From Okeania sp. SIO3B5 (lineage in GTDB: Bacteria > Cyanobacteriota > Cyanobacteriia > Cyanobacteriales > Microcoleaceae): DNA of 64,000 nt. Below the pieces are notes generated by a model, which saw only the letters and a program-made list of their open reading frames with translations, was not told the origin of the DNA and ran no database searches. The translations under genes and the position numbers were made by a program. The DNA lies in assembly GCF_010692555.1 (NCBI RefSeq), contig NZ_JAAHHG010000003.1, forward strand, positions 1-64,000, in the 5' to 3' direction. Below are positions 1 to 64,000 of the stretch, piece by piece (position 1 is the first letter of the stretch; the number at the start of each line of letters is the position of its first letter).

Positions 1-115
1 CCCCACCCCCCCCACCCCCCCCCTCCCCCCCCCCCCATCTCCCCCTCCCCCCCTCTCCCCATCTCCCCATCTCCCCATCCCCCCATCTCCCCATCTCCCC
101 ATCCCCCCAGACTCT
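1..115. repeat. C-rich low-complexity tract
   Basis: Almost pure C followed by degenerate CCCCATCT units. It resembles the pyrimidine-rich minisatellite cores seen elsewhere in this window (for example 8650-8698). No gene is visible before the coding region that starts near 209. Confidence 0.8.
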
Positions 116-223
116 CTCTACCATTACTATGCACCACCACCAAAATAATTTCCGGTTGAAAATTACTCCTCTGAGTTGCCAAAAATCCGTTAAAATCCAT
201 TAGTATATATGAGGATATATACT

Positions 224-2482
224 ATGTGTTGGATTAGATATGTCAAAGTAGCTCTAGTTAATACCATTGGAGCATTAGTAGCAATTATTTGGGTGCCTGT
301 TCCTCAAGCAGTGGCACAACCTTCCCTTTTAGAACAAGCAAATTCAGTAGTTTCGCCCTTAGAAACGCTCCAGTCAGTAAACAACAACTTAAAAACTACA
401 AGAAAAGTAAATTCACTATCAGAACTTTACCAGCTTAGGGATGAAATAAAGGCTGAACTTAATAAAGTCTCTCAAAGTCCAAGTCTCCAAGAAGTAGAAG
501 AACCCTGGCAATACAAATTCTACCTACAACAATATGAAAAAACCCTGAAAAACTTCCGTAACGTAGAAGCTAATATTGTTAAAGAAGAAAAAGCGCTCGA
601 AAGTTGGAAGCAAGCGATCGCCAAAGCAAGTAAGGCAGTAGAAAAAGGAAAAATAACTCAGGCAAATTACCAAACTTGGCAAGAAGCAGAAAATCTTTGG
701 TTAGAGGCAATTTCTAACTTGCGCGAAATTCCCCAAAATTCCTTCATGACAGATAAAGCGATCGAAAAAATGATCGAATATCAGGGTTATCTAGCAGTTG
801 CCTCCTATGAAAAAGTCATAGCAGCAAGAAGATGGGTAGAAAATACAGAAGACGACACAAACAATAATACAAGCAATTATTCACCCATTGCATATAGTTT
901 ATCTCCTGGTTTCACCATGTATGGCGATACCAACAGAGATGGAGAACTAGATAAAGCTGACATATCGAGTAGAGAAAAATGGTCTTTATCAGAAGGTGCA
1001 TTGATGTTGTTTAATAGCGATGATGATAATGGCGATCGAAGGCCAGACTGGCGCGATCGAGAAGTTAATGGGGAAAGTGATGAAGCAGATTTGGCACTGG
1101 TGAATATTCAAGTAGCAGAAAATTATCAAGATGCTCAAATCTATCTTTCAACAGACACAGATGCTAGTGACTATATTAATGTATTCCAAAAAACAGAATA
1201 CGGATGGCAACCAGTAGATATTTCTGGTACTGAAGCATTAATATCTAGAGAGAAAGTAGTATTAGGGGTAGAAGCTAAACAGTTTGCAGATCGCAATTGG
1301 AAAGGAGTCGTTAAATTAACAGCGATCGCTGAAAAAAATGGCAGACAAATTGCTTCTGATAGTATTCAAATAGGTGTAGTTCCCTGGTTAATGTCTCCCA
1401 ATACTGCTCCAGTCAAAGAGCTTCATGTCAGCGAACGTGGTTTTGGCAATCAAGAATTTGTCGCCAAAATCAAACAGATCGTCGAAAGAACAGGTGCTAA
1501 AGCTCAAATTAATTCTGGCGGTACTACCTGGATGCAAGATACTAAAGAAATAGGTTATGTGCAATTTCCTTCTCAAGGTAAAACCCACAATATGAATGTG
1601 GTACTCAAAGCTAACCGCCCTGGGGAAAATGATCAATATGCTAGAAGTCTGCTCAAAGAAGATTTTGGCTGGTTTGAAGTAGGTAAACCCAGACAACTTG
1701 ATCCTTTAAATAGATGGGCAGATGCTTATGGAAACCTAGAAGTCACACCACCTCTACCAGGATATGAGCTGGGAAGAATTTATTATGGTAAGGCAGGTGA
1801 AGTAGGAATGAATCCTGAAATCATTGATTTTATTAAAGCACAAAAAATTCAAGGCCCGCCAGTAGATATTGATACTTCTTGGTTAATGATTCGTCATGTA
1901 GATGAAATTATTAGTTTTATTCCTAGTAAATTTGGCAAACCTTTAATGTTAATTGTTAGTCCAGAGGCAGGGGTAAAACTATTACAAGAATTGAGTCAAC
2001 AAGGATATGGACAAGCGGCAATAAATCGTGGTTTAAGTACTCAAACAACGGTACGAGCAGCGCTAAAAAATCAGAAGTTAATTCAGCATAATCTCTATTT
2101 ACAGCGGGAAAAATTAGATCCATTAATTGAAAAGTTGAAGCGGGAATTTAATTTAAGTGATGACCAGATTATTCAAGTACCAGCTATGTTTGGATATAGT
2201 GGTTATTCTTGGTGGCCAAATATGGTGAACTCGGTAGTAGTTAATGGAGAATTGTTAGTTTCAAATCCTGTAGGAGCATTAATTAATGGTAGAGATTATA
2301 CTCAGGAAAAATTCCGCAGGTTAGTAGCTTATGCTGGTTTAAATATTAATTTTATGGACGATAAATATTATCAGAATTTAAGGGGAAGTATCCATGATGC
2401 GACAAATACAACTCGTTTAGGAAAAAATAATCCTTTCTGGAAATCTTTGTCTGAGGATATTATTTCAGGGAGTAGGGAGTAG
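224..2482 (+). CDS. Secreted protein-arginine deiminase (PAD)-like protein lacking the catalytic Cys
   Basis: The C-terminal half matches the PAD catalytic fold. WMQD (Asp439) corresponds to the substrate Asp, HVDE (His558, Asp560) to the His/Asp pair, and FGWFEVG, DAYGNLEV and GRIYYG are typical PAD core segments. Where PADs have the nucleophile motif HCGTN, this protein reads HDATN, with Asp725 in the Cys position. The only cysteine is in the signal peptide, so the mature protein has none. Deimination (Arg to citrulline) is therefore not expected. The middle part has an Asp-rich, EF-hand-like segment (GDTNRDGELD), consistent with the calcium-binding middle domain of PADs; the N-terminal third is helical. 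Start: GAGGA lies 8 nt before the ATG at 224; an in-frame ATG at 209 would add five residues. From 224 the protein begins with a good signal peptide ending near AVAQ. Family assignment is fairly sure; activity is not. Confidence 0.8.
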   Translation: MCWIRYVKVALVNTIGALVAIIWVPVPQAVAQPSLLEQANSVVSPLETLQSVNNNLKTTRKVNSLSELYQLRDEIKAELNKVSQSPSLQEVEEPWQYKFYLQQYEKTLKNFRNVEANIVKEEKALESWKQAIAKASKAVEKGKITQANYQTWQEAENLWLEAISNLREIPQNSFMTDKAIEKMIEYQGYLAVASYEKVIAARRWVENTEDDTNNNTSNYSPIAYSLSPGFTMYGDTNRDGELDKADISSREKWSLSEGALMLFNSDDDNGDRRPDWRDREVNGESDEADLALVNIQVAENYQDAQIYLSTDTDASDYINVFQKTEYGWQPVDISGTEALISREKVVLGVEAKQFADRNWKGVVKLTAIAEKNGRQIASDSIQIGVVPWLMSPNTAPVKELHVSERGFGNQEFVAKIKQIVERTGAKAQINSGGTTWMQDTKEIGYVQFPSQGKTHNMNVVLKANRPGENDQYARSLLKEDFGWFEVGKPRQLDPLNRWADAYGNLEVTPPLPGYELGRIYYGKAGEVGMNPEIIDFIKAQKIQGPPVDIDTSWLMIRHVDEIISFIPSKFGKPLMLIVSPEAGVKLLQELSQQGYGQAAINRGLSTQTTVRAALKNQKLIQHNLYLQREKLDPLIEKLKREFNLSDDQIIQVPAMFGYSGYSWWPNMVNSVVVNGELLVSNPVGALINGRDYTQEKFRRLVAYAGLNINFMDDKYYQNLRGSIHDATNTTRLGKNNPFWKSLSEDIISGSRE

Positions 2483-2666
2483 CTCACACGGATTATGGCA
2501 CGGATATACGGATACTGAAGGGAGTGGGGGAGTTGGGGAGTGGCTCACACGGATTATGGCACGGATATACGGATACCGAAAGGAGTGGGGGAGTTGGGGA
2601 GTGGCTCACACGGATTATGGCACGGATATACGGATACCGAAAGGAGTGGGGGAGTTGGGGAAAAAG
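2483..2666. repeat. 61-bp tandem repeat, three copies
   Basis: The unit starts CTCACACGG at 2483, 2544 and 2605, giving a 61-bp period with near identity. Each copy ends in a purine-rich GGAGTGGGGGAGTT stretch. 61 is not a multiple of 3, so the short reading frames across it are not credible genes. Confidence 0.9.
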
Positions 2667-2987
2667 ATTTTTGTTGGGTTTATCCATCTATTGCCACATT
2701 TACAGCACTTTGCGACTCTATGAAGTACACCCATAGCGGGCAAGATGCCCGCGCTACAAGAGATTTTCACCATTTACCTTGTACATCATTTGACTAAAAT
2801 ATGCTGTAATATGATGTCCGGATAATCAGTTATAGCGCTGCGCGCAGCTCATCTGGCAATAGGCAATAGGCAGTAGGGGGGATAAAAAGCTGTTTGCGCA
2901 GCACCTGCGTTGGAATAATATAAAACTTTTAGCTATTGGACAGTTCCTGAAATTTGTAAATATGCCAGCGCACATTGCTATATAAAC
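2667..2987. other. Intergenic, dispersed repeats only
   Basis: Holds a GCGGGCAAGATGCCCGC hairpin near 2737-2753 (a repeat that recurs across the window) and a half copy of the ATGTCCGGATAAT element end near 2813. No coding frame of interest. Confidence 0.6.
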
Positions 2988-4347
2988 AGGACTTACGCAA
3001 AGACACTATATATAGCGTATGCCCAATAGAGCGATTGCTGACGCAAAGCTCCGCTAACGCCTAAAAATTATAGCGTTCGCCCAGCTTGGCTAATTCTATT
3101 CCTATTTATACTCATGTTAAACAACTGTCATTTTAATTGTCGGATATTTGAGTTCACAGACTAGATATTTAGATGACAATTGATGTTTCAGTTGGTAAAT
3201 AGTTTTCCCCATAACATTTGCCATTTTTTTCAAATGATTCCACACCAATATGGCACAAGCAATATGATTTTTTTGAATTTTTGCCCGACGACATTGGCAA
3301 AATTCAAGCCCTGTTAGTTGTTTAATTCTGGCGTGAAATTCCTCAATTTTCCACCTGGTTTGAATTTCAAATTCAACGTCATCTGTACTTTGATAATTGA
3401 GGTCATTCGTGGCAATATATTCTGTTCTGTTTGTAGAAACAGTAGCCCAGAATAATCTAACTTTTTTATCTCACTGGAATTCCTTTAATCTTAATAATCT
3501 TTCCTGATGCTAGTTCCAACTCATTCCATTTTAATCCTTCCAGTTTTTGATATTTTTTTACACCCCCACTATCGTCTACTAAACGATTGCTTTTCAAAGG
3601 GCAATAGTAAATTTTATCTAAATTATCTATTAAAATCATTAGTCTTTGAGTTGCATACCAGCTATCCATTAATACTATTTTTACTGGTATTTTCTTCTTT
3701 TAGACCACATCAACCATCATTTCTTGTACATGATCTATTTTACTCTTTTCATCGCTTTCTGGATTATAAATACGATAATCTACTATCCAGAATCGCTCTA
3801 ACTGAGGATTAAAATATAAGCAATTCACTATTCCTATTCCACTCACTACCCTATGTTCATTACCACGCTCACTAACGACGAACAAGTGCCTCTTTCAGAG
3901 GAGCTTCGCTATCAATTTTTAGGGAATATTTTTTATTAATAACTGTATCATCAAAGATTAAATAACCATCTTCAGAAGCGACAATCTCTTCCCTGACATT
4001 TTGCCACAAAATTTCTGTACCTAAATCAACATTTTTGTATGGGACGATTAATTTGATCGTGGCTAATTTTTTCCAGATGCTCGGCCAGATTTGTCAGAGT
4101 ATAATTTTTCTGACTACTTATTAAATACTGACAATATTTTATATAATTAAAGTTCATCTTAAAGTATTGACAAGTATATGGATACTAATCTAGTATACCA
4201 AGTAATTTACAGTAATTTGGGGTACATTTTTAAGGTTTTTATATTTTGCTATTCAAGCGTTGGCGGAGGATGGTGGCGGCAGCTATATCGCCAAATAGAT
4301 CGGCCTTTAAGGACTAACACTATATGTAGTGTCTTTGCGTAAGTCCT
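2988..4347. mobile_element. Degenerate IS701-like insertion sequence with terminal inverted repeats
   Basis: AGGACTTACGCAAAGACAC at 2988 is mirrored by GTGTCTTTGCGTAAGTCCT ending at 4347, giving a 1.36-kb element. It encloses a broken transposase on the minus strand. I see no convincing target duplication. The same termini bound an 89-bp MITE at 44198-44286, which is probably an internally deleted relative. Confidence 0.85.
3118..4157 (-). pseudogene. IS701-like DDE transposase, frameshifted
   Basis: The minus strand from 4157 reads MNFNYIKYCQYLISSQ and continues through SHDQINR, a typical cyanobacterial IS701-type N-terminus, then loses frame. The next pieces are EDGYLIFDDTVINKKYS, then GNEHRVVSGIGIVNC...WIVDYRIYNP (3700-3885), then MDSWYATQRLMILID...YYCPLKSNRLVDDSGG (3466-3669). 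Last comes a C-terminal piece, RWKIEEFHARIKQLTGLEFC, ending at the TAA at 3118. Several frame changes separate these pieces, so no full transposase can be made. One break (about 3890-3915) coincides with a short GAGGAGCTTCGCTATC dispersed palindrome, which suggests small repeats helped to kill the gene. The assignment rests on recognised motifs and the flanking inverted repeats. Confidence 0.85.
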
Positions 4348-4415
4348 GAATCTTTAACCCTGGAAGCCTTAACTGGTATTGATTACACTTTTATTAAGCA
4401 AGCCCTATTTAGTAA

Positions 4416-4517
4416 TTTTGGCAGTTCAAGCATCCTGCTTGTTACAGGCTAGAAGCCTGAACTGCAAAGTAATTTTGGCAGTTCAAGCATCCTGCTTGTT
4501 ACAGGCTAGAAGCCTTA
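4416..4517. repeat. Dispersed hairpin repeat, two tandem copies
   Basis: Two copies of GCAGTTCAAGCATCCTGCTT followed by GTTACAGGCTAGAAGCCT. The same hairpin family occurs at 8281-8322, 8460-8505 and 36921-36975. The rest of 4348-4667 shows no gene. Confidence 0.75.
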
Positions 4518-4667
4518 CAAAGATAGAGATTAATCTTCAACTGTACCTCACGATCCTCAAAAGTGCTGTAATATTTATTTGACAAACACTGTCTTAATCA
4601 AGTTAAGAAGTCTTATGTTTGACTTTTGATTTGGTATTAAACTCTATCTATTCTATCAGGAGAAAAA

Positions 4668-4988
4668 ATGTCGGATTTTATGGATTTTTTGAAGCATAAA
4701 TATGCTTATGTTGCCTTGGGTGAATTTAAACCAGGGAAGTTTGAAGAAGCAAGAGAACTTTATGAAAAGGCAGTTGCTACCTATAACGAAGGTTTTAAGG
4801 GAGCTTATTTATTGCAGTTGCCAGGAACAGATAAAGGTATTGCTGTAATTTTTTGGGAAGGGGTTGAAGATATGGATGCGAATCAAACTGATGCTTATAA
4901 AGCGGCATTGGAACAAATGTCACATTTATTTGCTAAACCACCAGAAACTAATTTTTATGAAACTATTACTGAGATATTGCCGGAGTAA
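4668..4988 (+). CDS. Small ABM-like (dimeric alpha/beta barrel) protein
   Basis: A 106-residue cytoplasmic protein with no signal or membrane segment. Its pattern is a short helix, a strand YAYVALGEFKPGKFEEA, a helix ending in YEKAV, strands YLLQLPG and GIAVIFWEG, then a helix and a final strand. This suggests a ferredoxin-like or antibiotic-biosynthesis-monooxygenase type fold, which often binds small ligands or haem as a dimer. No catalytic residues can be named. Start: AGGAGA lies six bases before the ATG, a good ribosome binding site. It stands alone between a dead IS element and a MITE cluster. Real gene: fairly sure. Function: only a fold-level guess. Confidence 0.7.
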   Translation: MSDFMDFLKHKYAYVALGEFKPGKFEEARELYEKAVATYNEGFKGAYLLQLPGTDKGIAVIFWEGVEDMDANQTDAYKAALEQMSHLFAKPPETNFYETITEILPE

Positions 4989-5132
4989 TTTGGCAGATGA
5001 GGGTAATTTTTTGTCAATTTAATTAGAGAAATTTTGTCTTTAATATCTTGTCTTGGCAATTATAGCAACCGCCAGGTTGGTGTTTGACAATTAGTGCGAG
5101 CATCTTGCTCGCATCATGAATTATCATTGTTA

Positions 5133-5259
5133 TATCATGTCCGGTTGAATACTTACATTTTGGAGAAGGTAAGGCAGAAGGCAGGAGGCAGGAGGCAGAA
5201 GGAAAGAAAAGGTTAGAAGGGAAAAGGTTTTTTTATCACGCTATTATCCGGACATGATA
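5133..5259. mobile_element. MITE, TATCATGTCCGG family, 127 bp
   Basis: Left end TATCATGTCCGGTTGAAT, right end ATTATCCGGACATGATA. It is flanked by TTA at 5130-5132 and 5260-5262, a perfect 3-bp target duplication. The core is a purine-rich minisatellite of GGCAGAAGGCAGGA type. No coding capacity. Confidence 0.85.
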
Positions 5260-5370
5260 TTACCCAATGTCCTAACTAATGTCCTAACTATAGTGGCGAC
5301 TGCTATAGATAAAATTTCCGGTGTTGCTGAAGTGGGCATTACTGAGTGGCGGGATGAATATAAGTGGTAA

Positions 5371-5497
5371 TATAAAATCCGGATAATTGCTATAGCCAAG
5401 TCATTGCGACTGGAACGGAGTGGAAGGAAGCAATCTCCGCGCACCCCTGAGATTGCTTCCTATCGTCGCAATGACGACTGTTCAATCGGATTCTATA
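5371..5497. mobile_element. MITE, TATAAAATCCGG relative, 127 bp
   Basis: Left end TATAAAATCCGGATAATTG, right end TTCAATCGGATTCTATA, flanked by TAA at 5368-5370 and 5498-5500. The core differs from the neighbouring MITE: it holds an inverted pair GAAGCAATCTC / GAGATTGCTTC. Length and TNA-type duplication match the TATCATGTCCGG family. Confidence 0.8.
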
Positions 5498-5631
5498 TAA
5501 GTGGGGGCAGGCATCCTGCCTGTCCCTAACTGCGGTGAAAATATCAGGAACGGGCAAGATGCCCATTCCACAAAACTATCTGCATTCTCAACTGGGGAAT
5601 AGAAAAAGTCTATCCCCCTAACTCCTGAATA

Positions 5632-7959
5632 TTACGAACTAACTTTGATTGTAATCTCAATCTTATTTGCAGCAGAGGGAACACGCCATTTTAAAAGCGA
5701 TCGTTTAATTTCCTCTACAATTTTTTTATCCTTCAAAGTAGAAACTTCATCATCTAAAATTACTCGAAGTACGCGTTCGCCTTTTACCTGCAATTCCAAA
5801 ACTATTTCACCATGAATATTTGGTGGTAAATTCATATTCTGTAGATGCTGTTGCAGATTTTTTTGCCCTGCTGCATCCAATCCCTTTACCTGAATAATTT
5901 GTAAGGAAATATTGGTTGACTTTGTATAATCTGGCTTTTTCCTCTTTGCTCTCATTCCCTGTAAAGACTTTGCACCAAGGGAAATTCCTCTTTCCCTTTC
6001 CTCATTCATCCAATCTGTTGCTTGAGGTGCTGTTTCCATCATAAGTTGAGAAGACTCTAACCTCATATATTGCACTTGCTCACTACGAGGTGCTAGAAAT
6101 TCTATATTTTGTGGAGATGCTGCCCCCAAAATCCCCTCATAACTCACTCCTTCAGGCATTTCCACAGGAACTTCCATCGAAATACTCTTACCACCAGGTT
6201 CAACACGCACATCTTCGCTCACCGCAACAAACGCCGTATATTCAGACAACAATTGATAACTCAAAGCAGTCTCCGTCACCTCTTTTACCATCGACTTCTT
6301 ATCATAATCAAACATCTGATTCATCAAATGCTTAATCTTTTGCCTGGCCCAAATTTGAGCAACTGCCACATTACCACTCTCAGCAAAATGAATATCGAAA
6401 GTCTGCTGATAAATTTCCCCACCAGCAGCAATACCATTAACCTGTAACTCACCTCCCACAGCATCCTGTTTGTGCCCAAACAAAACCAAAGGTTGTTCGG
6501 CAAATAAATCTGGAGTTGTCACCGGATAAATTTCTGGTACTTCACCCCAACCATTCCACTCAACCTCAATTTGAGTCAATACAGGATTATTTATTTGCTG
6601 GAAAAATTTCTCTGCTACTTCCTCAGTCGGTTCATCCTGTCGCACAACCCTGGCAATACCCCGCCCAATTTCTGCCAAACGGTTAATCAAATATCGATTT
6701 ACAGAACTACCAACACCAAAACTATAAAGTCGGTTGCCTGGTTGGAGTTTGTCTTGCACTTCTGCCAATACTGCTTTTTCATTACCAATATAACCATCAG
6801 TCAACATTACAATACTCCGTAGTCTTCCCGCAGGTGGAGGCGGAAATTGCAATACTTCCTGGATGCCATTCAGTAATTCAGTGCCACCATTTGCATTTAA
6901 TTTGTTGATATAGTTAATTGCAGTGGCAATATTTTTAGGTGTATTCGGTAGAGGTTGTTCTGACAGTTTTCTGGTAGTATTGGCAAAGTCGATAATTGTG
7001 AAAGTGTCGTTGGGGTTAAGTCCGTGAATAAAACGGCGCATCAATTCCTGACATTTCAACAATGGTTCTCCCCTTTGGGAACCGGAAGTATCCATGAGGA
7101 AAACTACATCTTTCGGCACAATTTCATCGCTGCGATACCGTAAAGCGGGAATTAGATAAACGGCAAAATATCCCCCACATTGATCTGCTTGAGTTAATAC
7201 TGTTGCTTTGGTACGATCGCTAGCAACTTGATAGCGGAGAATGAAGTCTTTATTAGGGATGGTGTCTTCATTTCCTAATTTAACCGTAACAATTTCTCTT
7301 CGCTCGGATGTTTGAATTTGGTGGGATATGGAATTCACCTGAAAAATTGGCATCCCACAGTCTATTTCTACTGTCATACCAATATCATGTCCCGAACGAG
7401 TTGCCGGGGGAACTATTGGTGGTGTAATTTGACTAGCATCAGGAACTTGATCTGTATCACCACTTCCATCTATAGAGGTTCCTGGAATATAACGATCTCC
7501 CACAACCATCGGAAATACAAATTCATAGTCTCCACCTTCAAATTTGAGGGAGTCTGTATAGCGAATAATTACATCTATTTGTTCCCCTGGTTTAATATTT
7601 GCCAGGGACTGAGTGAAAATATTATCGCGCTGTTGTTCGAGTAACCCTGCAGTGCGTCCTTGTTGTTTAGCTTGTTGATAGATTTTTTTTGCTTCTTCTC
7701 GTTTTTTGATATTACCTTTGATTAAGCGATCGCCGATTTTGATTTCCATTTCATCGACTGCTGCTTCATCTGGTAATGGGAATACATAGGTTGCTTCTAG
7801 GGGTTCGGTGAATGGGTTTTCAAATTGTTGAGTTACTTGGACGCGGGATAGGTTGCCCGCTATTTTAGCTTTAACTTCCGTGTGTTTGAGCGGAAAAGTC
7901 AGTTTCTCTTCTGAGGAGAAAACGTATAATCCTGCAAGAGTTGGTGTATTTGTAGACAT
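5632..7959 (-). CDS. VIT domain and von Willebrand A domain protein
   Basis: 775 residues. Residues about 1-140 form a VIT domain (the inter-alpha-trypsin-inhibitor heavy-chain type N-terminal domain), with VTQQFENPF and ATYVFPLPDEAAVDEMEI as typical VIT signatures. A VWA domain follows from about 283, with the metal-binding MIDAS motif DTSGS at 290-294 and a second acidic motif, TDGYIGNE, about 100 residues later. The C-terminal 150 residues are polar, ending in a strand-rich region. No signal peptide or transmembrane helix is obvious, so a cytosolic adhesion or scaffold role is possible. Such proteins are common in filamentous cyanobacteria, but their function is mostly unknown. The start ATG at 7959 fits the VIT domain beginning near residue 8. 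It stands alone, with 740 bp of repeats upstream. Confidence 0.9.
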   Translation of the reverse strand: MSTNTPTLAGLYVFSSEEKLTFPLKHTEVKAKIAGNLSRVQVTQQFENPFTEPLEATYVFPLPDEAAVDEMEIKIGDRLIKGNIKKREEAKKIYQQAKQQGRTAGLLEQQRDNIFTQSLANIKPGEQIDVIIRYTDSLKFEGGDYEFVFPMVVGDRYIPGTSIDGSGDTDQVPDASQITPPIVPPATRSGHDIGMTVEIDCGMPIFQVNSISHQIQTSERREIVTVKLGNEDTIPNKDFILRYQVASDRTKATVLTQADQCGGYFAVYLIPALRYRSDEIVPKDVVFLMDTSGSQRGEPLLKCQELMRRFIHGLNPNDTFTIIDFANTTRKLSEQPLPNTPKNIATAINYINKLNANGGTELLNGIQEVLQFPPPPAGRLRSIVMLTDGYIGNEKAVLAEVQDKLQPGNRLYSFGVGSSVNRYLINRLAEIGRGIARVVRQDEPTEEVAEKFFQQINNPVLTQIEVEWNGWGEVPEIYPVTTPDLFAEQPLVLFGHKQDAVGGELQVNGIAAGGEIYQQTFDIHFAESGNVAVAQIWARQKIKHLMNQMFDYDKKSMVKEVTETALSYQLLSEYTAFVAVSEDVRVEPGGKSISMEVPVEMPEGVSYEGILGAASPQNIEFLAPRSEQVQYMRLESSQLMMETAPQATDWMNEERERGISLGAKSLQGMRAKRKKPDYTKSTNISLQIIQVKGLDAAGQKNLQQHLQNMNLPPNIHGEIVLELQVKGERVLRVILDDEVSTLKDKKIVEEIKRSLLKWRVPSAANKIEITIKVSS

Positions 7960-8324
7960 AGCTCATGTATGATTCTAAAGAAATTAATTAGTTTTGTAAT
8001 ATAGCAATCAGGAATCAGTTGTGAGAATTGAGATGTTCCTTAAAAGTATAGAATATAGCAATTATTATATTCACATGATATGTTTTTTTCTTCTTCTCTG
8101 TTCTCTGTTCCCTGTTCCCTAAAAGCTTCCAGTATATCACAACTCAAATCATATTGCTATATATTATTTTTCTTGTAGCACAGTCATTTAGGAATTTTCT
8201 ATTAAGAATTATGTATTATTATGGTCAGCTTACAGCAATTTCGGAGTTAGTGAGGTACAAAATTTTATTTAGTAATTTTGGTAACACAAGCATCCTGCTT
8301 GTTACAGGCTAGAAGCCTGTGTTA
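7960..8324. other. Upstream region of the VIT/VWA gene, repeats
   Basis: Contains short pyrimidine repeats (CTCTGTTCCCTGTTCCC near 8098) and one CAAGCATCCTGCTTG / CAGGCTAGAAGCCTG hairpin repeat ending at 8322. No gene seen. Confidence 0.6.
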
Positions 8325-8451
8325 TATCATGTCCGGTTGAATAATTAGACTTTGGTGGAAGGAAGGCAGGAGGCAGGAGGCAGGAGGCAGAAGGTTTTCT
8401 CAAGAGTGTCACCTTTATTTTATGCACGCTCCGATGCTACCGGACATTATA
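8325..8451. mobile_element. MITE, TATCATGTCCGG family, 127 bp, inside a hairpin repeat pair
   Basis: Left end TATCATGTCCGGTTGAATAA, right end CTACCGGACATTATA. TTA at 8322-8324 and 8452-8454 is a perfect duplication. It sits between two copies of the GGTAACACAAGCATCCTGC hairpin repeat, so one mobile repeat has landed next to another. Confidence 0.85.
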
Positions 8452-8649
8452 TTACTTGGTAACACAAGCATCCTGCTTGTTACAGGCTAGAAGCCTGTGT
8501 TACCAAGACTGTACCTCACCATCCTCAAAAGTGCTGTAAAAATTTAGGGGGATATATAATAAACATCTCTAATAATAAAAAATAAAATCAACTATCGTAC
8601 AGAAATTATCAATTATTCCCCTCCTGGGAGGGGGAGGGGCGAGGGGTGG

Positions 8650-8698
8650 GTTCCCTACTCCCTACTCCCTACTCCCTACTCCCTACTCCCTACTCCCT
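8650..8698. repeat. 7-bp minisatellite (CCCTACT)n
   Basis: Six or seven units of CCCTACT end directly at the stop codon of the convergent downstream gene. The 8452-8650 stretch before it has another hairpin repeat and no gene. Confidence 0.9.
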
Positions 8699-8702
8699 AT
8701 TT

Positions 8703-10031
8703 TTATAAACTTTTCTGTTTATTCTGAGCAAATTTCAACAATTCTTGAGCTTCTTGATAATAAGTTGTTTCTGGTTTAATATTCTCTAACTGATTAATAA
8801 TTAATTGAAGTTTACTGGCCAGTATACCACGATTAGAATTATTATCAGCAGCATATCTTTGCCAATCTGCAATTAAATTTTTAGCCTCTTTAAAAGCTTT
8901 TTTTGACTCTGTTTCTGCTTGCAACCGCATTTTGACATTAGCCAAATTAACCTGATATTCTCCCAGTTTAGTCTGTGCTTCCAAATAAGCTGGATTCTCT
9001 GCTGGTATTTTCTGTAATTGATTAATTGCTTGCTCCCATAAACTCGCCACTACTTGCCATTGTTGTTCTGGATGAGGTCCATTTTGGGCAGCTATAGCTG
9101 CTTGCATACCAAATTGTTTTGCCACTTGCATAAAAGTGAAACTGAGTTTACTTCCCTTAGCTAAACCCGCCTCTATTTGAAAATCTCGCTTTGTCGCTGC
9201 TAACTTTGGTTTTACCATTTTTCCAGCAAGAGTAGTAGGAGGAATTTGCTCTAACTTATCTATTGCCGCTTGCCAGTCAGCGATCGCTTGTTGTTTATCT
9301 GTTGTGGTTGCAGCTTGCTGATACTGTTGTTTAGCATTTGTAATTGTTTGTTCCGCTTCCGTTAACAATGTTTGAGCATTTTTTTCTTGAAATACCTTTG
9401 CCTCCATTCGTCCTATCTTTTTTCTCGCCGTTTCAAATTCATCTAATGTGAATTTCCAAGAACAACTAAAAAGGGTACAGTATCTTTGAGGATAATAACC
9501 TAAAAACCAAATGGGTAATTCATCAAGATGTTTTTGTGCCAAAGCAACTTTCTCAGCACCAAAATTGATATCTACACTGGAAGTTGCTTGATTAATTAAT
9601 TGATCTGCTTGTTCAACATTAGCGATCGCCTCTCGATAGTTATTATCCATATTTATATAGCTAGGTATCAGAATTATTGGTGCTACTCTAGACACAGGTT
9701 TACGAATCATTGGATAGGGTAAATTTGCCACCCAAACTATCCCTGCCATTCCCACTAATGCAGCAGGTATCAAGGCAATTTTACTTAACGTTCCAGATGG
9801 TTTATTTACTTTAACTGCTTTCTGAATAACTGTGTCACTAAAATTAGGAAATTGGTCTTTTAGTAAATAGCTTAACTCTTCTTCTTTTAGGGGTTCTCCT
9901 GATTGGAATCGTAACTTATCCAATCTTTTCATTACTATATTTTTTCCCACTTCCCCAACCAAATCTTCTTTAGCACATTTGTCAACTTCAACTTCTAATA
10001 TTTTATAGGCTTGATGATATAAACGTGACAT
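8703..10031 (-). CDS. Single-span membrane protein with long helical repeat region
   Basis: 442 residues, family not recognised. Residues 1-78 are a charged cytoplasmic-looking segment with KMLDK-like basic helices. One transmembrane segment follows at about 84-105 (IALIPAALVGMAGIVWVANL). The remaining 330 residues are mostly helical and rich in Gln/Ala/Lys, with recurring patterns such as ADWQAAIDKLEQIPP, SLWEQAINQLQKIPAENPAY and KLQLIINQLENIKPETTYY. These look like divergent TPR-like or coiled-coil units of about 70-80 residues. A cytosol-anchored protein with an extracytoplasmic helical domain is likely. Similar 'W..AI..L..IP' units occur in the N-terminal part of the PAD-like protein at 224-2482. 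The ATG at 10031 is the only reasonable start. Confidence 0.75.
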   Translation of the reverse strand: MSRLYHQAYKILEVEVDKCAKEDLVGEVGKNIVMKRLDKLRFQSGEPLKEEELSYLLKDQFPNFSDTVIQKAVKVNKPSGTLSKIALIPAALVGMAGIVWVANLPYPMIRKPVSRVAPIILIPSYINMDNNYREAIANVEQADQLINQATSSVDINFGAEKVALAQKHLDELPIWFLGYYPQRYCTLFSCSWKFTLDEFETARKKIGRMEAKVFQEKNAQTLLTEAEQTITNAKQQYQQAATTTDKQQAIADWQAAIDKLEQIPPTTLAGKMVKPKLAATKRDFQIEAGLAKGSKLSFTFMQVAKQFGMQAAIAAQNGPHPEQQWQVVASLWEQAINQLQKIPAENPAYLEAQTKLGEYQVNLANVKMRLQAETESKKAFKEAKNLIADWQRYAADNNSNRGILASKLQLIINQLENIKPETTYYQEAQELLKFAQNKQKSL

Positions 10032-10164
10032 TTTTTTACCTCTAGACTTAATTACTTATATTATAATCTTTGGATAACTGATCAGTCCAGTAGTTAATTT
10101 AATAGGAGATATACCTAATCGTTGCCCAATTTAAAATCCAGTTGATAAATAAAGTTAATAGTCA

Positions 10165-10437
10165 TCAAACTGTAGGTTGGGTTAAGCGACAGCGCAACCC
10201 AACACCAAGTTATAATGTTGGATTTCCGTAAACGTCAACCCAACCTACAAAGTCTAGTAGGTTGGGTTAAGCGGCAGCGCAACCCAACGCCTATATTACA
10301 GCAGATTTCAAGTATATGAAGTACAGGTATTAATAATTAAATGTTCTCAGTGCTAGTAGGTTGGGTTAAGCGGAAGCGCAACCCAACACCAATCTTATAA
10401 TTTGTTGGGTTTCGTTTCCTCAACCCAACCTACAAAG
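10165..10437. repeat. GTAGGTTGGGTT inverted repeat cluster
   Basis: Three copies of GTAGGTTGGGTTAAGCG...GCGCAACCCAAC, two of them closed by CAACCCAACCTAC. They are long imperfect hairpins, a repeat common in cyanobacterial intergenic DNA. The cluster fills the gap between the membrane protein and xisI. Confidence 0.85.
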
Positions 10438-10485
10438 TATCAATAATTTTTTTTATTATAGGCAAAACCAGGAGGTAATTATAGA

Positions 10486-10821
10486 ATGGAAAAGTTAGAA
10501 AAATACAGAAATTATATTGAGCAAATAATTAAAGAGTATGGACAATATAAACCATCTTATGGAGAGGTAGAAGTACAAACAATTTTTGACCGCGATCGCG
10601 ACCATTATCAACTTTTAAATGTTGGTTGGGATGGGAATGAAAGAATACGAGGTTGTGTTTTACAAATAGATATTAAAAATGAAAAAATCTGGATACAACA
10701 TGATGGTAGGGAAATTGGTATTGCTGGTGAATTAGTAGATTTAGGAGTACCTTCATCTGATATTGTTTTGGCTTTTCATGCACCTTATAAACGGAAATAT
10801 ACGGGTTTTGCTGTGGAGTAA
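10486..10821 (+). CDS. xisI: XisI-family protein, without XisH
   Basis: 111 residues and full length for the family. The family hallmarks are the start YRNYIEQIIKEY, the middle FDRDRDHYQLLNVGW, GCVLQIDIKNEKIWIQHDG and the end GVPSSDIVLAFHAPYKR. XisI was first described as needed, with XisH, for fdxN-element excision in heterocystous cyanobacteria; outside that setting its role is unclear. It usually follows xisH directly. Here there is no xisH, only repeats upstream, so this is an orphan copy. Start: CAGGAGGTAATT is a strong ribosome binding site 10 bases before the ATG. Confidence 0.9.
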   Translation: MEKLEKYRNYIEQIIKEYGQYKPSYGEVEVQTIFDRDRDHYQLLNVGWDGNERIRGCVLQIDIKNEKIWIQHDGREIGIAGELVDLGVPSSDIVLAFHAPYKRKYTGFAVE

Positions 10822-10998
10822 ATTGAAGGAATTCAAAAGTCAAAAGTCAAAAGTCAAGAGTAAGATTTTTTAGGGAAGTTAAAAGTTACAAAGTAAGATT
10901 TTTTAGCCATAAGGAATGATTCGTGAAAAACTGTAGGGGTTTGTTCTCCAAATTATTGTCGTATTTCTATTGAGAATAATAACTGAAGTGCTTATACG

Positions 10999-13626
10999 TT
11001 AAAGTCTACAAATCTCCATGCGCGAGAGAAGGTAAAACCAACCTATACCTAAGCTACCTACCTTTCCAGTAACTATCTTACAAGGGAACTTCCCCTTTAA
11101 AAGCGTGCTAAAATCATTTGTTAGGTCACTGTAATCCAACCATTCTTCTCCTTTTTTCCACCCTACTTTTTTACCGAACCTTTCCCGTACTTTTAACTCT
11201 GTTGTTCCGCTCAAACTTTGATAAATTTTCTTCTGCACCGAAAAGCCAAACTGGCCATAACTATATTTAACCCAAAGTTGATCTATTATGCGGAGGTCTG
11301 CACAAGGAAAATTTTCTATATCTTCCACGTCTAGCCGTTTTTCCTTCTGTCTCCCTGCAACTTCCAACATCACATGATAAGTTTCTATGTCTGCCTCTTT
11401 CCACTTTTCAACAAATAGGAAATCACGAAGTTTGAAATATTTAGGAGATATAATTTGTTGCGATGGTAAAACTTGTAATATTTTTTGAACAAATCTATTT
11501 TCAAAGATATATTTGTTGCGAGTTTCTTGTCGATTATTAGATTTAACTTTAGAGCAAAGTAACTGTTGAATTTTCGGGTAACTATTAATCCAATAACTTG
11601 CATTTGATTTTTCGTTAGGCAGCATTATAGATTTATTTGATTCAGGAGAATTATCAACAGCAAATTTTTCTAAATCAACAAGTAGTTGACTATTCTTCTT
11701 AAGTTCAACAAGAAAACGAGGATATTGCAATGTTAGTGCAGTAAACTTAGCCATCTGTTCTATGGTTATCATTCTTCTTTCAGAAAAAGCTACTCCTACA
11801 GCATAATAAGCAATATAAGTTTTTAGTCTCAAAACATTAATGTATTGTTTTAAACGACGGGGATTATTATCAAAAAAAGGGGCAACTATCTCTATAACAT
11901 TGGCAAGGCTTTCCAAATCTAAATCTTTGTCAATAATCGGGAAAATAGGTAAATCTGGTAAATTTGGATGTAAAATTTCCGTTGCTAGTTTTTCCCTTCT
12001 TTCTAATTTTTCTGGTGGATATAATATATTAATATATTTCCCTATTATGACGATTATACCTATTATTTTGATAATTATTAAGAAAATAACTCTGTCAAAC
12101 TTTCTTTCTGTCATTTTTTTTATTTCTAATAATAAAATTTTTGCTTCTATTAATAAAGAAAGTTTTAATGAGAGACGTTTTGCGTCTTTAAACCTTTCGG
12201 GAATATCAAATATTTTGGCAATAAAACTATAAGGAATCCAAAAAAAGTATTTTTCTTCATGAGTTTCTATTTTTCTCTGACTTTCAGATACTTTTTCCAG
12301 AAAATTATTCAACGTATTTTGAGAAGGTTCAGGAACAGAGAATGATAACTGCACAAACTTTTCCAGAAAACTAAAACCATAATCTACTTGCTTCATAGAA
12401 CTATCATTTCGATTTTCCCACTCTTGATTTTCTTTAGCAATTGAAGCTAGAAAAGGAATCACATCTTTTTGTTTAAAAGTTATCGAAGCTGCCACCTTTT
12501 CCCGATCCATTCCCAAAATAAAAATCAAATTTGGGTCATCAGAAATCATCATATTTATACCTTGCAATAAATCCGCAGCTTTACCCAGCTCACAACGATC
12601 AAGGTCATCAATAAAAACATAAATTTTCTCATCTCTACCTACATAAGCACCAACAATTTTAGAGAAATCTTCGTGAAATTCTTCAATAAAAGCAGCTTCC
12701 TTTTCATAATCAGGAGACTCAAGATATAGAGTTAAATCCATTTTCTCGTCGCCAATTAAGTCTTTGATTATTCCGAAAAGTTTTCCTATTCCGGCAGCAG
12801 AACTGCTAATTCCGACCAGTTGTAATAAAATATTTAAAGAAAGATTATTTGTATCCTCATTATTCGTTGATTCTGAGTCTCGATCATTATTTTCCTTTGT
12901 CTCATTGTTAGTTGTTTCAGCCTCTTCCTTTTGACTTTTCTCTTCCTCCTTTGAATCTGATTTCAGAGTGTCAGCCAAATTTTCAGACAACTGATAAACT
13001 CCCTCAAAGCCAAATTTCCAGTATACAATTGGAATAGCTACAGTAATACTAGAAATCAACGAAACCATCACCAAAGTCTGAATAGCTTTAAACGGTTTAT
13101 CTTTAAAATTTAAACGATAAATAAATAGTTGAAACCGACTGTATAAGTTATAGAAAAAATCAGGAATATTGCGATTTTTAGATAACTCTTCCAAAAAAGA
13201 AAGAGCAAAAGTCGCCCAAAGTGACTCAGATTTTTCATGTCGCCAAGCATTAAACCAAACTGTTTGAGTTTTTTGCTTGAATCCTAATCTAATAAATTTA
13301 CCAATATCTGATAGATTGCTGAAAATAATCTGGTCTTCTTTAATTTTCTGCCAAACCTCTGCTAAATCTTTTTTATCTAATTCTTCAGACTTCTTAAGAA
13401 TCTCCTTTTCCAACTGTTTCATAAAAGAAGATTTACCACTACCCCATTCACCTTCGATAGAAATAGTCAGTGGAGGTTTTGTATTTTCATTAGTTAAAAA
13501 TTCAGCCATAGCTATTACATAAGGAGTAAAACCAAGTTCATCTTTTGTTGTTGCTTGGTCTCCGATAGTAATAATTTTGTTTGATTTATCTGTAGATTCT
13601 GGCATAATTGATAAGTCAAAATTCAA
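10999..13626 (-). CDS. KAP family P-loop NTPase with membrane segments
   Basis: 875 residues. The Walker A motif is GEWGSGKSS at 59-67, the KAP-typical WFNAWRHE is at 124-131 and the Walker B is KIYVFIDDLDR at about 334-344. Between A and B sit a membrane segment (about 183-203) and a low-complexity acidic, Asn-rich linker (221-262), the usual KAP arrangement. A second hydrophobic stretch, RVIFLIIIKIIGIIVIIG, lies near residue 515. The C-terminal 350 residues are helical and unassigned. KAP ATPases are membrane-associated; some, such as F-plasmid PifA, act in phage exclusion, so a defence role is possible but not shown. The start could also be Met8. A-T rich codon use and the accessory setting (orphan xisI, PIN pair) suggest acquired DNA. 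Confidence 0.88.
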   Translation of the reverse strand: MNFDLSIMPESTDKSNKIITIGDQATTKDELGFTPYVIAMAEFLTNENTKPPLTISIEGEWGSGKSSFMKQLEKEILKKSEELDKKDLAEVWQKIKEDQIIFSNLSDIGKFIRLGFKQKTQTVWFNAWRHEKSESLWATFALSFLEELSKNRNIPDFFYNLYSRFQLFIYRLNFKDKPFKAIQTLVMVSLISSITVAIPIVYWKFGFEGVYQLSENLADTLKSDSKEEEKSQKEEAETTNNETKENNDRDSESTNNEDTNNLSLNILLQLVGISSSAAGIGKLFGIIKDLIGDEKMDLTLYLESPDYEKEAAFIEEFHEDFSKIVGAYVGRDEKIYVFIDDLDRCELGKAADLLQGINMMISDDPNLIFILGMDREKVAASITFKQKDVIPFLASIAKENQEWENRNDSSMKQVDYGFSFLEKFVQLSFSVPEPSQNTLNNFLEKVSESQRKIETHEEKYFFWIPYSFIAKIFDIPERFKDAKRLSLKLSLLIEAKILLLEIKKMTERKFDRVIFLIIIKIIGIIVIIGKYINILYPPEKLERREKLATEILHPNLPDLPIFPIIDKDLDLESLANVIEIVAPFFDNNPRRLKQYINVLRLKTYIAYYAVGVAFSERRMITIEQMAKFTALTLQYPRFLVELKKNSQLLVDLEKFAVDNSPESNKSIMLPNEKSNASYWINSYPKIQQLLCSKVKSNNRQETRNKYIFENRFVQKILQVLPSQQIISPKYFKLRDFLFVEKWKEADIETYHVMLEVAGRQKEKRLDVEDIENFPCADLRIIDQLWVKYSYGQFGFSVQKKIYQSLSGTTELKVRERFGKKVGWKKGEEWLDYSDLTNDFSTLLKGKFPCKIVTGKVGSLGIGWFYLLSRMEICRL

Positions 13627-14054
13627 AAGTCAAAAGTCAAAAGTAAGATTTTATAGGGAAGTAAAAAGTTAAAATTTACAGCATATTCCAAGTATTATAA
13701 AGTACAAAGATTAAAAATTAAACTTTTGTAGTGCGGGCATCTTGCCCGCGATGAATTTACCTCACCAAATAAGTCAAAATTCAAAAGTCAAAAGTGAGAT
13801 TTTTTAGGCTCAAAACTAAAAGGTACAAAAGTTCTGTAGCTCAGACTAATTTATCCTATACAAAAAAAGATTTAGGCGTTAGCGGAGCTTGGCCTTAGCC
13901 AATGCCATTTGCTTCGCATAACTATCGTTAATGCCCCTACATATGGCATTTTCAACGTTAATTTGCGTAACTCCTGTTATAATTATCAATAATAGCTAAA
14001 TGCTTACGTTCAGTTTTTTCCATAAAACATTGACCAATCCTAGCTAATAGTAAC
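13627..14054. other. Intergenic repeats upstream of the KAP gene
   Basis: AAAAGTCAAAAGTC direct repeats (13624-13650, 13780-13800), one GCGGGCATCTTGCCCGC hairpin (13734-13750) and a short GGCGTTAGCGGAGCTTGG palindromic repeat near 13873. No gene. Confidence 0.65.
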
Positions 14055-14225
14055 ATGACAAATCAAACCATAGACGTAACTCGACTGACTCCCGAACAAA
14101 TAAAACAGATTCAGGAGGCGATCGAGACCTTCAGAAATATTAATAACTCTCAGAGCAAATTAACAGAAGAACAACAAGTAGAATTCGATCCAACGCCATT
14201 GTTTTTTGAAAGCGAAATTCTCTGA
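14055..14225 (+). CDS. Small acidic protein of a PIN toxin-antitoxin locus (56 aa)
   Basis: Begins MTNQTIDVTRLTPEQIKQIQ and ends FFESEIL before TGA. It is a short, acidic, helix-forming protein with a central KLTEEQQVEFD. It resembles the small antitoxin-like reading frames often found upstream of PIN toxins in cyanobacteria, but I cannot name a family. It is followed at 44 bp by a second small gene, then by a likely VapB and a VapC. Start choice: only ATG in frame; no strong Shine-Dalgarno. It may be the remaining antitoxin of an older pair. Confidence 0.5.
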   Translation: MTNQTIDVTRLTPEQIKQIQEAIETFRNINNSQSKLTEEQQVEFDPTPLFFESEIL

Positions 14226-14269
14226 GAAAGTAAACATTATTAAATTGATAATCTATAAACTTAAAAACT

Positions 14270-14464
14270 ATGTCTAATAATCCTTATTATAATCTTACTG
14301 TTGACGAGCAAAATATAATCATCAAGCTCGACAAAAAAACAACTGATTATCAACAACTAATACAACTACTAAATAATCTTGAATTAGAGGCAATAAATCA
14401 GCACATTCAGCTCACTGAAGAAGTAGCTTCTGAATTAGCCAATGAAATAGACTATGCTGTTTAG
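14270..14464 (+). CDS. Small protein, likely antitoxin-like (64 aa)
   Basis: 64 residues, starts MSNNPYYNLTVDEQN. Pattern: a short strand, then two helices with DYQQLIQLLNNLELEAINQH and a C-terminal EEVASELANEID. There are no membrane segments. It is not a recognised family to me. It sits 44 bp after another small gene and ends 56 bp before the likely start of the VapB-like gene on the same strand, so the four may be one transcript. An antitoxin or orphan remnant role is inferred from context only. Confidence 0.5.
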   Translation: MSNNPYYNLTVDEQNIIIKLDKKTTDYQQLIQLLNNLELEAINQHIQLTEEVASELANEIDYAV

Positions 14465-14520
14465 TCGAAAGTTAAATCTAAACTTTTTTAAAATAATCAT
14501 TTTTTTCAATAAAATAATTA

Positions 14521-14792
14521 TGACTGAATCAAAGTTACTAACTGTAAAATTAAGTTCCCAAGATTACGATCACCTTACTAAAGAAGCTGAAAGATTAAAT
14601 TTACCCATAAGTATTTTAGCCCAAAGATTATTGAAATTAAGTCTAGAAAAAACTCCACCTCAACTTAACAAACAAAAAGCAAGAGAAGCAATAGCTAGTT
14701 TGCGGGAAATAGGCAAAAATTTGTCTCCAATAGATGGAGTAGCGATCGCCCACGAAAGTCGAAAAGATTTAGAGCAAAGGTATATTTTTTAG
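14521..14792 (+). CDS. VapB-like antitoxin
   Basis: I start at the ATG at 14521; an upstream in-frame ATG (14454) would add a poorly conserved Phe/Ile/Lys-rich stretch overlapping the previous gene. From 14521 the protein is 90 residues: MTESKLLTVKLSSQDYDHL then KEAERLNLPISILAQRLLKL. This is a short strand plus two helices typical of ribbon-helix-helix DNA-binding antitoxins. The basic, flexible tail (HESRKDLEQRYIF) would be the toxin-neutralising part. It stops 6 bp before the PIN gene, the usual layout of a vapBC pair, and probably represses its own promoter. Confidence 0.7.
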
Positions 14793-14798
14793 TTAATA

Positions 14799-15215
14799 AT
14801 GAATGTTGTCATTGATTCTAATTTACTAATAGTTCTTGTGAATAACGATCCTCGCGGTGAAATTGTTCGCCAACAGTTAGATAAATGGATCGTCCAAGAA
14901 GTTGAAATACACGCTCCTCGTCTAGCACTTTATGAAATAGCTAATGCTCTAACCAGATTGATTGTAAGTGGAATATTTCCCAAAGAACAACTAGCACCTG
15001 CTTGGGATTTTTTGAATAATTTACCCATAGTTTACCATGATATTTCTCAGGAAATAAGAATAGTAGAAATTGCCTTATCTTTGCGTCGTCAAAGTGCTTA
15101 TGATGCTGCTTATATAGCTCTAGCAGAAGATTTAGAGGCTCCTCTTTGGACGTTAGATGGTCCTCTTTACCGCAATGCAGTTGAGTGTGGTTTTCCTGTA
15201 TTTCTTTTAAATTGA
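14799..15215 (+). CDS. VapC-like PIN-domain toxin
   Basis: 138 residues, complete PIN domain. The acidic metal-binding residues are Asp6 (VIDSNLL), Glu46 (ALYEIANAL), Asp98 or thereabouts in SAYDAAYIALAE, and Asp in TLDGPLY near the C-terminus. PIN toxins are Mg-dependent ribonucleases that cut tRNA or rRNA; the target here is unknown. The gene is 6 bp behind the VapB-like antitoxin, so the pair is presumably translated together. All four acidic positions are present, so I see no reason to call it inactive. Confidence 0.88.
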   Translation: MNVVIDSNLLIVLVNNDPRGEIVRQQLDKWIVQEVEIHAPRLALYEIANALTRLIVSGIFPKEQLAPAWDFLNNLPIVYHDISQEIRIVEIALSLRRQSAYDAAYIALAEDLEAPLWTLDGPLYRNAVECGFPVFLLN

Positions 15216-15305
15216 TCTACAATATTGATAACTTAAAGCGATAGGTAAATAGGGAAAAACATTCGTTGGAGAGTGGAGACTTAAAGCTACTCCTGTTTTC
15301 TGACG

Positions 15306-15512
15306 TAAGCATTCAGCTATTAGCAGTCAGCTCTCAGCAATAAGACTCTGCTTTTAAGGACATAGTTTAAATGAATATAGATTTTAACGACTTTTGTAGT
15401 AAGATTAATTCTAGCTCAATTAATACAGCTTTAAAGCCACACGAAAAGCAATAGCTGAAGTCCGCAGTTCCGACCATAGGAGGCTAGCTGATAGCTGACG
15501 GCTGAATGCTTA
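15306..15512. mobile_element. MITE-like element, TAAGCATTCAGC family
   Basis: Begins TAAGCATTCAGCTATTAGC and ends GACGGCTGAATGCTTAC, an inverted pair. The interior holds TTTTAAGGACATAGTTTAAA and TTTTGTAGTAAGATTAATTC, shared with copies at 48905-49159 and 53507-53695. No reading frame. Confidence 0.75.
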
Positions 15513-15533
15513 CCTCCTGACTCCTTTTTCAAT

Positions 15534-16313
15534 CTAAACATACCTTGTCAAATTCACCCGATAACGTTCTTTTTTCGTAATCGCAACATCCCCTACTTCT
15601 AACCTCCCTTTACCCCGAATAGCAATTAAATCTCCAGTTTTCACTGTATAACTTGCCTGACTAATTTCCTTCCAATTTACTCTTACATTTCCCCCATCAA
15701 TTAAGCCAACCATTTTACTCCGAGACATTCCAAAACCTGCCGAAGCAACTGCATCTAATCTCATAGAAGCTTCCACAGTTGTTAACTCTTTCTTTTTCGG
15801 TTCTCTTATTCTTAAATCACTCAATTCTAGAGGTTTAACTTTAACAGGAACAGACCGAACTTGTTGGAGATTCATTTCTAAATATTCCACCAATTCCGGC
15901 ACTACTATTACCTGAGCGCCACGTTCTCCCAAAACAATAATATCTCCAGTTTTTTCTCTGACAATTCCCGTACCCAACATCGAACCAAGAAAATCTCGGT
16001 GAGTCGCAGTATCAAACAGAAAATTTCCCTCAATATTAATAGCTGTTAATTCCACACTCGAAGTATCAATAGGTAAATCTGAACGAGCGATCGCTAATCT
16101 TTTGCGTTCAGCTTGAGGATAACCACCCCAGGAAACTAATTCCACTTCTGTCAACTTTTGAAAAATTGCTTCCGACTCAAATATTTCTGGCGGTGACAAA
16201 AAATCACTCTGAGTAATTTCCCAAGTTCTGATAGCTTGTTCTGCTAGATCAATGATGCGAGTAATAGTTTCGCGATTTTCAATTCCTTTGAGAAGTTCTT
16301 CTTTTGGTAACAT
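15534..16313 (-). CDS. Photosystem II S4-domain protein (YlmH-like)
   Basis: 259 residues, the usual length for the cyanobacterial and plastid 'photosystem II S4 domain protein'. The N-terminal 170 residues contain GGYPQAERKRLAIARSD and LTAINIEGNFLFDTATHRDFLGSMLG, the latter matching the YlmH core. The C-terminal S4 RNA-binding domain spans about 183-245 (MRLDAVASAGFGMSRSKMVGLIDGGNVRVNWK). YlmH relatives act on the ribosome or nascent chains; in phototrophs the name comes from its distribution rather than a proven photosystem II role. Monocistronic on the minus strand. Confidence 0.9.
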   Translation of the reverse strand: MLPKEELLKGIENRETITRIIDLAEQAIRTWEITQSDFLSPPEIFESEAIFQKLTEVELVSWGGYPQAERKRLAIARSDLPIDTSSVELTAINIEGNFLFDTATHRDFLGSMLGTGIVREKTGDIIVLGERGAQVIVVPELVEYLEMNLQQVRSVPVKVKPLELSDLRIREPKKKELTTVEASMRLDAVASAGFGMSRSKMVGLIDGGNVRVNWKEISQASYTVKTGDLIAIRGKGRLEVGDVAITKKERYRVNLTRYV

Positions 16314-16566
16314 AATTATTTATTTAGGGAGTAGGGAGTAGTTAGGATATGTAGTGCAGGCATCTTGCCCGCAACCAGATTTGATATAACCCAATTTCAA
16401 ATAGCGTTTAGGAGAACCTTTGTTCTCTCCAGTTATTAATTATGGTGTTGGTGATTTTGGCTATGATTGTGCTTTAATGGCAATTGCTAAACTATTAACT
16501 AAAAAGCATTTTATATTTGGCAAAATTTAGGTTTCATAGCTTGATTCACCAACGCCTTAATTATTA

Positions 16567-16820
16567 ATTAGGGTTTGCGCTCAAAAGTCTTATGGGTAAG
16601 GGTAGGAGACAGCTATACTGGAGACAGGAGACAGGAGGAACGGGGAATTATAGAGGAGGTAGGAGGAAGAATAATCAAGGGATTATTCTGCGCAACTATG
16701 AGCCTAAAATGCTAATTTTTTGAACTATTACGACCATTAAGCTTGGACTTTTTTTAACTAAAAAATGCGCTCAACCTTTATATGTAAATGCTTTTAGATT
16801 TAATCAGCAAGCCCTAATTA
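16567..16820. mobile_element. MITE-like element, TTAGGGTTTGC family, about 250 bp
   Basis: Begins AATTAGGGTTTGCGCTCAAA and ends TTAATCAGCAAGCCCTAATT. The interior carries GGTAGGAGACAG minisatellite units and an AT-rich segment with a TTAAGC...GCGCTC pair. Relatives lie at 21664-21912, 55464-56134, 56132-56383, 57951-58190 and 59680-59944. Confidence 0.8.
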
Positions 16821-16863
16821 TTAATTATTAATTATTAATTATTAATTATTAATTATTAATTAT
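16821..16863. repeat. (TTAATTA)n tandem repeat
   Basis: Six units of TTAATTA abut the MITE end and run into the stop codon of the next gene. They could have formed by repeated duplication of the insertion target. Confidence 0.85.
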
Positions 16864-17365
16864 TTAAAGTATATCCTTGGATATTTTCTGGTTTAAACTG
16901 ATATAAAGTACGAGTTGCTAGACGAATTAGAGCTTCTGAACCCCGAACAACAATCAAATACTTACCAGCATTGAGGCGGTTACGATAGGGAACAGCATCA
17001 CCACCACCAAAAATCAAACCCACTCCACCACCAACAAAAGTTCCACCCATTGCACCAGAAATAGCCCCCAATATACCACCAATAAAATGATTACCAAATT
17101 CCCCTGCCCAAGCAAAAGTATTCAATCCCGTAATCAGACTAAAAGTAACACCAGCAGCAAAACCAAAAGGTGCAAGCCAAGTAACCATTTGTCTTGCTTG
17201 TTTACGGGCCTGCTCGTTAGGATCGATTAGGCCATATTCATCAGCAGTTTGATAGCCCCGGCCCAATATTGCCACTTGCTTCATTGGCAAGTCTTCTTTT
17301 TCCAAAGCAGAATAAGCAGATTCAGCTTGAATGCGGTCTGATAATACAGCAACGAGATAATTCAT
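16856..17365 (-). CDS. Glycine-rich putative membrane or stress protein
   Basis: I start at the ATG at 17365 (MNYLVAVLSDRIQAESAYSAL); further upstream in the same frame the sequence comes from the neighbouring tnpB relic. The 169-residue product starts with a ferredoxin-like segment resembling the general stress protein 17M/YflT type domain (residues about 1-50). It then has two Gly-rich hydrophobic stretches: APFGFAAGVTFSLITG and IGGILGAISGAMGGTFVGGG, a glycine-zipper pattern. A C-terminal strand, YLIVVRGSEALIRLATRTLY, follows. Association with the cytoplasmic membrane is likely. Function unknown. Confidence 0.75.
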   Translation of the reverse strand: MNYLVAVLSDRIQAESAYSALEKEDLPMKQVAILGRGYQTADEYGLIDPNEQARKQARQMVTWLAPFGFAAGVTFSLITGLNTFAWAGEFGNHFIGGILGAISGAMGGTFVGGGVGLIFGGGDAVPYRNRLNAGKYLIVVRGSEALIRLATRTLYQFKPENIQGYTLNN

Positions 17366-17399
17366 AAAATTCCAGCAAAGCAATGTGACATCTCCCACA

Positions 17400-17797
17400 C
17401 TATAGCGCCAGCTTAGTGTGGGCTTCTCGTTTCGTAGCCCTGCTATTGCATCGGGCTCCACGAGCTTTAAGAACGGAATGCCCTACCGCCCTATTTTTGA
17501 TATTTATCGCCGCGTTTACATCGCGGTCTGTTACTATGCCGCAGTGCGGGCAAGAATGGGTTCGTATGTTTAATTCTTTAGGGACTTTTTTGCCACAACT
17601 TGAGCAGTCTTGGCTGGTATTTTTGGGGTTCACTGCTGTGGTTTTCTGTCCAGCATTTGCCTCCTGCGGAGGAGCTGCGCTAACGGCTTTGACAGTCAAA
17701 ATAGTTAGGAATTGCCCCCATCCAGCATCGTTATAATACAAGTTTTTCAACCAGGGCGAAAGCTTCTGCTGGGATATTTGTAAATTGAATGGGCATC
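17400..17797 (-). pseudogene. C-terminal fragment of TnpB (IS200/IS605 OrfB)
   Basis: Reads WLKNLYYNDAGWGQFLTIL, then the zinc ribbon CSSCGKKVP ... HSCPHCGIVTDRDVNAAINI. That is the end of a TnpB RNA-guided nuclease carrying the third RuvC aspartate (DRDVNAA). The N-terminal two thirds are missing, so the protein cannot be functional. Between TVKA and NAGQKT, where related TnpBs usually read continuously, there is an extra VSAAPPQEA. It is encoded by a short palindromic repeat (CCTCCTGCGGAGGAG at about 17660), inserted without breaking the frame. It lies between the stress-like gene and serA. Confidence 0.85.
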
Positions 17798-18089
17798 GAA
17801 CCTATTCAATTTGCCGCCGATTCATCCGCCAAATCTGCATATTATGGCGTGAGGCTTCTCGGCGATTCAGCTAAAATATTTCTGACAATCCATAAAATTA
17901 TAGGCCCATAACTGGTACTCTGAAGGTAAGGTTAAGTCAGCAGTTAATGTTTTTGCTAAATAAACATGACTAATCACAATGATACTCTGACAAAATCTCC
18001 TGCTATTTCAGAAACTAAAAAATCAAACTGAAGTTGAAGTTTCAGCAGGTAAAACAATCACATAACTTAGATTATTCAACTAATTTCCT

Positions 18090-19673
18090 ATGCCAAAAGT
18101 TCTTGTATCCGATTCAATAGATCAAACTGGAATTGATATTCTCTCTCAAGTAGCTCAGGTAGATGTCAAAACAGGTCTGCCCACAGAAGAATTGGTCAAA
18201 ATTATACCAGAATATGATGCTTTAATGATTCGCTCTGGTACTAAAGTTACCCAGGAAATTATTGAAGCTGCTACTCAACTAAAAATTATTGGTCGTGCTG
18301 GAGTAGGGGTAGATAACGTAAATATACCAGCAGCAACTCGCAAAGGTATTGTGGTGGTCAATTCTCCAGAAGGAAATACGATCGCTGCAGCAGAACACGC
18401 CCTAGCTATGATGTTGTCCATGTCACGCCACATCCCAGAGGCTAACCAATCAATTAAAAGTGGAAAGTGGGACCGTAAAAAGTTTATCGGAGTAGAAGTC
18501 TATAAAAAAACTCTTGGCGTTGTTGGCTTGGGTAAAATTGGTTCCCATGTAGCTAAGGTGGCAAAAGCTATGGGTATGAAAATCCTGGCCTATGACCCAT
18601 TTATCTCTAAAGAAAGGGCAGACCAATTGGGTTGTAATTTGGTAGATATGGATTTATTGATCCAAGAGTCGGACTACATTACTCTCCACATACCCAAAAC
18701 TAATGAAACTTATCACTCAATTAATGCTGAAACTTTCGCCAAAATGAAGCCCACTGCTCGTATTATTAATTGTGCTAGAGGTGGGATTATTGATGAAGCT
18801 GCTTTGAGTGAAGCTTTAAAAGAGGGAAAAATTGCTGGAGCTGCTCTAGATGTGTATGAAAATGAGCCTCTAGAAGCTGAGTCTCCACTACGAGATTTGG
18901 ATCAAAAGATTGTGATGACTCCTCACTTGGGTGCTTCTACCGCTGAAGCTCAGGTGAATGTGGCAATAGATGTTGCGGAACAAATTCGCGATGTGTTGTT
19001 GGGTTTGCCTGCTAGATCGGCGGTGAATATTCCTGGTATTTATCCAGAAACTTTGGAAAAATTGAAGCCTTATTTGTTATTGGCTGAAACTCTTGGTAAT
19101 TTAGTTAGTCAATTGGCAGGCGGAAGAATTGATTTTCTCGATGTTAGTCTTCAAGGAGATTTGGCCAATGAAGATAGTCAACCTGTGGTGGTGGCAGCTC
19201 TTAAAGGTTTATTGTCCCAAGCTTTGCGAGAGCGTGTAAACTATGTAAATGCTTCAATTGAAGCTAAGGAAAGAGGTATTCGAGTAGTGGAAACTAGGGA
19301 TGCTTCAGTCCGAGACTATACTGGTTCGTTGTATTTGGAAGCAAAGGGTTCTCTGGGCGACCATACTGTTAGAGGTGCTTTACTCGGAGAGGATGAGATT
19401 CGGATTACTAATATTGATGGATTTCCGATTAATGTCCCCCCAAGTCCCTATATGTTATTGACTCTGCACCGAGATATGCCCGGAATTATTGGTAAAATTG
19501 GTTCGCTCTTGGGTAGTTTTAATGTCAATATTGCTAGTATGCAGGTGGGTCGTAAAATTGTCCGGGGTGATGCGGTGATGGTATTAAGTATTGATGACCC
19601 ATTGCCGGAAGAAATATTAACTGAAATTACCAAAGAACCAGGAATTAGGGATGCTTATACAGTTGCTCTGTAG
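18090..19673 (+). CDS. serA: D-3-phosphoglycerate dehydrogenase
   Basis: First step of serine biosynthesis: 3-phosphoglycerate to 3-phosphohydroxypyruvate with NAD. 527 residues, the long form. It has an N-terminal substrate and nucleotide-binding domain with the NAD loop GLGKIG at 146-151, and the catalytic Arg in NCARGGIID and His in TPHLGAST. An intervening ASB domain follows, then a C-terminal ACT domain (YMLLTLHRDMPGIIGKIG), which usually binds serine for feedback control. All expected motifs are present. Start: ATG at 18090; no obvious Shine-Dalgarno. The 290 bp upstream contain the pair CTGCTATTTCAG / CTGAAGTTGAAG, possibly a hairpin. Confidence 0.97.
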   Translation: MPKVLVSDSIDQTGIDILSQVAQVDVKTGLPTEELVKIIPEYDALMIRSGTKVTQEIIEAATQLKIIGRAGVGVDNVNIPAATRKGIVVVNSPEGNTIAAAEHALAMMLSMSRHIPEANQSIKSGKWDRKKFIGVEVYKKTLGVVGLGKIGSHVAKVAKAMGMKILAYDPFISKERADQLGCNLVDMDLLIQESDYITLHIPKTNETYHSINAETFAKMKPTARIINCARGGIIDEAALSEALKEGKIAGAALDVYENEPLEAESPLRDLDQKIVMTPHLGASTAEAQVNVAIDVAEQIRDVLLGLPARSAVNIPGIYPETLEKLKPYLLLAETLGNLVSQLAGGRIDFLDVSLQGDLANEDSQPVVVAALKGLLSQALRERVNYVNASIEAKERGIRVVETRDASVRDYTGSLYLEAKGSLGDHTVRGALLGEDEIRITNIDGFPINVPPSPYMLLTLHRDMPGIIGKIGSLLGSFNVNIASMQVGRKIVRGDAVMVLSIDDPLPEEILTEITKEPGIRDAYTVAL

Positions 19674-19888
19674 AATTTAGAATTTAGAATTTAGAATTTA
19701 GAGTTGGTAAAACATAATTTAGAATTTAGAATTGGTAAATTTACCTTGATATTAGAATTCAGAATTGGTAAATTTACCTTTAATTCCTCTAAATTCTAAA
19801 TTTTAAATTTCAATTACCTTTAATTCTAAATTCTAAATTTCAATTACCTTTAATTCTAAATTCTACATTTTAAATTCTAAATTCTATT
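19674..19888. repeat. AATTTAGAATT repeat with facing inverted copies
   Basis: Units of AATTTAGAATT on one side and AATTCTAAATT on the other, with GGTAAATTTACC in between. The whole stretch could fold as one long imperfect hairpin and might act as a weak terminator of serA. Confidence 0.75.
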
Positions 19889-19891
19889 TTT

Positions 19892-20785
19892 ATGGCATAT
19901 AACTGGTGGGAAATTAGAGTATTGTGTCACCTAAATCTGGAGGAGGTCATTACTTGGCGTCTAGATACTTTTGGTTGCCGGGGTACTGCGAGTCAGGTCA
20001 AAGATAATCAGTGTTTGATCAGGGCCTATATACCACAAGAACAAGTTCAAATGTTGGACTTGTCAGCTTTGGCTATAAATTTACGTCAGGATGCCCTATG
20101 TATGAATTTACCAATTCCAGCAGTGGATTGGGATTTAATTGAGGAAGAAGACTGGGCAAGTAGTTGGAAACAATATTGGCAACCTCAAGAAATTGGCGAT
20201 CGCTTTCTCATTCATCCTGCTTGGCTAGATTTACCAGAAGATATAGATAGAATTATCCTTCGTTTAGACCCAGGAGCGGCTTTTGGTACAGGAACTCATC
20301 CTACTACGGAGTTATGTTTGGAGTCATTGGAAATGCGTTTGGGGTTGGAACCTAATCCGGAAGCTATTATTGCTGATATTGGTTGTGGTAGTGGTATTTT
20401 GTCTATTGGGGCAGCATTATTAGGAGTACGTCAGATATATGCAGTTGATATTGATCCACTAGCAGTTAGATCCACTATTGGTAATCGGAAATTAAATAAT
20501 ATAACGGCTGAAAAATTAATTGTTGAACTTGGTGATATTGAGCATTTAATTAAGTTAGCTTCTGGTCCGGTAGATGGTATAGTTTGCAATATTTTAGCTG
20601 AAGTAATTATTGATATAATTCCGCATCTGGAAGCGATCGCTAAACCTAAAACTTGGGGTGTTTTGAGTGGAATTTTATTAGAACAATCTAAATCAATTGC
20701 TGATAATTTGGAACAAAATGGTTGGGTAGTGGCCACTCTTTGGAAGCGAGGAGAGTGGTGTTGTTTTAATATTCGGCGTTCTTAA
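19892..20785 (+). CDS. prmA: Ribosomal protein L11 methyltransferase
   Basis: 297 residues, normal for PrmA. The N-terminal domain (1-100) recognises L11. The AdoMet-binding Rossmann part has [14 protein letters not shown] (126-139), the glycine motif DIGCGSG (162-168) and the later VCNILAEV segment corresponding to the N-methyltransferase active-site motif (N-x-L/P). It trimethylates Lys and the N-terminus of L11. It follows serA in the same direction after a repeat-filled gap of 218 bp, so co-transcription is possible but not required. Confidence 0.95.
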
Positions 20786-20976
20786 TTTGTAAGCATTCAG
20801 CGGTCAGCTATCAGCTATCAGCTATTGCTTTTAGTTAGGTAAAAATTTAAGAAGGTTTTAGGTTTTAGGTTTTAGATGGTAGGTGAAAATTTTAAGAACG
20901 AAGATATCGCAGTGGAAGGAAAGGGCGCGGACATACCAAAAGCTTAAAACTCAGACAACGCCAGATTTTTCCTTCT

Positions 20977-21573
20977 TCACTTCTTCCCTCTTCTTTCTTC
21001 CTTCTTCCTTCTGCTGTAAAAATAAATATAGCCACTACAATAAAAAATATTAACTAGAATTATCAATATTTTTCCTATTCCAGAATTAATACTAGGAAAT
21101 ATCCACAAAGTTGCTAAGAACACCAGTAAAATTTCTATCAAGGCAACAATTGCTCCATAATGTTTCGGGTCCCAATAAGAAATAGGACTAATAAATCGAT
21201 AATTACTTAAAGGGAAAAAATGTCTATGAGCATCATTATTATGTACTGGTAAATCACCCAGAGAATGAAACACCAAGCTAATACAAATAACTTGCATAAT
21301 TTCCCAGCCAAAATAGTAAGAAATTAGTAATAAAATTATCGCTAAAGGAATAGAATGAAAAGTCGCAACAAGATTTTGTATTAATGGTTGATAATATGCT
21401 TCTGACCAAATTTTTGCTTCTGGTAACCGGACAATAAATTTTGCCCAAAAGTAGAAAATAAAGATCGGAATATCTGGTAAAACTCCACCTATTACGATAG
21501 CAAGATTAGCTTGTGGTAATTGTGGTTTAGCAAGAAGAGCTAGATTAATAATGGCATGACTTGGTGTATTCAT
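20977..21573 (-). CDS. Small polytopic membrane protein, possible YdjM/DUF457-type hydrolase
   Basis: I start at the ATG at 21573 (MNTPSHAIINLALLAKP). The open frame continues upstream to 21660, but those 29 codons come from a GAAGGAAGAG minisatellite (reading SSLFFLLPSSFF) and would be an accidental extension. The 198-residue protein has four or five hydrophobic segments and conserved polar groups: an N-terminal His (PSHAI), an Asp in GGVLPDIPIF, then HSLGDLPVHNNDAHRHFFP with several His/Asp. This pattern resembles the YdjM/DUF457 inner-membrane family of predicted metal-dependent hydrolases. The C-terminal RRKKEERRGKK is also repeat-derived. Confidence 0.7.
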   Translation of the reverse strand: MNTPSHAIINLALLAKPQLPQANLAIVIGGVLPDIPIFIFYFWAKFIVRLPEAKIWSEAYYQPLIQNLVATFHSIPLAIILLLISYYFGWEIMQVICISLVFHSLGDLPVHNNDAHRHFFPLSNYRFISPISYWDPKHYGAIVALIEILLVFLATLWIFPSINSGIGKILIILVNIFYCSGYIYFYSRRKKEERRGKK

Positions 21574-21582
21574 ATTGAAGGA

Positions 21583-21650
21583 AGAAGGAAGAGGGAAGAA
21601 GGAAGAAGGAAGGAGGAAGAAGAGGGAAGAGGGAATAAGGAAGAAGATGA
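21583..21650. repeat. GAAGGAAGAGGGAAGAA minisatellite
   Basis: Purine-only stretch of GGAAGAA-type units just upstream of the YdjM-like gene. The facing pyrimidine stretch at 20968-21013 lies at its other end, so both ends of that gene are bracketed by the same repeat in inverse orientation. Confidence 0.8.
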
Positions 21651-21663
21651 TTTTTTTCACTAC

Positions 21664-21912
<249 letters not shown>

Positions 21913-22063
21913 ATAGTTAAACAGACATTATATAAAACTTGCTTCAAGAAAATTATTGCTACAATAGAAGTTTAAATAATTGGCGTTGGTGAATCAAACT
22001 ATGAATTAAGATATTTGGGCGAACCGTAATCAAGACCTTTAGGGACGTTGCATGCAACGTCCC

Positions 22064-22118
22064 TACCTATTCCCTATTCCCTATTCCCTATTCCCTATTC
22101 CCTATTCCCTATTCCCTA
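22064..22118. repeat. 7-bp minisatellite (TATTCCC)n
   Basis: Seven or eight units of TATTCCC directly upstream of der. A small GGGACGTTGCATGCAACGTCCC palindrome at about 22041-22062 precedes it; the same palindrome recurs near 55982. Confidence 0.9.
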
Positions 22119-22136
22119 AACTAATTAAAATTAACT

Positions 22137-23498
22137 ATGTCCCTACCTATAGTAGCTATTATTGGCAGACCAAATGTGGGAAAGTCCACAATTGTGAATC
22201 GCTTGGCCGAAAATCAAGATGCAATTGTCCATGACGAACCAGGAATAACTCGCGATCGCACTTACCGTAACGCATATTGGCAAGACCGAGAATTTCAAGT
22301 TGTAGATACAGGAGGCTTGATATTTGATGATAATACAGAATTTTTACCGTTAATTCGCGAACAAGCTATGGCCGCTCTCGCGGAAGCAAGTGTTGCTATT
22401 CTTGTAGTAGATGGACAAGCAGGCCCAACTGGAGGAGATGAAGAAATAGCTAGATGGCTTCGTCAACAACCTGTCCCTACCCTCCTAGCGGTTAATAAGT
22501 GCGAATCTCTGACAGAAGGATTAACTCAAGCTGCAATGTTTTGGGAATTGGGTTTAGGAGAACCTTATGCCGTTTCTGGTATTCATGGCAATGGCACTGG
22601 AGAATTATTGGATGAGTTAATTACCCACTTACCAGCTATTACAGAAATTCCAGAAACAAATGAGGTTAGAGTAGCAATTGTTGGTCGTCCTAATGTGGGT
22701 AAATCTAGTTTATTAAACGCATTTCTTGGAGAAAATCGTGCAATTGTTAGTCCTATTTCTGGTACGACAAGAGATGCTATTGATACTGTGGTAGAACGTA
22801 ATGAAAAAACTTACCGTTTGATTGATACTGCTGGTATTAGAAAAAAGAAAAATGTGGAATATGGTGCAGAATTTTTTGGTATTAATAGAGCTTTTAAAGC
22901 TATTCGTCGTACTGAAGTTGTTCTGTTTGTAATTGATGCTTTAGATGGGGTAACAGAGCAAGACCAAAAATTGGCAGACCGGATTATTGAGGAGGGTAGA
23001 GCTTGCGTTATTGTGGTGAATAAATGGGATGCTGTGGAAAAGGATGCCTATACTATTTATACTTATGAACAAGAAGTAAGGTCGCGACTATATTTTATGG
23101 AATGGGCAGAGATGATTTTTATTAGTGCATCTACAGGAAAACGAGTAGAGAAAATTCTAGATTTAATAGATAATGCTGCCAATGAATATCAACGTCGGGT
23201 AACCACTTCAGTTATTAATGAAGTTTTAGAGGAAGCTGTTAGTTGGAATTCTCCTCCAACAACTCGTCAGGGCCGTCAAGGAAAAATTTATTATGGAACT
23301 CAAGTAACAAGTAAACCACCAACAATTGCTTTATTTGTAAATGATCCAAAGCGTTTTCCTGATAATTATCGTCGTTATATACAAAGTCAGTTTCGTCAAC
23401 ATTTAGGATTTACAGGAACACCTATAAGATTACTTTGGCGTGGCAAAAAAGCTAGGGAAGTAGAGCATAATACTGTTAATAGAGCAACTCGTGTTTAG
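22137..23498 (+). CDS. der: GTPase Der (ribosome assembly)
   Basis: 453 residues. It has two GTPase domains in tandem, each with a P-loop GRPNVGKS[ST] (residues 10-18 and again near 183-191), a DxxG switch (DTGG, DTAG) and NKCE / NKWD specificity motifs. A C-terminal KH-like domain follows. Der acts in late 50S subunit assembly and is essential in bacteria tested. The start ATG at 22137 begins [18 protein letters not shown], as expected. It leads a same-strand run der, ecfT, pipX, pipY, sepF, proC, but all gaps are large and repeat-filled. Confidence 0.97.
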
Positions 23499-23502
23499 GG
23501 TT

Positions 23503-23776
23503 AACGAAGTCAAAAGTCAAAAGTCATGCATTCAAAAGTTAGAAGTTAGAAGTTTTTTTGTAACGGGGATTTGAGCAACCCTCCAAAAACATCTCGCCTT
23601 AAGAGACAGGGTGGCGCGACACAATTATTTTGATAATTAACAGGTAAACGAAGTCAGAATTCAAAAGTCAAAAGTCATGCATTCAAAAGTTGTTTTTGTA
23701 ACGGGGATTTGAGCAAGTCTCCAAAAACATTTCGCCTGGGGTGGCGCGACCCAATTATTTTGATAATTAACAGGTA
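23503..23776. repeat. Tandem duplicate of a 130-144 bp intergenic repeat
   Basis: Two copies (23503-23646 and 23647-23776), each with AACGAAGTCA, CATGCATTCAAAAGTT, AACGGGGATTTGAGCAA and ATTATTTTGATAATTAACAG. They differ by indels in the middle. A third, degenerate copy lies at about 26814-26950, between pipY and sepF. Confidence 0.8.
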
Positions 23777-23869
23777 ATTGTTAAAGTTAACGATTAATAT
23801 ATTTGCCAGTTTTTTTAGGTGCATCTCATATTTGCAAAAATACTTTTTTCCTATATATTCCCTGTTCCC

Positions 23870-23912
23870 TATTCCTTATTCCCTATTCCCTATTCCCTAT
23901 TCCCTATTCCCT
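23870..23912. repeat. (CCCTATT)n minisatellite upstream of the ecfT-like gene
   Basis: Six units of CCCTATT, the same motif as before der and after the KAP and PIN regions. It leaves only about 20 bp as untranslated leader for the next gene. Confidence 0.85.
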
Positions 23913-23932
23913 GCTATAAAACCTAAATAAAA

Positions 23933-24943
23933 ATGGATTTACTACGATCGCTTCCTCTAGGACTATACTTAGAAAAACCCATAACATGGCTACATAAACT
24001 CGACCCTAGAGTTAAATTAATCTGGCTAATGAGCTTTCTGATCAGCCCAGTTTTGAGTAGTTCTATCTGGCGTTTAATATTAGTAGCTATATTAATTGTA
24101 TTAACATTTAGTGCCTCAATTCCTTTACGAGTTTGGAAACGACAAATGGGTTGGTTACTCACATTTTGTTGTTTAGTTTTTGTCATGAGTGCAGCTATTG
24201 CCCCTGATGGACTTTCAATTAACTATCAACCCCGTTTACCAAAAGATGAACTAACCTTTGCTGAACAAACTAATAATTTACCACCAGAACCAGAAGTAAA
24301 AAATTTTTCCAATTTTTTTGGATTGCTAAAAACAGAAACTTCAACTGAATCAACTTCTAAAACACAACAACAAGAACCAACTGAATTATCTCAACCTACC
24401 TCTTATAGGTACGTCCTTTTTCAAAAAAGACCACTGACTATAACTCGTCGTTCAGTAGATTTAGGTATTAGGATTGCCACCTTATTATTTACCGTGATTT
24501 ATAGCACAAACTTATATCTTTTAACCACAGGAGCCGAAGAAATTACAGCAGGAATAGAAGACCTAATGCAACCTCTGAATAAATTGAATTTACCTGTAAC
24601 AGAAATAAGTTTAACTTTAACCTTATCTTTAAGATTTATTCCCCTCGTTTTAGAAGAGATACAGAATTTAGTTCGTTCAATTAGAACTAGGGCAATTAAC
24701 TGGAAAAAACTAGGACTGCGACAAGCTTCTCAGGTGTGGTTAATAGTAGCAGAAAGACTATTAGAAAATTTGCTATTACGAGCAGATCAAATTGCTAGTG
24801 CCATGAAAGTGCGAGGTTTTACAACTCCCCAACAACATAAAGTAGAATGGCACGATCTAAAGCTAAAGGTATGGGACTGGTTAGTATTGGTTTGCTTAGT
24901 GTTATTCTGGTGGGTTAGATTAGTTTGGGGAGGACAAAGTTAA
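23933..24943 (+). CDS. CbiQ/EcfT-type energy-coupling factor transmembrane protein
   Basis: 336 residues. After an amphipathic N-terminus (LHKLDPRVKL, a very typical EcfT start) there are about five membrane segments. A non-conserved polar loop (residues about 90-150, with PPEPEVKNFSNF) interrupts them. The two coupling-helix motifs are present as SIRTRAIN and SAMKVRGF, the Ala-Arg-Gly type pair that contacts the ATPase subunits. EcfT is the shared transmembrane part of ECF vitamin and metal transporters; its ATPases and substrate-binding subunit are not in this window. In many cyanobacteria a cbiQ gene lies directly upstream of pipX, as here, though the gap is 569 bp. Confidence 0.9.
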   Translation: MDLLRSLPLGLYLEKPITWLHKLDPRVKLIWLMSFLISPVLSSSIWRLILVAILIVLTFSASIPLRVWKRQMGWLLTFCCLVFVMSAAIAPDGLSINYQPRLPKDELTFAEQTNNLPPEPEVKNFSNFFGLLKTETSTESTSKTQQQEPTELSQPTSYRYVLFQKRPLTITRRSVDLGIRIATLLFTVIYSTNLYLLTTGAEEITAGIEDLMQPLNKLNLPVTEISLTLTLSLRFIPLVLEEIQNLVRSIRTRAINWKKLGLRQASQVWLIVAERLLENLLLRADQIASAMKVRGFTTPQQHKVEWHDLKLKVWDWLVLVCLVLFWWVRLVWGGQS

Positions 24944-25512
24944 AACAAAATTATATATTCCTTATAAATAATTATTTATCTGGTATCGTTATCTTAAGTA
25001 AAGTGCAAAACTTTCAATAATTTCAATAATAGTGTTTTAGGATACTTAATCACTAATTTATATTGTTGATAATTTTAAGATAAAAATTATAGGTTGATAT
25101 TCAACTCGAATATCAAATAATTATAATTTCAGAAAATATATTTTCTGGGTCTATTTACTTTTAAGAAAATTCAATAATTTAGAGAAAATACAAAAACCTA
25201 AATTTATCTCTTAAGCTGTAAAATCTAAAATCTAAAACAATTAGGGGCTTTCAATTGACAAAGGCCACTAAGTTATTTAAAAAGCGTTTCAGTCCGGAAT
25301 GCTTGGCAAACAGCTTATCAGTGTTTAGCATTCAGCTTTTAAGAAGGGGATACGTGACCCCTCCTAAAATTAAACGACAAGCTAGAAGTAGGGGATTTAA
25401 ACCCCAGCTTTTAGATATCTTTATGATGTGGACTATTCACGCTGACTGCTAATAGCTGATAGCTGACAGCTAATTAAACATCCTGTCATTATCTGCTGAT
25501 TTTTAAGCCTAA
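24944..25512. other. Intergenic between ecfT and pipX
   Basis: About 300 bp of plain AT-rich sequence without obvious repeats, then a stretch with GGGGATTTAAACCCC (a near-palindrome at about 25390) and CTGATAGCTGACAGC units ending near 25475. An open frame at 25255-25452 is made from these repeats and is not credible. pipX regulation might lie in 25000-25200, but I see no clear NtcA box. Confidence 0.5.
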
Positions 25513-25782
25513 ATGACCAACGAAACTTACATGAACCATCCTAACTTTGGCCTCTTATACAGGGTGTGCTTAGTTGAGGAGAACAAAGAATTGTTTACTA
25601 CCCTCTATGCCCAACGCTTATTTTTTTTAGTGACAAATGGAATAGGAGGTATTAAATTTGAACCTTTAGGCCGTTCAGACGCACGTTTAATGGTGGAAAT
25701 TCGCCTCCGTCAACTGCGTCGAAATGGTCAAGCAGTTGAATACCAAAAACTTCAGACAGTTCACAAAAATACTTTTCAATAA
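25513..25782 (+). CDS. pipX: PII-interacting protein X
   Basis: 89 residues, full length. The sequence NHPNFGLLYRVCLVEENKEL, then TLYAQRLFFLVT and FEPLGRSDARLMVEIRLRQL, is the conserved PipX body. It is a Tudor-like domain that binds PII (GlnB) or the nitrogen regulator NtcA according to 2-oxoglutarate, with C-terminal helices. PipX co-activates NtcA when nitrogen is short. The start could be Met1 or Met7; I keep the first, as other PipX proteins have six residues before NHP. Followed by pipY, 298 bp away. Confidence 0.97.
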   Translation: MTNETYMNHPNFGLLYRVCLVEENKELFTTLYAQRLFFLVTNGIGGIKFEPLGRSDARLMVEIRLRQLRRNGQAVEYQKLQTVHKNTFQ

Positions 25783-25839
25783 TTAAGCTGTTCTCTGCTT
25801 CTACTCAAGTAAAGTAAAGTTAACTATATAGTTCGGCCT

Positions 25840-26020
25840 AATCTTGAAGAAGGCAGAAGGCAGAAGGCAGGAGGCAGAAGGCAGGAGGCAGAAGGGAAAA
25901 TTGCATGGATATAGTCAACGATCGCCCACGCGTGTGTCTGATGCCCCAAACAATTTTAAGCATCCCCCTTGCTTAACCGAACTGATAACTGATAACTGAT
26001 AACTGATAACTGAAATGACG
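25840..26020. repeat. Minisatellites between pipX and pipY
   Basis: GGCAGAAGGCAGGA units (25850-25898) and AACTGATAACTGATA units (25978-26012). In many cyanobacteria pipX and pipY are adjacent and co-transcribed; here repeat expansion separates them. Confidence 0.85.
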
Positions 26021-26080
26021 GTGGGATATTAAGCCCGCCACAGATAAAGATAATAAGAAATTCTCAAATCTCAAGATAAA

Positions 26081-26797
26081 ATGGTTGAGTCCATTACCGA
26101 ACGTATTACTAAAATCCGCTCTAACTTACCTGCATCAATACGCTTAATTGCTGTAACTAAACAGGTATCAGTTGATGCTATTCGTACTGCTTATGCAGCA
26201 GGAATAAGAGATTTTGGAGAAAATAAAGTTCAAGAAGCAGAAGAAAAGCAAGCCCAACTACAAGATTTACCAGAGATTACCTGGCATCTGATTGGCCACT
26301 TGCAAACTAATAAAGCAGCAAAAGCTTTAAAGCAGTTTCAATGGATTCATTCTGTAGATAATTTAAAACTGGCCCAACGCCTGGACCGTTTAGCAGAAGA
26401 GTTATCTTGTAGTCCTAATATTTGCCTGCAAGTCAAAATTTTACCAGACCCTAATAAGTATGGGTGGAGCATACCAGAATTAATTACTGACTTACCAGAG
26501 TTAAATCAATGTCAACATCTGAAAATTAAGGGTCTAATGACTATTCCACCCCAAGGATTAGACCATGGGCAAACCTTATCAGTATTTGAGAAAACTCAAG
26601 AGTTAGCCCAGGAAATTAGCAAAAAAAATTTGTCTAATCTAAATATCCAAGAACTTTCAATGGGAATGTCAGAAGATTATAATCTAGCCATAACTGCTGG
26701 TACGACTATGGTCAGACTAGGTAGAATTCTATTTGGTGAGAGGAGCAGGATAACACACAAGAATGTTGAAAGCTCCTCGCCTTTAGGCAGGAAATAA
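26081..26797 (+). CDS. pipY: PLP-binding homeostasis protein PipY (YggS/PLPBP family)
   Basis: 238 residues, folding as a single TIM barrel with pyridoxal phosphate on the Lys in IRLIAVTKQVS. Also seen: DFGENKVQEAEEK, WHLIGHLQTNKA, CLQVKILPDPNKYGW, KGLMTIPP, LSMGMSEDYNLAI and TMVRLGRILFG, all family hallmarks. The family keeps PLP levels and amino/keto acid pools balanced; no enzyme activity is known. The last 15 or so residues (after LFGERSR) have no counterpart in typical members. They read into the start of a repeat shared with 23503-23776, probably an accidental extension. It follows pipX on the same strand. Confidence 0.95.
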   Translation: MVESITERITKIRSNLPASIRLIAVTKQVSVDAIRTAYAAGIRDFGENKVQEAEEKQAQLQDLPEITWHLIGHLQTNKAAKALKQFQWIHSVDNLKLAQRLDRLAEELSCSPNICLQVKILPDPNKYGWSIPELITDLPELNQCQHLKIKGLMTIPPQGLDHGQTLSVFEKTQELAQEISKKNLSNLNIQELSMGMSEDYNLAITAGTTMVRLGRILFGERSRITHKNVESSSPLGRK

Positions 26798-26813
26798 AAA
26801 TGACGGTGCGGGT

Positions 26814-26950
26814 TAACGAAGTCAGAAGTCAGAAGTTAACCCACCCCTCGCCCCTCCCCCTCCCAGGAGGGGAAGTAGGGGATTTGAGTAAGGCTCCAAA
26901 AATATTGCGCCTTAAAAGGCGGGGTTGCACGACCCATGTTATTTTGATAA
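26814..26950. repeat. Third copy of the AACGAAGTCA...TTATTTTGATAA repeat
   Basis: Shares TAACGAAGTCAGAAGTCA, GGGGATTTGAGTAAGGCTCC, CGCCTTAAAAGGCGGGG and ACGACCCATGTTATTTTGAT with the pair at 23503-23776. A GGGAGGGGG-type inverted tract (CCCCTCCCCCTCCCAGGAGG) is inserted in the middle. Confidence 0.75.
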
Positions 26951-27063
26951 ATCTGGCCATCAGCATCGAGAGTATGTCACAAAGTAAAAGTAGTAGTAAA
27001 CTACCAGCGATTAAGCTACCTTGGGAAAATAGTCCGAATTTGACGTAGCTAAGGAGTAATTTA

Positions 27064-27714
27064 ATGGTGAATAGTCTTTTTTCCAAACTAAAAGATTTTG
27101 TGGGACTCAACGAACAAGTTGAGTACGAATATGATTACGATGAAGTGGAAGGAGAACAATATCAAAGTGTTTATCCTCCACAAGAACAAGCTCCTGCTGC
27201 TGTACCAGTAGTAGAAGAGGAAAGTCGCAATAGTCGCCGATTAAGAAATAGGGCCACTGCTGCGACAACAACAACAACAACAACAAGCAGCACAGGTGTT
27301 ACTGGAGCTGTTAAATCAGAATCTGGAATGGGATCGGTTATGAATAATGTAATTGGAATGCCTGGCGCTTTAAATGGAATGTCTGAAGTTGTGGTTATGG
27401 AACCACGAACTTTTGAAGAAATGCCTCAAGCAATTCGTGCTCTACGGGAGCGCAAGTCCGTGGTTTTAAATTTGACCATTATGGACCCAGACCAAGCTCA
27501 AAGGGCAGTGGACTTTGTAGCAGGGGGTACTTATGCTCTGGATGGTCATCAAGAACGCATCGGAGAAAGTATTTTTCTGTTTACACCAAGCTGCGTACAA
27601 GTCAGAACTCAAGCAGGTGTAGTGAACGAGACACCTCAGACTCAACCACGCCCTCGTGTGGGAACTTCTGGGTCTCAAGTTTGGCAACCGGAGCAAATTC
27701 AAATGATGCAATAA
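27064..27714 (+). CDS. sepF: Cell division protein SepF
   Basis: 216 residues. The N-terminal helix [18 protein letters not shown] would bind the membrane. A linker rich in Asp/Glu, Pro and Thr (a run of ACA codons at about 27264) leads to the SepF core, [55 protein letters not shown] (given in parts across the protein). SepF tethers FtsZ to the membrane; cyanobacteria lack FtsA and depend on it (Cdv2/SepF). Ribosome binding site AAGGAGTAATTT is just before the ATG. It lies between pipY and proC, the conserved cyanobacterial order. [Confidence was missing in the original; value supplied on repair.]. Confidence 0.95.
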
Positions 27715-28226
27715 TAGCTAGTGCCGCTACGCGGAAGTCAAAACTCAAAAGTCAAAAGTCAAAAGTATTGATTGATAAGGCTTTTAGGATTTTGTAACCA
27801 GTTATTTCCGCTGTCCTGCACTAGGGAATTTTGGGTATGGGATCGCAAACAAATATAATTAGCGCTAATAATTATATATATCTAATACCAATTCACTCTA
27901 AGGATGTCACAAATAGTCTGCAACTGATGATGTGGAATAATAGGGTGAAATTATTGTGTAGTTAACACTTTAAGTCTATCAACTTTTACTTCTGACTTTT
28001 GACTTCTGACATCTGTGAAACGGTATAAGAACCCATCCCTAATTCCCTATTTATCTTGGAAATTTGGTAATTGGGAAACCACCCTCTTTTAAGCGGTGGA
28101 TGGAAACGACGCGACAGGTTTTAGCCCGAAGATATTCTTGATCTCAAGTCTCCTTATTACAGGAGGTACTGATAGCGTAGCTCCTCCGCTAGGAGGCTAA
28201 CTGATAACTGATAACTGATAACTGAA
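27715..28226. other. Intergenic between sepF and proC
   Basis: AAAAGTCAAAAGTC units (27745-27765), GACTTTTGACTTCTGAC facing units (27995-28015), a TAGCGTAGCTCCTCCGC short palindromic repeat (28170-28190) and AACTGATA units before the ATG. No gene. Confidence 0.6.
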
Positions 28227-29045
28227 ATGGCAAATGCAAAGTTTGGTTTAATTGGTGGTGGGGTAATGGGTGAAGCTTTATTATCCCGACTGCTCGAACA
28301 GAAAATTTATCAACCCTCAGAAATTTTAGTTAGTGACCCGCAGCAACAGAGGCGGGATTTTTTAGCACGGGAATATGGTGTAGAGGTAACTACTGATAAT
28401 CATTTGGTTGTTACTGCTACAACGGAAGCTTTGTTACTGGCGGTTAAACCTCAAATATTTGATACCATAGCGTCGGAATTGGCAGACTGGCAAGTTGGTG
28501 GTGAGAGTATATTGGTAATTTCAATTATGGCAGGTGTACCTCTACAAAGGTTGGAGGCAGCTTTCCCATCGCGACCTATGGTAAGAGTCATGCCTAATGT
28601 TCCAGCAACAGTAGGTGCAGGAATGAGCGCGATCGCTCCTGGTAAGCATATTAAACCGGAACATCAAGAGTTAGCTACTCGCATTTTAGAGTCGGTAGGA
28701 AAGGTAGTGGAAGTTCCAGAAACTTTAATGGATGCAGTTACAGGTTTATCTGGTTCCGGACCTGCTTATGTGGCAATTTTAATTGAGTCCTTGACAGATG
28801 GGGGAGTTCGTGCTGGTTTACCTAGAGCGATCGCTTATCAGTTAGCATTGCAAACAGTTTTGGGTACGGCAGTTATGTTACAGGAGTCGGGAATGCACCC
28901 CGCACAGTTGAAAGACCAGGTAACAAGTCCTGGAGGAACAACTATTGCCGCAGTTGCGGAATTAGAAAGTTTGGGTTTTCGTTCTGCTTTAATTGAAGCA
29001 GTCATGGCGTCAAAAGAAAGGTCTCAAGAGTTAGGTAATAGCTAA
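28227..29045 (+). CDS. proC: Pyrroline-5-carboxylate reductase
   Basis: Last step of proline synthesis: reduces 1-pyrroline-5-carboxylate with NAD(P)H. 272 residues, normal length. N-terminal Rossmann motif GLIGGGVMGEALLSRLL, then AVKPQIF, SIMAGVPL, RVMPNVPATVGAGMSA, and the C-terminal dimerisation and active-site part VTGLSGSGPAYV ... ALQTVLGTAVML ... QVTSPGGTTIAAV (family signature). It closes the der-to-proC run. Downstream is a long AGTAGGGG minisatellite. Confidence 0.97.
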   Translation: MANAKFGLIGGGVMGEALLSRLLEQKIYQPSEILVSDPQQQRRDFLAREYGVEVTTDNHLVVTATTEALLLAVKPQIFDTIASELADWQVGGESILVISIMAGVPLQRLEAAFPSRPMVRVMPNVPATVGAGMSAIAPGKHIKPEHQELATRILESVGKVVEVPETLMDAVTGLSGSGPAYVAILIESLTDGGVRAGLPRAIAYQLALQTVLGTAVMLQESGMHPAQLKDQVTSPGGTTIAAVAELESLGFRSALIEAVMASKERSQELGNS

Positions 29046-29049
29046 GGGT

Positions 29050-29134
29050 TTGGGAGTAGGGGAGTAGGGGAGTAGGGGAGTAGGGGAGTAGGGGAGTAGG
29101 GGAGTAGGGGAGTAGGGGAGTAGGGGAGTAGGGG
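29050..29134. repeat. 8-bp minisatellite (AGTAGGGG)n
   Basis: About ten perfect units of AGTAGGGG starting a few bases after the proC stop. Such cores also fill several MITEs in this window, for instance at 51612-51739. Confidence 0.95.
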
Positions 29135-29493
<359 letters not shown>

Positions 29494-30321
29494 CTAAAAC
29501 ACAATTTCAGGATGAACTAACTCAAAACCTTCATCTTTCAATTTTTTATTTGACACTCTGGCATTAAAAGGGCGCATTGATGAGGGGGAACCATCCCAAG
29601 AAACTTTTTCTAAACCTTGATATTTGTGTAAACTATCAAGTAATTCTTTACCTTTCATTGGTACATCATTAACTAAATTGTAAATACCCTGCAACTGTCT
29701 GTCTCTAGCAAATTCTACAGCACCGACGATATCATCTAAATGAATCCAATTAGTGACATCATCACCAGTACCAGGGCGAGTTTTTCCTGCCCACCTACTA
29801 AAAATTTTTATTAGCTCTCTACCGGGACCGTAAATACCCCCTAGACGCAGGAGACACACTCGTTGTTGAGGAGTGGATGCAGATAATAATACCTGTTCAG
29901 TTTCATGGAGAATATTACCATTTTCACTAGCGGGGGTAACAGGGGAATTTTCATCTATCCATTCACCATTTTTGTCACCATAAACTGAGTAACTACCTGT
30001 GTAAATTATTTGCTGAATATTTGGAGTTTTTTTCAAGGTGGCAACTAGAGTTTGGGCAGTTTCTAAGTAGGTTTGTTTGTACTCCATGCCAATATGAGAG
30101 CGAAAACCAACACTCAACAATACCATCTCTTGGTTTTGCAATACATCCTGCATCGCTTGGGGGTCATTGCCTTTCATTACTACTACTTGTTGCGCTACAT
30201 TTTCCAGTTCTGAAACTTTTTCTGGAGTAGTAGTAGTCACTGTTACTTGATGACCGTTTTGACTCCACAGTTTGGCAACTTTAGTGCCTACATAACCACA
30301 ACCGATAATTGCAATTTTCAT
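29494..30321 (-). CDS. NAD(P)-binding epimerase/dehydratase-like protein (extended SDR)
   Basis: 275 residues. Rossmann start MKIAIIGCGYVGTKVAKLW. Residues around the catalytic Tyr read YTGSYSVYGDKNGEWIDE, giving SxxxY-like geometry with the usual Ser and Tyr. RLGGIYGPGREL and NWIHLDDIVGAVEFA match the 'YeeZ / NAD-dependent epimerase' type SDR group. Substrate unknown; such proteins are common single genes in cyanobacteria. Cytoplasmic, no signal. It is convergent with proC. The start MKIAIIG is unambiguous. Confidence 0.88.
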   Translation of the reverse strand: MKIAIIGCGYVGTKVAKLWSQNGHQVTVTTTTPEKVSELENVAQQVVVMKGNDPQAMQDVLQNQEMVLLSVGFRSHIGMEYKQTYLETAQTLVATLKKTPNIQQIIYTGSYSVYGDKNGEWIDENSPVTPASENGNILHETEQVLLSASTPQQRVCLLRLGGIYGPGRELIKIFSRWAGKTRPGTGDDVTNWIHLDDIVGAVEFARDRQLQGIYNLVNDVPMKGKELLDSLHKYQGLEKVSWDGSPSSMRPFNARVSNKKLKDEGFELVHPEIVF

Positions 30322-30330
30322 TATTTTGTC

Positions 30331-30588
30331 TCAAATGTTATTTTTAGTATCTACTATTGTAGAATAATTTGTCTTTTCATCCGCAATTAGTTTTTGTTTG
30401 TATTGAGTATTTAGAGTAGAGTTATCCTGATTAGAAAGAGTTCTCCCACCATCAGACACTACACGAAAACCAATAAGGCTGTAGAGGTGGTCGCGTCTAT
30501 TGAGCTGGCAATACGCAGAACGGCAGTTACCAGGATTGTTGAGCCAGGAACCGCGGGGTAAAGTTGCGATCAGAAATGGTATTTTCAA
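30331..30588 (-). pseudogene. C-terminal fragment of a formylglycine-generating-enzyme-type (SUMF1) domain protein
   Basis: Contains LPRGSWLNNPGNCRSAYC followed by YSLIGFRVV, the tail motif (RGGSW...CRSAYR...GFRV) of FGE-sulfatase domains. Everything upstream of that motif is missing: on the minus strand the frame is lost at about 30590, inside repeats. FGE-like domains in cyanobacteria are often fused to kinases or peptidases; which parent this came from cannot be told. The C-terminal 35 residues (from SDGGRTLSNQ) have no counterpart I know. Confidence 0.75.
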
Positions 30589-30851
30589 AAGTTCGAGAAA
30601 TGAAGGAGAAATATGCCTGACGGCGGCGCGGGGTCTGACCGCTTGCGTCTCACGCCGACGCGGGGTCGCACCGCTATCTAGTAGAGGCGGTTTCCTAACG
30701 GAATGCTCCGCAAACGCGAACCGCCCCTACAGATGGTGTATCATTGGATATTTTTCGTAAGTCCTGTTTACCTGATACTAAATTTTTGAGCCACGGAGAA
30801 GTCTTGTGGATATAGAAATGGAAAAATATTCCAATACACCGTTCTTAGAAA
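30589..30851. other. Intergenic, short palindromic repeats
   Basis: Dense short palindromic pieces: CTTGCGTCTCACGCCGACGC (30643), GGAATGCTCCGCAAACGCG (30700) and an IS701-type end TTTTTCGTAAGTCCTG at 30752-30767. No gene. Confidence 0.55.
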
Positions 30852-32125
30852 CCTAGGATAATCTATATAAATCTATGATTATCTGTTCTATTCTTGCTTC
30901 TACCTGGCAACGTCGGCGCCTGTCCAGTCCACAAGCTGACACGGACGTTTGCTTCGCAACGCTGGCGCGAAACGCGCTAGCGTTGCGGAGCAAACTGCCC
31001 GCCATAGCTAAATTTAATGCTGCATTCAAATCTCGTTCGCGCTAGCGTTGCGGAGCAATCGCAGCTAAAATTGCAGTGTTCGCAATTTGATTGCGCGCTC
31101 TGATAAAAACAGAGATTCGCGATTCAGTTCCACACCTACTGCAAGTTTTAGAACTAGGAAACCATCTATCAACAACGATTAGTTCCGAGCCGTACAGTTG
31201 ACATTTGTACTCTAGCTGTCTACGAAATTCATAAAAACCCATATCGCCAACAGCCTTAGCTAACTTATGATTAGCCATCATGCCTGATACATTGTCATAC
31301 TTCTATTACTATTTGACTGTGGTTTTTAGCCAAATAAGTAGTTAGCTTGTGCAATGTATCTTTTCTCATGTTGGCTATGCATGCTATGTAGTTTAGCTAT
31401 CTTCAGTTGTGCTGCCCTCCAGTTGTGAGAAAACTTAGTTTTATGTCGGTTCAGGTATTGCAGCCTAGACAATTTAGCTTCTAACTTTCTATAAGACTTA
31501 GCACCAATAAAAACCTCACCAGTGGATAACGTGGCTAGAGACTTTACACCTAAATCTACACCAACTACATCTACTGATTTCTCAGTAATTTGAGATTCTG
31601 TTTCTCAGAGCGAAACTGACAAACCATCTATCAGCTTTTTTACTAATAGTTACAGACTTTGGATTAACATTGTCTGGCAATATTTCAAAAGTTTTTACCC
31701 AACCAATTCGAGGTAACTTTATACGATTAAAACCTACTGATATGGAACCATCTAAAGTGTTTGCGTAGCATTCCGTAGGAAAACTATCATCTCTACCTTT
31801 TTTCTTGAATTGAGGTTGTCCTGATAGCGAAGCTCCTCCCTTGGAGGCGACTTTGCTAAAACAACGCTTCCAAGCAACGGATAAATACCTCAAAGCATAT
31901 TGAGGCGCTGTTTTAGACACTTCATAATACCAACAGTTATTAGGTTTAACCATTGCTACTAAAAGTTTATGTAAGTCAATTGCAGTAGGAAACTTAAGTT
32001 TGCTGTCTGGATTATTGGAATTGTGCTATACGGATGTTTCTAGTTAACCATAATCCCCAATTCCAAGCGTGACGAGCTACAAAGCGCGTGTTTAGCCAGT
32101 AATGTTTTTTGTTGGTTATTCGGAT
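30852..32125 (-). pseudogene. Broken TnpB (IS200/IS605 OrfB)
   Basis: Pieces in order on the minus strand are: ARHAWNWGLWLTRN (N-terminal start, near 32070), LHKLLVAMVKPNNCWYYEVS and APQYALRYLSVAWKRCFSK (31870-31990). Then come QPQFKKKGRDDSFPTE and the strand-rich middle to 31582, then MGFYEFRRQLEYKCQLYG and the zinc ribbon CSRCG (31042-31281). The last piece is a tail to a TAG at 30852. Stops and frame changes divide them. Two short palindromic repeats are inserted: one without a frame change (encoding ASKGGASLSG, near 31840), one that breaks frame (GCTAGCGTTGCGGAGCAA, near 31040). TnpB is an RNA-guided nuclease; this copy is dead. No TnpA was found beside it. Confidence 0.85.
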
Positions 32126-32226
32126 GTAGTTCAGTATGATGTCCAAGTAGCATAAACAGATAATCCCAGATTTTTATAGATAATACCAGATTTTAGCCAA
32201 CAGTTACAAGCCCTATCGCCCCATTA

Positions 32227-32343
32227 TATCAAATCCGGTTGAATACTTACTATATAGTTAGGGGTGTGGGAAGTGTGGGGAGTGTGGGAAGATTGAATAC
32301 TAAAGTATAGCTATCAACATATATTATATAACCGGATTCTATA
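32227..32343. mobile_element. MITE, TATCAAATCCGG left end / GGATTCTATA right end
   Basis: Left end TATCAAATCCGGTTGAATAC, right end ATATAACCGGATTCTATA, flanked by TTA and TCA (imperfect TNA duplication). The core has a GGAGTGTGGGAAG-type repeat. The two ends are of slightly different subfamilies. Confidence 0.75.
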
Positions 32344-32515
32344 TCACCCCATCACCCCATCTCCCTATCTCCCTATCTTTTTAACTGCATAAATAAATCC
32401 AAAATTGGTTCCATTTTTCTTTAAACAGTGGGGAGGGGTTAGGTCTAAGATTAATGGAAGATTGCTTGATGGGAAAGAGTGGAATCAAAAGCCTAAAATG
32501 TAAAAAAAATAATCA

Positions 32516-32664
<149 letters not shown>

Positions 32665-33039
32665 TCAATGCAGAATAGAAGCTGTTATTAGACTTTTAAG
32701 AAGTAGGGGAATATTTTGAAAACTATCAGGCTTGCCAGAGTCAATAAAGAGCTTTCTCGGCAACTGATAAAAGCCAAAATCCTTTGGGTTTAGTTTTTCA
32801 GATTCCTGATATTGATGAGTTTAGTGGAATTATCAAGCGGGCGCATTATTTTAGAAAAGATAAAAAAAACGCCCTTACTTTGATTTTGATAGCTTAGAAG
32901 ATAGTCGAGAGAAAATTATTTTTGTTAGCATCAATTCCTTCTGTGGAACTGAAAGATATTTTTATTCAGGTAGTAATACTGATTAACTCTTGGCAATGAA
33001 GGAATTAGTCAGTAAAAACTTTATACTAATTTCCAACAG

Positions 33040-33200
33040 GAACAAAAATCAGTAGATATTGAATACGATAATCAGGGGCGACCAATATGGGAAATAGCTG
33101 TAAAAATAGGAGCAAAAATTCCCACTCGTGAATGGAAAAAAGTACCAACAGACCTGTCAAAAAACTTTGATTTTTATCAAGGTTTAGGTAGGGAAAAATG
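33040..33200 (+). pseudogene. Antitoxin fragment upstream of a truncated PIN gene
   Basis: A reading frame without its own start gives EYDNQGRPIWEIAVKIGAKI then PTREWKKVPTDLSKN and ends LGREK at a TGA that overlaps the next ATG (ATGA). The DNQGRPIWE ... W.KVP.DLS pattern is what I would expect from the C-terminus of a small antitoxin translated together with a PIN toxin. Sequence upstream (32690-33030) has several stops, so the N-terminus is lost. Confidence 0.55.
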
Positions 33201-33305
33201 AAACGAGTTTTTGCTGATACTGGTTATTGGGTAGCTTTACTTAATCCAGGAGACCAGCTACATCAAAAAGCACAAGAGTTATCAATATATGAGTTCAGAG
33301 AGTAA
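33198..33305 (+). pseudogene. Truncated PIN-domain toxin
   Basis: Reads MKRVFADTGYWVALLNPGDQ followed by a short helix, 35 residues in all. It is the first strand and helix of a PIN domain with the first acidic residue (ADTGYW), then it runs into stop codons and a (CCCTATT)n minisatellite. The rest of the domain is gone. Together with the overlapping antitoxin piece, it is the relic of a VapBC-type pair. Confidence 0.7.
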
Positions 33306-33329
33306 TCTAAAATTCTTTCCCCCTATTCC

Positions 33330-34778
33330 CTATTCCCTATTCCCTATTCCCTTATCTATTATTCTTCCTAGTACAATTATTAATGCACAAACTAATACTA
33401 TCGGCACCACGGGCAAAAATCCTAAAGTAAAACTTTGAGGAATCAAACCTATCTGAAAACCAATAACCGCTATTTCCCCAAAAATAATCGAAACTATACA
33501 GCTAATAGATGAAATATTTTTTCCATATAAAGCAGCAATAACTGTGGGAAATAATACTGCTAAACCTGTAAAAGATTGAGTGGCGATCGCTGCAATTGTC
33601 GCCGGGGGATTTGCTGCAAGAGTTAAACCTATTATTGCTAAAATAACAATTAATATTTTGCCGACAAAAGTTTGTTCTGCAACAGTAGCTTGGGGACGAA
33701 TATAAACAATATAAATATCTCTAGTAATCATGGAGCTTAATGCTAAAAGTTGGGAATCAAGGGTTGACATAAATGCTGCTAAAGCACCTACCATTACTAA
33801 CGAAGCAATGCCAGTAGATGTATATTCTCCTAACATTATGGGAAAAATTCGATCTGCTTCTTTTCCTACTAGATCAGGAAAGTTAATATGACCCCACATT
33901 CCAATTAAAACAGGGCAAATAAATATTAAGGCAGTAATTAAGGGATATAAACTAGCAGAAATTTTTAGAGAATTAGCAGTTTTAGGAGTATAAAATCGCA
34001 TAAACATTTGGGGAAACATCGGCACACTTAAACCCCAAAGCAACATATAACTAAACCATTTATGGGGAGTGAAAAAATTATTCATACCAGAGCGAGAAAA
34101 AATTTCTGGTTTGAGTTGATAGACTGTGCGGTTAGCTTCAGAAAAACCTCCGAGACTTTGAGCGATCGCTACTACTGCAACTATCATCAAAACTAACATT
34201 AAAATTCCTTGCAAAACATCAGTTAAAGCTACGCTTCTCATGCCTCCTAAAAATACATATAGTACAATAATAAAGGTTAAAAAAGTTGCTCCCCAAAAAT
34301 AAGGAATTTGCCCGTTAGTTAAATTTTCAATAATATAACCTCCACCGATTGGTTGTAGAGTTAAGTAAGGTATGGTAAAAATTATCATTACGGCTAAAAA
34401 TAATAATTTTAGTGGTTGGCTAGGGATACGATTTTCAATTAATTCTGATGGGGTAATAAAGCCTTTTTCTTTTCCTAAAAGCCAAACTTTATAACCGATA
34501 AAATAAAATGTAATTCCTACGAGGGCTGTACCAAATCCCATCATGGGATAATAGCTCATACCAATACGATAACCAGCACCAGAAAATCCTAAGAAGGTAA
34601 AAGCACTAAAATTTGTGGCAATGAGAGTGAAAAATAGAACTACGGAGTTGATTTTTCTATCTGCGAGAAAGTAATCTTCTGGGGTATTTTCTTGGCTGCG
34701 ATAACTGATAATTCCAATGGCGAGAGTTGAGAGTAAATATATACTGATGATTAAGTAGGGAATTAGCTTTTCTATCAC
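33330..34778 (-). CDS. Sodium:solute symporter (SSS family)
   Basis: 482 residues with 12-13 membrane segments, typical of SSS carriers. Motifs include EDYFLADRKINSVVLFFTLIATNFSAFTF (in two halves), FLGFSGAGYRIG, GGMRSVALTDVLQG (the family's conserved GGMxxxxxTDxxQ) and AAFMSTLDSQLLALSSMITRDI. These fit the PanF-like/monocarboxylate branch that co-transports an organic acid with Na. Substrate not certain. The upstream gene ends in an overlap (4 bp) with this start, so the two are translated together. C-terminal IDKGIGNRE runs into the CCCTATT minisatellite. Confidence 0.92.
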   Translation of the reverse strand: MIEKLIPYLIISIYLLSTLAIGIISYRSQENTPEDYFLADRKINSVVLFFTLIATNFSAFTFLGFSGAGYRIGMSYYPMMGFGTALVGITFYFIGYKVWLLGKEKGFITPSELIENRIPSQPLKLLFLAVMIIFTIPYLTLQPIGGGYIIENLTNGQIPYFWGATFLTFIIVLYVFLGGMRSVALTDVLQGILMLVLMIVAVVAIAQSLGGFSEANRTVYQLKPEIFSRSGMNNFFTPHKWFSYMLLWGLSVPMFPQMFMRFYTPKTANSLKISASLYPLITALIFICPVLIGMWGHINFPDLVGKEADRIFPIMLGEYTSTGIASLVMVGALAAFMSTLDSQLLALSSMITRDIYIVYIRPQATVAEQTFVGKILIVILAIIGLTLAANPPATIAAIATQSFTGLAVLFPTVIAALYGKNISSISCIVSIIFGEIAVIGFQIGLIPQSFTLGFLPVVPIVLVCALIIVLGRIIDKGIGNRE

Positions 34779-35008
34779 GATTTATTCTCCTTTTTAGACT
34801 CAGTTTTCCAGAATGTTTGAGAGAAAACAAAAATAGCACAAGCAAGAAGAATTTGTAAAGCAATAAAATAGAAAACCCAGGTTGGTAGATGGAGAATTGA
34901 AAAGGAAATTGTTTGTTTCCATGACCAAAAATCTAGGGAGAGGAGGAAAATTACGGTAAAGCAGAAATACCAGAAGTAGGCAGAGTTGAAAATGTTTAAG
35001 TTTTTCAT
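34775..35008 (-). CDS. Small two-span membrane partner of the SSS symporter
   Basis: 77 residues with two hydrophobic helices (about 10-27 and 38-62) and a charged tail, KTESKKENKS. Its stop overlaps the start of the symporter by 4 bp (ATGA-type), so the pair forms an operon. Small two-helix subunits (such as YhdT for PanF, or DUF3311 proteins) commonly accompany SSS carriers, and I infer the same role here: stabilising or tuning the carrier. I do not recognise the exact family. MKNLNIFNSAYF is the only sensible start. Confidence 0.75.
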   Translation of the reverse strand: MKNLNIFNSAYFWYFCFTVIFLLSLDFWSWKQTISFSILHLPTWVFYFIALQILLACAIFVFSQTFWKTESKKENKS

Positions 35009-35505
35009 ATGTTTTCAGTTGAAATTAACTACTATAAAAGCAGATTTTAGGTAAATGAGGTAAATATAAGAATAGTAAAGTATTTCCAGTGCGGGCATCT
35101 TGCCCGCGACTGGTGTACCTTACTAATATGAAATACGCTGTATATCAGAAGTCAGGATATTAAGTTAGAGAATAAGGGAAAAAGGTAGAAAAATGGGTAG
35201 TCCTGCTTGCGTAATGATATACAATAACAAGGATACTTGGCACGGGAGCAAGATGCTCCCACTGTTCTCGTAACAAAAGTAATGACAATAAACTACCACC
35301 GAAAAATCTTCCCATCTCCCCCACTCCTCCACTCCCCAACTGTTAAACTGTTCCGTTAAACTAAACTTTTACCGAATAATTAATAATTAATAATTAAATA
35401 ATTCTGGTTTAAAGCCTCCCCTTTTAAGGAAAGAAATAATATTTCATTATATTCAATCCTCTCGGTTTTAACCAGAGGTAATTATCAATTATCCATTATC
35501 AATTA
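35009..35505. other. Repeats between miaB and the symporter operon
   Basis: A GCGGGCATCTTGCCCGC hairpin (35092-35108), a GGGAGCAAGATGCTCCC hairpin (35241-35258) and an element of about 135 bp, TTAATAATTAAATAATTCTGG...TTATCAATTATCAATTAA, reaching 35513. The latter recurs at 50206-50576 and 59420-59660. No gene. Confidence 0.65.
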
Positions 35506-36861
35506 TCAATTAATGACCAACTGCTTGACTTCTCCTGTCAAACTAAAAGGACGTACTTCAGTAATTTTCACCTTGACTAACTTACCTTTCAACTCATTAA
35601 TATCCCCCTCAAAAAATGTCAGACGGTTGCCACGGGTACGACCCATAACTTGAGCAGCATTTTTGTGGTTAGTACCTTCAACCAAAATTTCTTCAGTACG
35701 ACCCATATAACGTAGCGATCGCTCTGCTGCTTTTACCCCCACCAAATGATTCAACCGTTGCAGTCTATCCGCTTTCACCTCCTCACTCAGTTGATTTTCC
35801 CATAAAGCTGCTGGAGTTCCTGGCCTGGGAGAATAAGCAGCAGTATTCAACTGATCGAACCCAATATCCTCTACTAACTTCAGGGTATTCTCAAATTGTG
35901 CCTCAGTTTCTCCAGGAAAACCTACTATTGCGTCAGCACTAATAGAAGCATCAGGCATTAGTTCTCGAATTTTATCAATAATTCGGCGATATTTCTCATG
36001 GGTGTAACCTCTTGCCATCGCCTTCAATAATTGATTATCTCCAGACTGAAAGGGAATGTGAAAATGTTCGCAAACCTTGGGCAATTCAGCACAAGCTCTA
36101 ATTAAACGTTCTGTGAAATAGCGGGGGTGACTTGTGGCAAAGCGAATGCGTTCAACACCTGGTACATCATGCACATAGTAAAGTAAATCTGTGAATGTGT
36201 GTTTATTGCGTCCTTCTGCTGTTACCCCCGGTAAGTCCCGTCCATAAGCATCAATATTTTGCCCTAACAATGTTATTTCTGGATAACCTTGCCGCCCCAA
36301 CTCTTCCATTTCAGCACGAATAGCTTCAGGATAGCGAGACTGTTCTCTACCTCTGACACCAGGAACAACACAATAGGTGCAGTGTTCATTGCAACCATAA
36401 ATTATATTTACCCAAGCAGTGACTTTGCTATCCCGTCTGGGTTTGGTAATATCTTCCACAATGTGAATGGGTTCAGTTGCGACTACTTGGTTGCCATTGA
36501 ATACTTGTTCTAATAAGTCTTGCAAACGGTTAGCGTGTTGAGGTCCCATAACTAAGTCTAGTTCAGGTACTCGTCGCAGAAGTGCTTCTCCTTCCTGTTG
36601 AGCAACACATCCGGCAACAATAAGAGTGAGGTCTGGTTGTTGGTGTTTGCGTTTTGCTTGTCTACCTAGATAGGAGTAAACTTTTTGTTCGGCATTGTCG
36701 CGAATGGTGCAGGTGTTGTATAGAATGATATTGGCTTCGTTCGGGTCTTCTGAAGATATGAGGCCCATATTATCTAGGATACCTGCCATGCGTTCGGAGT
36801 CAGCTTTGTTCATTTGACAGCCGAAAGTGGTAATGTGATAGCGACGGGGAATTGTAGTCAT
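35506..36861 (-). CDS. miaB: tRNA-2-methylthio-N6-dimethylallyladenosine synthase MiaB
   Basis: Adds a methylthio group to i6A37 of UNN-reading tRNAs. I start at the ATG at 36861 ([23 protein letters not shown], in parts); the ten codons upstream look accidental. From there the protein is 451 residues: the N-terminal UPF0004 domain with the three auxiliary-cluster cysteines ([21 protein letters not shown]), the radical SAM motif [10 protein letters not shown] with GCNEHC (CxxxCxxC), and the C-terminal TRAM domain ending [13 protein letters not shown]. All key cysteines are present. The stop lies inside the TAATTATTAA repeat. Confidence 0.96.
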
Positions 36862-36920
36862 AATATATTGGAATAAAATGATAGTATACAAAGACTTTAT
36901 ATTATATCATAAAAAATCAG

Positions 36921-36975
36921 ACAGGCTAGAAGCCTGTGTTACTTTGGCTTTATGTAGCACAGGCTTCTAGCCTGT
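36921..36975. terminator. Long perfect hairpin between the TPR-CHAT gene and miaB
   Basis: ACAGGCTAGAAGCCTGTGTTAC is followed by its near-perfect inverse GTAGCACAGGCTTCTAGCCTGT, two facing copies of the dispersed hairpin repeat. It lies just after the stop of the TPR-CHAT gene (minus strand) and could end its transcript. No strong T-run; it may be only a mobile repeat. Confidence 0.5.
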
Positions 36976-37024
36976 AGCATTCATATTCAGTAGCGTCTTT
37001 CTAGGCCGTTCTAGAATTTCTAGA

Positions 37025-40000
37025 TTAACCTCTCAAACCCGCACAAATAAAACCACTCCAATATATCGGATGGGCGAAAGGATGTTCCTCTGCGCTCTTT
37101 TGCTTTAAGTTTTCAATTGTTCTGCCAATGCGATCGTAAATTTTACCTCGCTTCTCCCGTTCTTTCTGCCACTGTTTATATTCTGGGGAATCTTTGGGGT
37201 AACTGTCGCGCTGCTTTTTTGTTTCTCGAAACCTTTCGTAGGCTTCCTTTAATTTCTCTCTTAGAGCTTTCTCCAATTCCTTTCCATACTTCTCCTCAAG
37301 CTCTTTCCCAGTTAACTGTCGCAATTTCTGTTGAGCAAGTTGCAAGGCTTGGGGACGATTTTTACCTGCTAGGCGTAGTTGATGGTAAAATACTGAAAAT
37401 AAAGAAGTGGCTAGATCGTCCACTGACCAAAGGCTACTAACTGCCCCCCTGGCTCCCGCACATAAAAACCCTGTGTTCAAGGTCATCATGTTATCGCTGA
37501 TGTCTGTGCTTCCAAGGTTGGTTTCGCAACAAGACAGGAATACTTCATCTAAGTCTGGAAAACGGAACGCAGGAGATAATAGCTGCCCCAAGGTTATTCT
37601 GCCATCGGCTAAGATGAGGGCAGATTCGAGGCTGTTGTCGAGGCGAGATTGGGCGTGATGGGTTGATAGTAACCGTTGCACTTGGGGCAAGAGTTTTTTG
37701 TACTCGTTGACAGTACCTTCGCTGCCTTTAAGATATTGGCTGTCGGCAACTTGGTACATTTCGGCAACTTGTCGTCCTTCGTAGCTGGAATAGTATAGGT
37801 CTTGGGTGGTGTTTTCGACGATGCCGTAGGTGGGAGAGTTGGTTGCCAGGGGTGGACGCTGGTGGCAGAAGTCGAGAACTTGACAGCTTGCCTGGGTGCG
37901 GATGAGGAATTTGTCGCCGAAATATTGGTTGTTTGCCAGGGGTAAGACAGCAAAGGGAATTTGATGCAGGTATAAATGGGGGATGAGGATTAGTTCTTGG
38001 ATGCCTTCTAATTTCTCTACTAATTTATCTAATTGCAACCACCGACTGATTTCTGCGAATTTGCCTGGCATCTGTTGATTCCATTCGTTATCTAACCGTT
38101 CTTTTTCCTGTTGCCGTAATTCCCTAAATTTGGTTTTGTCCACGGTGTGAGAGGTTCCATCTTTAAGAATGACGGTCACTTCTGTCTCTTCGAGCTTCCA
38201 GAATTCAATTGCCTCCACCTCGCACCCTAACAACTGAGCGGCGGCAATGAAACCGGGTAAGTAGGATATCTCGGCATAAGATTGTAACCAGTTGTTGCGC
38301 AACCATCTTTGTAGCTCTCTGTAACCTTGCCCTTGACAGGTATGCACATCGACTCCACTCCGTCGTACTATGAAAGCGTGGGTGTGTTCGTTGGTACTGT
38401 AAAAGCTGAGGATGGCGGTGGTGTCGTCTTCTATGAGTTGCTGCAATTTGGAAAATTCCAAAGGGGTAACTTGAATCCCTTCCGCCAAGACTTGGTCGAA
38501 TTTGCGAATGTCACGGTAAACTTCCTGCTTTTCAACTTCTAATTTAGCTATGGCTTCATTTGTTGCTCCCCAGGCAGCACGTTGGTGGGTGGCGGTAGCA
38601 GCATCTATAGTTTCTCGGTTGTTTGGGGATTGCTTGGGGAACCTCAAGCGATCTATTTGCCGTTCCAAAGATTCAAATTGCTGCAACAGTTCCTCTGCTT
38701 CTAGGGGGATTTCTCCTTTGTGGTAAAGGTCTTTACTTGCCATGAGGTCAACTAACTGCCGACTGCGAGAACGTTCGGCGTATGCAAAAGCTTGGGAGTA
38801 TTGCTGGAGGTTGACGAAGCATTGAACGATGTTATCGTAAACTTCAATCGCATCTTTGAGGATTTCTTGACGGCGATCGTCGTTTTTTGACCAACTGCGA
38901 CTGAGTTCCACTGCGGTGATGGCTTGTTTGTAGGTATCAATAGCAGATTGCCAGTTGCCTTCCTTGAAGTGGAGTTCGCCTAAAACACGGGAAGTGTTGA
39001 GACATTGAACAGGATTCGCTTCTGGGGTGTAAACTTCCAGAGCATTTTTGCAGGCAGTAATCGCCATTTCTTGATTTTCTGCCCTATCTCCTTTGATTCT
39101 GTCTTGGTAGACTAAACCAAAATTATTCTGAGTCATTGCCCAGTTCCAAGGGAAACCATCTTTGGTGGAAACTTCTAGGGCATTTTGGAAGGCAGCGATC
39201 GCCAATTCCAGATTTTCGGCCCTGTCTCCTTTGATTCTCTCATAGTAGGCAGTGCCCAAATTATTCTGAGTCATTGCCCAGTTCCAAGGGAAACCATCTT
39301 TGGTGCAAACTTCCAGAGCATTTTGGAGGGCAGCGATCGCCAACTCCAGATTTTCTGCCTTGTCTGCCTTGATTCTCTCTCTGTAAGCATTCCCTAAATT
39401 AATCTTAGTCATTGCCCAGTTCCAAGGAGAAGTTACTTTAGTGTAAACTTCCAGAGCATTTTGGAGGGCAACGATCGCCAACTCCAGATTTTCTGCCTTG
39501 TCTCCTTTGATTCTCTCTATGTAGGCATTGCCCAAATTAATCTGAGTCATTGCCCAGTTCCAAGGGAAAGCATCTTTAGTGGAAACTTCCAGAGCATTTT
39601 GGAGGGCAGCGATGCCTAACTCCATATTTTCTGCCCTGTCTCCTTTGATTCTCTCTCTGTAGGCATTCCCCAAATTAATTTGAGTCATTGCCCAGTGCCA
39701 AGGGGAAGTTACTTTAGTGTAAACTTCCAGAGCATTTTTGCAGGCAGTAATCGCCAATTCCATATTTTCTGCCCTGTCTCCTTGTATTCTCTGGAAATAG
39801 GCATTGCCCAAATTAATCTGAGTCATTGCCCAGTGCCAAGGGGAAGTTACTTTAGTGTAAACTTGTAGGGAATTTTGGGAGGCAGCGATCGCCTTTTCCA
39901 AATTTTCGGCTCTGTCTCCTTGGATTCTCTCAGAGTAGGCTAAACCCAGATTAATCTGAGTCATTGCCCAGTCCCAAGGGAAACCATCTTTGGTGTAAAC

Positions 40001-42775
40001 TTCCAGAGCATTTTTGCAGGCAGTAATCGCCAATTCCAGATTTTCAGCTCTGTCTCCTTGTATTCTCTGCCAGTAAGCATTGCTCAAATTCATCTGAGTC
40101 GTTGCCCAGTCCCAAGGGGAAGCATCTTTGGTGTAAACTTCCAGAGCATTTTGCCAGGCAGCGATCGCCAACTCCAGATTTTCGGCTCTGTCTCCTTTAA
40201 TTCTCTCAGAGTAGGCTAAACCCAAATTTATCTGAGTCCCTGCCCAGTCGTTAGGAAAAGCTTCTTGGGTGCGTACTTCCAGAGCATTTTTGCAAGCAGC
40301 GATCGCCAACTCCAGATTTTCTGCCCTGTCTCCTTTGATTCTGTTAGAGTAGGCTGAACTCAAATTATTCTGAGTATTGGCCCAGTCGATAGGGAAGGCT
40401 TCTTTAGTATGAACTGAAAGAGCATTTTGGTAGGCAACAATGGCTAATTCCAAATTGTCGGCTCTGTCTCCTTTGATTCTGTTAGAGTAGGTTAAACCCA
40501 AATTCATCTGAGTCATTGCCCAGTCACTAGGGAAAGCATCTTGGGTGCGTACTTCCAAAGCATTTTGGTAGGCAGCGATCGCCTTTTCTAGATTTTCTGC
40601 GATGTCTCCTTTAATTCTGTCAGAGTAGGCATTGCCCAAATTATTCTGAGTCATTGCCCAGTCCTTAGGGAAGGCTTCTTTAGTGCGAACTTCTAGGGCA
40701 TTTTGGTGGGCAACAATGGTTAATTCCAAATTTTCAGCCCTGTCTCCTTTGATTCTGTCAGAGTAGGCCGAACCCAAATTAGCCTGAGTATCTGCCCAGT
40801 CTTTGGGGAAGGCTTCTTTAGTGCGAACCTCTAGAGCATTTTTGCAGGCAGCAATAGCCAATTCCAGATTTTCTGCCTTGTCTCCTTTGATTCTGTTTTG
40901 GTAGAAAATAGCCAAATTATTCTGAATCGCTGCCCATTTGTTGGAGAAGCCACCTTTCGTGTAAACTTCTAGGGCGTTTTGGTAGGCAGCAATGGTTAAT
41001 TCCAAATTTCCTGCCCTGTCTCCTTTGATTCTCTCAGAGTAGGCTAAACCCAAATTAGTCTGAGTCGCTGCCCAGTCCTTAGGAAAAGCTTCTTTAGTGC
41101 GTACTTCCAGAGCATTTTTGCAGGCAGCAATAGCCAATTCCAGATTTTCTGCCTTGTCTCCATTGATTCTGTCTTGGTAGAAAATAGCCAAATTATTCTG
41201 AATCGCTGCCCATTTGTTGGGAAAGGCTTCTTTAGTACGAACCTCTAGGGCATTTTTGCAGGTAGCAATAGCCAATTCCAGATTTTCTGCCCTGTTTCCT
41301 TTGATTCTATATCCGTAGGTTAAACCCAAATTATTCTGGGTATCTGCCCATTTGTTGGGAAAAGCTTCTTTTGTGCAAACTTCCAGAGCATTTTGGTAGA
41401 CTGCAATCTCTAACTCTATATTTTCTGCTGCGGCTTTGTCGTCTCCCTCTGCTTTCATTTGTTTGACTAGAGAAAAGTAAGCATTACCTAAATTATTCAG
41501 GCAGAAAAGTTCTCCCTCCAAGTCTTTCAACTCCCTACAGATAGTTAAAGACTGTTGATGAAATTCAACCGCCTGCCCATATTGCCCCAAAGAGTGGTAT
41601 ATCTCACCCAAAAGACCTAGAGAGCTTGCCTCCCCTGGACGATCTTTGAGTTCCCGCTTGATTTCTAGACGCCGTTCCAAGAACTCTATTGCCCGCTCGT
41701 ATTGCTCTAGGGAATTGTACGCCAAACCCAGATCGGTTACGGAATCATCCTCCCCTTTAAGGTCTTTAAGCTCTTTACTGATAGTTAAACGCTGTTGATA
41801 AAATTCTATCGCTTTTTCATGTTGACTCAAAGAACGATAAATGCTGCCCAGTGTCTCCAACGAGTACGACTCCCACTGAAGGTTTTTAATTTCTCTAGCA
41901 CCAACCAATAATTTTTGTTCCCACTCCAAAGACTGCTCATATTGCTCCAAAGACCGATAATTAAGACCTAAATTATAGAAAGAAACACATTCTCCCCACC
42001 GATCTTTAATTTCCTGTCTAATAACCAAGGATTTTTTATGGCAAGCGATCGCCCCTTCGTATTCTTTCAAACTATTACAAACATTACCCAAACCATTAAA
42101 AGCATCAGCCTTCCCTTTAGCATACCCGATCGCCTCAGCAATACTCAAAGCCTCTTGATAATAACCCTTTGCCTCCTCATATTTCCCCAAAGAATTATCC
42201 ACCGCCCCCAAGCCATTAAGCGCATCAACCTCTCCTTGACTATATCCAATTTTCCTAGCAATAGCCAAAGACTCTTGATGCAGAGCGATCGCTCTTTCTT
42301 TCTCCCCCAAACACCGACAACCTTTACCCAAACTATTTAGAGCCTCAACCTCTCCTTGACAGTCTGAAAGTTCTCGATATATGGTTAAACTCAGTTCAGA
42401 AAATTGTACCGCCTCAGAAAACTGACTAATTTCGTATTCGTGCCTCCCAATTTGACTCAAAACATCCGCAGTTTCCTGCCTCACAACCGCCTCTCTCTCA
42501 GAACTTCCCAAAACCTCCCCCACTTGCAGCGCCAGACTTAACAGGGAATTTGCCTTGTCCCAATTTTTCTTATCCCTCAAACTTTCCGCCTCCTGCGCCA
42601 TTACCTCCAATAACTCCGGCGTAGCTAGCTCTTGGTGGCTGTTTAAAACCTCCTGAAATTCTGCCCCACTGGTAGAACCCCTCGGACAATTGAGCAATTC
42701 TATAATCAACATTAAATAAGCTTGTTGCCCTTGAGATGCTTTTTCAGCCTTTGGTTCCCCAAATCCTTTTGCCAT
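37025..42775 (-). CDS. Giant TPR-CHAT protein with 17 near-identical repeats
   Basis: 1916 residues. About 450 residues of ordinary 40-residue TPR units (YHSLGQYGQAVEFHQQSLTI type) are followed by 17 full copies and one partial copy of a 46-residue unit. Its consensus is NALEVYTKDAFPWNWAMTQ then NLGNAYxERIKGDRAENLEL. Then comes a normal TPR and a C-terminal CHAT protease domain. The predicted catalytic dyad is His1706/His1707 (STHHAQ) and Cys1750 (LSCCETNLG), with WSVDDLATSLF after it. CHAT domains are caspase-like proteases usually switched on by their TPR part; some act in phage defence or regulated cell death. No gasdermin-like target is encoded next to it. No signal peptide, so cytoplasmic. 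ATG at 42775 gives MAKGFGEPKAEKASQGQ. Confidence 0.93.
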   Translation of the reverse strand: MAKGFGEPKAEKASQGQQAYLMLIIELLNCPRGSTSGAEFQEVLNSHQELATPELLEVMAQEAESLRDKKNWDKANSLLSLALQVGEVLGSSEREAVVRQETADVLSQIGRHEYEISQFSEAVQFSELSLTIYRELSDCQGEVEALNSLGKGCRCLGEKERAIALHQESLAIARKIGYSQGEVDALNGLGAVDNSLGKYEEAKGYYQEALSIAEAIGYAKGKADAFNGLGNVCNSLKEYEGAIACHKKSLVIRQEIKDRWGECVSFYNLGLNYRSLEQYEQSLEWEQKLLVGAREIKNLQWESYSLETLGSIYRSLSQHEKAIEFYQQRLTISKELKDLKGEDDSVTDLGLAYNSLEQYERAIEFLERRLEIKRELKDRPGEASSLGLLGEIYHSLGQYGQAVEFHQQSLTICRELKDLEGELFCLNNLGNAYFSLVKQMKAEGDDKAAAENIELEIAVYQNALEVCTKEAFPNKWADTQNNLGLTYGYRIKGNRAENLELAIATCKNALEVRTKEAFPNKWAAIQNNLAIFYQDRINGDKAENLELAIAACKNALEVRTKEAFPKDWAATQTNLGLAYSERIKGDRAGNLELTIAAYQNALEVYTKGGFSNKWAAIQNNLAIFYQNRIKGDKAENLELAIAACKNALEVRTKEAFPKDWADTQANLGSAYSDRIKGDRAENLELTIVAHQNALEVRTKEAFPKDWAMTQNNLGNAYSDRIKGDIAENLEKAIAAYQNALEVRTQDAFPSDWAMTQMNLGLTYSNRIKGDRADNLELAIVAYQNALSVHTKEAFPIDWANTQNNLSSAYSNRIKGDRAENLELAIAACKNALEVRTQEAFPNDWAGTQINLGLAYSERIKGDRAENLELAIAAWQNALEVYTKDASPWDWATTQMNLSNAYWQRIQGDRAENLELAITACKNALEVYTKDGFPWDWAMTQINLGLAYSERIQGDRAENLEKAIAASQNSLQVYTKVTSPWHWAMTQINLGNAYFQRIQGDRAENMELAITACKNALEVYTKVTSPWHWAMTQINLGNAYRERIKGDRAENMELGIAALQNALEVSTKDAFPWNWAMTQINLGNAYIERIKGDKAENLELAIVALQNALEVYTKVTSPWNWAMTKINLGNAYRERIKADKAENLELAIAALQNALEVCTKDGFPWNWAMTQNNLGTAYYERIKGDRAENLELAIAAFQNALEVSTKDGFPWNWAMTQNNFGLVYQDRIKGDRAENQEMAITACKNALEVYTPEANPVQCLNTSRVLGELHFKEGNWQSAIDTYKQAITAVELSRSWSKNDDRRQEILKDAIEVYDNIVQCFVNLQQYSQAFAYAERSRSRQLVDLMASKDLYHKGEIPLEAEELLQQFESLERQIDRLRFPKQSPNNRETIDAATATHQRAAWGATNEAIAKLEVEKQEVYRDIRKFDQVLAEGIQVTPLEFSKLQQLIEDDTTAILSFYSTNEHTHAFIVRRSGVDVHTCQGQGYRELQRWLRNNWLQSYAEISYLPGFIAAAQLLGCEVEAIEFWKLEETEVTVILKDGTSHTVDKTKFRELRQQEKERLDNEWNQQMPGKFAEISRWLQLDKLVEKLEGIQELILIPHLYLHQIPFAVLPLANNQYFGDKFLIRTQASCQVLDFCHQRPPLATNSPTYGIVENTTQDLYYSSYEGRQVAEMYQVADSQYLKGSEGTVNEYKKLLPQVQRLLSTHHAQSRLDNSLESALILADGRITLGQLLSPAFRFPDLDEVFLSCCETNLGSTDISDNMMTLNTGFLCAGARGAVSSLWSVDDLATSLFSVFYHQLRLAGKNRPQALQLAQQKLRQLTGKELEEKYGKELEKALREKLKEAYERFRETKKQRDSYPKDSPEYKQWQKEREKRGKIYDRIGRTIENLKQKSAEEHPFAHPIYWSGFICAGLRG
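39000..41410. repeat. 138-bp tandem repeat inside the TPR-CHAT gene
   Basis: The 46-residue units are conserved in DNA as well: TGTCTCCTTTGATTCT and CTGAGTCATTGCCCAGT recur every 138 bp over about 2.4 kb. Such similarity implies recent expansion or gene conversion within the array. It is prone to copy-number change and assembly error. Confidence 0.9.
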
Positions 42776-42908
42776 AATTTTTGATGAATTTATAGTTGAA
42801 TAAAATAGTAATTTTTAAGCATTTTGATGACTTCACGTCATAACCAAAACCCTATAAGGTAAAGGGCGAATAGCCATTCGCCCCCTACAAATGGTGTATG
42901 ACTTAATA

Positions 42909-43694
42909 TTATTCGTCGGGATCAATACCCAGTTCTCGCAAACGTTGAGCCAAGCGTTCCGCCCGTTCTCGTTCTTGTTGAACTTGTGATTGAGCCTCTT
43001 GGACTTGTGATTGAGCCTCTTGAACTTGTGATTGAGCCTCTTGGACTTGCGATTGAGCCTCTTGGACTTGCGATTGAGCCTCTTGAACTAGCAATTGTTC
43101 TTCTATCGCTGCTTCCTGGGGAGTCGGAACTCGTTGACCGTTAGCAGTGAAGTAACGCAATTGACCTCCATCTACTCCTAAGTATAATTCTAATTCTTCA
43201 CTCCAACGCCAACCTTGGTTATTCGGTTGAATTTCTTGATAGCGATTTTTGTCTAAACGAAATCCCATAAATTCCATAGTTTCGGGGTCAAACCAAAAAT
43301 ATTCTGGGGTGCGGAAGTTATCTTGATATAAATTTTTTTTCAAGTTGCGATCTACTCTAGCAGTAGAGTCAGATAATAACTCGATAATTAAGTTGGGATA
43401 TTTACCGTTTTCCTCCCAAACTACCCAGGACTTCCGAGGTCGCTTTTCAGTTTGTTTAACCAAGAAAAAGTCAGGACCACGAAAATCCTTAGTTTTTAGG
43501 TACTGGCGACTATAAAAAATAGTCAAATTAGCACCAATAAAATAATCATTTCGATCGCGCCATAACCATTCCAGACAAGAAACTAGCAACATCAGTTGCA
43601 TATAATGTTGAGAACTTTCCATTTCGGGTTCGTCGCTTTCTAATTGAGTGGCATCCGGCATTATTGCCTCTAATTGTTGGGCAGTTAAAACCAT
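42909..43694 (-). CDS. Uma2-family putative nuclease with a coiled-coil tail
   Basis: 261 residues. Residues 1-200 are the Uma2 (DUF820) restriction-endonuclease-like domain, with the predicted active-site pieces GPDFFLV and PNLIIELLSDSTARVDRN, then a Lys-Tyr helix and EYFWFDP. The C-terminal 60 residues are a heptad-like array (VQEAQSQ, five or six copies) followed by ERERAERLAQRLRELG, a long coiled coil that probably drives oligomerisation. Uma2 genes are abundant in cyanobacteria and their role is unknown. It lies 133 bp upstream of the TPR-CHAT gene on the same strand; any functional link is unproven. Confidence 0.9.
   Translation of the reverse strand: MVLTAQQLEAIMPDATQLESDEPEMESSQHYMQLMLLVSCLEWLWRDRNDYFIGANLTIFYSRQYLKTKDFRGPDFFLVKQTEKRPRKSWVVWEENGKYPNLIIELLSDSTARVDRNLKKNLYQDNFRTPEYFWFDPETMEFMGFRLDKNRYQEIQPNNQGWRWSEELELYLGVDGGQLRYFTANGQRVPTPQEAAIEEQLLVQEAQSQVQEAQSQVQEAQSQVQEAQSQVQEAQSQVQQERERAERLAQRLRELGIDPDE
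42970..43093. repeat. 21-bp in-frame tandem repeat in the Uma2 gene
   Basis: Five to six units of TTGAGCCTCTTGGACTTG plus 3 bp encode the heptad VQEAQSQ. As 21 bp keeps the frame, changes in copy number would lengthen or shorten the coiled coil only. Confidence 0.9.
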
Positions 43695-43802
43695 TGAGCT
43701 TCACCTGATAACTAATAGGTATGATTAGAATTATAGCACGATATTATTGTTAGTTTATAGCACAAAAATCCCTCGTTGTTGACTATAGAAAACTAGGTTT
43801 AA

Positions 43803-43943
43803 TATCATGTCCGGATAATTAGTGATGAAAAAACTTATTATGAGTGCTTCAATAGTAAATATTTCTATTTTCCCTACTCCCCTACTCCCCTACTCCCCCG
43901 CTCCCCTACTATCTTAATTATAAGTATTCAACCGGACATGATA
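43803..43943. mobile_element. MITE, TATCATGTCCGG family, 141 bp
   Basis: TATCATGTCCGGATAATTAG to ATTCAACCGGACATGATA, flanked by TAA at 43800-43802 and 43944-43946 (perfect duplication). Core of CCCCTACTCCCC units. Confidence 0.85.
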
Positions 43944-43981
43944 TAACTGCTGTATTTCGGATTCCTTGTTTAGAGAGTTTT

Positions 43982-44119
43982 TTAGCAAACTGTTCTCCAA
44001 AATGAGTTTTCTGAGACTGATGATATAGATTCGAGCAAACTGCGTATTTCCTGAAAATAAGCTTCAATCAACTAGCTTAACTCCTTGGATTTTTGTTTTT
44101 TTATCAAACAAAGGAGCGA
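43982..44119 (-). pseudogene. Relic of a second TumA-TumE-type toxin-antitoxin pair
   Basis: On the minus strand the last 15 codons of an antitoxin (LFDKKTKIQGVKLVD, stop at about 44066) overlap the first 29 codons of a toxin (LIEAYFQEIRSLLES, from a TTG at 44071 to a stop at 43982). Both match, with few changes, the junction of the intact pair at 44984-45319 / 44611-44991 (LDKKTKIQGVELVD and MIEAYFEEIHNLLES). It is therefore a truncated duplicate of that pair, with the body of both genes lost. Confidence 0.8.
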
Positions 44120-44128
44120 TCGCCCCCA

Positions 44129-44434
44129 TTACTCTTGCCAGTTTTGCCCTGCCCTGGCAAAAATCTCATCAATAGTTTGTTCCCGATAAACTCTCTCAGG
44201 ACTTACGCAAAGACACTGTGTATAGATTCCAGTAACTATTGGACAATAGTTATGAGTACTATATATAGCGTATCTGCGTAAGTCCTATCTCTTAGAAACA
44301 TCTACATAATCAGTTTGTTCTCGATGCAGCAAGCTCAAAAACCTTAAAGCTCCAGCAACTCCAAGAGACTCGTACAAAGCCTCCATACCTTTAACTCTAA
44401 TTTCCGTATCATCCATTACCCGAACATTTTTCAT
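44129..44434 (-). pseudogene. Small conserved gene split by a MITE
   Basis: The minus-strand ATG at 44434 gives MKNVRVMDDTEIRVKGMEAL then GVAGALRFLSLLHREQTDYV and stops at once inside the MITE at 44198-44286. Beyond the MITE the frame resumes as RVYREQTIDEIFARAGQNWQE and a stop at 44129. Joined, this is a complete protein of about 70 residues with the pattern of a small conserved family: a RFLSLLH helix, then a DYV..S segment, then IDEIF.RA..NW. It sits just upstream of the TumAE relic on the same strand, so an antitoxin-like role is possible. I cannot name the family. Confidence 0.75.
44198..44286. mobile_element. 89-bp MITE with IS701-like termini
   Basis: AGGACTTACGCAAAGACACT at the left and GCGTATCTGCGTAAGTCCT at the right, the same ends as the 1.36-kb element at 2988-4347. 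It lies inside the small gene described at 44129-44434, whose halves are otherwise intact. It was probably moved by an IS701-type transposase supplied from elsewhere. Confidence 0.85.
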
Positions 44435-44610
44435 TAATTTGCCTCTTTTGTAATATAATTTATGGGATTTAAAACCTCTATTGTTAGGTTCAAATTTTGC
44501 CCTTTTTTTCTACATCTTGAGTATTTACTGCCAAGCAGTCAGTAAAATCAGTATCTAACAAACCATCAACTATTATTATTGAAGTAAGTCCTGAGTTAAA
44601 CAAGCGATCG
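44435..44610. other. Short intergenic stretch
   Basis: No gene visible. Near 44525-44560 the minus strand keeps a piece like LDTDFTDCLAVNTQD, possibly the remains of another coding region, too short to assign. Confidence 0.3.
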
Positions 44611-44991
44611 CTACTCCAAAATTTCCTCAATTTCTTGCAAAACCTCCGCTAAAGTAGGAGTGTTTGAAGAAATAATATTATCCTCACTTCCTTCATGCTT
44701 GTGATGGGGAAAAGTGGATAAATTTAACTCCTGATGATGTTCGGCATCGTCATAACGAAAAATCAGGTTATTCCTGGCATCCATATAATGATAGGAGTAC
44801 ATTTTGCGCTCTCTTATGGTTTGAACGCTAATAAACTCGCGAACATGAAGAATCGAATCGTTGACAAAATAAATATTGCCTCGAATAAACCCTTCGTCGA
44901 TATCTCGTTTCTGGAAGTTAATGTTAAAACTCTTTACAATAATTAGGGATTCGAGCAAATTGTGTATTTCCTCAAAATAAGCTTCAATCAA
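44611..44991 (-). CDS. TumE-family toxin
   Basis: 126 residues. Starts with TTG at 44991, which overlaps the stop of the antitoxin gene by 8 bp. Family hallmarks: the start MIEAYFEEI, GFIRGNIYFVNDSILHVREF, KMYSYHYMDARNNLIFRYDD, then AEHHQELNLSTFPHHKHEG and a helical C-terminus TLAEVLQEIEEIL. The HH...FPHHKH histidines are characteristic of this (DUF6516/TumE) group, whose members are toxins of type II systems and probably ribonucleases; the exact target is not known. Intact by length and motifs. Confidence 0.85.
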   Translation of the reverse strand: MIEAYFEEIHNLLESLIIVKSFNINFQKRDIDEGFIRGNIYFVNDSILHVREFISVQTIRERKMYSYHYMDARNNLIFRYDDAEHHQELNLSTFPHHKHEGSEDNIISSNTPTLAEVLQEIEEILE

Positions 44992-45319
44992 CTAGCTCAA
45001 CTCCTTGGATCTTTGTTTTTTTATCAAGCAAATGTGCCAACATCCTTGATTCCCCAATCCACTCATCAAAATCTCCAGAATGAGGTAGCTCATTATTATT
45101 AAATTTATGCAAAAATTCTGCAGTCGATAGCTGATATTTAGTCTCAAATTCATCTAGTCGCCGTTCGGTGATTTTAATCCCGTTATCTGTAGATTGTAAC
45201 GCAGCCATTAAGGCGCTTTTAATAATAGATTTGACAGCCTCTGGATGTTTACTCTTTAGTTTAATTTCTACAATTTTATCTGGTAACGATGCCAGATTAT
45301 TATTGTTAGTTTCTAGCAC
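44984..45319 (-). CDS. Antitoxin of the TumE pair (TumA position)
   Basis: 111 residues with no recognised DNA-binding motif. A short strand (KIVEIKLKSKH) is followed by a helix AVKSIIKSALMAALQSTDNG, then a second half LDEFETKYQLSTAEFLHKFNN and DEWIGESRMLAHLLDKK. Its stop overlaps the TTG start of the TumE-like toxin, so both come from one transcript, antitoxin first. That position and co-translation are the reasons for calling it the antitoxin. A 15-codon duplicate of its 3' end lies near 44075-44119. Confidence 0.75.
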   Translation of the reverse strand: MLETNNNNLASLPDKIVEIKLKSKHPEAVKSIIKSALMAALQSTDNGIKITERRLDEFETKYQLSTAEFLHKFNNNELPHSGDFDEWIGESRMLAHLLDKKTKIQGVELVD

Positions 45320-45447
45320 AAGATTGACCTCCGAGTTTTTTCAAAAATTAGCTTATTGTTGACTATGGAAAACTAGATTTAACTGCTCTATTTTAGATTG
45401 CTTTATTGTCGAGTTTGGTAGGAAAGATAGACTCCCCTACTTCTATT

Positions 45448-46026
45448 TTAAAACAAACGCGCCACCGGACAGCTAAAACCAGGCAATATGGGAGAAGCAA
45501 TAGTGTCATTAGGAAATAAAGTAGCAATTAACTCTAACATAGCCCGATCGCCCCGTCGATACACTTCAACTTGTTGGTTTCGCCAGTCCACAATCCAATA
45601 TTCCCGAACTCCTCGTTCTGAATATAGCTTTAATTTCAGTTCGCGATCGCGCCTTTCATTAGTTTTACCTGCTGACAACACTTTTACTGCTAACTCCGGT
45701 GCTGCTGTCAGATGTCCGCTATCGTCAAGAATAGTCGGGAGCCGATCGCGACTAACCCAAACCAAATCTGGTTGCACATTATCGCCATCGCTAAATACAA
45801 TACCCGGAGCAAAAAAAGGCTCACCCAGATTAGTAGAATCAGACCATTTCTCCAAATACCCATAAATTTTACCACAGGTGCGTTGATGATATATATGAGG
45901 CGCTCTAGTTGTCAATAATTCTCCGTCAATAATTTCATAGCGGTTGCCGTTATTTGGCAAGAGTTCTAAATCTGCTGTTGTCCAGTAAATTCTATCCGGG
46001 TAGTTTTGCGTAAGTTTTGTCTTCAT
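45448..46026 (-). CDS. Uma2-family protein with an altered active-site position
   Basis: 192 residues, complete Uma2 domain: YEIIDGELLTTRAPHIYHQ, FFAPGIVFSDGDNVQPDLVW (Pro86-Asp87 form the PD motif), then ELAVKVLSAG, REYWIVDWRNQQVEVY. In typical members, and in the paralogue at 42909-43694 (LIIELLSDS), the segment before LS carries a Glu at the second metal-binding position. Here residue 115 is Lys (AVKVLS). The Asp of the PD motif is retained. The predicted nuclease may therefore be weakened or inactive. Confidence 0.88.
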   Translation of the reverse strand: MKTKLTQNYPDRIYWTTADLELLPNNGNRYEIIDGELLTTRAPHIYHQRTCGKIYGYLEKWSDSTNLGEPFFAPGIVFSDGDNVQPDLVWVSRDRLPTILDDSGHLTAAPELAVKVLSAGKTNERRDRELKLKLYSERGVREYWIVDWRNQQVEVYRRGDRAMLELIATLFPNDTIASPILPGFSCPVARLF

Positions 46027-46247
46027 TAGTTTTCAGCTTAAACATAATAATCAATACAGGTAATTAACACTGCTAGCGGTTCCTGAATAATACTATTTCT
46101 CAAAAATTTTTCTACATTTTATTGAGTAGGGGAGTGAGGGAGTGAGGGAGTAGGGGAGATTAAATATTGAAGTAGTTATAGAATTATTAACATATACTAT
46201 ATAACCGGATTCTATATTACAAAAATCACTTCTGACTTCTGACTTCG
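46027..46247. other. Intergenic with a partial MITE
   Basis: GGGGAGTGAGGGAGT units (46128-46160) followed by the right end ATATAACCGGATTCTATA (about 46199-46215) of the family seen complete at 51612-51739. The left end is missing. Confidence 0.65.
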
Positions 46248-46961
46248 TTATTCCTGTTCCTCAAAAATATTCTCTAATTTTTCTAGCAATTCTTCAGCTA
46301 ACTCCAAAAGTTCAATTCCATCATCTTCATTCTTATCGCTTATATCTCGGTTATTACTACCGACACTAACACCACCAGCCAATAATTTTTTTACAGCAAA
46401 AAGACGGTCATCCTCGTCATAAATTTGACACATTTTTTCTAACTCTGAAGCAATTTCAGATAAGGATTTATTGGCTAATTTCATTCTTACTTTTACTGCT
46501 ACTTCATCATCACTTTCAATAAATTCTCTAACGGAAACTTTCTTTTGTGAAAAATGCTGAATAGCTGCCAAGATATACTCACGCAAACTCATTTTTTCCA
46601 CTTCTGCTAAATCTTCTATTTCCTCTGGCAAATCTATTAATATCATTCCATCATTATCGCTCACCTGAATTAGTTCATCTTCTTGTTTAACTGCTATTAA
46701 TAAATCTGCATTTAATCTATGTAAATAATCAAGAACCGATTCTAATTTATGGTCTTTTAATGATGATTCTAGTTTAGAAACTGCAGCTTGTTGTACTCCT
46801 AATTTTTCTGCTAGTTGAGCTTGAGTTAATCCAGCTTTTTCTCGTAGCGATCGCATAGCATCAGTTAAATATAATCGCAGGTATTCTAATTTACCTGCTA
46901 ATATTACTTCTGGCTCATCGCTTATGTCTGTTTTTAACCATTCTTGAAAGTTATATTTCAT
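46248..46961 (-). CDS. HigA-like antitoxin with XRE helix-turn-helix
   Basis: 237 residues. An N-terminal XRE-type DNA-binding domain spans about 33-90 (MRSLREKAGLTQAQLAEKLG, then VQQAAVSKLESSLKDHKLESV). A long, acidic, helical C-terminal region follows that I do not recognise (EEIEDLAEVEKMSLREYILA and an Asp/Glu-rich tail). HigA antitoxins are about 100 residues; this one is much longer, so the C-terminal half adds something: a second domain, perhaps for toxin binding or dimerisation. The gene begins 5 bp after the toxin gene's stop, the usual HigBA order with toxin first. Confidence 0.8.
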   Translation of the reverse strand: MKYNFQEWLKTDISDEPEVILAGKLEYLRLYLTDAMRSLREKAGLTQAQLAEKLGVQQAAVSKLESSLKDHKLESVLDYLHRLNADLLIAVKQEDELIQVSDNDGMILIDLPEEIEDLAEVEKMSLREYILAAIQHFSQKKVSVREFIESDDEVAVKVRMKLANKSLSEIASELEKMCQIYDEDDRLFAVKKLLAGGVSVGSNNRDISDKNEDDGIELLELAEELLEKLENIFEEQE

Positions 46962-46966
46962 TGTTT

Positions 46967-47380
46967 TTACCTATTTCTTAAATTCTCTAATCTTTGTCTG
47001 GCAATTAGTTTATCTTTTTCTTTAATTGCACCATTATTTTTCTTTTTAAAAGCGTGTAAAATCACAAACCTTTGAGGAGTTAACGTTGTGAGTATAAATC
47101 TAGGATTGTGTATACTTTTAGTGAGTTTAAATTCATATAAATCATCCTCCAGTTTATCAAAATTATCCCTAGTCAAAGATGCTAGACCTTTCTCACAAAG
47201 ATATTTAAGATTAACCTGAAGTCGCCTAGTTTCTGCTTCTGTTAGCTTTGGTTTTGGTAAATCTGGAGATTTCTCTTCTTCCGGTATTAATCTCACAAAA
47301 AAAGTTAGTAAATTTTTAGGTACATTTTCTGTTTCATCTAAATACAATTCCCATGTCCATTTCATTTGCTTAACCATCAT
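46967..47380 (-). CDS. HigB-like (RelE superfamily) toxin
   Basis: 137 residues. The C-terminal core LEDDLYEFKLTKSIHNPRFI then QRFVILHAFKKKNNGAIKEK and a final RQRLENLRN is the HigB / phage Gp49-like pattern (YELR...R.ly....++ilLhaF.KK). HigB toxins cut mRNA on the ribosome. The N-terminal 40 residues (WTWELYLDETENVPKN) are extra. It is followed closely by the HigA-like antitoxin on the same strand. Start: MMVKQ at 47380; Met2 or Met6 are possible too. Confidence 0.82.
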   Translation of the reverse strand: MMVKQMKWTWELYLDETENVPKNLLTFFVRLIPEEEKSPDLPKPKLTEAETRRLQVNLKYLCEKGLASLTRDNFDKLEDDLYEFKLTKSIHNPRFILTTLTPQRFVILHAFKKKNNGAIKEKDKLIARQRLENLRNR

Positions 47381-47583
47381 TTCTATACTAATATTCTTTT
47401 AAAGGAATGTCAAGCCTAATATTCCTTGAGAAGAATATTGCTTAACTATCGTTATTCAATGGTGCATTATGACGGATTGTTAAATGCTATCCGTAGTCTA
47501 AATTTTAGTAGCTAATATTTACCTTACTAGACCGACACACCTTAAACATTATTATGTGGCGTTGGTAAATGAAGGTATGATGA
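47381..47583. other. Divergent gap between higB and the UMP-synthase region
   Basis: 203 bp with no gene or repeat; it must hold the higBA promoter. Near 47395-47440 the pair AATATTCTTTTAAAGGAAT / ATTCCTTGAGAAGAATATT forms an inverted repeat, a plausible operator for HigA. Confidence 0.5.
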
Positions 47584-47829
47584 GGAAAGAATGCGATCGC
47601 TAAACAGTTAGTAGATGCTTGTACAATTTCACCTTACACTGGTCTCGATCTAGTTGCACCTTTTTTACTTTATCCAGGCAAAACAGTTTTCCTGCTTTGT
47701 GCTACAGCAAATTCTTCTGCAGCAGTATTACAAGAATACCCAAATCAAAAGCAACCTCTTTATCTCAAATTAGTAGAAGAAGCTCAAAGTCGGGGAAGTA
47801 TTGAACAGCTAGGTTTAGAAGTAGGAGTA
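47584..47829 (+). pseudogene. pyrF: Truncated N-terminal OMP decarboxylase part of a UMP synthase fusion
   Basis: Continuous in frame with the gene at 47830, the sequence before its ATG still encodes NAIAKQLVDACTISPYTGLD, LVAPFLLYPGKTVFLLC and PLYLKLVEEAQSRGSIEQLG. That is the second half of the orotidine-5'-phosphate decarboxylase domain found in cyanobacterial fusions. A TGA at 47581 ends the frame; there is no start codon in between. The domain's first 130 or so residues, including the catalytic DxKxxD motif, are absent. So the OMP decarboxylase half is a relic. Confidence 0.85.
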
Positions 47830-48717
47830 ATGCCAGATATTCTCGCTAGAATCAGAAAAATTGCTCCCGAAAGATTAATACTAATTCAGGGAGATATAGC
47901 GGAAGAAAATGATATTGCTAATCCTGAAGAATTAACTCAACTTTTAGCTGCTGGTTTGAATATTAATGGTGAAGGATTATTATTACCAATCCCACCAAAA
48001 TTATTTGGTGCAGCACATCCTAATCAAGAAATTGAAACCTTAAGAAATAGGATTAATCAACAACGTCTACAGGTAGTTGAAGGTAGTCCGACCTGTGAAT
48101 TGTGGTTGCCAGATGTTTGTTTTTTAAAGCATGAACCACACCGGGATTTAATCTTACAACTTTACGATATTGGTTGTATTATTTTTGGCGACCATGTACA
48201 AGCATCGGGGGCGACTTTTCCTTATTATATAGACTTACGAAAAATCATTTCTATTCCTCAAATATTCCATAAAATAGTCACTGCTTATGCGGAGATTCTC
48301 AAAGACCTAGAATTTGATAGAATTGCAGGTATTCCTTATGGTTCATTGCCTACTGCTACAGGTTTAGCTTTACGTCTAGAACGTCCGATGATATTTCCTC
48401 GCAAAGAGGTAAAAGCTCATGGCACTGGTAGATTAATTGAGGGACATTTTCAGCCAGGGGAAAAAATTGTAGTTGTAGATGATATTATGATTAGTGGTAA
48501 TAGTGTCATGAAGGGAGCAGATAAACTTAAATCAGTGGGATTGCAAGTAGAAGATATTGTTGTTTTTATTGACCATGAACGGGGTGTAAAAGACAAGTTA
48601 CAAGCAAATGGATATAGGAGTTATTCAGTATTGACTTTGACAGAAATTGCTCAAGCTTTATATGAGTCTAGCAAGATTAATTCCGAACAATTTGATCTGC
48701 TTAAAAATCATCATTAA
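47830..48717 (+). CDS. pyrE: Orotate phosphoribosyltransferase (remaining half of a PyrF-PyrE fusion)
   Basis: 295 residues from the first available ATG. Residues 1-80 are the end of the decarboxylase domain (DILARIRKIAPERLILIQGD ... LTQLLAAGLNINGEGLLLPIP). Residues about 90-295 are a complete OPRT. They include SGATFPYYIDLRKIIS, FDRIAGIPYGSLPTATGLAL, MIFPRKEVKAHGTGRLIEG and the PRPP-binding loop IVVVDDIMISGNSV. OPRT converts orotate and PRPP to OMP. In related cyanobacteria one bifunctional protein of about 475 residues does this and the next step; here the next step must rely on another pyrF. The true start is uncertain, because ancestral codons continue upstream without a start codon. Confidence 0.85.
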   Translation: MPDILARIRKIAPERLILIQGDIAEENDIANPEELTQLLAAGLNINGEGLLLPIPPKLFGAAHPNQEIETLRNRINQQRLQVVEGSPTCELWLPDVCFLKHEPHRDLILQLYDIGCIIFGDHVQASGATFPYYIDLRKIISIPQIFHKIVTAYAEILKDLEFDRIAGIPYGSLPTATGLALRLERPMIFPRKEVKAHGTGRLIEGHFQPGEKIVVVDDIMISGNSVMKGADKLKSVGLQVEDIVVFIDHERGVKDKLQANGYRSYSVLTLTEIAQALYESSKINSEQFDLLKNHH

Positions 48718-48904
48718 AATGAAGGAAGGCAGAGGGCATAAGGCAGAAGCGGTGCGACCCCGCATGGAAGAAAAGGCTAGAGGGAAGAAAGTTTTTTTAT
48801 CACTGATTATCCGGACATGATATTAATAACTCACAGCTAATAGTTGACTGCTGTTTGCGCAGTATTTTGTAGGAAATGCTTACATTAAAATATAGCAAAT
48901 ATTG
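48718..48904. other. Repeats after pyrE
   Basis: AAGGAAGGCAGAGGGC units and a right end ATTATCCGGACATGATATTA (48806-48826) of the TATCATGTCCGG family whose left end is missing. Confidence 0.65.
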
Positions 48905-49159
48905 TAAGCATTCAGCCGTCAGCCAGCCTCCTATGGTCAGAACTACGTTATCAGCTAGCCTCCTCCGGAGGAACTGCGGACTTCAGCTATTGCTTTTAGT
49001 TTAGGATAAAAGCTCTATTAATTGTCTTACTACAAAAGTTGCCTCCCTTGCCCTTAAAGCCTATATTAATTGAAACACTGTCCTATATTGAGAGAGTTTT
49101 GTTGCGCTCTAGCTGACAGCTAATAGCTGTTTGCGCAGCATTCCGCAGGAAATGCTTAC
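48905..49159. mobile_element. MITE-like element, TAAGCATTCAGC family
   Basis: TAAGCATTCAGCCGTCAGCC to GGAAATGCTTA, with the shared interior ATTAATTGTCTTACTACAAAAG (inverse of the copies at 15306 and 53507). Short palindromic repeats such as GCCTCCTCCGGAGG sit inside it. It ends just before the next gene's leader. Confidence 0.75.
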
Positions 49160-49180
49160 CAAATATTTCAGGTAATTACG

Positions 49181-50116
49181 ATGAAAAAGTTTTTCTTAGC
49201 AATATTTATTAGTGGTTTTCTATCTATCTTAAATATACAATGTCAACCTGCTCTAGCTAATCGAATTACCAGAGCTGATTATAACAATTTAAAAATTGGT
49301 ATGACCTATCAAGAAGTAAAGCAAATATTGGGAATAGAAGGTGAAATTTATACAGAATATAATAGTCCGACAACAGAAAATTTTGGCGTAGCATATCGCT
49401 GGTTAAATAATGACAATACAGGTATAGTTGCCATATTTAATTCAGAAAATAAACTGGTTCGATTATCTGCTCAAAATTTGAACGCGACTAACTTTGGAGT
49501 TAATCAAGAACCTCCTTTAGTTACCAGTACAGATTTTGAAAATATTAAAATTGGGATGACTTATGATGAAGTTAGAGAAATTATTGGTAATGAAGGAATA
49601 AAACAACCAACAAGAGATAATCCTTTAACTAATGCTAATACTGTTACATATAATTGGGTTAATCCTGATGGTACAAGCATGAGTATAATTTTTGATTCTA
49701 ATCAGAAAGTGGTTACTATTAGAACTAAAAATATGAATACTTATAATTTTGGTAATCCTTTCTGGAATCAACCCAAACCAGTTTATTCAATTACCCGACA
49801 AAAATATGAAAAATTGCAGCTAGGGATGACATACCGAGAAATAAGAAATATTCTTGGAGCAGAAGGAGAAATAGACCCCGAATTTGACTCAGAAGCTTTT
49901 GTACAATCAAGAGAAGCAAGGGAAATGCAAATTAATAATACTCTTGGTAGAGAACAAGAAGTTACATCAGATGAGACACCAGCAGAAAATCAAATTAAGG
50001 GTGCTTATAAATGGAAAAATCCTGATGATACAGGCATAAAAGTAGTCTTTAATATGCAAGACCAAGCAGTTGCTATATATACTTCTGGTTTAGATGTAGG
50101 ACTTCCTTACAAGTAG
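49181..50116 (+). CDS. Secreted protein with three BLIP/DUF3862-like repeats
   Basis: 311 residues. Signal peptide 1-26 ending at PALANR. Three tandem domains of about 80-90 residues each start with the same motif: ITRADYNNLKIGMTYQEVKQ, VTSTDFENIKIGMTYDEVRE, ITRQKYEKLQLGMTYREIRN. Each is followed by a GxEGE turn and strands ending in a Trp (YRWLNNDNTG, YNWVNPDGTS, YKWKNPDDTG). This Y..I..GMT..EV..ILG...Y.W pattern is that of beta-lactamase-inhibitor (BLIP)/DUF3862-like and OmlA/SmpA-type folds, which are protein-binding modules. The third repeat has a longer polar insert. The product is probably periplasmic. Confidence 0.85.
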   Translation: MKKFFLAIFISGFLSILNIQCQPALANRITRADYNNLKIGMTYQEVKQILGIEGEIYTEYNSPTTENFGVAYRWLNNDNTGIVAIFNSENKLVRLSAQNLNATNFGVNQEPPLVTSTDFENIKIGMTYDEVREIIGNEGIKQPTRDNPLTNANTVTYNWVNPDGTSMSIIFDSNQKVVTIRTKNMNTYNFGNPFWNQPKPVYSITRQKYEKLQLGMTYREIRNILGAEGEIDPEFDSEAFVQSREAREMQINNTLGREQEVTSDETPAENQIKGAYKWKNPDDTGIKVVFNMQDQAVAIYTSGLDVGLPYK

Positions 50117-50588
50117 ACACGGGGACGCACCAGACACGGAGACACGGGGATGGAGGCTTTTAATCATAAATTAAAAGTGGACTTTTTACCGAAAAATTTT
50201 GGTTTAAAGCCTTCCCTTTTAAGGGAATAATAAAGAAAAATTTTCCTTTGAGTCAATTCTCTTCTTTATAAAGGAGAGTTCATTAATTGATAATTGATAA
50301 TGGATAATTGATAATTATCTCTGGTTAAAACCGTTACGGAATTGAATATAAGGAAATACTGTTTCTTCTCTTGGTCTATTGGATATGGCTCCGAAAACTC
50401 GCCATCCAACCCTTCCGGGATCTCCGAAGATAGAACTCCGTTCCGAGATACGCGTTTCGCGTCAGCGTTGCGAAGCAAACGACCGCTTTTTTTCCCTTAA
50501 AAAGGTCGGCTTTAAGCCAGAATTATTTAATTATTAATTATTCGGTAATTATTAATTATTAATTATTAATTATTAATTGTTGAACTAT
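50117..50588. repeat. Composite AT-rich element upstream of coaX
   Basis: Begins near 50200 with TTTGGTTTAAAGCCTTCCC and ends with TAAGCCAGAATTATTTAATTAT and (TTAATTA)n. These are facing ends of one element of about 370 bp. Inside are a TAAAACCGTTACGGAATTGAA segment shared with 59475-59510 and a GCGTTTCGCGTCAGCGTTGC short palindrome. No gene. Confidence 0.75.
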
Positions 50589-51386
50589 ATGTCTGAAAAT
50601 CAAGAATGGCTCGCTTTAATGATTGGAAATACCCGGTTACACTGGGGATATTTTGTGGGTGCAATACTTCATAAAACCTGGGATATAGACCGGATTCAAA
50701 AATGGGAAATAGAGGAAAATATTAATGTGGAAATAGTAGTCAGAAAACTACTAAAAAATACATTAGAAACTCAGAATATAAAGTTAAATCATCAGATGCC
50801 TTTATTAATAGCATCAGTAGTTCCTCAACAAACAGCACTTTGGCAAACTTATCCTTGGTCTGATATGATTACTCTAGATAAACTGCCACTGCAAGGACTT
50901 TATCCTACTTTGGGAATAGATAGAGCTTTAGCAGTTTTGGGTGCAGGCACAAAGTTTGGTTGGCCTGTACTGTTAATAGATGCTGGTACAGCAATTACTT
51001 TTACTGGTGCTGATGTCCAAAAAAAAATAGTGGGGGGGTCTATTTTACCAGGGTTAAGGTTGCAATTATCATCTTTGATAGCAGGAACAGCTATGTTACC
51101 TTTGGTCGATATACCGGTAGAGTTACCTCCACGGTGGGCAAAAGAAACAGCAACAGCAATTCAAAGTGGGATAATATATACAGTATTAGCAGGTATAAAA
51201 GATTATATTGTCGCCTGGCGAGAAGAATTTCCTGAAGGAAAAATAGTTTTGACAGGAGGCGATCGCACTTTATTATTAACTCATTTCAAAAAACTTTTTC
51301 CGGAGTTAGGTGCAACTATCATTGATGCACCGGAAGTAATTTTTTGGGGTATGGCAAAAACTTGGCATCAAATATCCCAAGTTTAA
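50589..51386 (+). CDS. coaX: Type III pantothenate kinase
   Basis: First step of coenzyme A synthesis. I use the ATG at 50589 (MSENQEWLALMIGNTRLHWG); a TTG at 50577 in frame would add four residues. 265 residues, the ASKHA fold: phosphate-1 motif MIGNTRLHW (usually DxGNT; Met in place of Asp is common in this group only with caution), GIDRALAVLGAGTKFG, then LLIDAGTAITFTGAD (second phosphate motif) and ILPGLRLQLSSL. Later KIVLTGGDRTLLL is the adenosine motif. The start is unusually close to the MITE-like (TTAATTA)n repeat, leaving no obvious ribosome binding site. Confidence 0.92.
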   Translation: MSENQEWLALMIGNTRLHWGYFVGAILHKTWDIDRIQKWEIEENINVEIVVRKLLKNTLETQNIKLNHQMPLLIASVVPQQTALWQTYPWSDMITLDKLPLQGLYPTLGIDRALAVLGAGTKFGWPVLLIDAGTAITFTGADVQKKIVGGSILPGLRLQLSSLIAGTAMLPLVDIPVELPPRWAKETATAIQSGIIYTVLAGIKDYIVAWREEFPEGKIVLTGGDRTLLLTHFKKLFPELGATIIDAPEVIFWGMAKTWHQISQV

Positions 51387-51574
51387 AACATTAAAATAAA
51401 TATAGCCATAAGATTTTAGTTGTGAGATATTGGAGACTTTTGCTTTAGGTATGGAGGGAATAGGGAAGAAACGAATACATAAGAATAAGATAACTGCTAT
51501 ATCCTATACTTTAAAGAAACACTTCAATTCTCACATTTGATTCCTGATTGCTATATCAGCAATTTGCTTAGTAA

Positions 51575-51857
51575 TATTATGTTTGGTTGAATAGTTATAA
51601 ATAACGAGTCATATAGAATCCGGTTGAATAGTTATTGTATAGTTGGGAGTAGGGGAGTGGGGGAGTAGGGGAGTGGGGGAGATTAAATATTGAAGTAATT
51701 ATAGAATTATCAACATATACTATATAACCGGATTCTATATCAGGAGTAGGGCAAATAGTAGGAGAACATACTGTTGGAGGAGAAAGTCTGTCGATTTTTT
51801 AGCGGAGTTCTGGGTCAACAAAATGGAGTTTTATTGTCCTATTCTCCGGACATAATA
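51575..51857. mobile_element. MITE of the TATCATGTCCGG type interrupted by a second MITE
   Basis: Left end TATTATGTTTGGTTGAATAG at 51575, right end CTATTCTCCGGACATAATA at 51857, flanked by TAA and TCA (imperfect). At 51612-51739 a complete second element sits inside. Without it and its duplication the outer element would be about 152 bp, normal for the family. Confidence 0.75.
51612..51739. mobile_element. Nested MITE, TATAGAATCCGG family, 128 bp
   Basis: TATAGAATCCGGTTGAATAG to ATATAACCGGATTCTATA, flanked by TCA at 51609-51611 and 51740-51742, a perfect duplication. AGTAGGGGAGTGGGGG core. Same family as 46199-46215 (half) and 32227-32343. Confidence 0.88.
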
Positions 51858-51860
51858 TCA

Positions 51861-52253
51861 CAGCCTATTTTGACTACTCCCCTGGCTGAATCCGAGGGGA
51901 TTCTAAGTTGATACTACGCAACAGGATAAATCCTTGTTGCTTCGTTTTTTCGAGCGCTGACCAAAGATACACTCTTTGGGGACAATTTCCGCGGTGCCCC
52001 TACACAGTCGGCTTAAGTTTAACCCTAGCCTTCTGCTTACTTTTATCTAAACATTTGTATATTAAGATGATAGCATAGGACAACTAAAGTTGTCTAGTCT
52101 AAACGACTCGCTTGTTTTCATCCCCCGGTTAAAACACCTATGCTTTCAACGTCGCTTTTCGGTAAGATAATTTCTCAGGTAATATTGCCCTCACTATCTT
52201 GTGAGCCATAGAATATTTTAGTCCACTTATCAAATCAAAGGAATAAACAAAAT
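51861..52253. other. Intergenic upstream of the DUF4231-like gene, possible IS200/IS605 remnant
   Basis: CTCCCCTGGCTGAATCCGAG then GGGATTC forms a small hairpin, and TAACCCTAGCC, CATCCCCCGGTTAAAACACC look like ends or guide-RNA parts of an IS200/IS605-type element. No TnpA or TnpB piece is left. This is a weak call. No gene otherwise. Confidence 0.35.
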
Positions 52254-53123
52254 ATGACAAGTTCGGAAACCCTTGATTCTCAGTTAAACATCAAGGCCGA
52301 TAATTATAAATCTCCACCATCTAGCCCACGTATCTTATCATTTTTGAGAATATGTGAATATATATCTTTTTCCACTATTATTGGCTCAGGAATTAGTGTT
52401 TATTTATTTCCAGATCAGATTCAATTGCCAATAGTTTTAGTATTTTCTATTGCTTTGTTTATTTTTTTGTATCTCCTAAATCGGCAATTACAAATCAACT
52501 ACACTAAAACAATCAAGGATGCTGATTTACTTAAAAAAGCAACCTTATACGGTAATGTTTTACAACTAGAAAATTCTCCAGAAAATATTCAGATAACTCA
52601 AGAAGTAGAAAAAGCTTTACGTTATACTCAAGAGTTAATAGATGATTACAAAAAGACTAGGCAAAAAGCCAGAAATATCTACTATATTTTGCAGTTAGGT
52701 ACAATAGTTTTTTCGGGAGTCACCCCAATTTTAGTCCTTGTTGATAAATTAGAAACTGGTCAGGCTTGGTTAAAATGGTTACCTGTAATTTGTCCAGCGA
52801 TCGCTTCTATAGTTGCTAGTGTTGTAACTTCATTTCCTTTCCAAGAAAATTGGATTTCTGCTAATCGAGTTGTGGAACTCCTAGAAGCAGAACAGGAGAA
52901 ATTTATCTTAGGGGCAAATGTATCTTATAGAATTTATGATGTAGAAGATACAACTGAACGTGGCAAAAAAGCCAGAAATTCTATAGCTAATTTTATTACC
53001 AAGGTAAATACTGTTCATCTCAAACAAGTAGAAGGACCAGAATCATCACAACAAGAAGATAAAAAAGAAGAAAAAAACAACTTATCTGCTGAACAACCAA
53101 AATCCTTGTTAAAGAATACCTGA
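52254..53123 (+). CDS. DUF4231/SLATT-like membrane protein
   Basis: 289 residues with four predicted membrane segments in two pairs: about 32-52 and 59-77, and about 148-165 and 175-195. A charged helical region lies between the pairs, and a polar C-terminus rich in Glu/Lys follows. The second half (RQKARNIYYILQLGTIVFSGVTP...WLPVICPAIASIVASVVTSF, in parts) and the following FQENWISANRVVELLEAEQEKF resemble DUF4231, related to SLATT domains, which are often pore-forming effectors beside nucleotide-signalling genes. No such partner gene is in this window. Start: AAAGGAATAAAC precedes the ATG by about 8 bases. Confidence 0.75.
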   Translation: MTSSETLDSQLNIKADNYKSPPSSPRILSFLRICEYISFSTIIGSGISVYLFPDQIQLPIVLVFSIALFIFLYLLNRQLQINYTKTIKDADLLKKATLYGNVLQLENSPENIQITQEVEKALRYTQELIDDYKKTRQKARNIYYILQLGTIVFSGVTPILVLVDKLETGQAWLKWLPVICPAIASIVASVVTSFPFQENWISANRVVELLEAEQEKFILGANVSYRIYDVEDTTERGKKARNSIANFITKVNTVHLKQVEGPESSQQEDKKEEKNNLSAEQPKSLLKNT

Positions 53124-53231
53124 AAAATATAGTTTTGAGAATTAAGGGAGGAAACAAAAACCTCCCTGAAAAATAGCGTAAGCATTTTCTGCGGAATGCT
53201 GCGCAAACAGCTATTAGCTGTCAGCTCGAGG

Positions 53232-53516
53232 TAAGCATTCAGCGGTCAGCTATCAGCTATCAGCTATCAGCTTTATTATCTTTAGTGGACAATTTAAGCT
53301 CTTTATTCTTGTGCTTCAATTCTTTGTTTGAAAATGTAGTACAATTTAATACCATTTCTCTGTAACAATGCGCTTAATAATTCTTACCAAAACCTGAATT
53401 TTACTAATAGCTGTTATCTTTGTATTAAGCGCAACTTCATGGAGAAATGGTATAAGCAAGTGCTTGCTTCATTCATTAAAAAGCTGATAGCTGACCGCTA
53501 ATAGCTGAATGCTTAC
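53232..53516. mobile_element. TAAGCATTCAGC element carrying a nested IS630-like MITE
   Basis: TAAGCATTCAGCGGTCAGC at 53232 and GCTAATAGCTGAATGCTTA at 53516 are facing ends. Inside, at 53352-53450, a 99-bp element has CCATTTCTC...GAGAAATGG ends with matching sub-terminal GCGCTTAATA / TATTAAGCGC, flanked by TA on both sides, the target of IS630-type elements. Confidence 0.7.
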
Positions 53517-53695
53517 AGCTCGAGCCCAACAATACTCTCTCCTTAAGGACAGTATTTAAATTTAAATAGACTTTAAGGCCAAGAAAGCCAACTTTTGTAG
53601 TAAGACAATTAATAAAGTTTTGATCGTAAACTAAAAGCAATAGCTGATTAAAGCAATAGCTGATTGCTGAATGCTGACGGCTGAATGCTTACAAA
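53507..53695. mobile_element. MITE-like element, TAAGCATTCAGC family
   Basis: Shares TTTTGTAGTAAGACAATTAA and CTCCTTAAGGACAGTATTTAA with the copy at 15306-15512. It ends GACGGCTGAATGCTTAC. The left end merges with the preceding element. Confidence 0.65.
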
Positions 53696-53716
53696 ATAGC
53701 AACTAAATTTAGATTA

Positions 53717-55150
53717 ATGAATATGTTATTAAATAGACCTTCTATATTTACCAGTTTAACTATTTGTTTATTAATGTCAGTCAGTGCTTGTGCAAATAAT
53801 CCCTCAAGTAAAGAGCTAGAAAAAGTTTTTGCAGCAGACCCCCAGTTAAAAAATAACCCTCCTTTTAACCAATTAATTCAAACCCCAACTCCAAACAACC
53901 AACAACTCGAATCACCAACACAAATTCCGGCTAATTTTCCCTCAGAAATATCTCCATATCCCAACTCTCAATTAATTGAAAAGTCCGAACAAGAGCAAAA
54001 AACAGTTTGGAGTAGTTCAGACCCTACTAACGTAGTCCAAAACTTTTATCAAAAAGAATTTCGAGACAAGAATTGGGAAATTATTAGCAAACCTACCGAA
54101 GAAGGTAGTGGATCTCTGATCGCAGAAAAAAATGATTTGCAGGTAGAGATATCCCTCAAACCAAGCCAAACTCCAGGAATAGCAACAGAATATGAGATAG
54201 ACTATCAACCCAAGAATGAAGAAACTACTAATGTCCCCTCGCCCCCTGTTATCCCAGTCGCTCCATCAACTACCCAGCTAGAAACTCAGCCATCTCCAAA
54301 TTTCACAGCATCACCCATTACTGAATCATCTCCAACTGCATCATTACCCACACCTTTGCCCACTCCCGGAGTAGCGGCATTACCGACTCCCACACCATTC
54401 CCTCCTGGTGGCATACCCCCAGTGCAGGTCCCCACTTCTCCAGAGTCCTCTGTGTTAAAAAAAGCTCTCAGAGATGTGCCTTCAGGATTACGTCAATACA
54501 TTGCAGATTTGTCCAAATTGGGAGTATTTCAGCAGCCACAAGCCCAAAATCAAGATAATCCAGATACTATAACTCTTTTAGTCGATCCTCAGAATCTTGT
54601 CACTAGGCGGGAATATGTTCGGTGGTTGGTAAATACTAATAATAAGATTTTTACTAATAATTCTGCTCAACATATTAGATTAGCAGGACTCAATGAAGTG
54701 CCAATTTTTGAAGATGTCTCGAAAACTGACCCAGACTTTGCTATAATTCAAGGTTTGGCAGAAGCTGGTTTAATTCCTAGTCCTTTGTCTGGAGATATTA
54801 ATGTAGTTAAATTTCGTCCAAATGATTTTTTAACCCGTGAGGATTTGATTCTTTGGAAAGTACCTCTAGATTTTCGCAAGCCATTGCCAGAGGCCACAGT
54901 AGAGAAAGTTAAGGAAGCTTGGGATTTTCAAGATGCTTCTAGGATTGACCCTGCTGCTTTGAGAACTGTATTGGCAGATGCTCAGAATGATTTTTCTAAT
55001 ATTAGGCGGGTTTTTGGTTATACTAAATTATTTAGGCCAGATAAAACAGTGAGTCGGGCTGAAGCTGCTGCTGTTTTATGGTATTTTGGGGACCAAAAAG
55101 AGGGTATATCGGCTCAGATGGCTTTACAGCAAAGTCAAAATCTTCAGTAG
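53717..55150 (+). CDS. S-layer homology (SLH) domain lipoprotein
   Basis: 477 residues. Type II signal peptide with lipobox SVSAC (Cys25), so it is probably an outer or inner membrane lipoprotein. Residues 60-180: a DUF-like region NFYQKEFRDKNWEIISKPTE. Residues 190-260 are a Pro/Thr/Ser linker (PTPGVAALPTPTPFPPGG). Residues about 265-475 are SLH-type repeats: YIADLSKLGVFQQ, VTRREYVRWLVNTNNKIF, FEDVSKTDPDFAIIQGLAEAGLI, FLTREDLILWKVPLD, FRPDKTVSRAEAAAVLWYFG. SLH domains bind cell-wall polymers, so this protein may link the outer membrane to peptidoglycan. AATTTAGATTA precedes the ATG; no strong ribosome binding site. Confidence 0.9.
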   Translation: MNMLLNRPSIFTSLTICLLMSVSACANNPSSKELEKVFAADPQLKNNPPFNQLIQTPTPNNQQLESPTQIPANFPSEISPYPNSQLIEKSEQEQKTVWSSSDPTNVVQNFYQKEFRDKNWEIISKPTEEGSGSLIAEKNDLQVEISLKPSQTPGIATEYEIDYQPKNEETTNVPSPPVIPVAPSTTQLETQPSPNFTASPITESSPTASLPTPLPTPGVAALPTPTPFPPGGIPPVQVPTSPESSVLKKALRDVPSGLRQYIADLSKLGVFQQPQAQNQDNPDTITLLVDPQNLVTRREYVRWLVNTNNKIFTNNSAQHIRLAGLNEVPIFEDVSKTDPDFAIIQGLAEAGLIPSPLSGDINVVKFRPNDFLTREDLILWKVPLDFRKPLPEATVEKVKEAWDFQDASRIDPAALRTVLADAQNDFSNIRRVFGYTKLFRPDKTVSRAEAAAVLWYFGDQKEGISAQMALQQSQNLQ

Positions 55151-55248
55151 TCAAGATAGCCAAACTGTTGAGGGAAAATTTTTTTTCATACCCCTTGACA
55201 TTTATTTAGGAATTCGCTAAGTTAGTAAGAGTGAAAAGAAACAAATAA

Positions 55249-55321
55249 GCCCCCATCGTCTAGAGGCCTAGGACACCTCCCTTTCACGGAGGCGACAGGG
55301 ATTCGAATTCCCTTGGGGGTA
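55249..55321 (+). tRNA. trnE: tRNA-Glu (UUC anticodon)
   Basis: 73-nt cloverleaf: acceptor GCCCCCA / TGGGGGT (first pair G-T), D arm, anticodon stem CCTCC / GGAGG with loop CTTTCAC (anticodon TTC at 55283-55285), T arm CAGGG / CCCTT with loop ATTCGAA and discriminator A. CCA is not encoded. Besides decoding Glu codons, this tRNA feeds tetrapyrrole (chlorophyll, phycobilin) synthesis in phototrophs. Confidence 0.98.
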
Positions 55322-55463
55322 TTTTTAATAATTAATAATTACCTCTTCTTTATAAGAAGAGGATTGGCTAAAAGGATTTTTTTTCTTTTTCTCCATGAAT
55401 TGAGAGGCTTTATACCTTAATTTTTCGGTAAATTCAGGTTAATGGTTTGCTATTCAAAGCTAC
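55322..55463. other. Stretch after tRNA-Glu
   Basis: No gene. AATTAATAATTACCTCTTCT and facing AAGAAGAGG form a hairpin at about 55340-55362 that might end the tRNA transcript. It is also part of the AT-rich repeat family. Confidence 0.4.
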
Positions 55464-56134
55464 TAATTAGGGTTTGCTGAAAAAGTCTTTTAGTAGGGGT
55501 AGGAGACAACCCACCCCTAGCCCCTCCCAGGAGGGGAGGGGAAGACAGGAGTCAGGAAAATTTATAGGGGGTAGAAGTAAGAATTTTCCAAAGATTTTCT
55601 TGCCCAACTATGCGCCTAAAATACTAACTTTTTAAGCGTTTTAGACTAAAACAGGCGCACTTTTTTCTACCCTAAAAAGGCTAAAACCTTTAGTGGAGAT
55701 ATCTATTGGACATCTCCAATAATAAAAAATAAAATCAATTATCCCAAAGAAATTATCAATTCTTCCCCTACTGGGAGGGGTTAGGGGTGGGTTCCCTACT
55801 CCCTACTCCCTACTCCCTCTTTTCTGAGATATCTATTGTTTTTTTGAGGAAAAATAGTAACAGTTAAGGTCATTTTCAGCAATTATAGCAGTTGCCACTA
55901 TAGTTAGGATACCGGGTAATACATGATGATTACAGCGCTTTTCAAATTGATGAACCACATCGTCATAACCAAAATCCAGTAGGGACGTTGCATACAACGT
56001 CCCTACTGTAATCTACTGAAATGAAAACCGCTGTAATGACGCGAGCAAGATGCTCGCACTAATTGTCTTCTGGCACCTTAAAAGGCTAAAACCTTTGCCT
56101 GTCAAGGCTTTCATTATTAATCAGCAAACCCTAA
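55464..56134. mobile_element. Composite TTAGGGTTTGC-family element, about 670 bp
   Basis: AATTAGGGTTTGCTGAAAAAG at the left and AATCAGCAAACCCTAATTAG at the right. The standard 250-bp core is enlarged by GGGAGGGG units, CCCTACTCCCTACTCC units, a GGGACGTTGCATACAACGTCCC palindrome and a GCGAGCAAGATGCTCGC hairpin. Confidence 0.7.
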
Positions 56135-56383
56135 TTAGGGTTGACTGAAAAAGTCTTTTGGTAGAGGTAGAATCCAGAATCCAGAATCGGTGAAGTCAGG
56201 AGGAATGGGAATTATAGAAGAAGTAGTCAGAAGAATCTTCCCTTGATTTTCTACCCCTCGAAATGCCGAAAATCTTAGATTTTTGAACCATTACCACCTA
56301 AAAGCTGGTACTCCCTTAGTACCTGAAAAGGGTAAAACCAATACAAGTCAAGACTTTGATATTTAATCAGCAAGCCCTAATTA
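56132..56383. mobile_element. MITE-like element, TTAGGGTTTGC family, 250 bp
   Basis: Shares its left border (AATTAGGGTTGACTGAAAA) with the end of the preceding copy, so the two are in tandem. Right end TTTAATCAGCAAGCCCTAATT. Confidence 0.75.
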
Positions 56384-56567
56384 AAATATCAGTTATTAAA
56401 CAGTAAGTTAAATTGATAATAACTCAAAAATAAATTATGGTTTTTAATTAACTAGAAAAAGTATGACATTTTGTCATAGATAAAGATTAGATCAAAGCAG
56501 TTGTAATTTCAGAAATTCAGTGCTATTATCTCCTTCATTAATTTACTGAAATTCAGGCATTAATAAT

Positions 56568-57254
56568 ATGATGTTCAAAAGATTGAAAACTACGGGTATT
56601 AGCTTTTGTGCAACTTTAGCGATACTATTTGTTGGTAGTGGGCAAACTAACGCAGCAACAATTACTTATGATTCTGAAATATATGATAATTCCAATCCAA
56701 ACACTTGTACTTCTCCATTGAGTGCAGGTAAATGTTTCATGGAAAATGGATTTAATGTAGCAGCATTTTCAGCACAGGAAATAGGCAGTCCATCAGCTTA
56801 TTTTAGTGATACTTCACATTTTCATGCTCGCCAGAGTTATGAAGCTCAACATTTTACTAATGAATTCGGACTTTTAGGTTCATTTATAACTTTAAAAAAT
56901 GGTGGCATCTTCTCTTTAGAAAGTTTAGATTATCAATTGCGGAAGAATGAAAATGCAATTACTGGTTATACAACGGATGATACTAAAATCTTAATTTCCA
57001 CAACATTTGACCCAACAATGCAAGTTGCTGGTCAATTTGTAGAATATTCCATTGGTAACGATATATCTTTACCTTTTCAAACTCTATCAATAGATGGTTT
57101 TGAAAATATTACTCAAGTCTATATTGCTAGTTCTGGTGATGTAAATTTTGATAATATAATTTTAACTCCTGTTCCCGAACCTACTTCAATATTAGGTTTA
57201 TTAGCTTTCGCGACATTGGGTGCTACTTCTATGTTGAAGCGCCAAGATAATTGA
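56568..57254 (+). CDS. PEP-CTERM sorted extracellular protein
   Basis: 228 residues. Signal peptide 1-29 (ATLAILFVGSGQTNAAT). The mature part is a beta-rich domain with Asn/Thr/Ser-rich strands (FEDGFNVAAF-like, GSFITLKNGGIFSLESLDYQL, FVEYSIGNDISLPFQTLSIDG, VYIASSGDVNFDNIIL). The C-terminus is the PEP-CTERM sorting signal: VPEPTSILGLLAFATLG then a Lys/Arg tail. Such proteins are cleaved and anchored by exosortase systems and often belong to exopolysaccharide production. No exosortase gene is in the window. Confidence 0.9.
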   Translation: MMFKRLKTTGISFCATLAILFVGSGQTNAATITYDSEIYDNSNPNTCTSPLSAGKCFMENGFNVAAFSAQEIGSPSAYFSDTSHFHARQSYEAQHFTNEFGLLGSFITLKNGGIFSLESLDYQLRKNENAITGYTTDDTKILISTTFDPTMQVAGQFVEYSIGNDISLPFQTLSIDGFENITQVYIASSGDVNFDNIILTPVPEPTSILGLLAFATLGATSMLKRQDN

Positions 57255-57399
57255 AGTAGGTTGTAGGTTGTAGGTTTTAGGTTCAATCTTAAATTTTGCT
57301 TGCTCTCAAGTCTGGTAGCATTAGCATTATTATAGTGGTTTTCAAATAGATAGGCTATAGCGGTCAAAGCATTCCCCTACTGCCTACTCCCTAAAATGT

Positions 57400-57621
57400 T
57401 TATTGTGGGTATTCAAAGAGACATGATATATCTCCTGTTGGGCGAGCAATTGCTTCAGTTCTGACAGTAGGGTTATACTTTACTACACTCATTAGAGCAA
57501 TAGCCACACCAAATGTTCCCACTAAAAACATTCCTCCTATTTTGCTCCAAGGGTTTAGAGGAGGGAGAAATTCATCACTTTCTAGAGGTTGTAGTTCTAC
57601 ATAATCAGAATTATTTAACAT
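57400..57621 (-). pseudogene. N-terminal fragment of a HlyD-type membrane fusion protein
   Basis: 73 residues. DEFLPPLNPWSKIGGMFLVG then TFGVAIALMSVVKYNPTVRTEAIARPTG is the start of cyanobacterial HlyD proteins from peptide-exporting ABC systems (cytoplasmic tail, one membrane helix, first strand). It breaks off after RPTGDI, where the sequence merges into a MITE-type end (ATTCAAAGAGACATGATATA). The remaining 350 or more residues are absent. It lies 1.3 kb from genes for double-glycine-leader peptides. Confidence 0.8.
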
Positions 57622-57664
57622 AATCGATATTCACTTACTAAATTGAAGAAGGTGGTAGGTTTTA

Positions 57665-57858
57665 TACCAAATTGATAAATGTTTGCTACAAATAGTTAGG
57701 GTATTTATTCTAATGCGCGAATTTAGAATTAAGAATGCAGAATGGATAGATTTAATACCATTTTTGATCTTGGAAATTACCTTTTTCGTGAAAAAGACTT
57801 TCAGATAAAGTCTTTTTATAGTGCTTATTATTCGTAACATTCTTTTTTCAAATTGGTA
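57665..57858. mobile_element. MITE-like element, TACCAAATTGATAAATG family, 194 bp
   Basis: TACCAAATTGATAAATGTTTG at the left and AACATTCTTTTTTCAAATTGG then TA at the right are inverted. TA flanks fit an IS630/Tc1-type mover. A short open frame inside is not a gene. Confidence 0.65.
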
Positions 57859-57950
57859 TTAGGTGCTAGGTTTTAGGTGAAAAGGCTTACCGCACCATCT
57901 AATAATGTAAGCATTTCCTCCGGAATGCTGCGCAAACAGCAGTCAGCCGC

Positions 57951-58190
57951 TATTTAGGGTTTGCGCTCAAAAGTCTTTTAGTAGGGGTAGGAGACAGGAG
58001 ACAGGAGGAACGGGGAATGAGCGAGGAGGTAGGAGCTAAGTTTTGTCCCTCAATTTTTCTGTCATAATCATCCCAAAATACTAGCTTTATGCAGCTATTG
58101 CCACCGAAAAGCTGGTACTTTTTCCAGACATAAAATTGCTCAAACCAATATCAGTCAATACTTTCAGATTTAATCAGCAACCCCTATTTA
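57951..58190. mobile_element. MITE-like element, TTAGGGTTTGC family
   Basis: CTATTTAGGGTTTGCGCTCAA to TTTAATCAGCAACCCCTATTT, 240 bp, with GGTAGGAGACAGGAGACAGG units inside. Confidence 0.78.
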
Positions 58191-58676
58191 TTATTAACTC
58201 ATTGTCATACTGGAGGGGAATTATCCGCCAAGGAGGATTAAAATTCATTAATGAAATTGGCTAGAACCTAACCTCATTTTTTGCTTGAATATGTTCATGA
58301 ATCTGATGGCTGTTTGCGCAGCATTCCGTAGGAAATGCTAATAGCTGAATGCTTACCTAATAATACAAAATCAAATCAATTATCGTAGATAAATCATCAA
58401 TTTTTTCCATCTACTCCCTACTTCCTCTTTTCCAGAGAGGTCTATTGTTTTTTAAATTTGGTATAACAAATTATTTACAGCACTTTCCGATGTAATAAGG
58501 TACACCTAAACCTATTTTAAGGGAGAAGTCAGAAGTAAAAAACTAAGAAGATTGGACTTACCTCATAGCAAAGGAAACCTCTGTATAACTGCCGTATATA
58601 ATTTATTCTCTAATAATTTTTGCAGATTTGTTTCAACTTAATCCGGATAGAATGAAAACTTGAAGAAATTAGGATT
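58191..58676. other. Intergenic before the peptide genes
   Basis: Half elements: GTTTGCGCAGCATTCCGTAGG and TGCTAATAGCTGAATGCTTA (58310-58355). No gene of credible length. Confidence 0.55.
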
Positions 58677-58678
58677 AA

Positions 58679-58792
58679 TATCATGTCTGGATAATCAGTT
58701 ATAAAAAAAACCTTCTCCCTTTAAACTTTTCTTTCCCTTCTGCCTTCTGCCTTCCCTCCTCCAAAAGTGTAACTATTCAACCGGACATGATA
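58679..58792. mobile_element. MITE, TATCATGTCCGG family, 114 bp
   Basis: TATCATGTCTGGATAATCAG to ATTCAACCGGACATGATA, with TAA at 58676-58678 and 58793-58795 (perfect duplication). It directly precedes the leader region of the first peptide gene. Confidence 0.85.
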
Positions 58793-58953
58793 TAAAGTCA
58801 ACACTTAACAATAAACCGATCGTCGAAGTATACAAAACTCCGGACACTGCAGATTATTTTGGAATTATCAAGTACAATTCCTTCATAAATTCAAGAACTC
58901 AGCTAAAGATTACAACTATTTAATTAAAATTATTAGCCATGAGGAAGTTAATT

Positions 58954-59169
58954 ATGCAAGAACCTCGAAAAAAGCCACTTTTTACAGAACTGAACTATAA
59001 AGAATCTACCTACATAAATGGTGGTTACAATGAAAATTATCAATATCGCCGTAATTTTTTAGGTTTTCAACTTTGTCCTCGTAGTTATTATGGTGATAAC
59101 CGCTACTCTTCTGACTACCAACGTTATAATTCTAATTACTATAAAGGGAATATAAAAGGCTACTACTAA
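58954..59169 (+). CDS. Double-glycine-leader peptide 1, Tyr/Asn-rich
   Basis: I start at the ATG at 58954, with GAGGAAG 8 bases before it; the frame also allows an ATG at 58939. 71 residues: leader MQEPRKKPLFTELNYKEST then YINGG, aligning with MQET..ELFSELSTEESATINGG of peptide 3. The core after GG is YNENYQYRRNFLGFQLCPRS followed by a Tyr/Asn/Ser-rich tail ending GNIKGYY. One cysteine. The ELxxxES...INGG leader is the kind cut by C39-peptidase ABC exporters (bacteriocin-type). The core is more divergent and less basic than those of peptides 2 and 3. 57 bp upstream of GAGGAAG is the inverted pair GGAATT / AATTCC (58861-58881), which has a counterpart before peptide 2. Confidence 0.75.
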   Translation: MQEPRKKPLFTELNYKESTYINGGYNENYQYRRNFLGFQLCPRSYYGDNRYSSDYQRYNSNYYKGNIKGYY

Positions 59170-59679
59170 AGTATTTTTTTGTGTCTATACCTCTATCGAT
59201 TAAAGCACAATTAATTTTAAGTTTATAGTAATTACTAAGTAGTTAAGTACGATTATACAGTGCTGAATATTGTGCTGCAAAAAATATTTACCTGCAAGAT
59301 TGCACTTTTACAGCAGATTCCACTTTAATGAGGTACACCCGTCGCGGGCAAGATGCCCGCACTTGCATTCATTTAATTGTTAATCTCTGTACTTCATGTA
59401 CCACCGAATCTGCTTTCATTAATGGATAATTGATAGTGGATAATTGATAATGGATAATTGATAATTACCTCTGGTTAAAACCGTTACGGAATTGAATATA
59501 AGGAGATATTATTTCTTCTCTTAGTCGATTGGATATGGCTCCGAGACCTCACCATCCCACCCTACGGGAAGCTACGCTAACGACCGCTTTTTTTCCCCTT
59601 AAAAGGGGAGGCTTTAAACCAGAATTATTTAATAATTAATAATTAATAATTAATAATTCGGTAAATATAGCATTTTTAA
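59170..59679. other. Intergenic between peptides 1 and 2, first part
   Basis: A GCGGGCAAGATGCCCGC hairpin (59344-59360) and the AT-rich element TTCATTAATGGATAATTGATAG...TTTAAACCAGAATTATTTAAT (about 59420-59660), also seen near 35380 and 50200. No gene. Confidence 0.65.
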
Positions 59680-59944
59680 TAGCTGATTAAATCTAAAAGT
59701 ATTTACAAATAAAGGTTTGAGCCTTTTTGGAGTCGAATTGCAGTGCGCCTGTTTCAGTCTAAAACCCTCAAAAAGGAGCGTATTTTAGGCGCATAGTTGG
59801 GCAGAAAAATTATTCTTACAAAACTTAGCTCCTACCTCCTCTAAGTACCCCGTTCCTCCTGTCTTCCCCTCCCCTCCTGGGAGGGGCGAGGGGTGGGTTG
59901 TCTCCTACCCTCACCCATAAGACTTTTGAGCGCAAACCCTAAAT
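59680..59944. mobile_element. MITE-like element, TTAGGGTTTGC family, inverted, left end worn
   Basis: Left end AGCTGATTAAATCTAAAAG (terminal CAAGCCCTAA missing), right end CTTTTGAGCGCAAACCCTAAAT. Core with CCCCTCCTGGGAGGGG and CTCCTACC units. Confidence 0.7.
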
Positions 59945-59946
59945 AA

Positions 59947-60074
59947 TATTATGTCCGGATAATTAGTGATCAAAAAACTTTATCCCTTCTAATCTTTTCT
60001 TCCCTTCTAATCTTTTCTTCCCTTCTGCCCTCAGCATAGCTGCCTTCATTGTAACTATTCAATCGGACATGATA
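59947..60074. mobile_element. MITE, TATCATGTCCGG family, 128 bp
   Basis: TATTATGTCCGGATAATTAG to ATTCAATCGGACATGATA, TAA at 59944-59946 and 60075-60077 (perfect duplication). It abuts the preceding element and precedes the second peptide gene. Confidence 0.85.
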
Positions 60075-60194
60075 TAACTCAGACAAATAATTATCCGGAT
60101 ATTACCCACTTATGAAGAATACTTAACTGTAATTCCTCCTATATATAGGAATTATTAAACATGACAAATGTAATTAAACTTGAGGAAAATCTTC

Positions 60195-60384
60195 ATGCAA
60201 GAAACAAAAAAATAATCAACTATTTACTGACATTTCTTCAGAAGAATCTGCCACTATTAATGGTGGTCATGGCTATTATCATCGTCGGCATTACAGTTAT
60301 GGCTATCGTCGTTATTACCGTAGTCGGCCTGTACGTTACTACTCCCGTCGTCGCTACTATGGCTATAGGTATAACTGCTACTAA
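60195..60384 (+). pseudogene. Double-glycine-leader peptide 2, Tyr/Arg-rich, frameshifted at A7
   Basis: ATG at 60195 (TTGAGGAAAATCTT before it) reads MQETKK and then stops, because a run of seven A (60206-60212) shifts the frame. With six A the frame reads MQETKNNQLFTDISSEESAT then INGG, and aligns position by position with the leader of peptide 3. The core after GG has 38 residues, starting HGYYHRRHYSYGYRRYYRSR and ending YRYNCY: 14 Tyr, 11 Arg and one Cys. A 30-bp stretch coding for EESATINGGH is identical in DNA to peptide 3. Either a recent inactivation, slippage-dependent expression or a sequencing error. The overlapping open frame at 60161-60397, encoding a hydrophobic protein, is the wrong frame. 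Confidence 0.8.
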
Positions 60385-60406
60385 TTTCAACTTATGAGTT
60401 GAATTC

Positions 60407-60431
60407 AAAAGCACTTGAAAAATGCTTTTTA
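60407..60431 (+). terminator. Possible terminator after peptide 2
   Basis: AAAAGCA ... TGCTTTT with a 9-base loop and a T run. Short stem; plausible but weaker than the one after peptide 3. Confidence 0.5.
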
Positions 60432-60583
60432 GCAAGCTCTCAAGAGTTGCTAATCAAAAAAAAAAGTTATCCGGATGCTGGAGTGCACCAACGAAAAATA
60501 CAATTAGAAACAACAAGATAGTTAAATAAATATCGATAATTTTTAACCGTCTTGTAAACACAATTAATCAAGAGGATAATCTT

Positions 60584-60802
60584 ATGCAAGAAACTCAAAA
60601 CACTGAATTATTTTCCGAGCTTTCTACCGAAGAATCTGCCACTATTAATGGTGGTCATAATTTCGATGATTGTTACGGTTATGGTAGTTCTCGACGTTAT
60701 TATCGTCGCCCTGTTAGTTATCACTACCGTAGTTATTACTATAATCGTCCTGTACGTTACAGCTACGGTTATCGCAGTTATGGACGTTACGATTGCGACT
60801 AA
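60584..60802 (+). CDS. Double-glycine-leader peptide 3, Tyr/Arg-rich cationic core
   Basis: 72 residues. Ribosome binding site AAGAGGATAATCTT before the ATG. The leader, MQETQNTELFSELSTEES then ATINGG, is a bacteriocin-type double-glycine leader, to be cut after GG by a C39-type peptidase domain of an ABC exporter. The 48-residue core begins HNFDDCYGYGSSRRYYRRPV and ends SYGRYDCD: 14 Tyr, 9 Arg, 2 Cys, one near each end, so a disulphide or other cross-link is possible. SYHYRSYYYNRPVRYSYGYR is internally repetitive (a YxRPV motif twice). A clear terminator follows. No export or modifying enzyme gene is intact in the window; a HlyD fragment lies 3 kb upstream. It may be a cationic antimicrobial, a matrix or signalling peptide, or a substrate for tyrosine modification; function unknown. 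Confidence 0.85.
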   Translation: MQETQNTELFSELSTEESATINGGHNFDDCYGYGSSRRYYRRPVSYHYRSYYYNRPVRYSYGYRSYGRYDCD

Positions 60803-60857
60803 AAATTAGCTATCTAATTCCAACTTTTTAAGTCTAATTTTTAGTTAAATTAAATTT

Positions 60858-60886
60858 AGCACCTATAGTTTTATAGGTGCTTTTTT
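60858..60886 (+). terminator. Rho-independent terminator after peptide 3
   Basis: AGCACCTATA / TATAGGTGCT, a perfect 10-bp stem with a GTTT loop, followed by six T. It ends the transcript of the third peptide gene. Confidence 0.92.
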
Positions 60887-61049
60887 ATAACAATTGAATT
60901 CTGAATACTGGAATTTAGACTAATTGACACTCTCATTGTTAAATCAAAGATTATAACGGGAGATTCTTGTTTTGCTGAGGCAAAGCTGCGCTAACCCAGA
61001 TTTTTAACTAGGCAACAAATCAAACAAGTTGAGTTGTACCCCCGTTTAT

Positions 61050-61670
61050 CAAGCGCCAATTATTAGGTGTGTGGAGGGAAAATATTTACTTTTCCTCTCT
61101 GTTGCGGATGTCGCAATAGTCATTTCATTTTCTCAAGCACCAATTATTAGGTGTGTGGAGGGAAAATATTTACTTTTCCTCTCTTTGTTGCGGATGTCGC
61201 AATAGTCATTTCATTTTCTCAAGCACCAATTATTAGGTGTGTGGAGGGAAAATATTTACTTTTCCTCTCTGTTGCGGATGTCGCAATAGTCATTTCATTT
61301 TCTTAAGCACCAATTATTAGGTGTGTGGAGGGAAAATATTTACTTTTCCTCTCTTTGTTGCGGATGTCGCAATAGTCATTTCATTTTCTCAAGCGCCAAT
61401 TATTAGGTGTGTGGAGGGAAAATATTTACTTTTCCTCTCTTTGTTGCGGATGTCGCAATAGTCACTTCATTTTCTCAAGCACCAATTATTAGGTGTGTGG
61501 AGGGAAAATATTTACTTTTCCTCTCTGTTGCGGATGTCGCAATAGTCACTTCATTTTCTCAAGCACCAATTATTAGGTGTGTGGAGGGAAAATATTTACT
61601 TTTCCTCTCTGTTGCGGATGTCGCAATAGTCACTTCATTTTCTCAAGCACCAATTATTAGGTGTGTGGAG
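61050..61670. repeat. 84/86-bp structured tandem array, seven copies plus a partial eighth
   Basis: Units start (CAAGC[AG]CCAATTATTAGG) at 61050, 61134, 61220, 61304, 61390, 61476, 61560 and 61644, giving periods 84, 86, 84, 86, 86, 84, 84. The only length difference is an extra TT before GTTGCGG. Each unit has three small inverted repeats: CACC..GGTG, GGAAAA..TTTTCC and TTGCG..CGCAA. Substitutions are few (CATTTC/CACTTC). It ends a few bases into the next gene's leader. No variable spacers, so not CRISPR. Reading frames across it are not conserved, because 86 is not a multiple of 3. Confidence 0.93.
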
Positions 61671-62209
61671 ATGTAACAAACCCATACTGACACTTATGTT
61701 TTCAATTCGGATAGCAAAAAATTGGTCTACTACGACTATTCAGATGAGAAATATAGAAAACAGGATAGTCCCTCCACCCCAACCTCTCTGCTTAACTGAC
61801 TTCCATACTCTTTGTCAAGAGCGCTATCTCCCGCCGAAGCCCTCTCCTGAAGACTTGGCTCATTTTCCCCCCAATACTTTAGGTGGTGCTTATTTCCAAT
61901 ATATGTGCGATGGAAAATTTTATGAATTTGACAAAAATCCGACGACCCCGAACTCAGAGAGTGAGTGGCTTATGGGTTTGTTGCGTCAGACTCATGATTT
62001 TTTCCATTTGATGGCAGAAATTTATCATTATGGTTGGGATGGAGGATTTGTTGTTTATAACGATCCCAAATCTTATGAACGAGATTTACTTGTTCATGCT
62101 GAAGAAATATGTATCTATAGTTTCATACTTGGTCAATGTCGCCTGAAAGCTGCTATTCCAATTGTGGCTGAATGGAGCAATACTGTTATGAAAAATGGTT
62201 CTATATGGG

Positions 62210-62766
<557 letters not shown>

Positions 62767-62771
62767 ACTAA

Positions 62772-62875
62772 TATCATGTCCGGTTAAATAATTAGACTTT
62801 GGTGGAAGGAACGCAGAAGCTTTTTCCCATTGTCACCTTAATTTTATACACGCTCCGATGCTACCGGAGATGATA
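62772..62875. mobile_element. MITE, TATCATGTCCGG family, 104 bp
   Basis: TATCATGTCCGGTTAAATAA to GCTACCGGAGATGATA. The sides read TAA and TTA, so the duplication is not perfect. It lies between the N-terminus of the MATE relic and the NrtR-like relic and truncates the latter. Confidence 0.8.
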
Positions 62876-63073
62876 TTAGATCAACTTTATGCAAGTATTT
62901 TAGGAAACAATTTTTCAGATTATTCTAATTTTCGTGCCAAACTACTAAAGTTAGGTTTCTTATCTGATACTGGGGTAAAAACATCTCGGGGTGCAGGTAG
63001 ACCAGCTAGTCTTTATCGATTTAATTCTGAGGCATTCGCTTTAATTAAAGATAAACCTTTAATATTTATTTGA
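62876..63073 (+). pseudogene. C-terminal winged-helix fragment of a NrtR/Nudix-type regulator
   Basis: After the MITE the frame reads LDQLYASILGNNFSDYSNFR then KLLKLGFLSDTGVKTSRGAG and RPASLYRFNSEAF. This is the tail of NrtR-like Nudix proteins (FRRKLLKLG...TGxK...GRPAxLYRF), which regulate NAD metabolism. The Nudix domain itself is gone and the apparent start (62858) lies in the MITE. Confidence 0.7.
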
Positions 63074-63146
63074 TTGATAAGGAATTGAGAAAAAATTGAG
63101 ACCTAGAAGCAATCTCTTCAACTTTAGGGTATCTATAGAGATTGCT

Positions 63147-63875
63147 TCAGGAATTACTTTGACATTCCTTTTTATTTTTTCTGTTTATAATTTTTGCTTT
63201 GATAGTCAAAGTTTCCTGGTTGTCAGATTGAGCAACTCCTAAGTCTAGGAGATAATTTTGTAACTTTAATATTTCTTCAAGTTCCTGGTTGCGAAGTTGA
63301 GCGTTCCTTAAGTATTCGATATAATCTTTTGGTTTTGATGTATCTCCAATTTCCTGGTTGCCAAGTTGAGGGTTCTTGAAGCCTTCGATATAATCTTTTG
63401 ACTTTAATATATCTTCAATTTCCTGGTTGCCAAGTTTAGTATCCCCTAAGTTTAGGAAATATTTTTGTGGCTTTGATAGATTTCCTACTTTCTGGTCGCG
63501 AAGTTGAGCGATCGCCAAGTCTAGGGGATGATCTTGTAGCTTTAATATATCTCCATACAGGTTAATAGTATAGTTAACAGGTTCACTTAGTTCTTCTCTT
63601 TTTGGCAAATTTTCCCATTTTTCGTTGGATTCTAATATTAAGTAACCATTCAGGAATATTGCTGCATTTGGATACTCTTTTTGTAGCTTTTTGAGAACAT
63701 TATCTATATCTTTTTTGCTCTCAAATCTTATATTTTTCTCCTTAGTAGTAGTACAGTCATATACTTTTGATTGATATATGTGTGGCCAAATCAAGATTGG
63801 TATCACTATCATTATAGTCAATATGAAACCAAGAGAATATAGTCTTATTGAAGACTTACTAATTTCCTGGCGCAA
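63147..63875 (-). CDS. Signal-anchored protein with LGNQEIEDILKSKDYIE repeats
   Basis: 242 residues, family not recognised. N-terminal membrane anchor at about 12-32 (LYSLGFILTIMIVIPILIW). A globular region follows, KKDIDNVLKKLQKEYPNAAI ... LNGYLILESNEKWENLPKRE. Then come four or five copies of a 24-25-residue unit, QLGNQEIEDILKSKDYIEGF (also QLRNQELEEILKLQNYLLDL), which resembles pentapeptide-like or coiled repeats. The units are similar in DNA as well (TTCCTGGTTGCCAAGTTGAG). A tandem duplication of about 68 bp lies just upstream, 63884-63999. Confidence 0.7.
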   Translation of the reverse strand: MRQEISKSSIRLYSLGFILTIMIVIPILIWPHIYQSKVYDCTTTKEKNIRFESKKDIDNVLKKLQKEYPNAAIFLNGYLILESNEKWENLPKREELSEPVNYTINLYGDILKLQDHPLDLAIAQLRDQKVGNLSKPQKYFLNLGDTKLGNQEIEDILKSKDYIEGFKNPQLGNQEIGDTSKPKDYIEYLRNAQLRNQELEEILKLQNYLLDLGVAQSDNQETLTIKAKIINRKNKKECQSNS

Positions 63876-63883
63876 GATTCTCA

Positions 63884-63999
63884 GCAGATAGATTATTCGA
63901 TCGTATAGTTGATAGCCAAATTTGGCTAGGTAATCTTGCCAGATTCTCAGCAGATAGATTATTTGCTCGTATAGTTTGCCAAGTTTGGCTAGGTAAATT
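63884..63999. repeat. 68-bp tandem duplication at the window end
   Basis: GATTCTCAGCAGATAGATTA, then CTCGTATAGTTTGCC and TTTGGCTAGGTAA, occurs twice (about 63874-63934 and 63942-63999). Possibly regulatory DNA of the preceding gene; the window stops here. Confidence 0.75.
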
Positions 64000-64000
64000 T

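Follow-up and report, generated by a model that had tools for sequence, protein, structure and literature searches.

The PAD-like gene and the layout of its product

The window, that is, the whole stretch of 64,000 nucleotides of Okeania sp. SIO3B5 analysed here, lies on a contig that starts at a gene related to those of the protein-arginine deiminases (PADs), and the gene upstream is out of view. The open reading frame (209–2482) has no internal stops when translated. Residues are numbered from the start at 209, and the residue called Asp725 in the initial annotation is Asp730 in this numbering; the start at 224 (Met6) assumed in that annotation is the likelier one, going by the N-termini of relatives, which open there with MRWVRYVAIA..., MSWMRYVAVA... 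or MGWMRYIAVA.... The features of the gene are as follows:

209–2482, + strand: PAD-like coding sequence, 757 residues, likelier start at 224
224–316, + strand: putative signal peptide or N-terminal membrane anchor, residues 6–36 (...PVPQAVA/Q), from a reading of the sequence, alike in relatives
413–850, + strand: N-terminal helical module, residues ~69–214, from helices predicted by AlphaFold2; not PAD_N, no Pfam match
923–1321, + strand: PAD_M middle domain, residues 239–371 (Pfam PF08527, 2.4e-7)
926–952, + strand: DTNRDGELD loop, equivalent of the PAD Ca6 site by alignment, residues 240–248
1013–1090, + strand: Asp-rich Ca3-5 segment with N269, D271, D273, D280, D291 and D294, by alignment to PAD4
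1349–2440, + strand: PAD_C catalytic-fold domain, residues 381–744 (Pfam PF03068, 9.9e-66, and structure match)
1529–1540, + strand: WMQD, residues 441–444, with W441, Q443 (Ca1) and D444 (PAD4 D350), by alignment
1730–1741, + strand: GNLE, with E511 (PAD4 E411, Ca1), by alignment
1895–1906, + strand: HVDE, residues 563–566, with H563 and D565 (PAD4 H471 and D473), by alignment
2393–2407, + strand: HDATN, the Asp-bearing nucleophile motif, residues 729–733, by alignment
2396–2398, + strand: GAT codon, Asp730 in place of the catalytic Cys, from the sequence and 13/13 genomes of its clade

The homology with PADs is clear at several levels. The Pfam scores are 222.8 bits for PAD_C (curated cut-off 25) and 30.9 bits for PAD_M (cut-off 24.8), and phmmer searches against solved structures return PAD4 at 1.5e-53 over residues 234–744 and PADI6 at 7e-22 to 1e-18; NCBIfam matches neither the window protein nor L097. 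The AlphaFold2 model, built from a 49-row alignment, has a mean pLDDT of 82.6, which is high in PAD_M and PAD_C and low in residues 1–63 and 214–230, and in VIA-align this predicted model matches human PAD4 with Z 45.2 (2.0 Å, 496 residues aligned) and the chains of PADI6 and of the cytoplasmic lattice with Z of about 40. The fold had been taken to extend over 750 residues, which has to be narrowed: PAD_M and PAD_C cover only about 233–751, and residues ~69–214 form an unrelated helical module. By descent, the window protein is a member of the PAD family and, judging by its sequence, it is probably not an active protein-arginine deiminase (EC 3.5.3.15).

No Pfam match, to PAD_N or any other family, was found in residues 1–233, where the model places instead the helical module, with four helices (70–88, 99–147, 154–172 and 181–214). 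The same module recurs in four other proteins of the window genome, where it follows what reads as a signal-like or transmembrane segment: three have no Pfam match and the fourth (L046, 1399–2700 of contig C101) is a class A beta-lactamase-like protein (Pfam Beta-lactamase2, 1.8e-26). In two PAD-like proteins of the related genus g2 (L017 and L020), a long charged, repetitive and helix-like insert lies between the N-terminal module and PAD_M. The module and the signal-like segment fit an arrangement in which the PAD head would be held, as if by a stalk, beyond the cytoplasmic membrane.

With regard to calcium, the ligands of site Ca1 in PAD4, which we take to be Q349, E353 and E411, have equivalents in the sequence of the window protein (Q443, E447 and E511), while those of Ca2, presumably D369/S370, do not: K467/A468 stand there in the clade that shares Asp730 (the Asp clade), and mostly N or D followed by G in the nearest Cys-bearing relatives. 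The Ca3-5 residues listed above were placed with PAD4 ligand numbers that we likewise assume. The initial annotation had correctly pointed to a calcium-binding-like segment, but according to the alignment it is an ordinary one, namely the Ca3-5/Ca6 ligands that PAD_M has inherited. In the aligned g2 rows the Ca3-5 segment is eroded and the DTNRDG loop is intact. The PAD calcium sites, Ca6 included, are described in the literature (PMC8826395).

The surroundings of the gene name no pathway, and no neighbour gene is constant across the family to which the window protein belongs (f1). An operon partner was considered and rejected, given that the neighbours vary by genus: in the Asp clade, the gene upstream usually encodes a response regulator of the OmpR type (Response_reg + Trans_reg_C) and a reading frame of 106 aa that resembles ABM lies downstream (Pfam ABM below cut-off), genus g4 has an RTX-repeat protein upstream, and g2 has small paired reading frames and a PutA-like proline dehydrogenase nearby. 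Elsewhere in the window, positions 1–109, the very start of the contig, are a low-complexity C-rich repeat; a 61-bp unit repeated 3.2 times (2468–2661, 96% matches) takes in the end of the PAD-like gene, from its last codons to its stop; and 10999–13626 (− strand) encodes a P-loop NTPase of the KAP family with a GUN4-like domain fused at its C-terminus.

The nucleophile position in the window protein and its family

The equivalents of the PAD4 catalytic tetrad in the window protein are D444, H563, D565 and, in the place of C645, D730. As first annotated, codon 2396–2398 reads GAT and the HCGTN-type motif has become HDATN, and the WMQD, HVDE and GNLEV/GRI core that was said to be kept could be located in full (GNLEV at residues 508–512, GRI at 522–524). 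A sequencing or assembly error at this codon is so improbable that it can be set aside, for GAT is found in 5/5 genomes of the window's genus and in 13/13 separately assembled genomes of its clade. The sole Cys of the 757 residues, Cys7, lies within the signal peptide or anchor; the statement that the mature protein has no cysteine is thus true, but it describes no separate oddity, because the catalytic Cys is normally the lone Cys of the PAD part (exactly one Cys from the PAD_M motif onward in 19/22 rows of f2, f50 and f44, the nearest Cys-bearing families). No second, Cys-bearing PAD exists in the window genome, which has a single PAD match genome-wide, as does each matching f1 genome except for the split gene of genome G398. 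Going by its named members, f1 corresponds to the Microcoleaceae: among close relatives, those with names are Okeania, Trichodesmium, Hydrocoleum and one Microcoleaceae MAG, which NCBI places in the Microcoleaceae. The window protein is 35–54% identical to its nearest Cys-bearing relatives (f50, f44 and f2) and 24–28% identical to the cyanobacterial three-domain rows.

The nucleophile column was aligned in 107 rows, 57 from f1 and 50 from outside it. The catalytic Cys is present in 0/56 scorable f1 proteins versus 47/48 scorable proteins outside f1, where the remaining rows are one Ser (L129 of f50) and two that are unscorable. Its replacements in f1 are 39 Ser (27 in g2, nine in g4 and three in g3), 13 Asp (six in g5, five in g1 and one each in g146 and g147), 2 Thr, 1 Met and 1 Ala, and the codons differ as well: the Asp clade uses GAT, g2 and g3 use TCN, and g4 uses AGY. 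One of the g2 Ser rows (L118, genome G403) has an aberrant C-terminus and shows Leu at this column in a second alignment.

In a tree of 60 rows, from which the nucleophile column was excluded, f1 is monophyletic (support 100/99), only two changes between Cys and non-Cys are needed, one of them at the base of f1, and Asp was gained once. The Asp clade that the initial annotation proposed to look for therefore exists, and it has a single origin. Since f1 is one clade and the tree has only those two changes, the shortest account is that Cys was lost a single time, at the base of f1, and that the position then drifted from residue to residue; repeated losses within f1 are conceivable. Outside the family, L129 (genome G456) represents an independent change of the catalytic Cys to Ser (TCC), and it carries E447K and E511Q, as in g2.

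Retention, selection and the fate of the arginine pocket

The PAD-like gene is present in 57/61 f1 genomes. In the order sample, PAD matches occur in 104/388 genomes, with 47/327 outside f1, and in the phylum sample they occur in 25/386. Two genomes of family f10, G501 (L080 and L133) and G597 (L082 and L132), each combine a PAD of the three-domain type with a second one that is long, divergent and Cys-bearing, the frames of this second type measuring 996–1090 aa; the listed contamination of the two genomes is 1% and 5%, and the observation contrasts with the published statement that the two types do not occur together in any species.

Pairwise comparison of PAD_C gives the Asp clade a median dN/dS of 0.110 (78 pairs); for the other f1 genera g2, g4 and g3 the medians are 0.182 (351 pairs), 0.086 (45) and 0.170 (3). 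The corresponding values in Cys-bearing families are 0.137 in f2 (21 pairs), 0.137 in f6 (12 pairs, with three left out) and 0.093 in f50 (six pairs, with 22 left out, and with Ser in 1/8 of its rows). Purifying selection thus acts on the f1 gene with the same strength as on its Cys-bearing relatives. These ratios and the retention of the gene led us to reject the idea of a pseudogene. In genus g149 the gene of G398 (L119) is split in frame, and it is whole in its sister G397, where Ala occupies the nucleophile position; the split possibly marks the start of decay in this genus.

Conservation was evaluated at 48 PAD_C positions that do not vary among 40 Cys-bearing rows. Of these, the Asp clade keeps 46/48 and departs only at C730 (13/13 rows) and T732 (3/13), while the other f1 genera depart at 15/48, including D444, E447, E511, H563, H729 and C730. 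In these genera, catalytic and Ca1 positions are lost in 6/7 cases versus 9/41 of the rest (Fisher p 0.002, an optimistic value since the rows are related), whereas in the Asp clade alone 1/5 catalytic positions is lost (Fisher p 0.20), with no over-representation. All 13 rows of the Asp clade keep W441, Q443, D444, R470, E511, H563, D565, H729 and N733, and 12/13 keep E447. R562, which precedes H563, was considered as an f1-specific residue and discarded, for Arg is also found in 12/21 Cys-bearing rows.

The divergence sampled in the Asp clade is modest (dS tree length 2.45). The probability that a neutral GAT codon remains free of amino-acid change on the tree of this clade is about 0.0014, and D730 is therefore constrained. 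At the same time, 249/368 PAD_C positions are identical within the clade, and pocket conservation is therefore unremarkable against its own background. In the sister genera, the tetrad and the Ca1 site were dismantled and the protein was kept, and therefore deimination is an implausible candidate for the function shared by the family, which need not involve the arginine pocket either. The non-catalytic character that was first suggested is thus supported by the sequences, and more widely than had been seen, given that Cys is absent family-wide and its replacements differ by genus; the f1 proteins are probably inactive as catalysts. Arginine binding, suggested in the same annotation, is possible in the Asp clade (D444, R470, H563, D565 and W441 in 13/13), but not as the function of the family, whose sister genera lack D444 and/or H563.

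Candidate roles and comparison with known PADs

We consider it probable, with some reserve, that the protein is an exported pseudo-deiminase kept as a binding or scaffold protein, and in this a bacterial equivalent of the PADI6 of mammals. In such a protein, the PAD head would fold around its inherited calcium sites and may bind Ca2+ there, the helical module would present it outside the cytoplasmic membrane if export occurs as the signal-like segment suggests, and the head might bind a partner or self-assemble, in the sheath or the cell envelope, without turning over arginine. This proposal draws on the homology, the predicted fold, a loss of Cys that is most simply explained as one event, the family-wide retention of the gene and the purifying selection. 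What counts against a scaffold is the number of invariant positions kept by the Asp clade, which is greater than a pure scaffold would need, although the divergence sampled in this clade is modest. These same positions favour a reader of arginine, restricted to this clade, in which Asp730 would act as a third carboxylate and hold the guanidinium group without turnover, in an exported and Ca2+-dependent manner. The residues that it would use (W441, D444, R470, H563, D565, H729, N733 and D730) are unchanged in 13/13 rows, and the constancy of D730 is hardly a neutral outcome; four unchanged pocket residues are, however, unremarkable where two thirds of PAD_C are identical anyway, and in the sister genera the gene persists without the pocket, which would make this function lineage-specific. 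We regard it as rather unlikely.

A different chemistry, also raised in the initial annotation, found no positive evidence. According to this idea, Asp730 would be a nucleophile or base, or D444, H563, D565 and D730 would form a metal site, and the guanidino group would be hydrolysed. The rest of the active site is indeed intact and Asp is fixed in 13/13 rows, and ureohydrolases offer a parallel for metal-ion hydrolysis of guanidino groups; yet we know of no precedent for such Asp chemistry in the PAD fold, and elsewhere in f1 the Cys has also become Ser, Thr, Met or Ala, which is the pattern of a dispensable residue. This makes the idea very improbable, and slightly more so its full form, in which a carboxylate or a carboxylate-held metal replaces the thiol nucleophile in Okeania, Trichodesmium, Hydrocoleum and their kin, with a guanidino chemistry new to PADs. 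It is just as hard to believe that the family is a decaying relic, a useless enzyme whose gene is slowly disappearing: the stepwise loss of catalytic residues in the sister genera, the split gene of G398 and the aberrant C-terminus in G403 point in that direction, but nearly all f1 genomes retain the gene, in most cases as a single long reading frame, and its PAD_C dN/dS lies between 0.09 and 0.18.

In the papers searched we found no activity assay of the Cys-less f1 branch, and the literature searches, which included few subscription papers, returned no description of it. The annotation "protein-arginine deiminase" in these cyanobacteria is no evidence of citrullination. The family and its relatives form a graded natural series, from Cys-bearing proteins, through the Asp form with its pocket intact, to Ser forms that also lack His, Asp and Ca1 ligands, and this series suits the question of what a PAD fold does outside catalysis, which PADI6 leaves open.

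Like the active three-domain PADs (PAD4 and the Cyanothece cyanoPADI), the window protein has PAD_M and PAD_C, WMQD, HxDE, GNLEV and calcium sites; unlike them, it lacks the catalytic Cys and PAD_N and has a helical module of its own, probably exported. The Cys-bearing PADs of f50, f44 and f2 share the exported-type N-terminus, and some of them (L013, L098 and L121) also the helical module, but they keep HCATN and the catalytic residues, with the exception of the Ser row of f50. The two-domain PADs of actinobacteria and fungi are described as having PAD_C, a divergent PAD_M and no PAD_N (PMC8826395). They resemble the window protein in this domain layout, but two Streptomyces/Embleya proteins, which make up our non-cyanobacterial sample (two plasmid-borne actinobacterial genes of four plasmid matches), keep HCATN.

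The closest parallel is PADI6 of human and mouse, which has the PAD fold and, according to two sources, lacks the catalytic Cys and retains Asp/His/Asp (PMC11402830, PMC10542454); the first of them also reports it to be inactive in vitro (PMC11402830). Its role is non-catalytic: according to a preprint, five PADI6 dimers make up the peripheral scaffold of the egg cytoplasmic lattice unit (PMC13060343). The two proteins differ at the nucleophile position, which in PADI6 is Ala flanked by two Cys and in the window protein belongs to HDATN within a Cys-free PAD part, and in their calcium sites, since PADI6 does not bind Ca2+ and the window protein keeps the Ca1 and Ca3-6 ligands in its sequence. 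They also differ in the bacterial origin of the latter, its probable export, the replacements by Asp, Ser or Thr, the absence of PAD_N and the spread through a whole family. Taken together, f1 represents a family-wide, selected loss of the PAD nucleophile in a probably exported bacterial protein, closest in kind to PADI6 and separate from it in origin.

Follow-up and report, generated by a model that had tools for sequence, protein, structure and literature searches.

Intergenic tandem arrays sharing a palindromic core form a lineage-specific satellite family in Okeania and two related genera

Heterocystous cyanobacteria carry tandemly repeated LTRR units of about 37 bp and STRR units of 7 bp, each of uniform sequence, and they also possess NsiR1, a series of tandem near-identical small-RNA genes. 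The small dispersed repeats of cyanobacteria treated by Elhai et al. in 2008 are said, in the title of that paper, to be mobile. Direct repeats of the TAACTGA heptamer form unexplained intergenic sets in Beggiatoaceae and cyanobacteria (PMC4679880). REP/BIME sequences, comprising the GTAG and CGTC super-families, are short intergenic palindromes present in many copies, which can reiterate in tandem together with flanking DNA (PMC3733652).

Here we compare with these systems a family of tandem arrays, one of which lies in the window, i.e., the whole stretch of 64,000 nucleotides of Okeania sp. SIO3B5 DNA that was analysed. Like LTRR and STRR, the Okeania arrays are multi-locus intergenic tandem repeats confined to one cyanobacterial lineage; going by the general descriptions of those repeats, they are set apart by units of 41-280 bp that are locus-specific and have only a palindromic core in common. 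As in NsiR1, near-identical units stand in tandem in a filamentous cyanobacterium, but the Okeania arrays occupy many loci with differing units, and neither a conserved RNA structure nor a promoter in each unit was found in them. With the repeats of Elhai et al., as far as the title of that paper describes them, they share small size, the lack of a tag and filamentous hosts, and differ in being vertically inherited and tandem. They are intergenic direct-repeat sets, as are the cyanobacterial TAACTGA heptamers, which, however, are 7-bp units without a palindrome (PMC4679880).

The array in the window consists of seven near-identical 84/86-bp units and part of an eighth (Table 1). This had been reported in a first-pass annotation of the DNA and was confirmed unit by unit, the TRF call being 61045-61670 (period 84 or 170, 97% matches, score 1149). 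The optional TT named there as the main difference between units was confirmed, alongside three single-base variants (GCGCC/GCACC, TCATT/TCACT, CTTA/CTCA); as each of these is common to a subset of units, the pattern is such as stepwise tandem duplication leaves. All three inverted repeats ascribed to the unit are present in every full unit, and exact matches of the third, the core palindrome, run from 61102 to 61612 (last copy) at a spacing of 84/86 bp. It also holds that the entire unit repeats, without unique spacers, which distinguishes the array from CRISPR, and that it fits no known repeat family: an Rfam scan of the whole window returned tRNA only, with no match at the array, and no earlier description of the array family was found in the literature searched, key papers on cyanobacterial repeats lying outside that search. 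A coding array was considered and rejected. The alternation of 84- and 86-bp units breaks the reading frame, in line with the absence of frame conservation noted earlier; the ORF at 61407-61676 results by chance from two 84-bp units, and the ATG of a possible reverse-strand mini-ORF in the unit is not retained in sister arrays.

Table 1. Positions of the array, its units and adjacent features in the window.
Feature	Position	Strand	Length	Basis or remark
Tandem array, seven 84/86-bp units + 25 bp	61052..61670	+		TRF, unit-by-unit alignment, genome search
Unit 1	61052-61135		84 bp	
Unit 2	61136-61221		86 bp	
Unit 3	61222-61305		84 bp	
Unit 4	61306-61391		86 bp	
Unit 5	61392-61477		86 bp	
Unit 6	61478-61561		84 bp	
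Unit 7	61562-61645		84 bp	
Partial eighth unit	61646-61670		25 bp	
Hairpin 1 (GCRCC..GGTGT), first copy	61053..61070	+		Lacking or changed in several of the sister arrays
Hairpin 2 (GGAGGGAAAATATTTACTTTTCCTCT), first copy	61073..61098	+		Stem not kept between arrays; 72% of cells paired, no excess covariation
Core palindrome TTGCG-GATGT-CGCAA, copy 1 of seven	61102..61116	+		In all family arrays
Conserved tail TAGTCATTTCATTTTCTCAAGCAC, first copy	61117..61140	+		Unit alignment
Terminator-like stem-loop of preceding peptide gene (60584-60802)	60858..60881	+		
Right flank ATGTAACAAACCCATACTGACACTTATGTTTTCAA	61671..61705	+		Also 3' of array in Okeania sp. SIO1I7, there leading into glycogen phosphorylase 3' end
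Coq4-like gene	61735..62277	+		Pfam PF05019, 27 bits vs cut-off 22.9; outside repeat family

The window array is one of about 20 related intergenic arrays in the SIO3B5 genome (11.06 Mb, 789 contigs), a count based on a genome search with one unit followed by TRF and a core search at twenty of the matching places. Units are 41 to 280 bp long (TRF periods of 41, 44, 49, 59, 63, 68, 74, 79, 85-86, 119, 129, 158, 169 and 280 bp). The element common to all arrays is the palindrome TTGCG-N5-CGCAA, while the remaining unit sequence differs; its loop is mostly of the form KATRY or the reverse complement, and the consensus round it reads TRTTGCG-N5-CGCAATAG. ATTGCGN5CGCAAT matches the genome at 77 sites, a reversed-pattern control at 0. 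Solitary cores are nearly absent (3 near-matches in 184 kb outside arrays). Array types can be told apart by the sequence adjacent to the core: in the window type, with units of 68-87 bp, the core is followed by TAGTCATTTCATTTTnTGAAGCAC; a second type, with TAGGAGTTTTTGCTCAGT and units of 41-63 bp, occurs in all five Okeania species; and types with longer units are present as well. One array with units of about 74 bp (L018:1965-4317) carries the second hairpin in both loop orientations (TTTCA-TTCTC-TGAAG and TTTCA-GAGAA-TGAAG).

Comparison with Okeania sp. SIO2B3, SIO1I7, SIO2C9 and Okeania hirsuta revealed the family in all five Okeania species, where each genome has 99-216 strand hits of the core pattern. 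Five of the seven genomes of genus g7 have 4-162 strand hits, and one genome of genus g8 (G011) has 41; the rest of the 62 family genomes have 0-2 each, and none was found in 291 other genomes sampled over the phylum. Tandem cores also occur in Hydrocoleum sp. CS-953 and in a Microcoleaceae bin. Viral contigs yielded nine single hits and no arrays, and 18-mer matches in non-cyanobacterial genomes were single only. The arrays are a lineage-specific intergenic satellite family of Okeania and two related genera, with units arranged head to tail, homogenised within arrays and varying in number between relatives, as in satellites or VNTRs.

Judged by flanking proteins, the arrays stand at the same loci in different species. 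The window array has orthologues in all four relatives (L038, L044, L048, L053), and there are six further orthologous groups. Named neighbours of the arrays include RF3, glycogen phosphorylase, biotin ligase together with a laccase-like protein, methyltransferases, and a Bmp-type binding protein; the RF3-locus array is also found in G021, a member of another genus. Unit identity is 0.88 within the same array and 0.79 between orthologous arrays. Between loci it is 0.616 in the same species and 0.624 in other species, and this near-equality means that there is no exchange between loci. Copy numbers, taken from draft assemblies, which can misstate them, are 12, 6, 3 and 8 cores at the RF3 locus, with one degenerate single unit in G002, and 8, 7 and 14 at the biotin ligase/laccase locus, where in one species an IS605-type tnpB element separates the two units present. 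The outer units showed no clear excess of divergence (0.883 vs 0.88-0.91). The family is vertically inherited with concerted evolution, being homogenised inside arrays and not between loci, with copy number free to change. Arrays may be favoured insertion sites for IS605-type tnpB elements; such genes lie in or beside arrays at three loci of the relatives (L051:3983-5203, L049:3961-4920, L041:72-1031).

Between loci the core stem has an identity of 0.913, which exceeds the 0.80 obtained for the remainder of the unit between orthologues, and the tail, likewise between loci, reaches 0.83, a small excess over the same orthologous background; constraint is read here from averages over non-independent pairs, without a formal model. 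As the loci split before the species and do not exchange sequence, the core identity points to constraint on the palindrome, and less surely on the tail. Over 25 arrays, conservation at the tail positions (columns 1-24 in the alignment of units) is mostly 72-100%, and when the RF3 array is compared with that of another genus, the tail is 97.5% identical, the rest of the unit 71%, and flanking DNA about 77%. The constraint on the core would not be strict, the stem being broken in several arrays (L011, L013, L018, L043). Inversion of the core loop with respect to its flanks was seen in 39 of 212 units, and both orientations are mixed within arrays L010, L011, L012, L055 and L056; template switching at a DNA hairpin would produce such an inversion.

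We consider it somewhat probable (roughly 0.55) that the arrays represent a hairpin-prone, lineage-specific DNA satellite with a constrained core, perhaps a protein-binding site. Replication slippage or unequal recombination between units would lengthen, shorten and homogenise the arrays, and core hairpins formed in single-stranded DNA would assist these processes, the exact loop inversion being their footprint. Less certainly, selection would maintain the core stem and, to a lesser degree, the tail next to it, a protein or hairpin-recognising factor using them as DNA, so that the array would be a platform with many binding sites and not an RNA gene. A protein-binding array had been among the first proposals for this locus, together with a partition-like site; the former is a candidate reading, favoured by the apparent constraint on the core palindrome. 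For either, no shared candidate for a binding protein was found among the array-neighbour genes; those examined are unrelated and belong to metabolism or translation. The genomes of marine, filamentous relatives of Trichodesmium are large and contain a good deal of non-coding DNA that is unexplained. The family is a concrete, testable piece of that DNA, in which core and tail appear to be kept while the spacer drifts, and its mapped loci provide variable-number markers. Together with a cognate protein, should there be one, the arrays would make up a hitherto undescribed binding system spanning the genome.

The main rival is a neutral or selfish satellite, whose hairpin-forming palindromes would keep re-amplifying with neither a binding factor nor a host function. 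Concerted evolution and the loop inversions agree with it, as do the free changes in copy number, down to one or two units (L051 and the RF3 locus of G002), the absence of the array at the same locus in some relatives, and the lack of any rule in array position, arrays lying in front of, behind and between genes. However, a core stem better conserved between old paralogous loci than the spacer is between orthologues, with no exchange between loci, speaks against neutrality, as does the long persistence of the RF3-locus array across two genera. We regard this as a serious rival, though on balance rather unlikely. More doubtful still is an extension of the constrained-core satellite, in which the approximately 20 inherited arrays, with their many copies of one palindrome, would be genome-wide docking platforms for a dedicated protein that binds DNA or hairpins and serves to organise or regulate the chromosome of Okeania/Hydrocoleum, in a new kind of multi-locus centromere-like or nucleoid-anchoring role.

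The first-pass annotation had also suggested a tandem array of three-hairpin small RNAs. Tandem small-RNA genes of the NsiR1 type, or a long structured RNA, would fit the three hairpins visible by eye and the folding of a single unit at -23.3 kcal/mol, significantly better than that of shuffled sequence (z about -3.3). Structure tests, for which 29 sister-array units of the 83-87 bp type were used, speak against this proposal. The covariation score of the three-hairpin structure was reached by 118 of 500 shuffles, and the number of pairs with both sides changed was matched by 474 of 500; the RNAalifold consensus contains only 4 pairs, all in the core, and individual sister units fold into different shapes. 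Moreover, there are 68-69 bp units without hairpin 1 or hairpin 2, and no promoter-like site was found within the window array. The small-RNA proposal was not borne out, and an RNA function of either kind now seems very unlikely. The same annotation held that a simple satellite would be indicated by a lack of transcripts and of conserved relatives together with stems broken as often as loops, and here the answer is mixed: conserved relatives exist, which is against a simple satellite, whereas stems 1 and 2 are freely broken, which is for one. What was found is satellite-like with a constrained core.

An equally improbable role is that of transcription terminators or BIME-like clusters at transcript ends, in which hairpin 3 and its T-rich tail would stop RNA polymerase. 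The order of core hairpin and T-rich tail does score terminator-like several times in the window array, and array groups 1, 3 and 4 lie between convergent genes; however, the arrays of the biotin ligase/laccase locus, of group 6 and several others of SIO3B5 lie between divergent genes, where no transcript would enter, stem pairs are broken in several arrays, and the orientation of the array is inconsistent with the reading gene at L018. Mobile palindromes of the REP/REPIN type, spread by a REP-associated tyrosine transposase, are likewise very unlikely: the Okeania cores are, like REP/BIME (PMC3733652), short, palindromic, intergenic, present in many copies and in tandem with flanking DNA, and the SIO3B5 genome has 20 Y1_Tnp matches, but no core lies within about 1.5 kb of any of the 20, as it would beside a RAYT flanked by its repeats, the GTAG/CGTC tag is absent round the core consensus, the cores occur almost only in arrays instead of as dispersed single or paired copies, and the orthologous loci are stable across species.

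The surroundings of the window array agree with the initial description, a terminator-like stem following the peptide gene on one side and a Coq4-like gene lying downstream on the other. In relatives, the array is located between convergent peptide genes and glycogen phosphorylase. In SIO3B5 the left flank diverges from the relatives at 60923, and the right flank (ATGTAACAAACCCATACTGACAC...) is still orthologous and ends after about 35-40 bp, giving way to strain-specific DNA. None of the four other Okeania genomes has the Coq4-like gene, and the glycogen phosphorylase gene of SIO3B5 is on another contig, its fetched flanks containing no core. Given a strain-specific gene, a displaced phosphorylase and flanks that break off, the Coq4 neighbourhood is, judging from these alignments, a recent change unrelated to the repeat family. 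A rearrangement inside the array that imported Coq4 was rejected, as the right end of the array agrees with that of the orthologue, the break following about 35-40 bp further on. Beside the Coq4-like gene, on the opposite strand, is a truncated MatE gene (62210-62569).

Small peptide genes at 58939-59169, 60161-60397 and 60584-60802 are kept beside the array in the Okeania relatives, and two of the peptides have a double-glycine-like leader (INGG) and Tyr/Arg-rich tails. MITE-like segments bounded by ATATCATGTCCGG..CCGGACATGATAT occur on both sides of the region (59946-60085, 62571-62725, 62770-62876), and copies resembling them lie near the array end in L044. Another short MITE-like element, with ends like TATAGCAGTTGYCAAGGCGCTT, was found in relatives, either at the margin of the array or in the stretch that separates it from the gene (L048, about 5030-5250 and 6150-6190; L038, about 6550-6590). 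The window also contains runs of the TAACTGA heptamer and many other 7-bp tandem repeats (e.g., 28198-28225 and 25980-26013), similar in kind to those of Beggiatoaceae and cyanobacteria (PMC4679880). Finally, 17 copies of a 138-bp repeat (80% matches) at 39027-41428 probably encode a repeat protein, as the period is divisible by 3.
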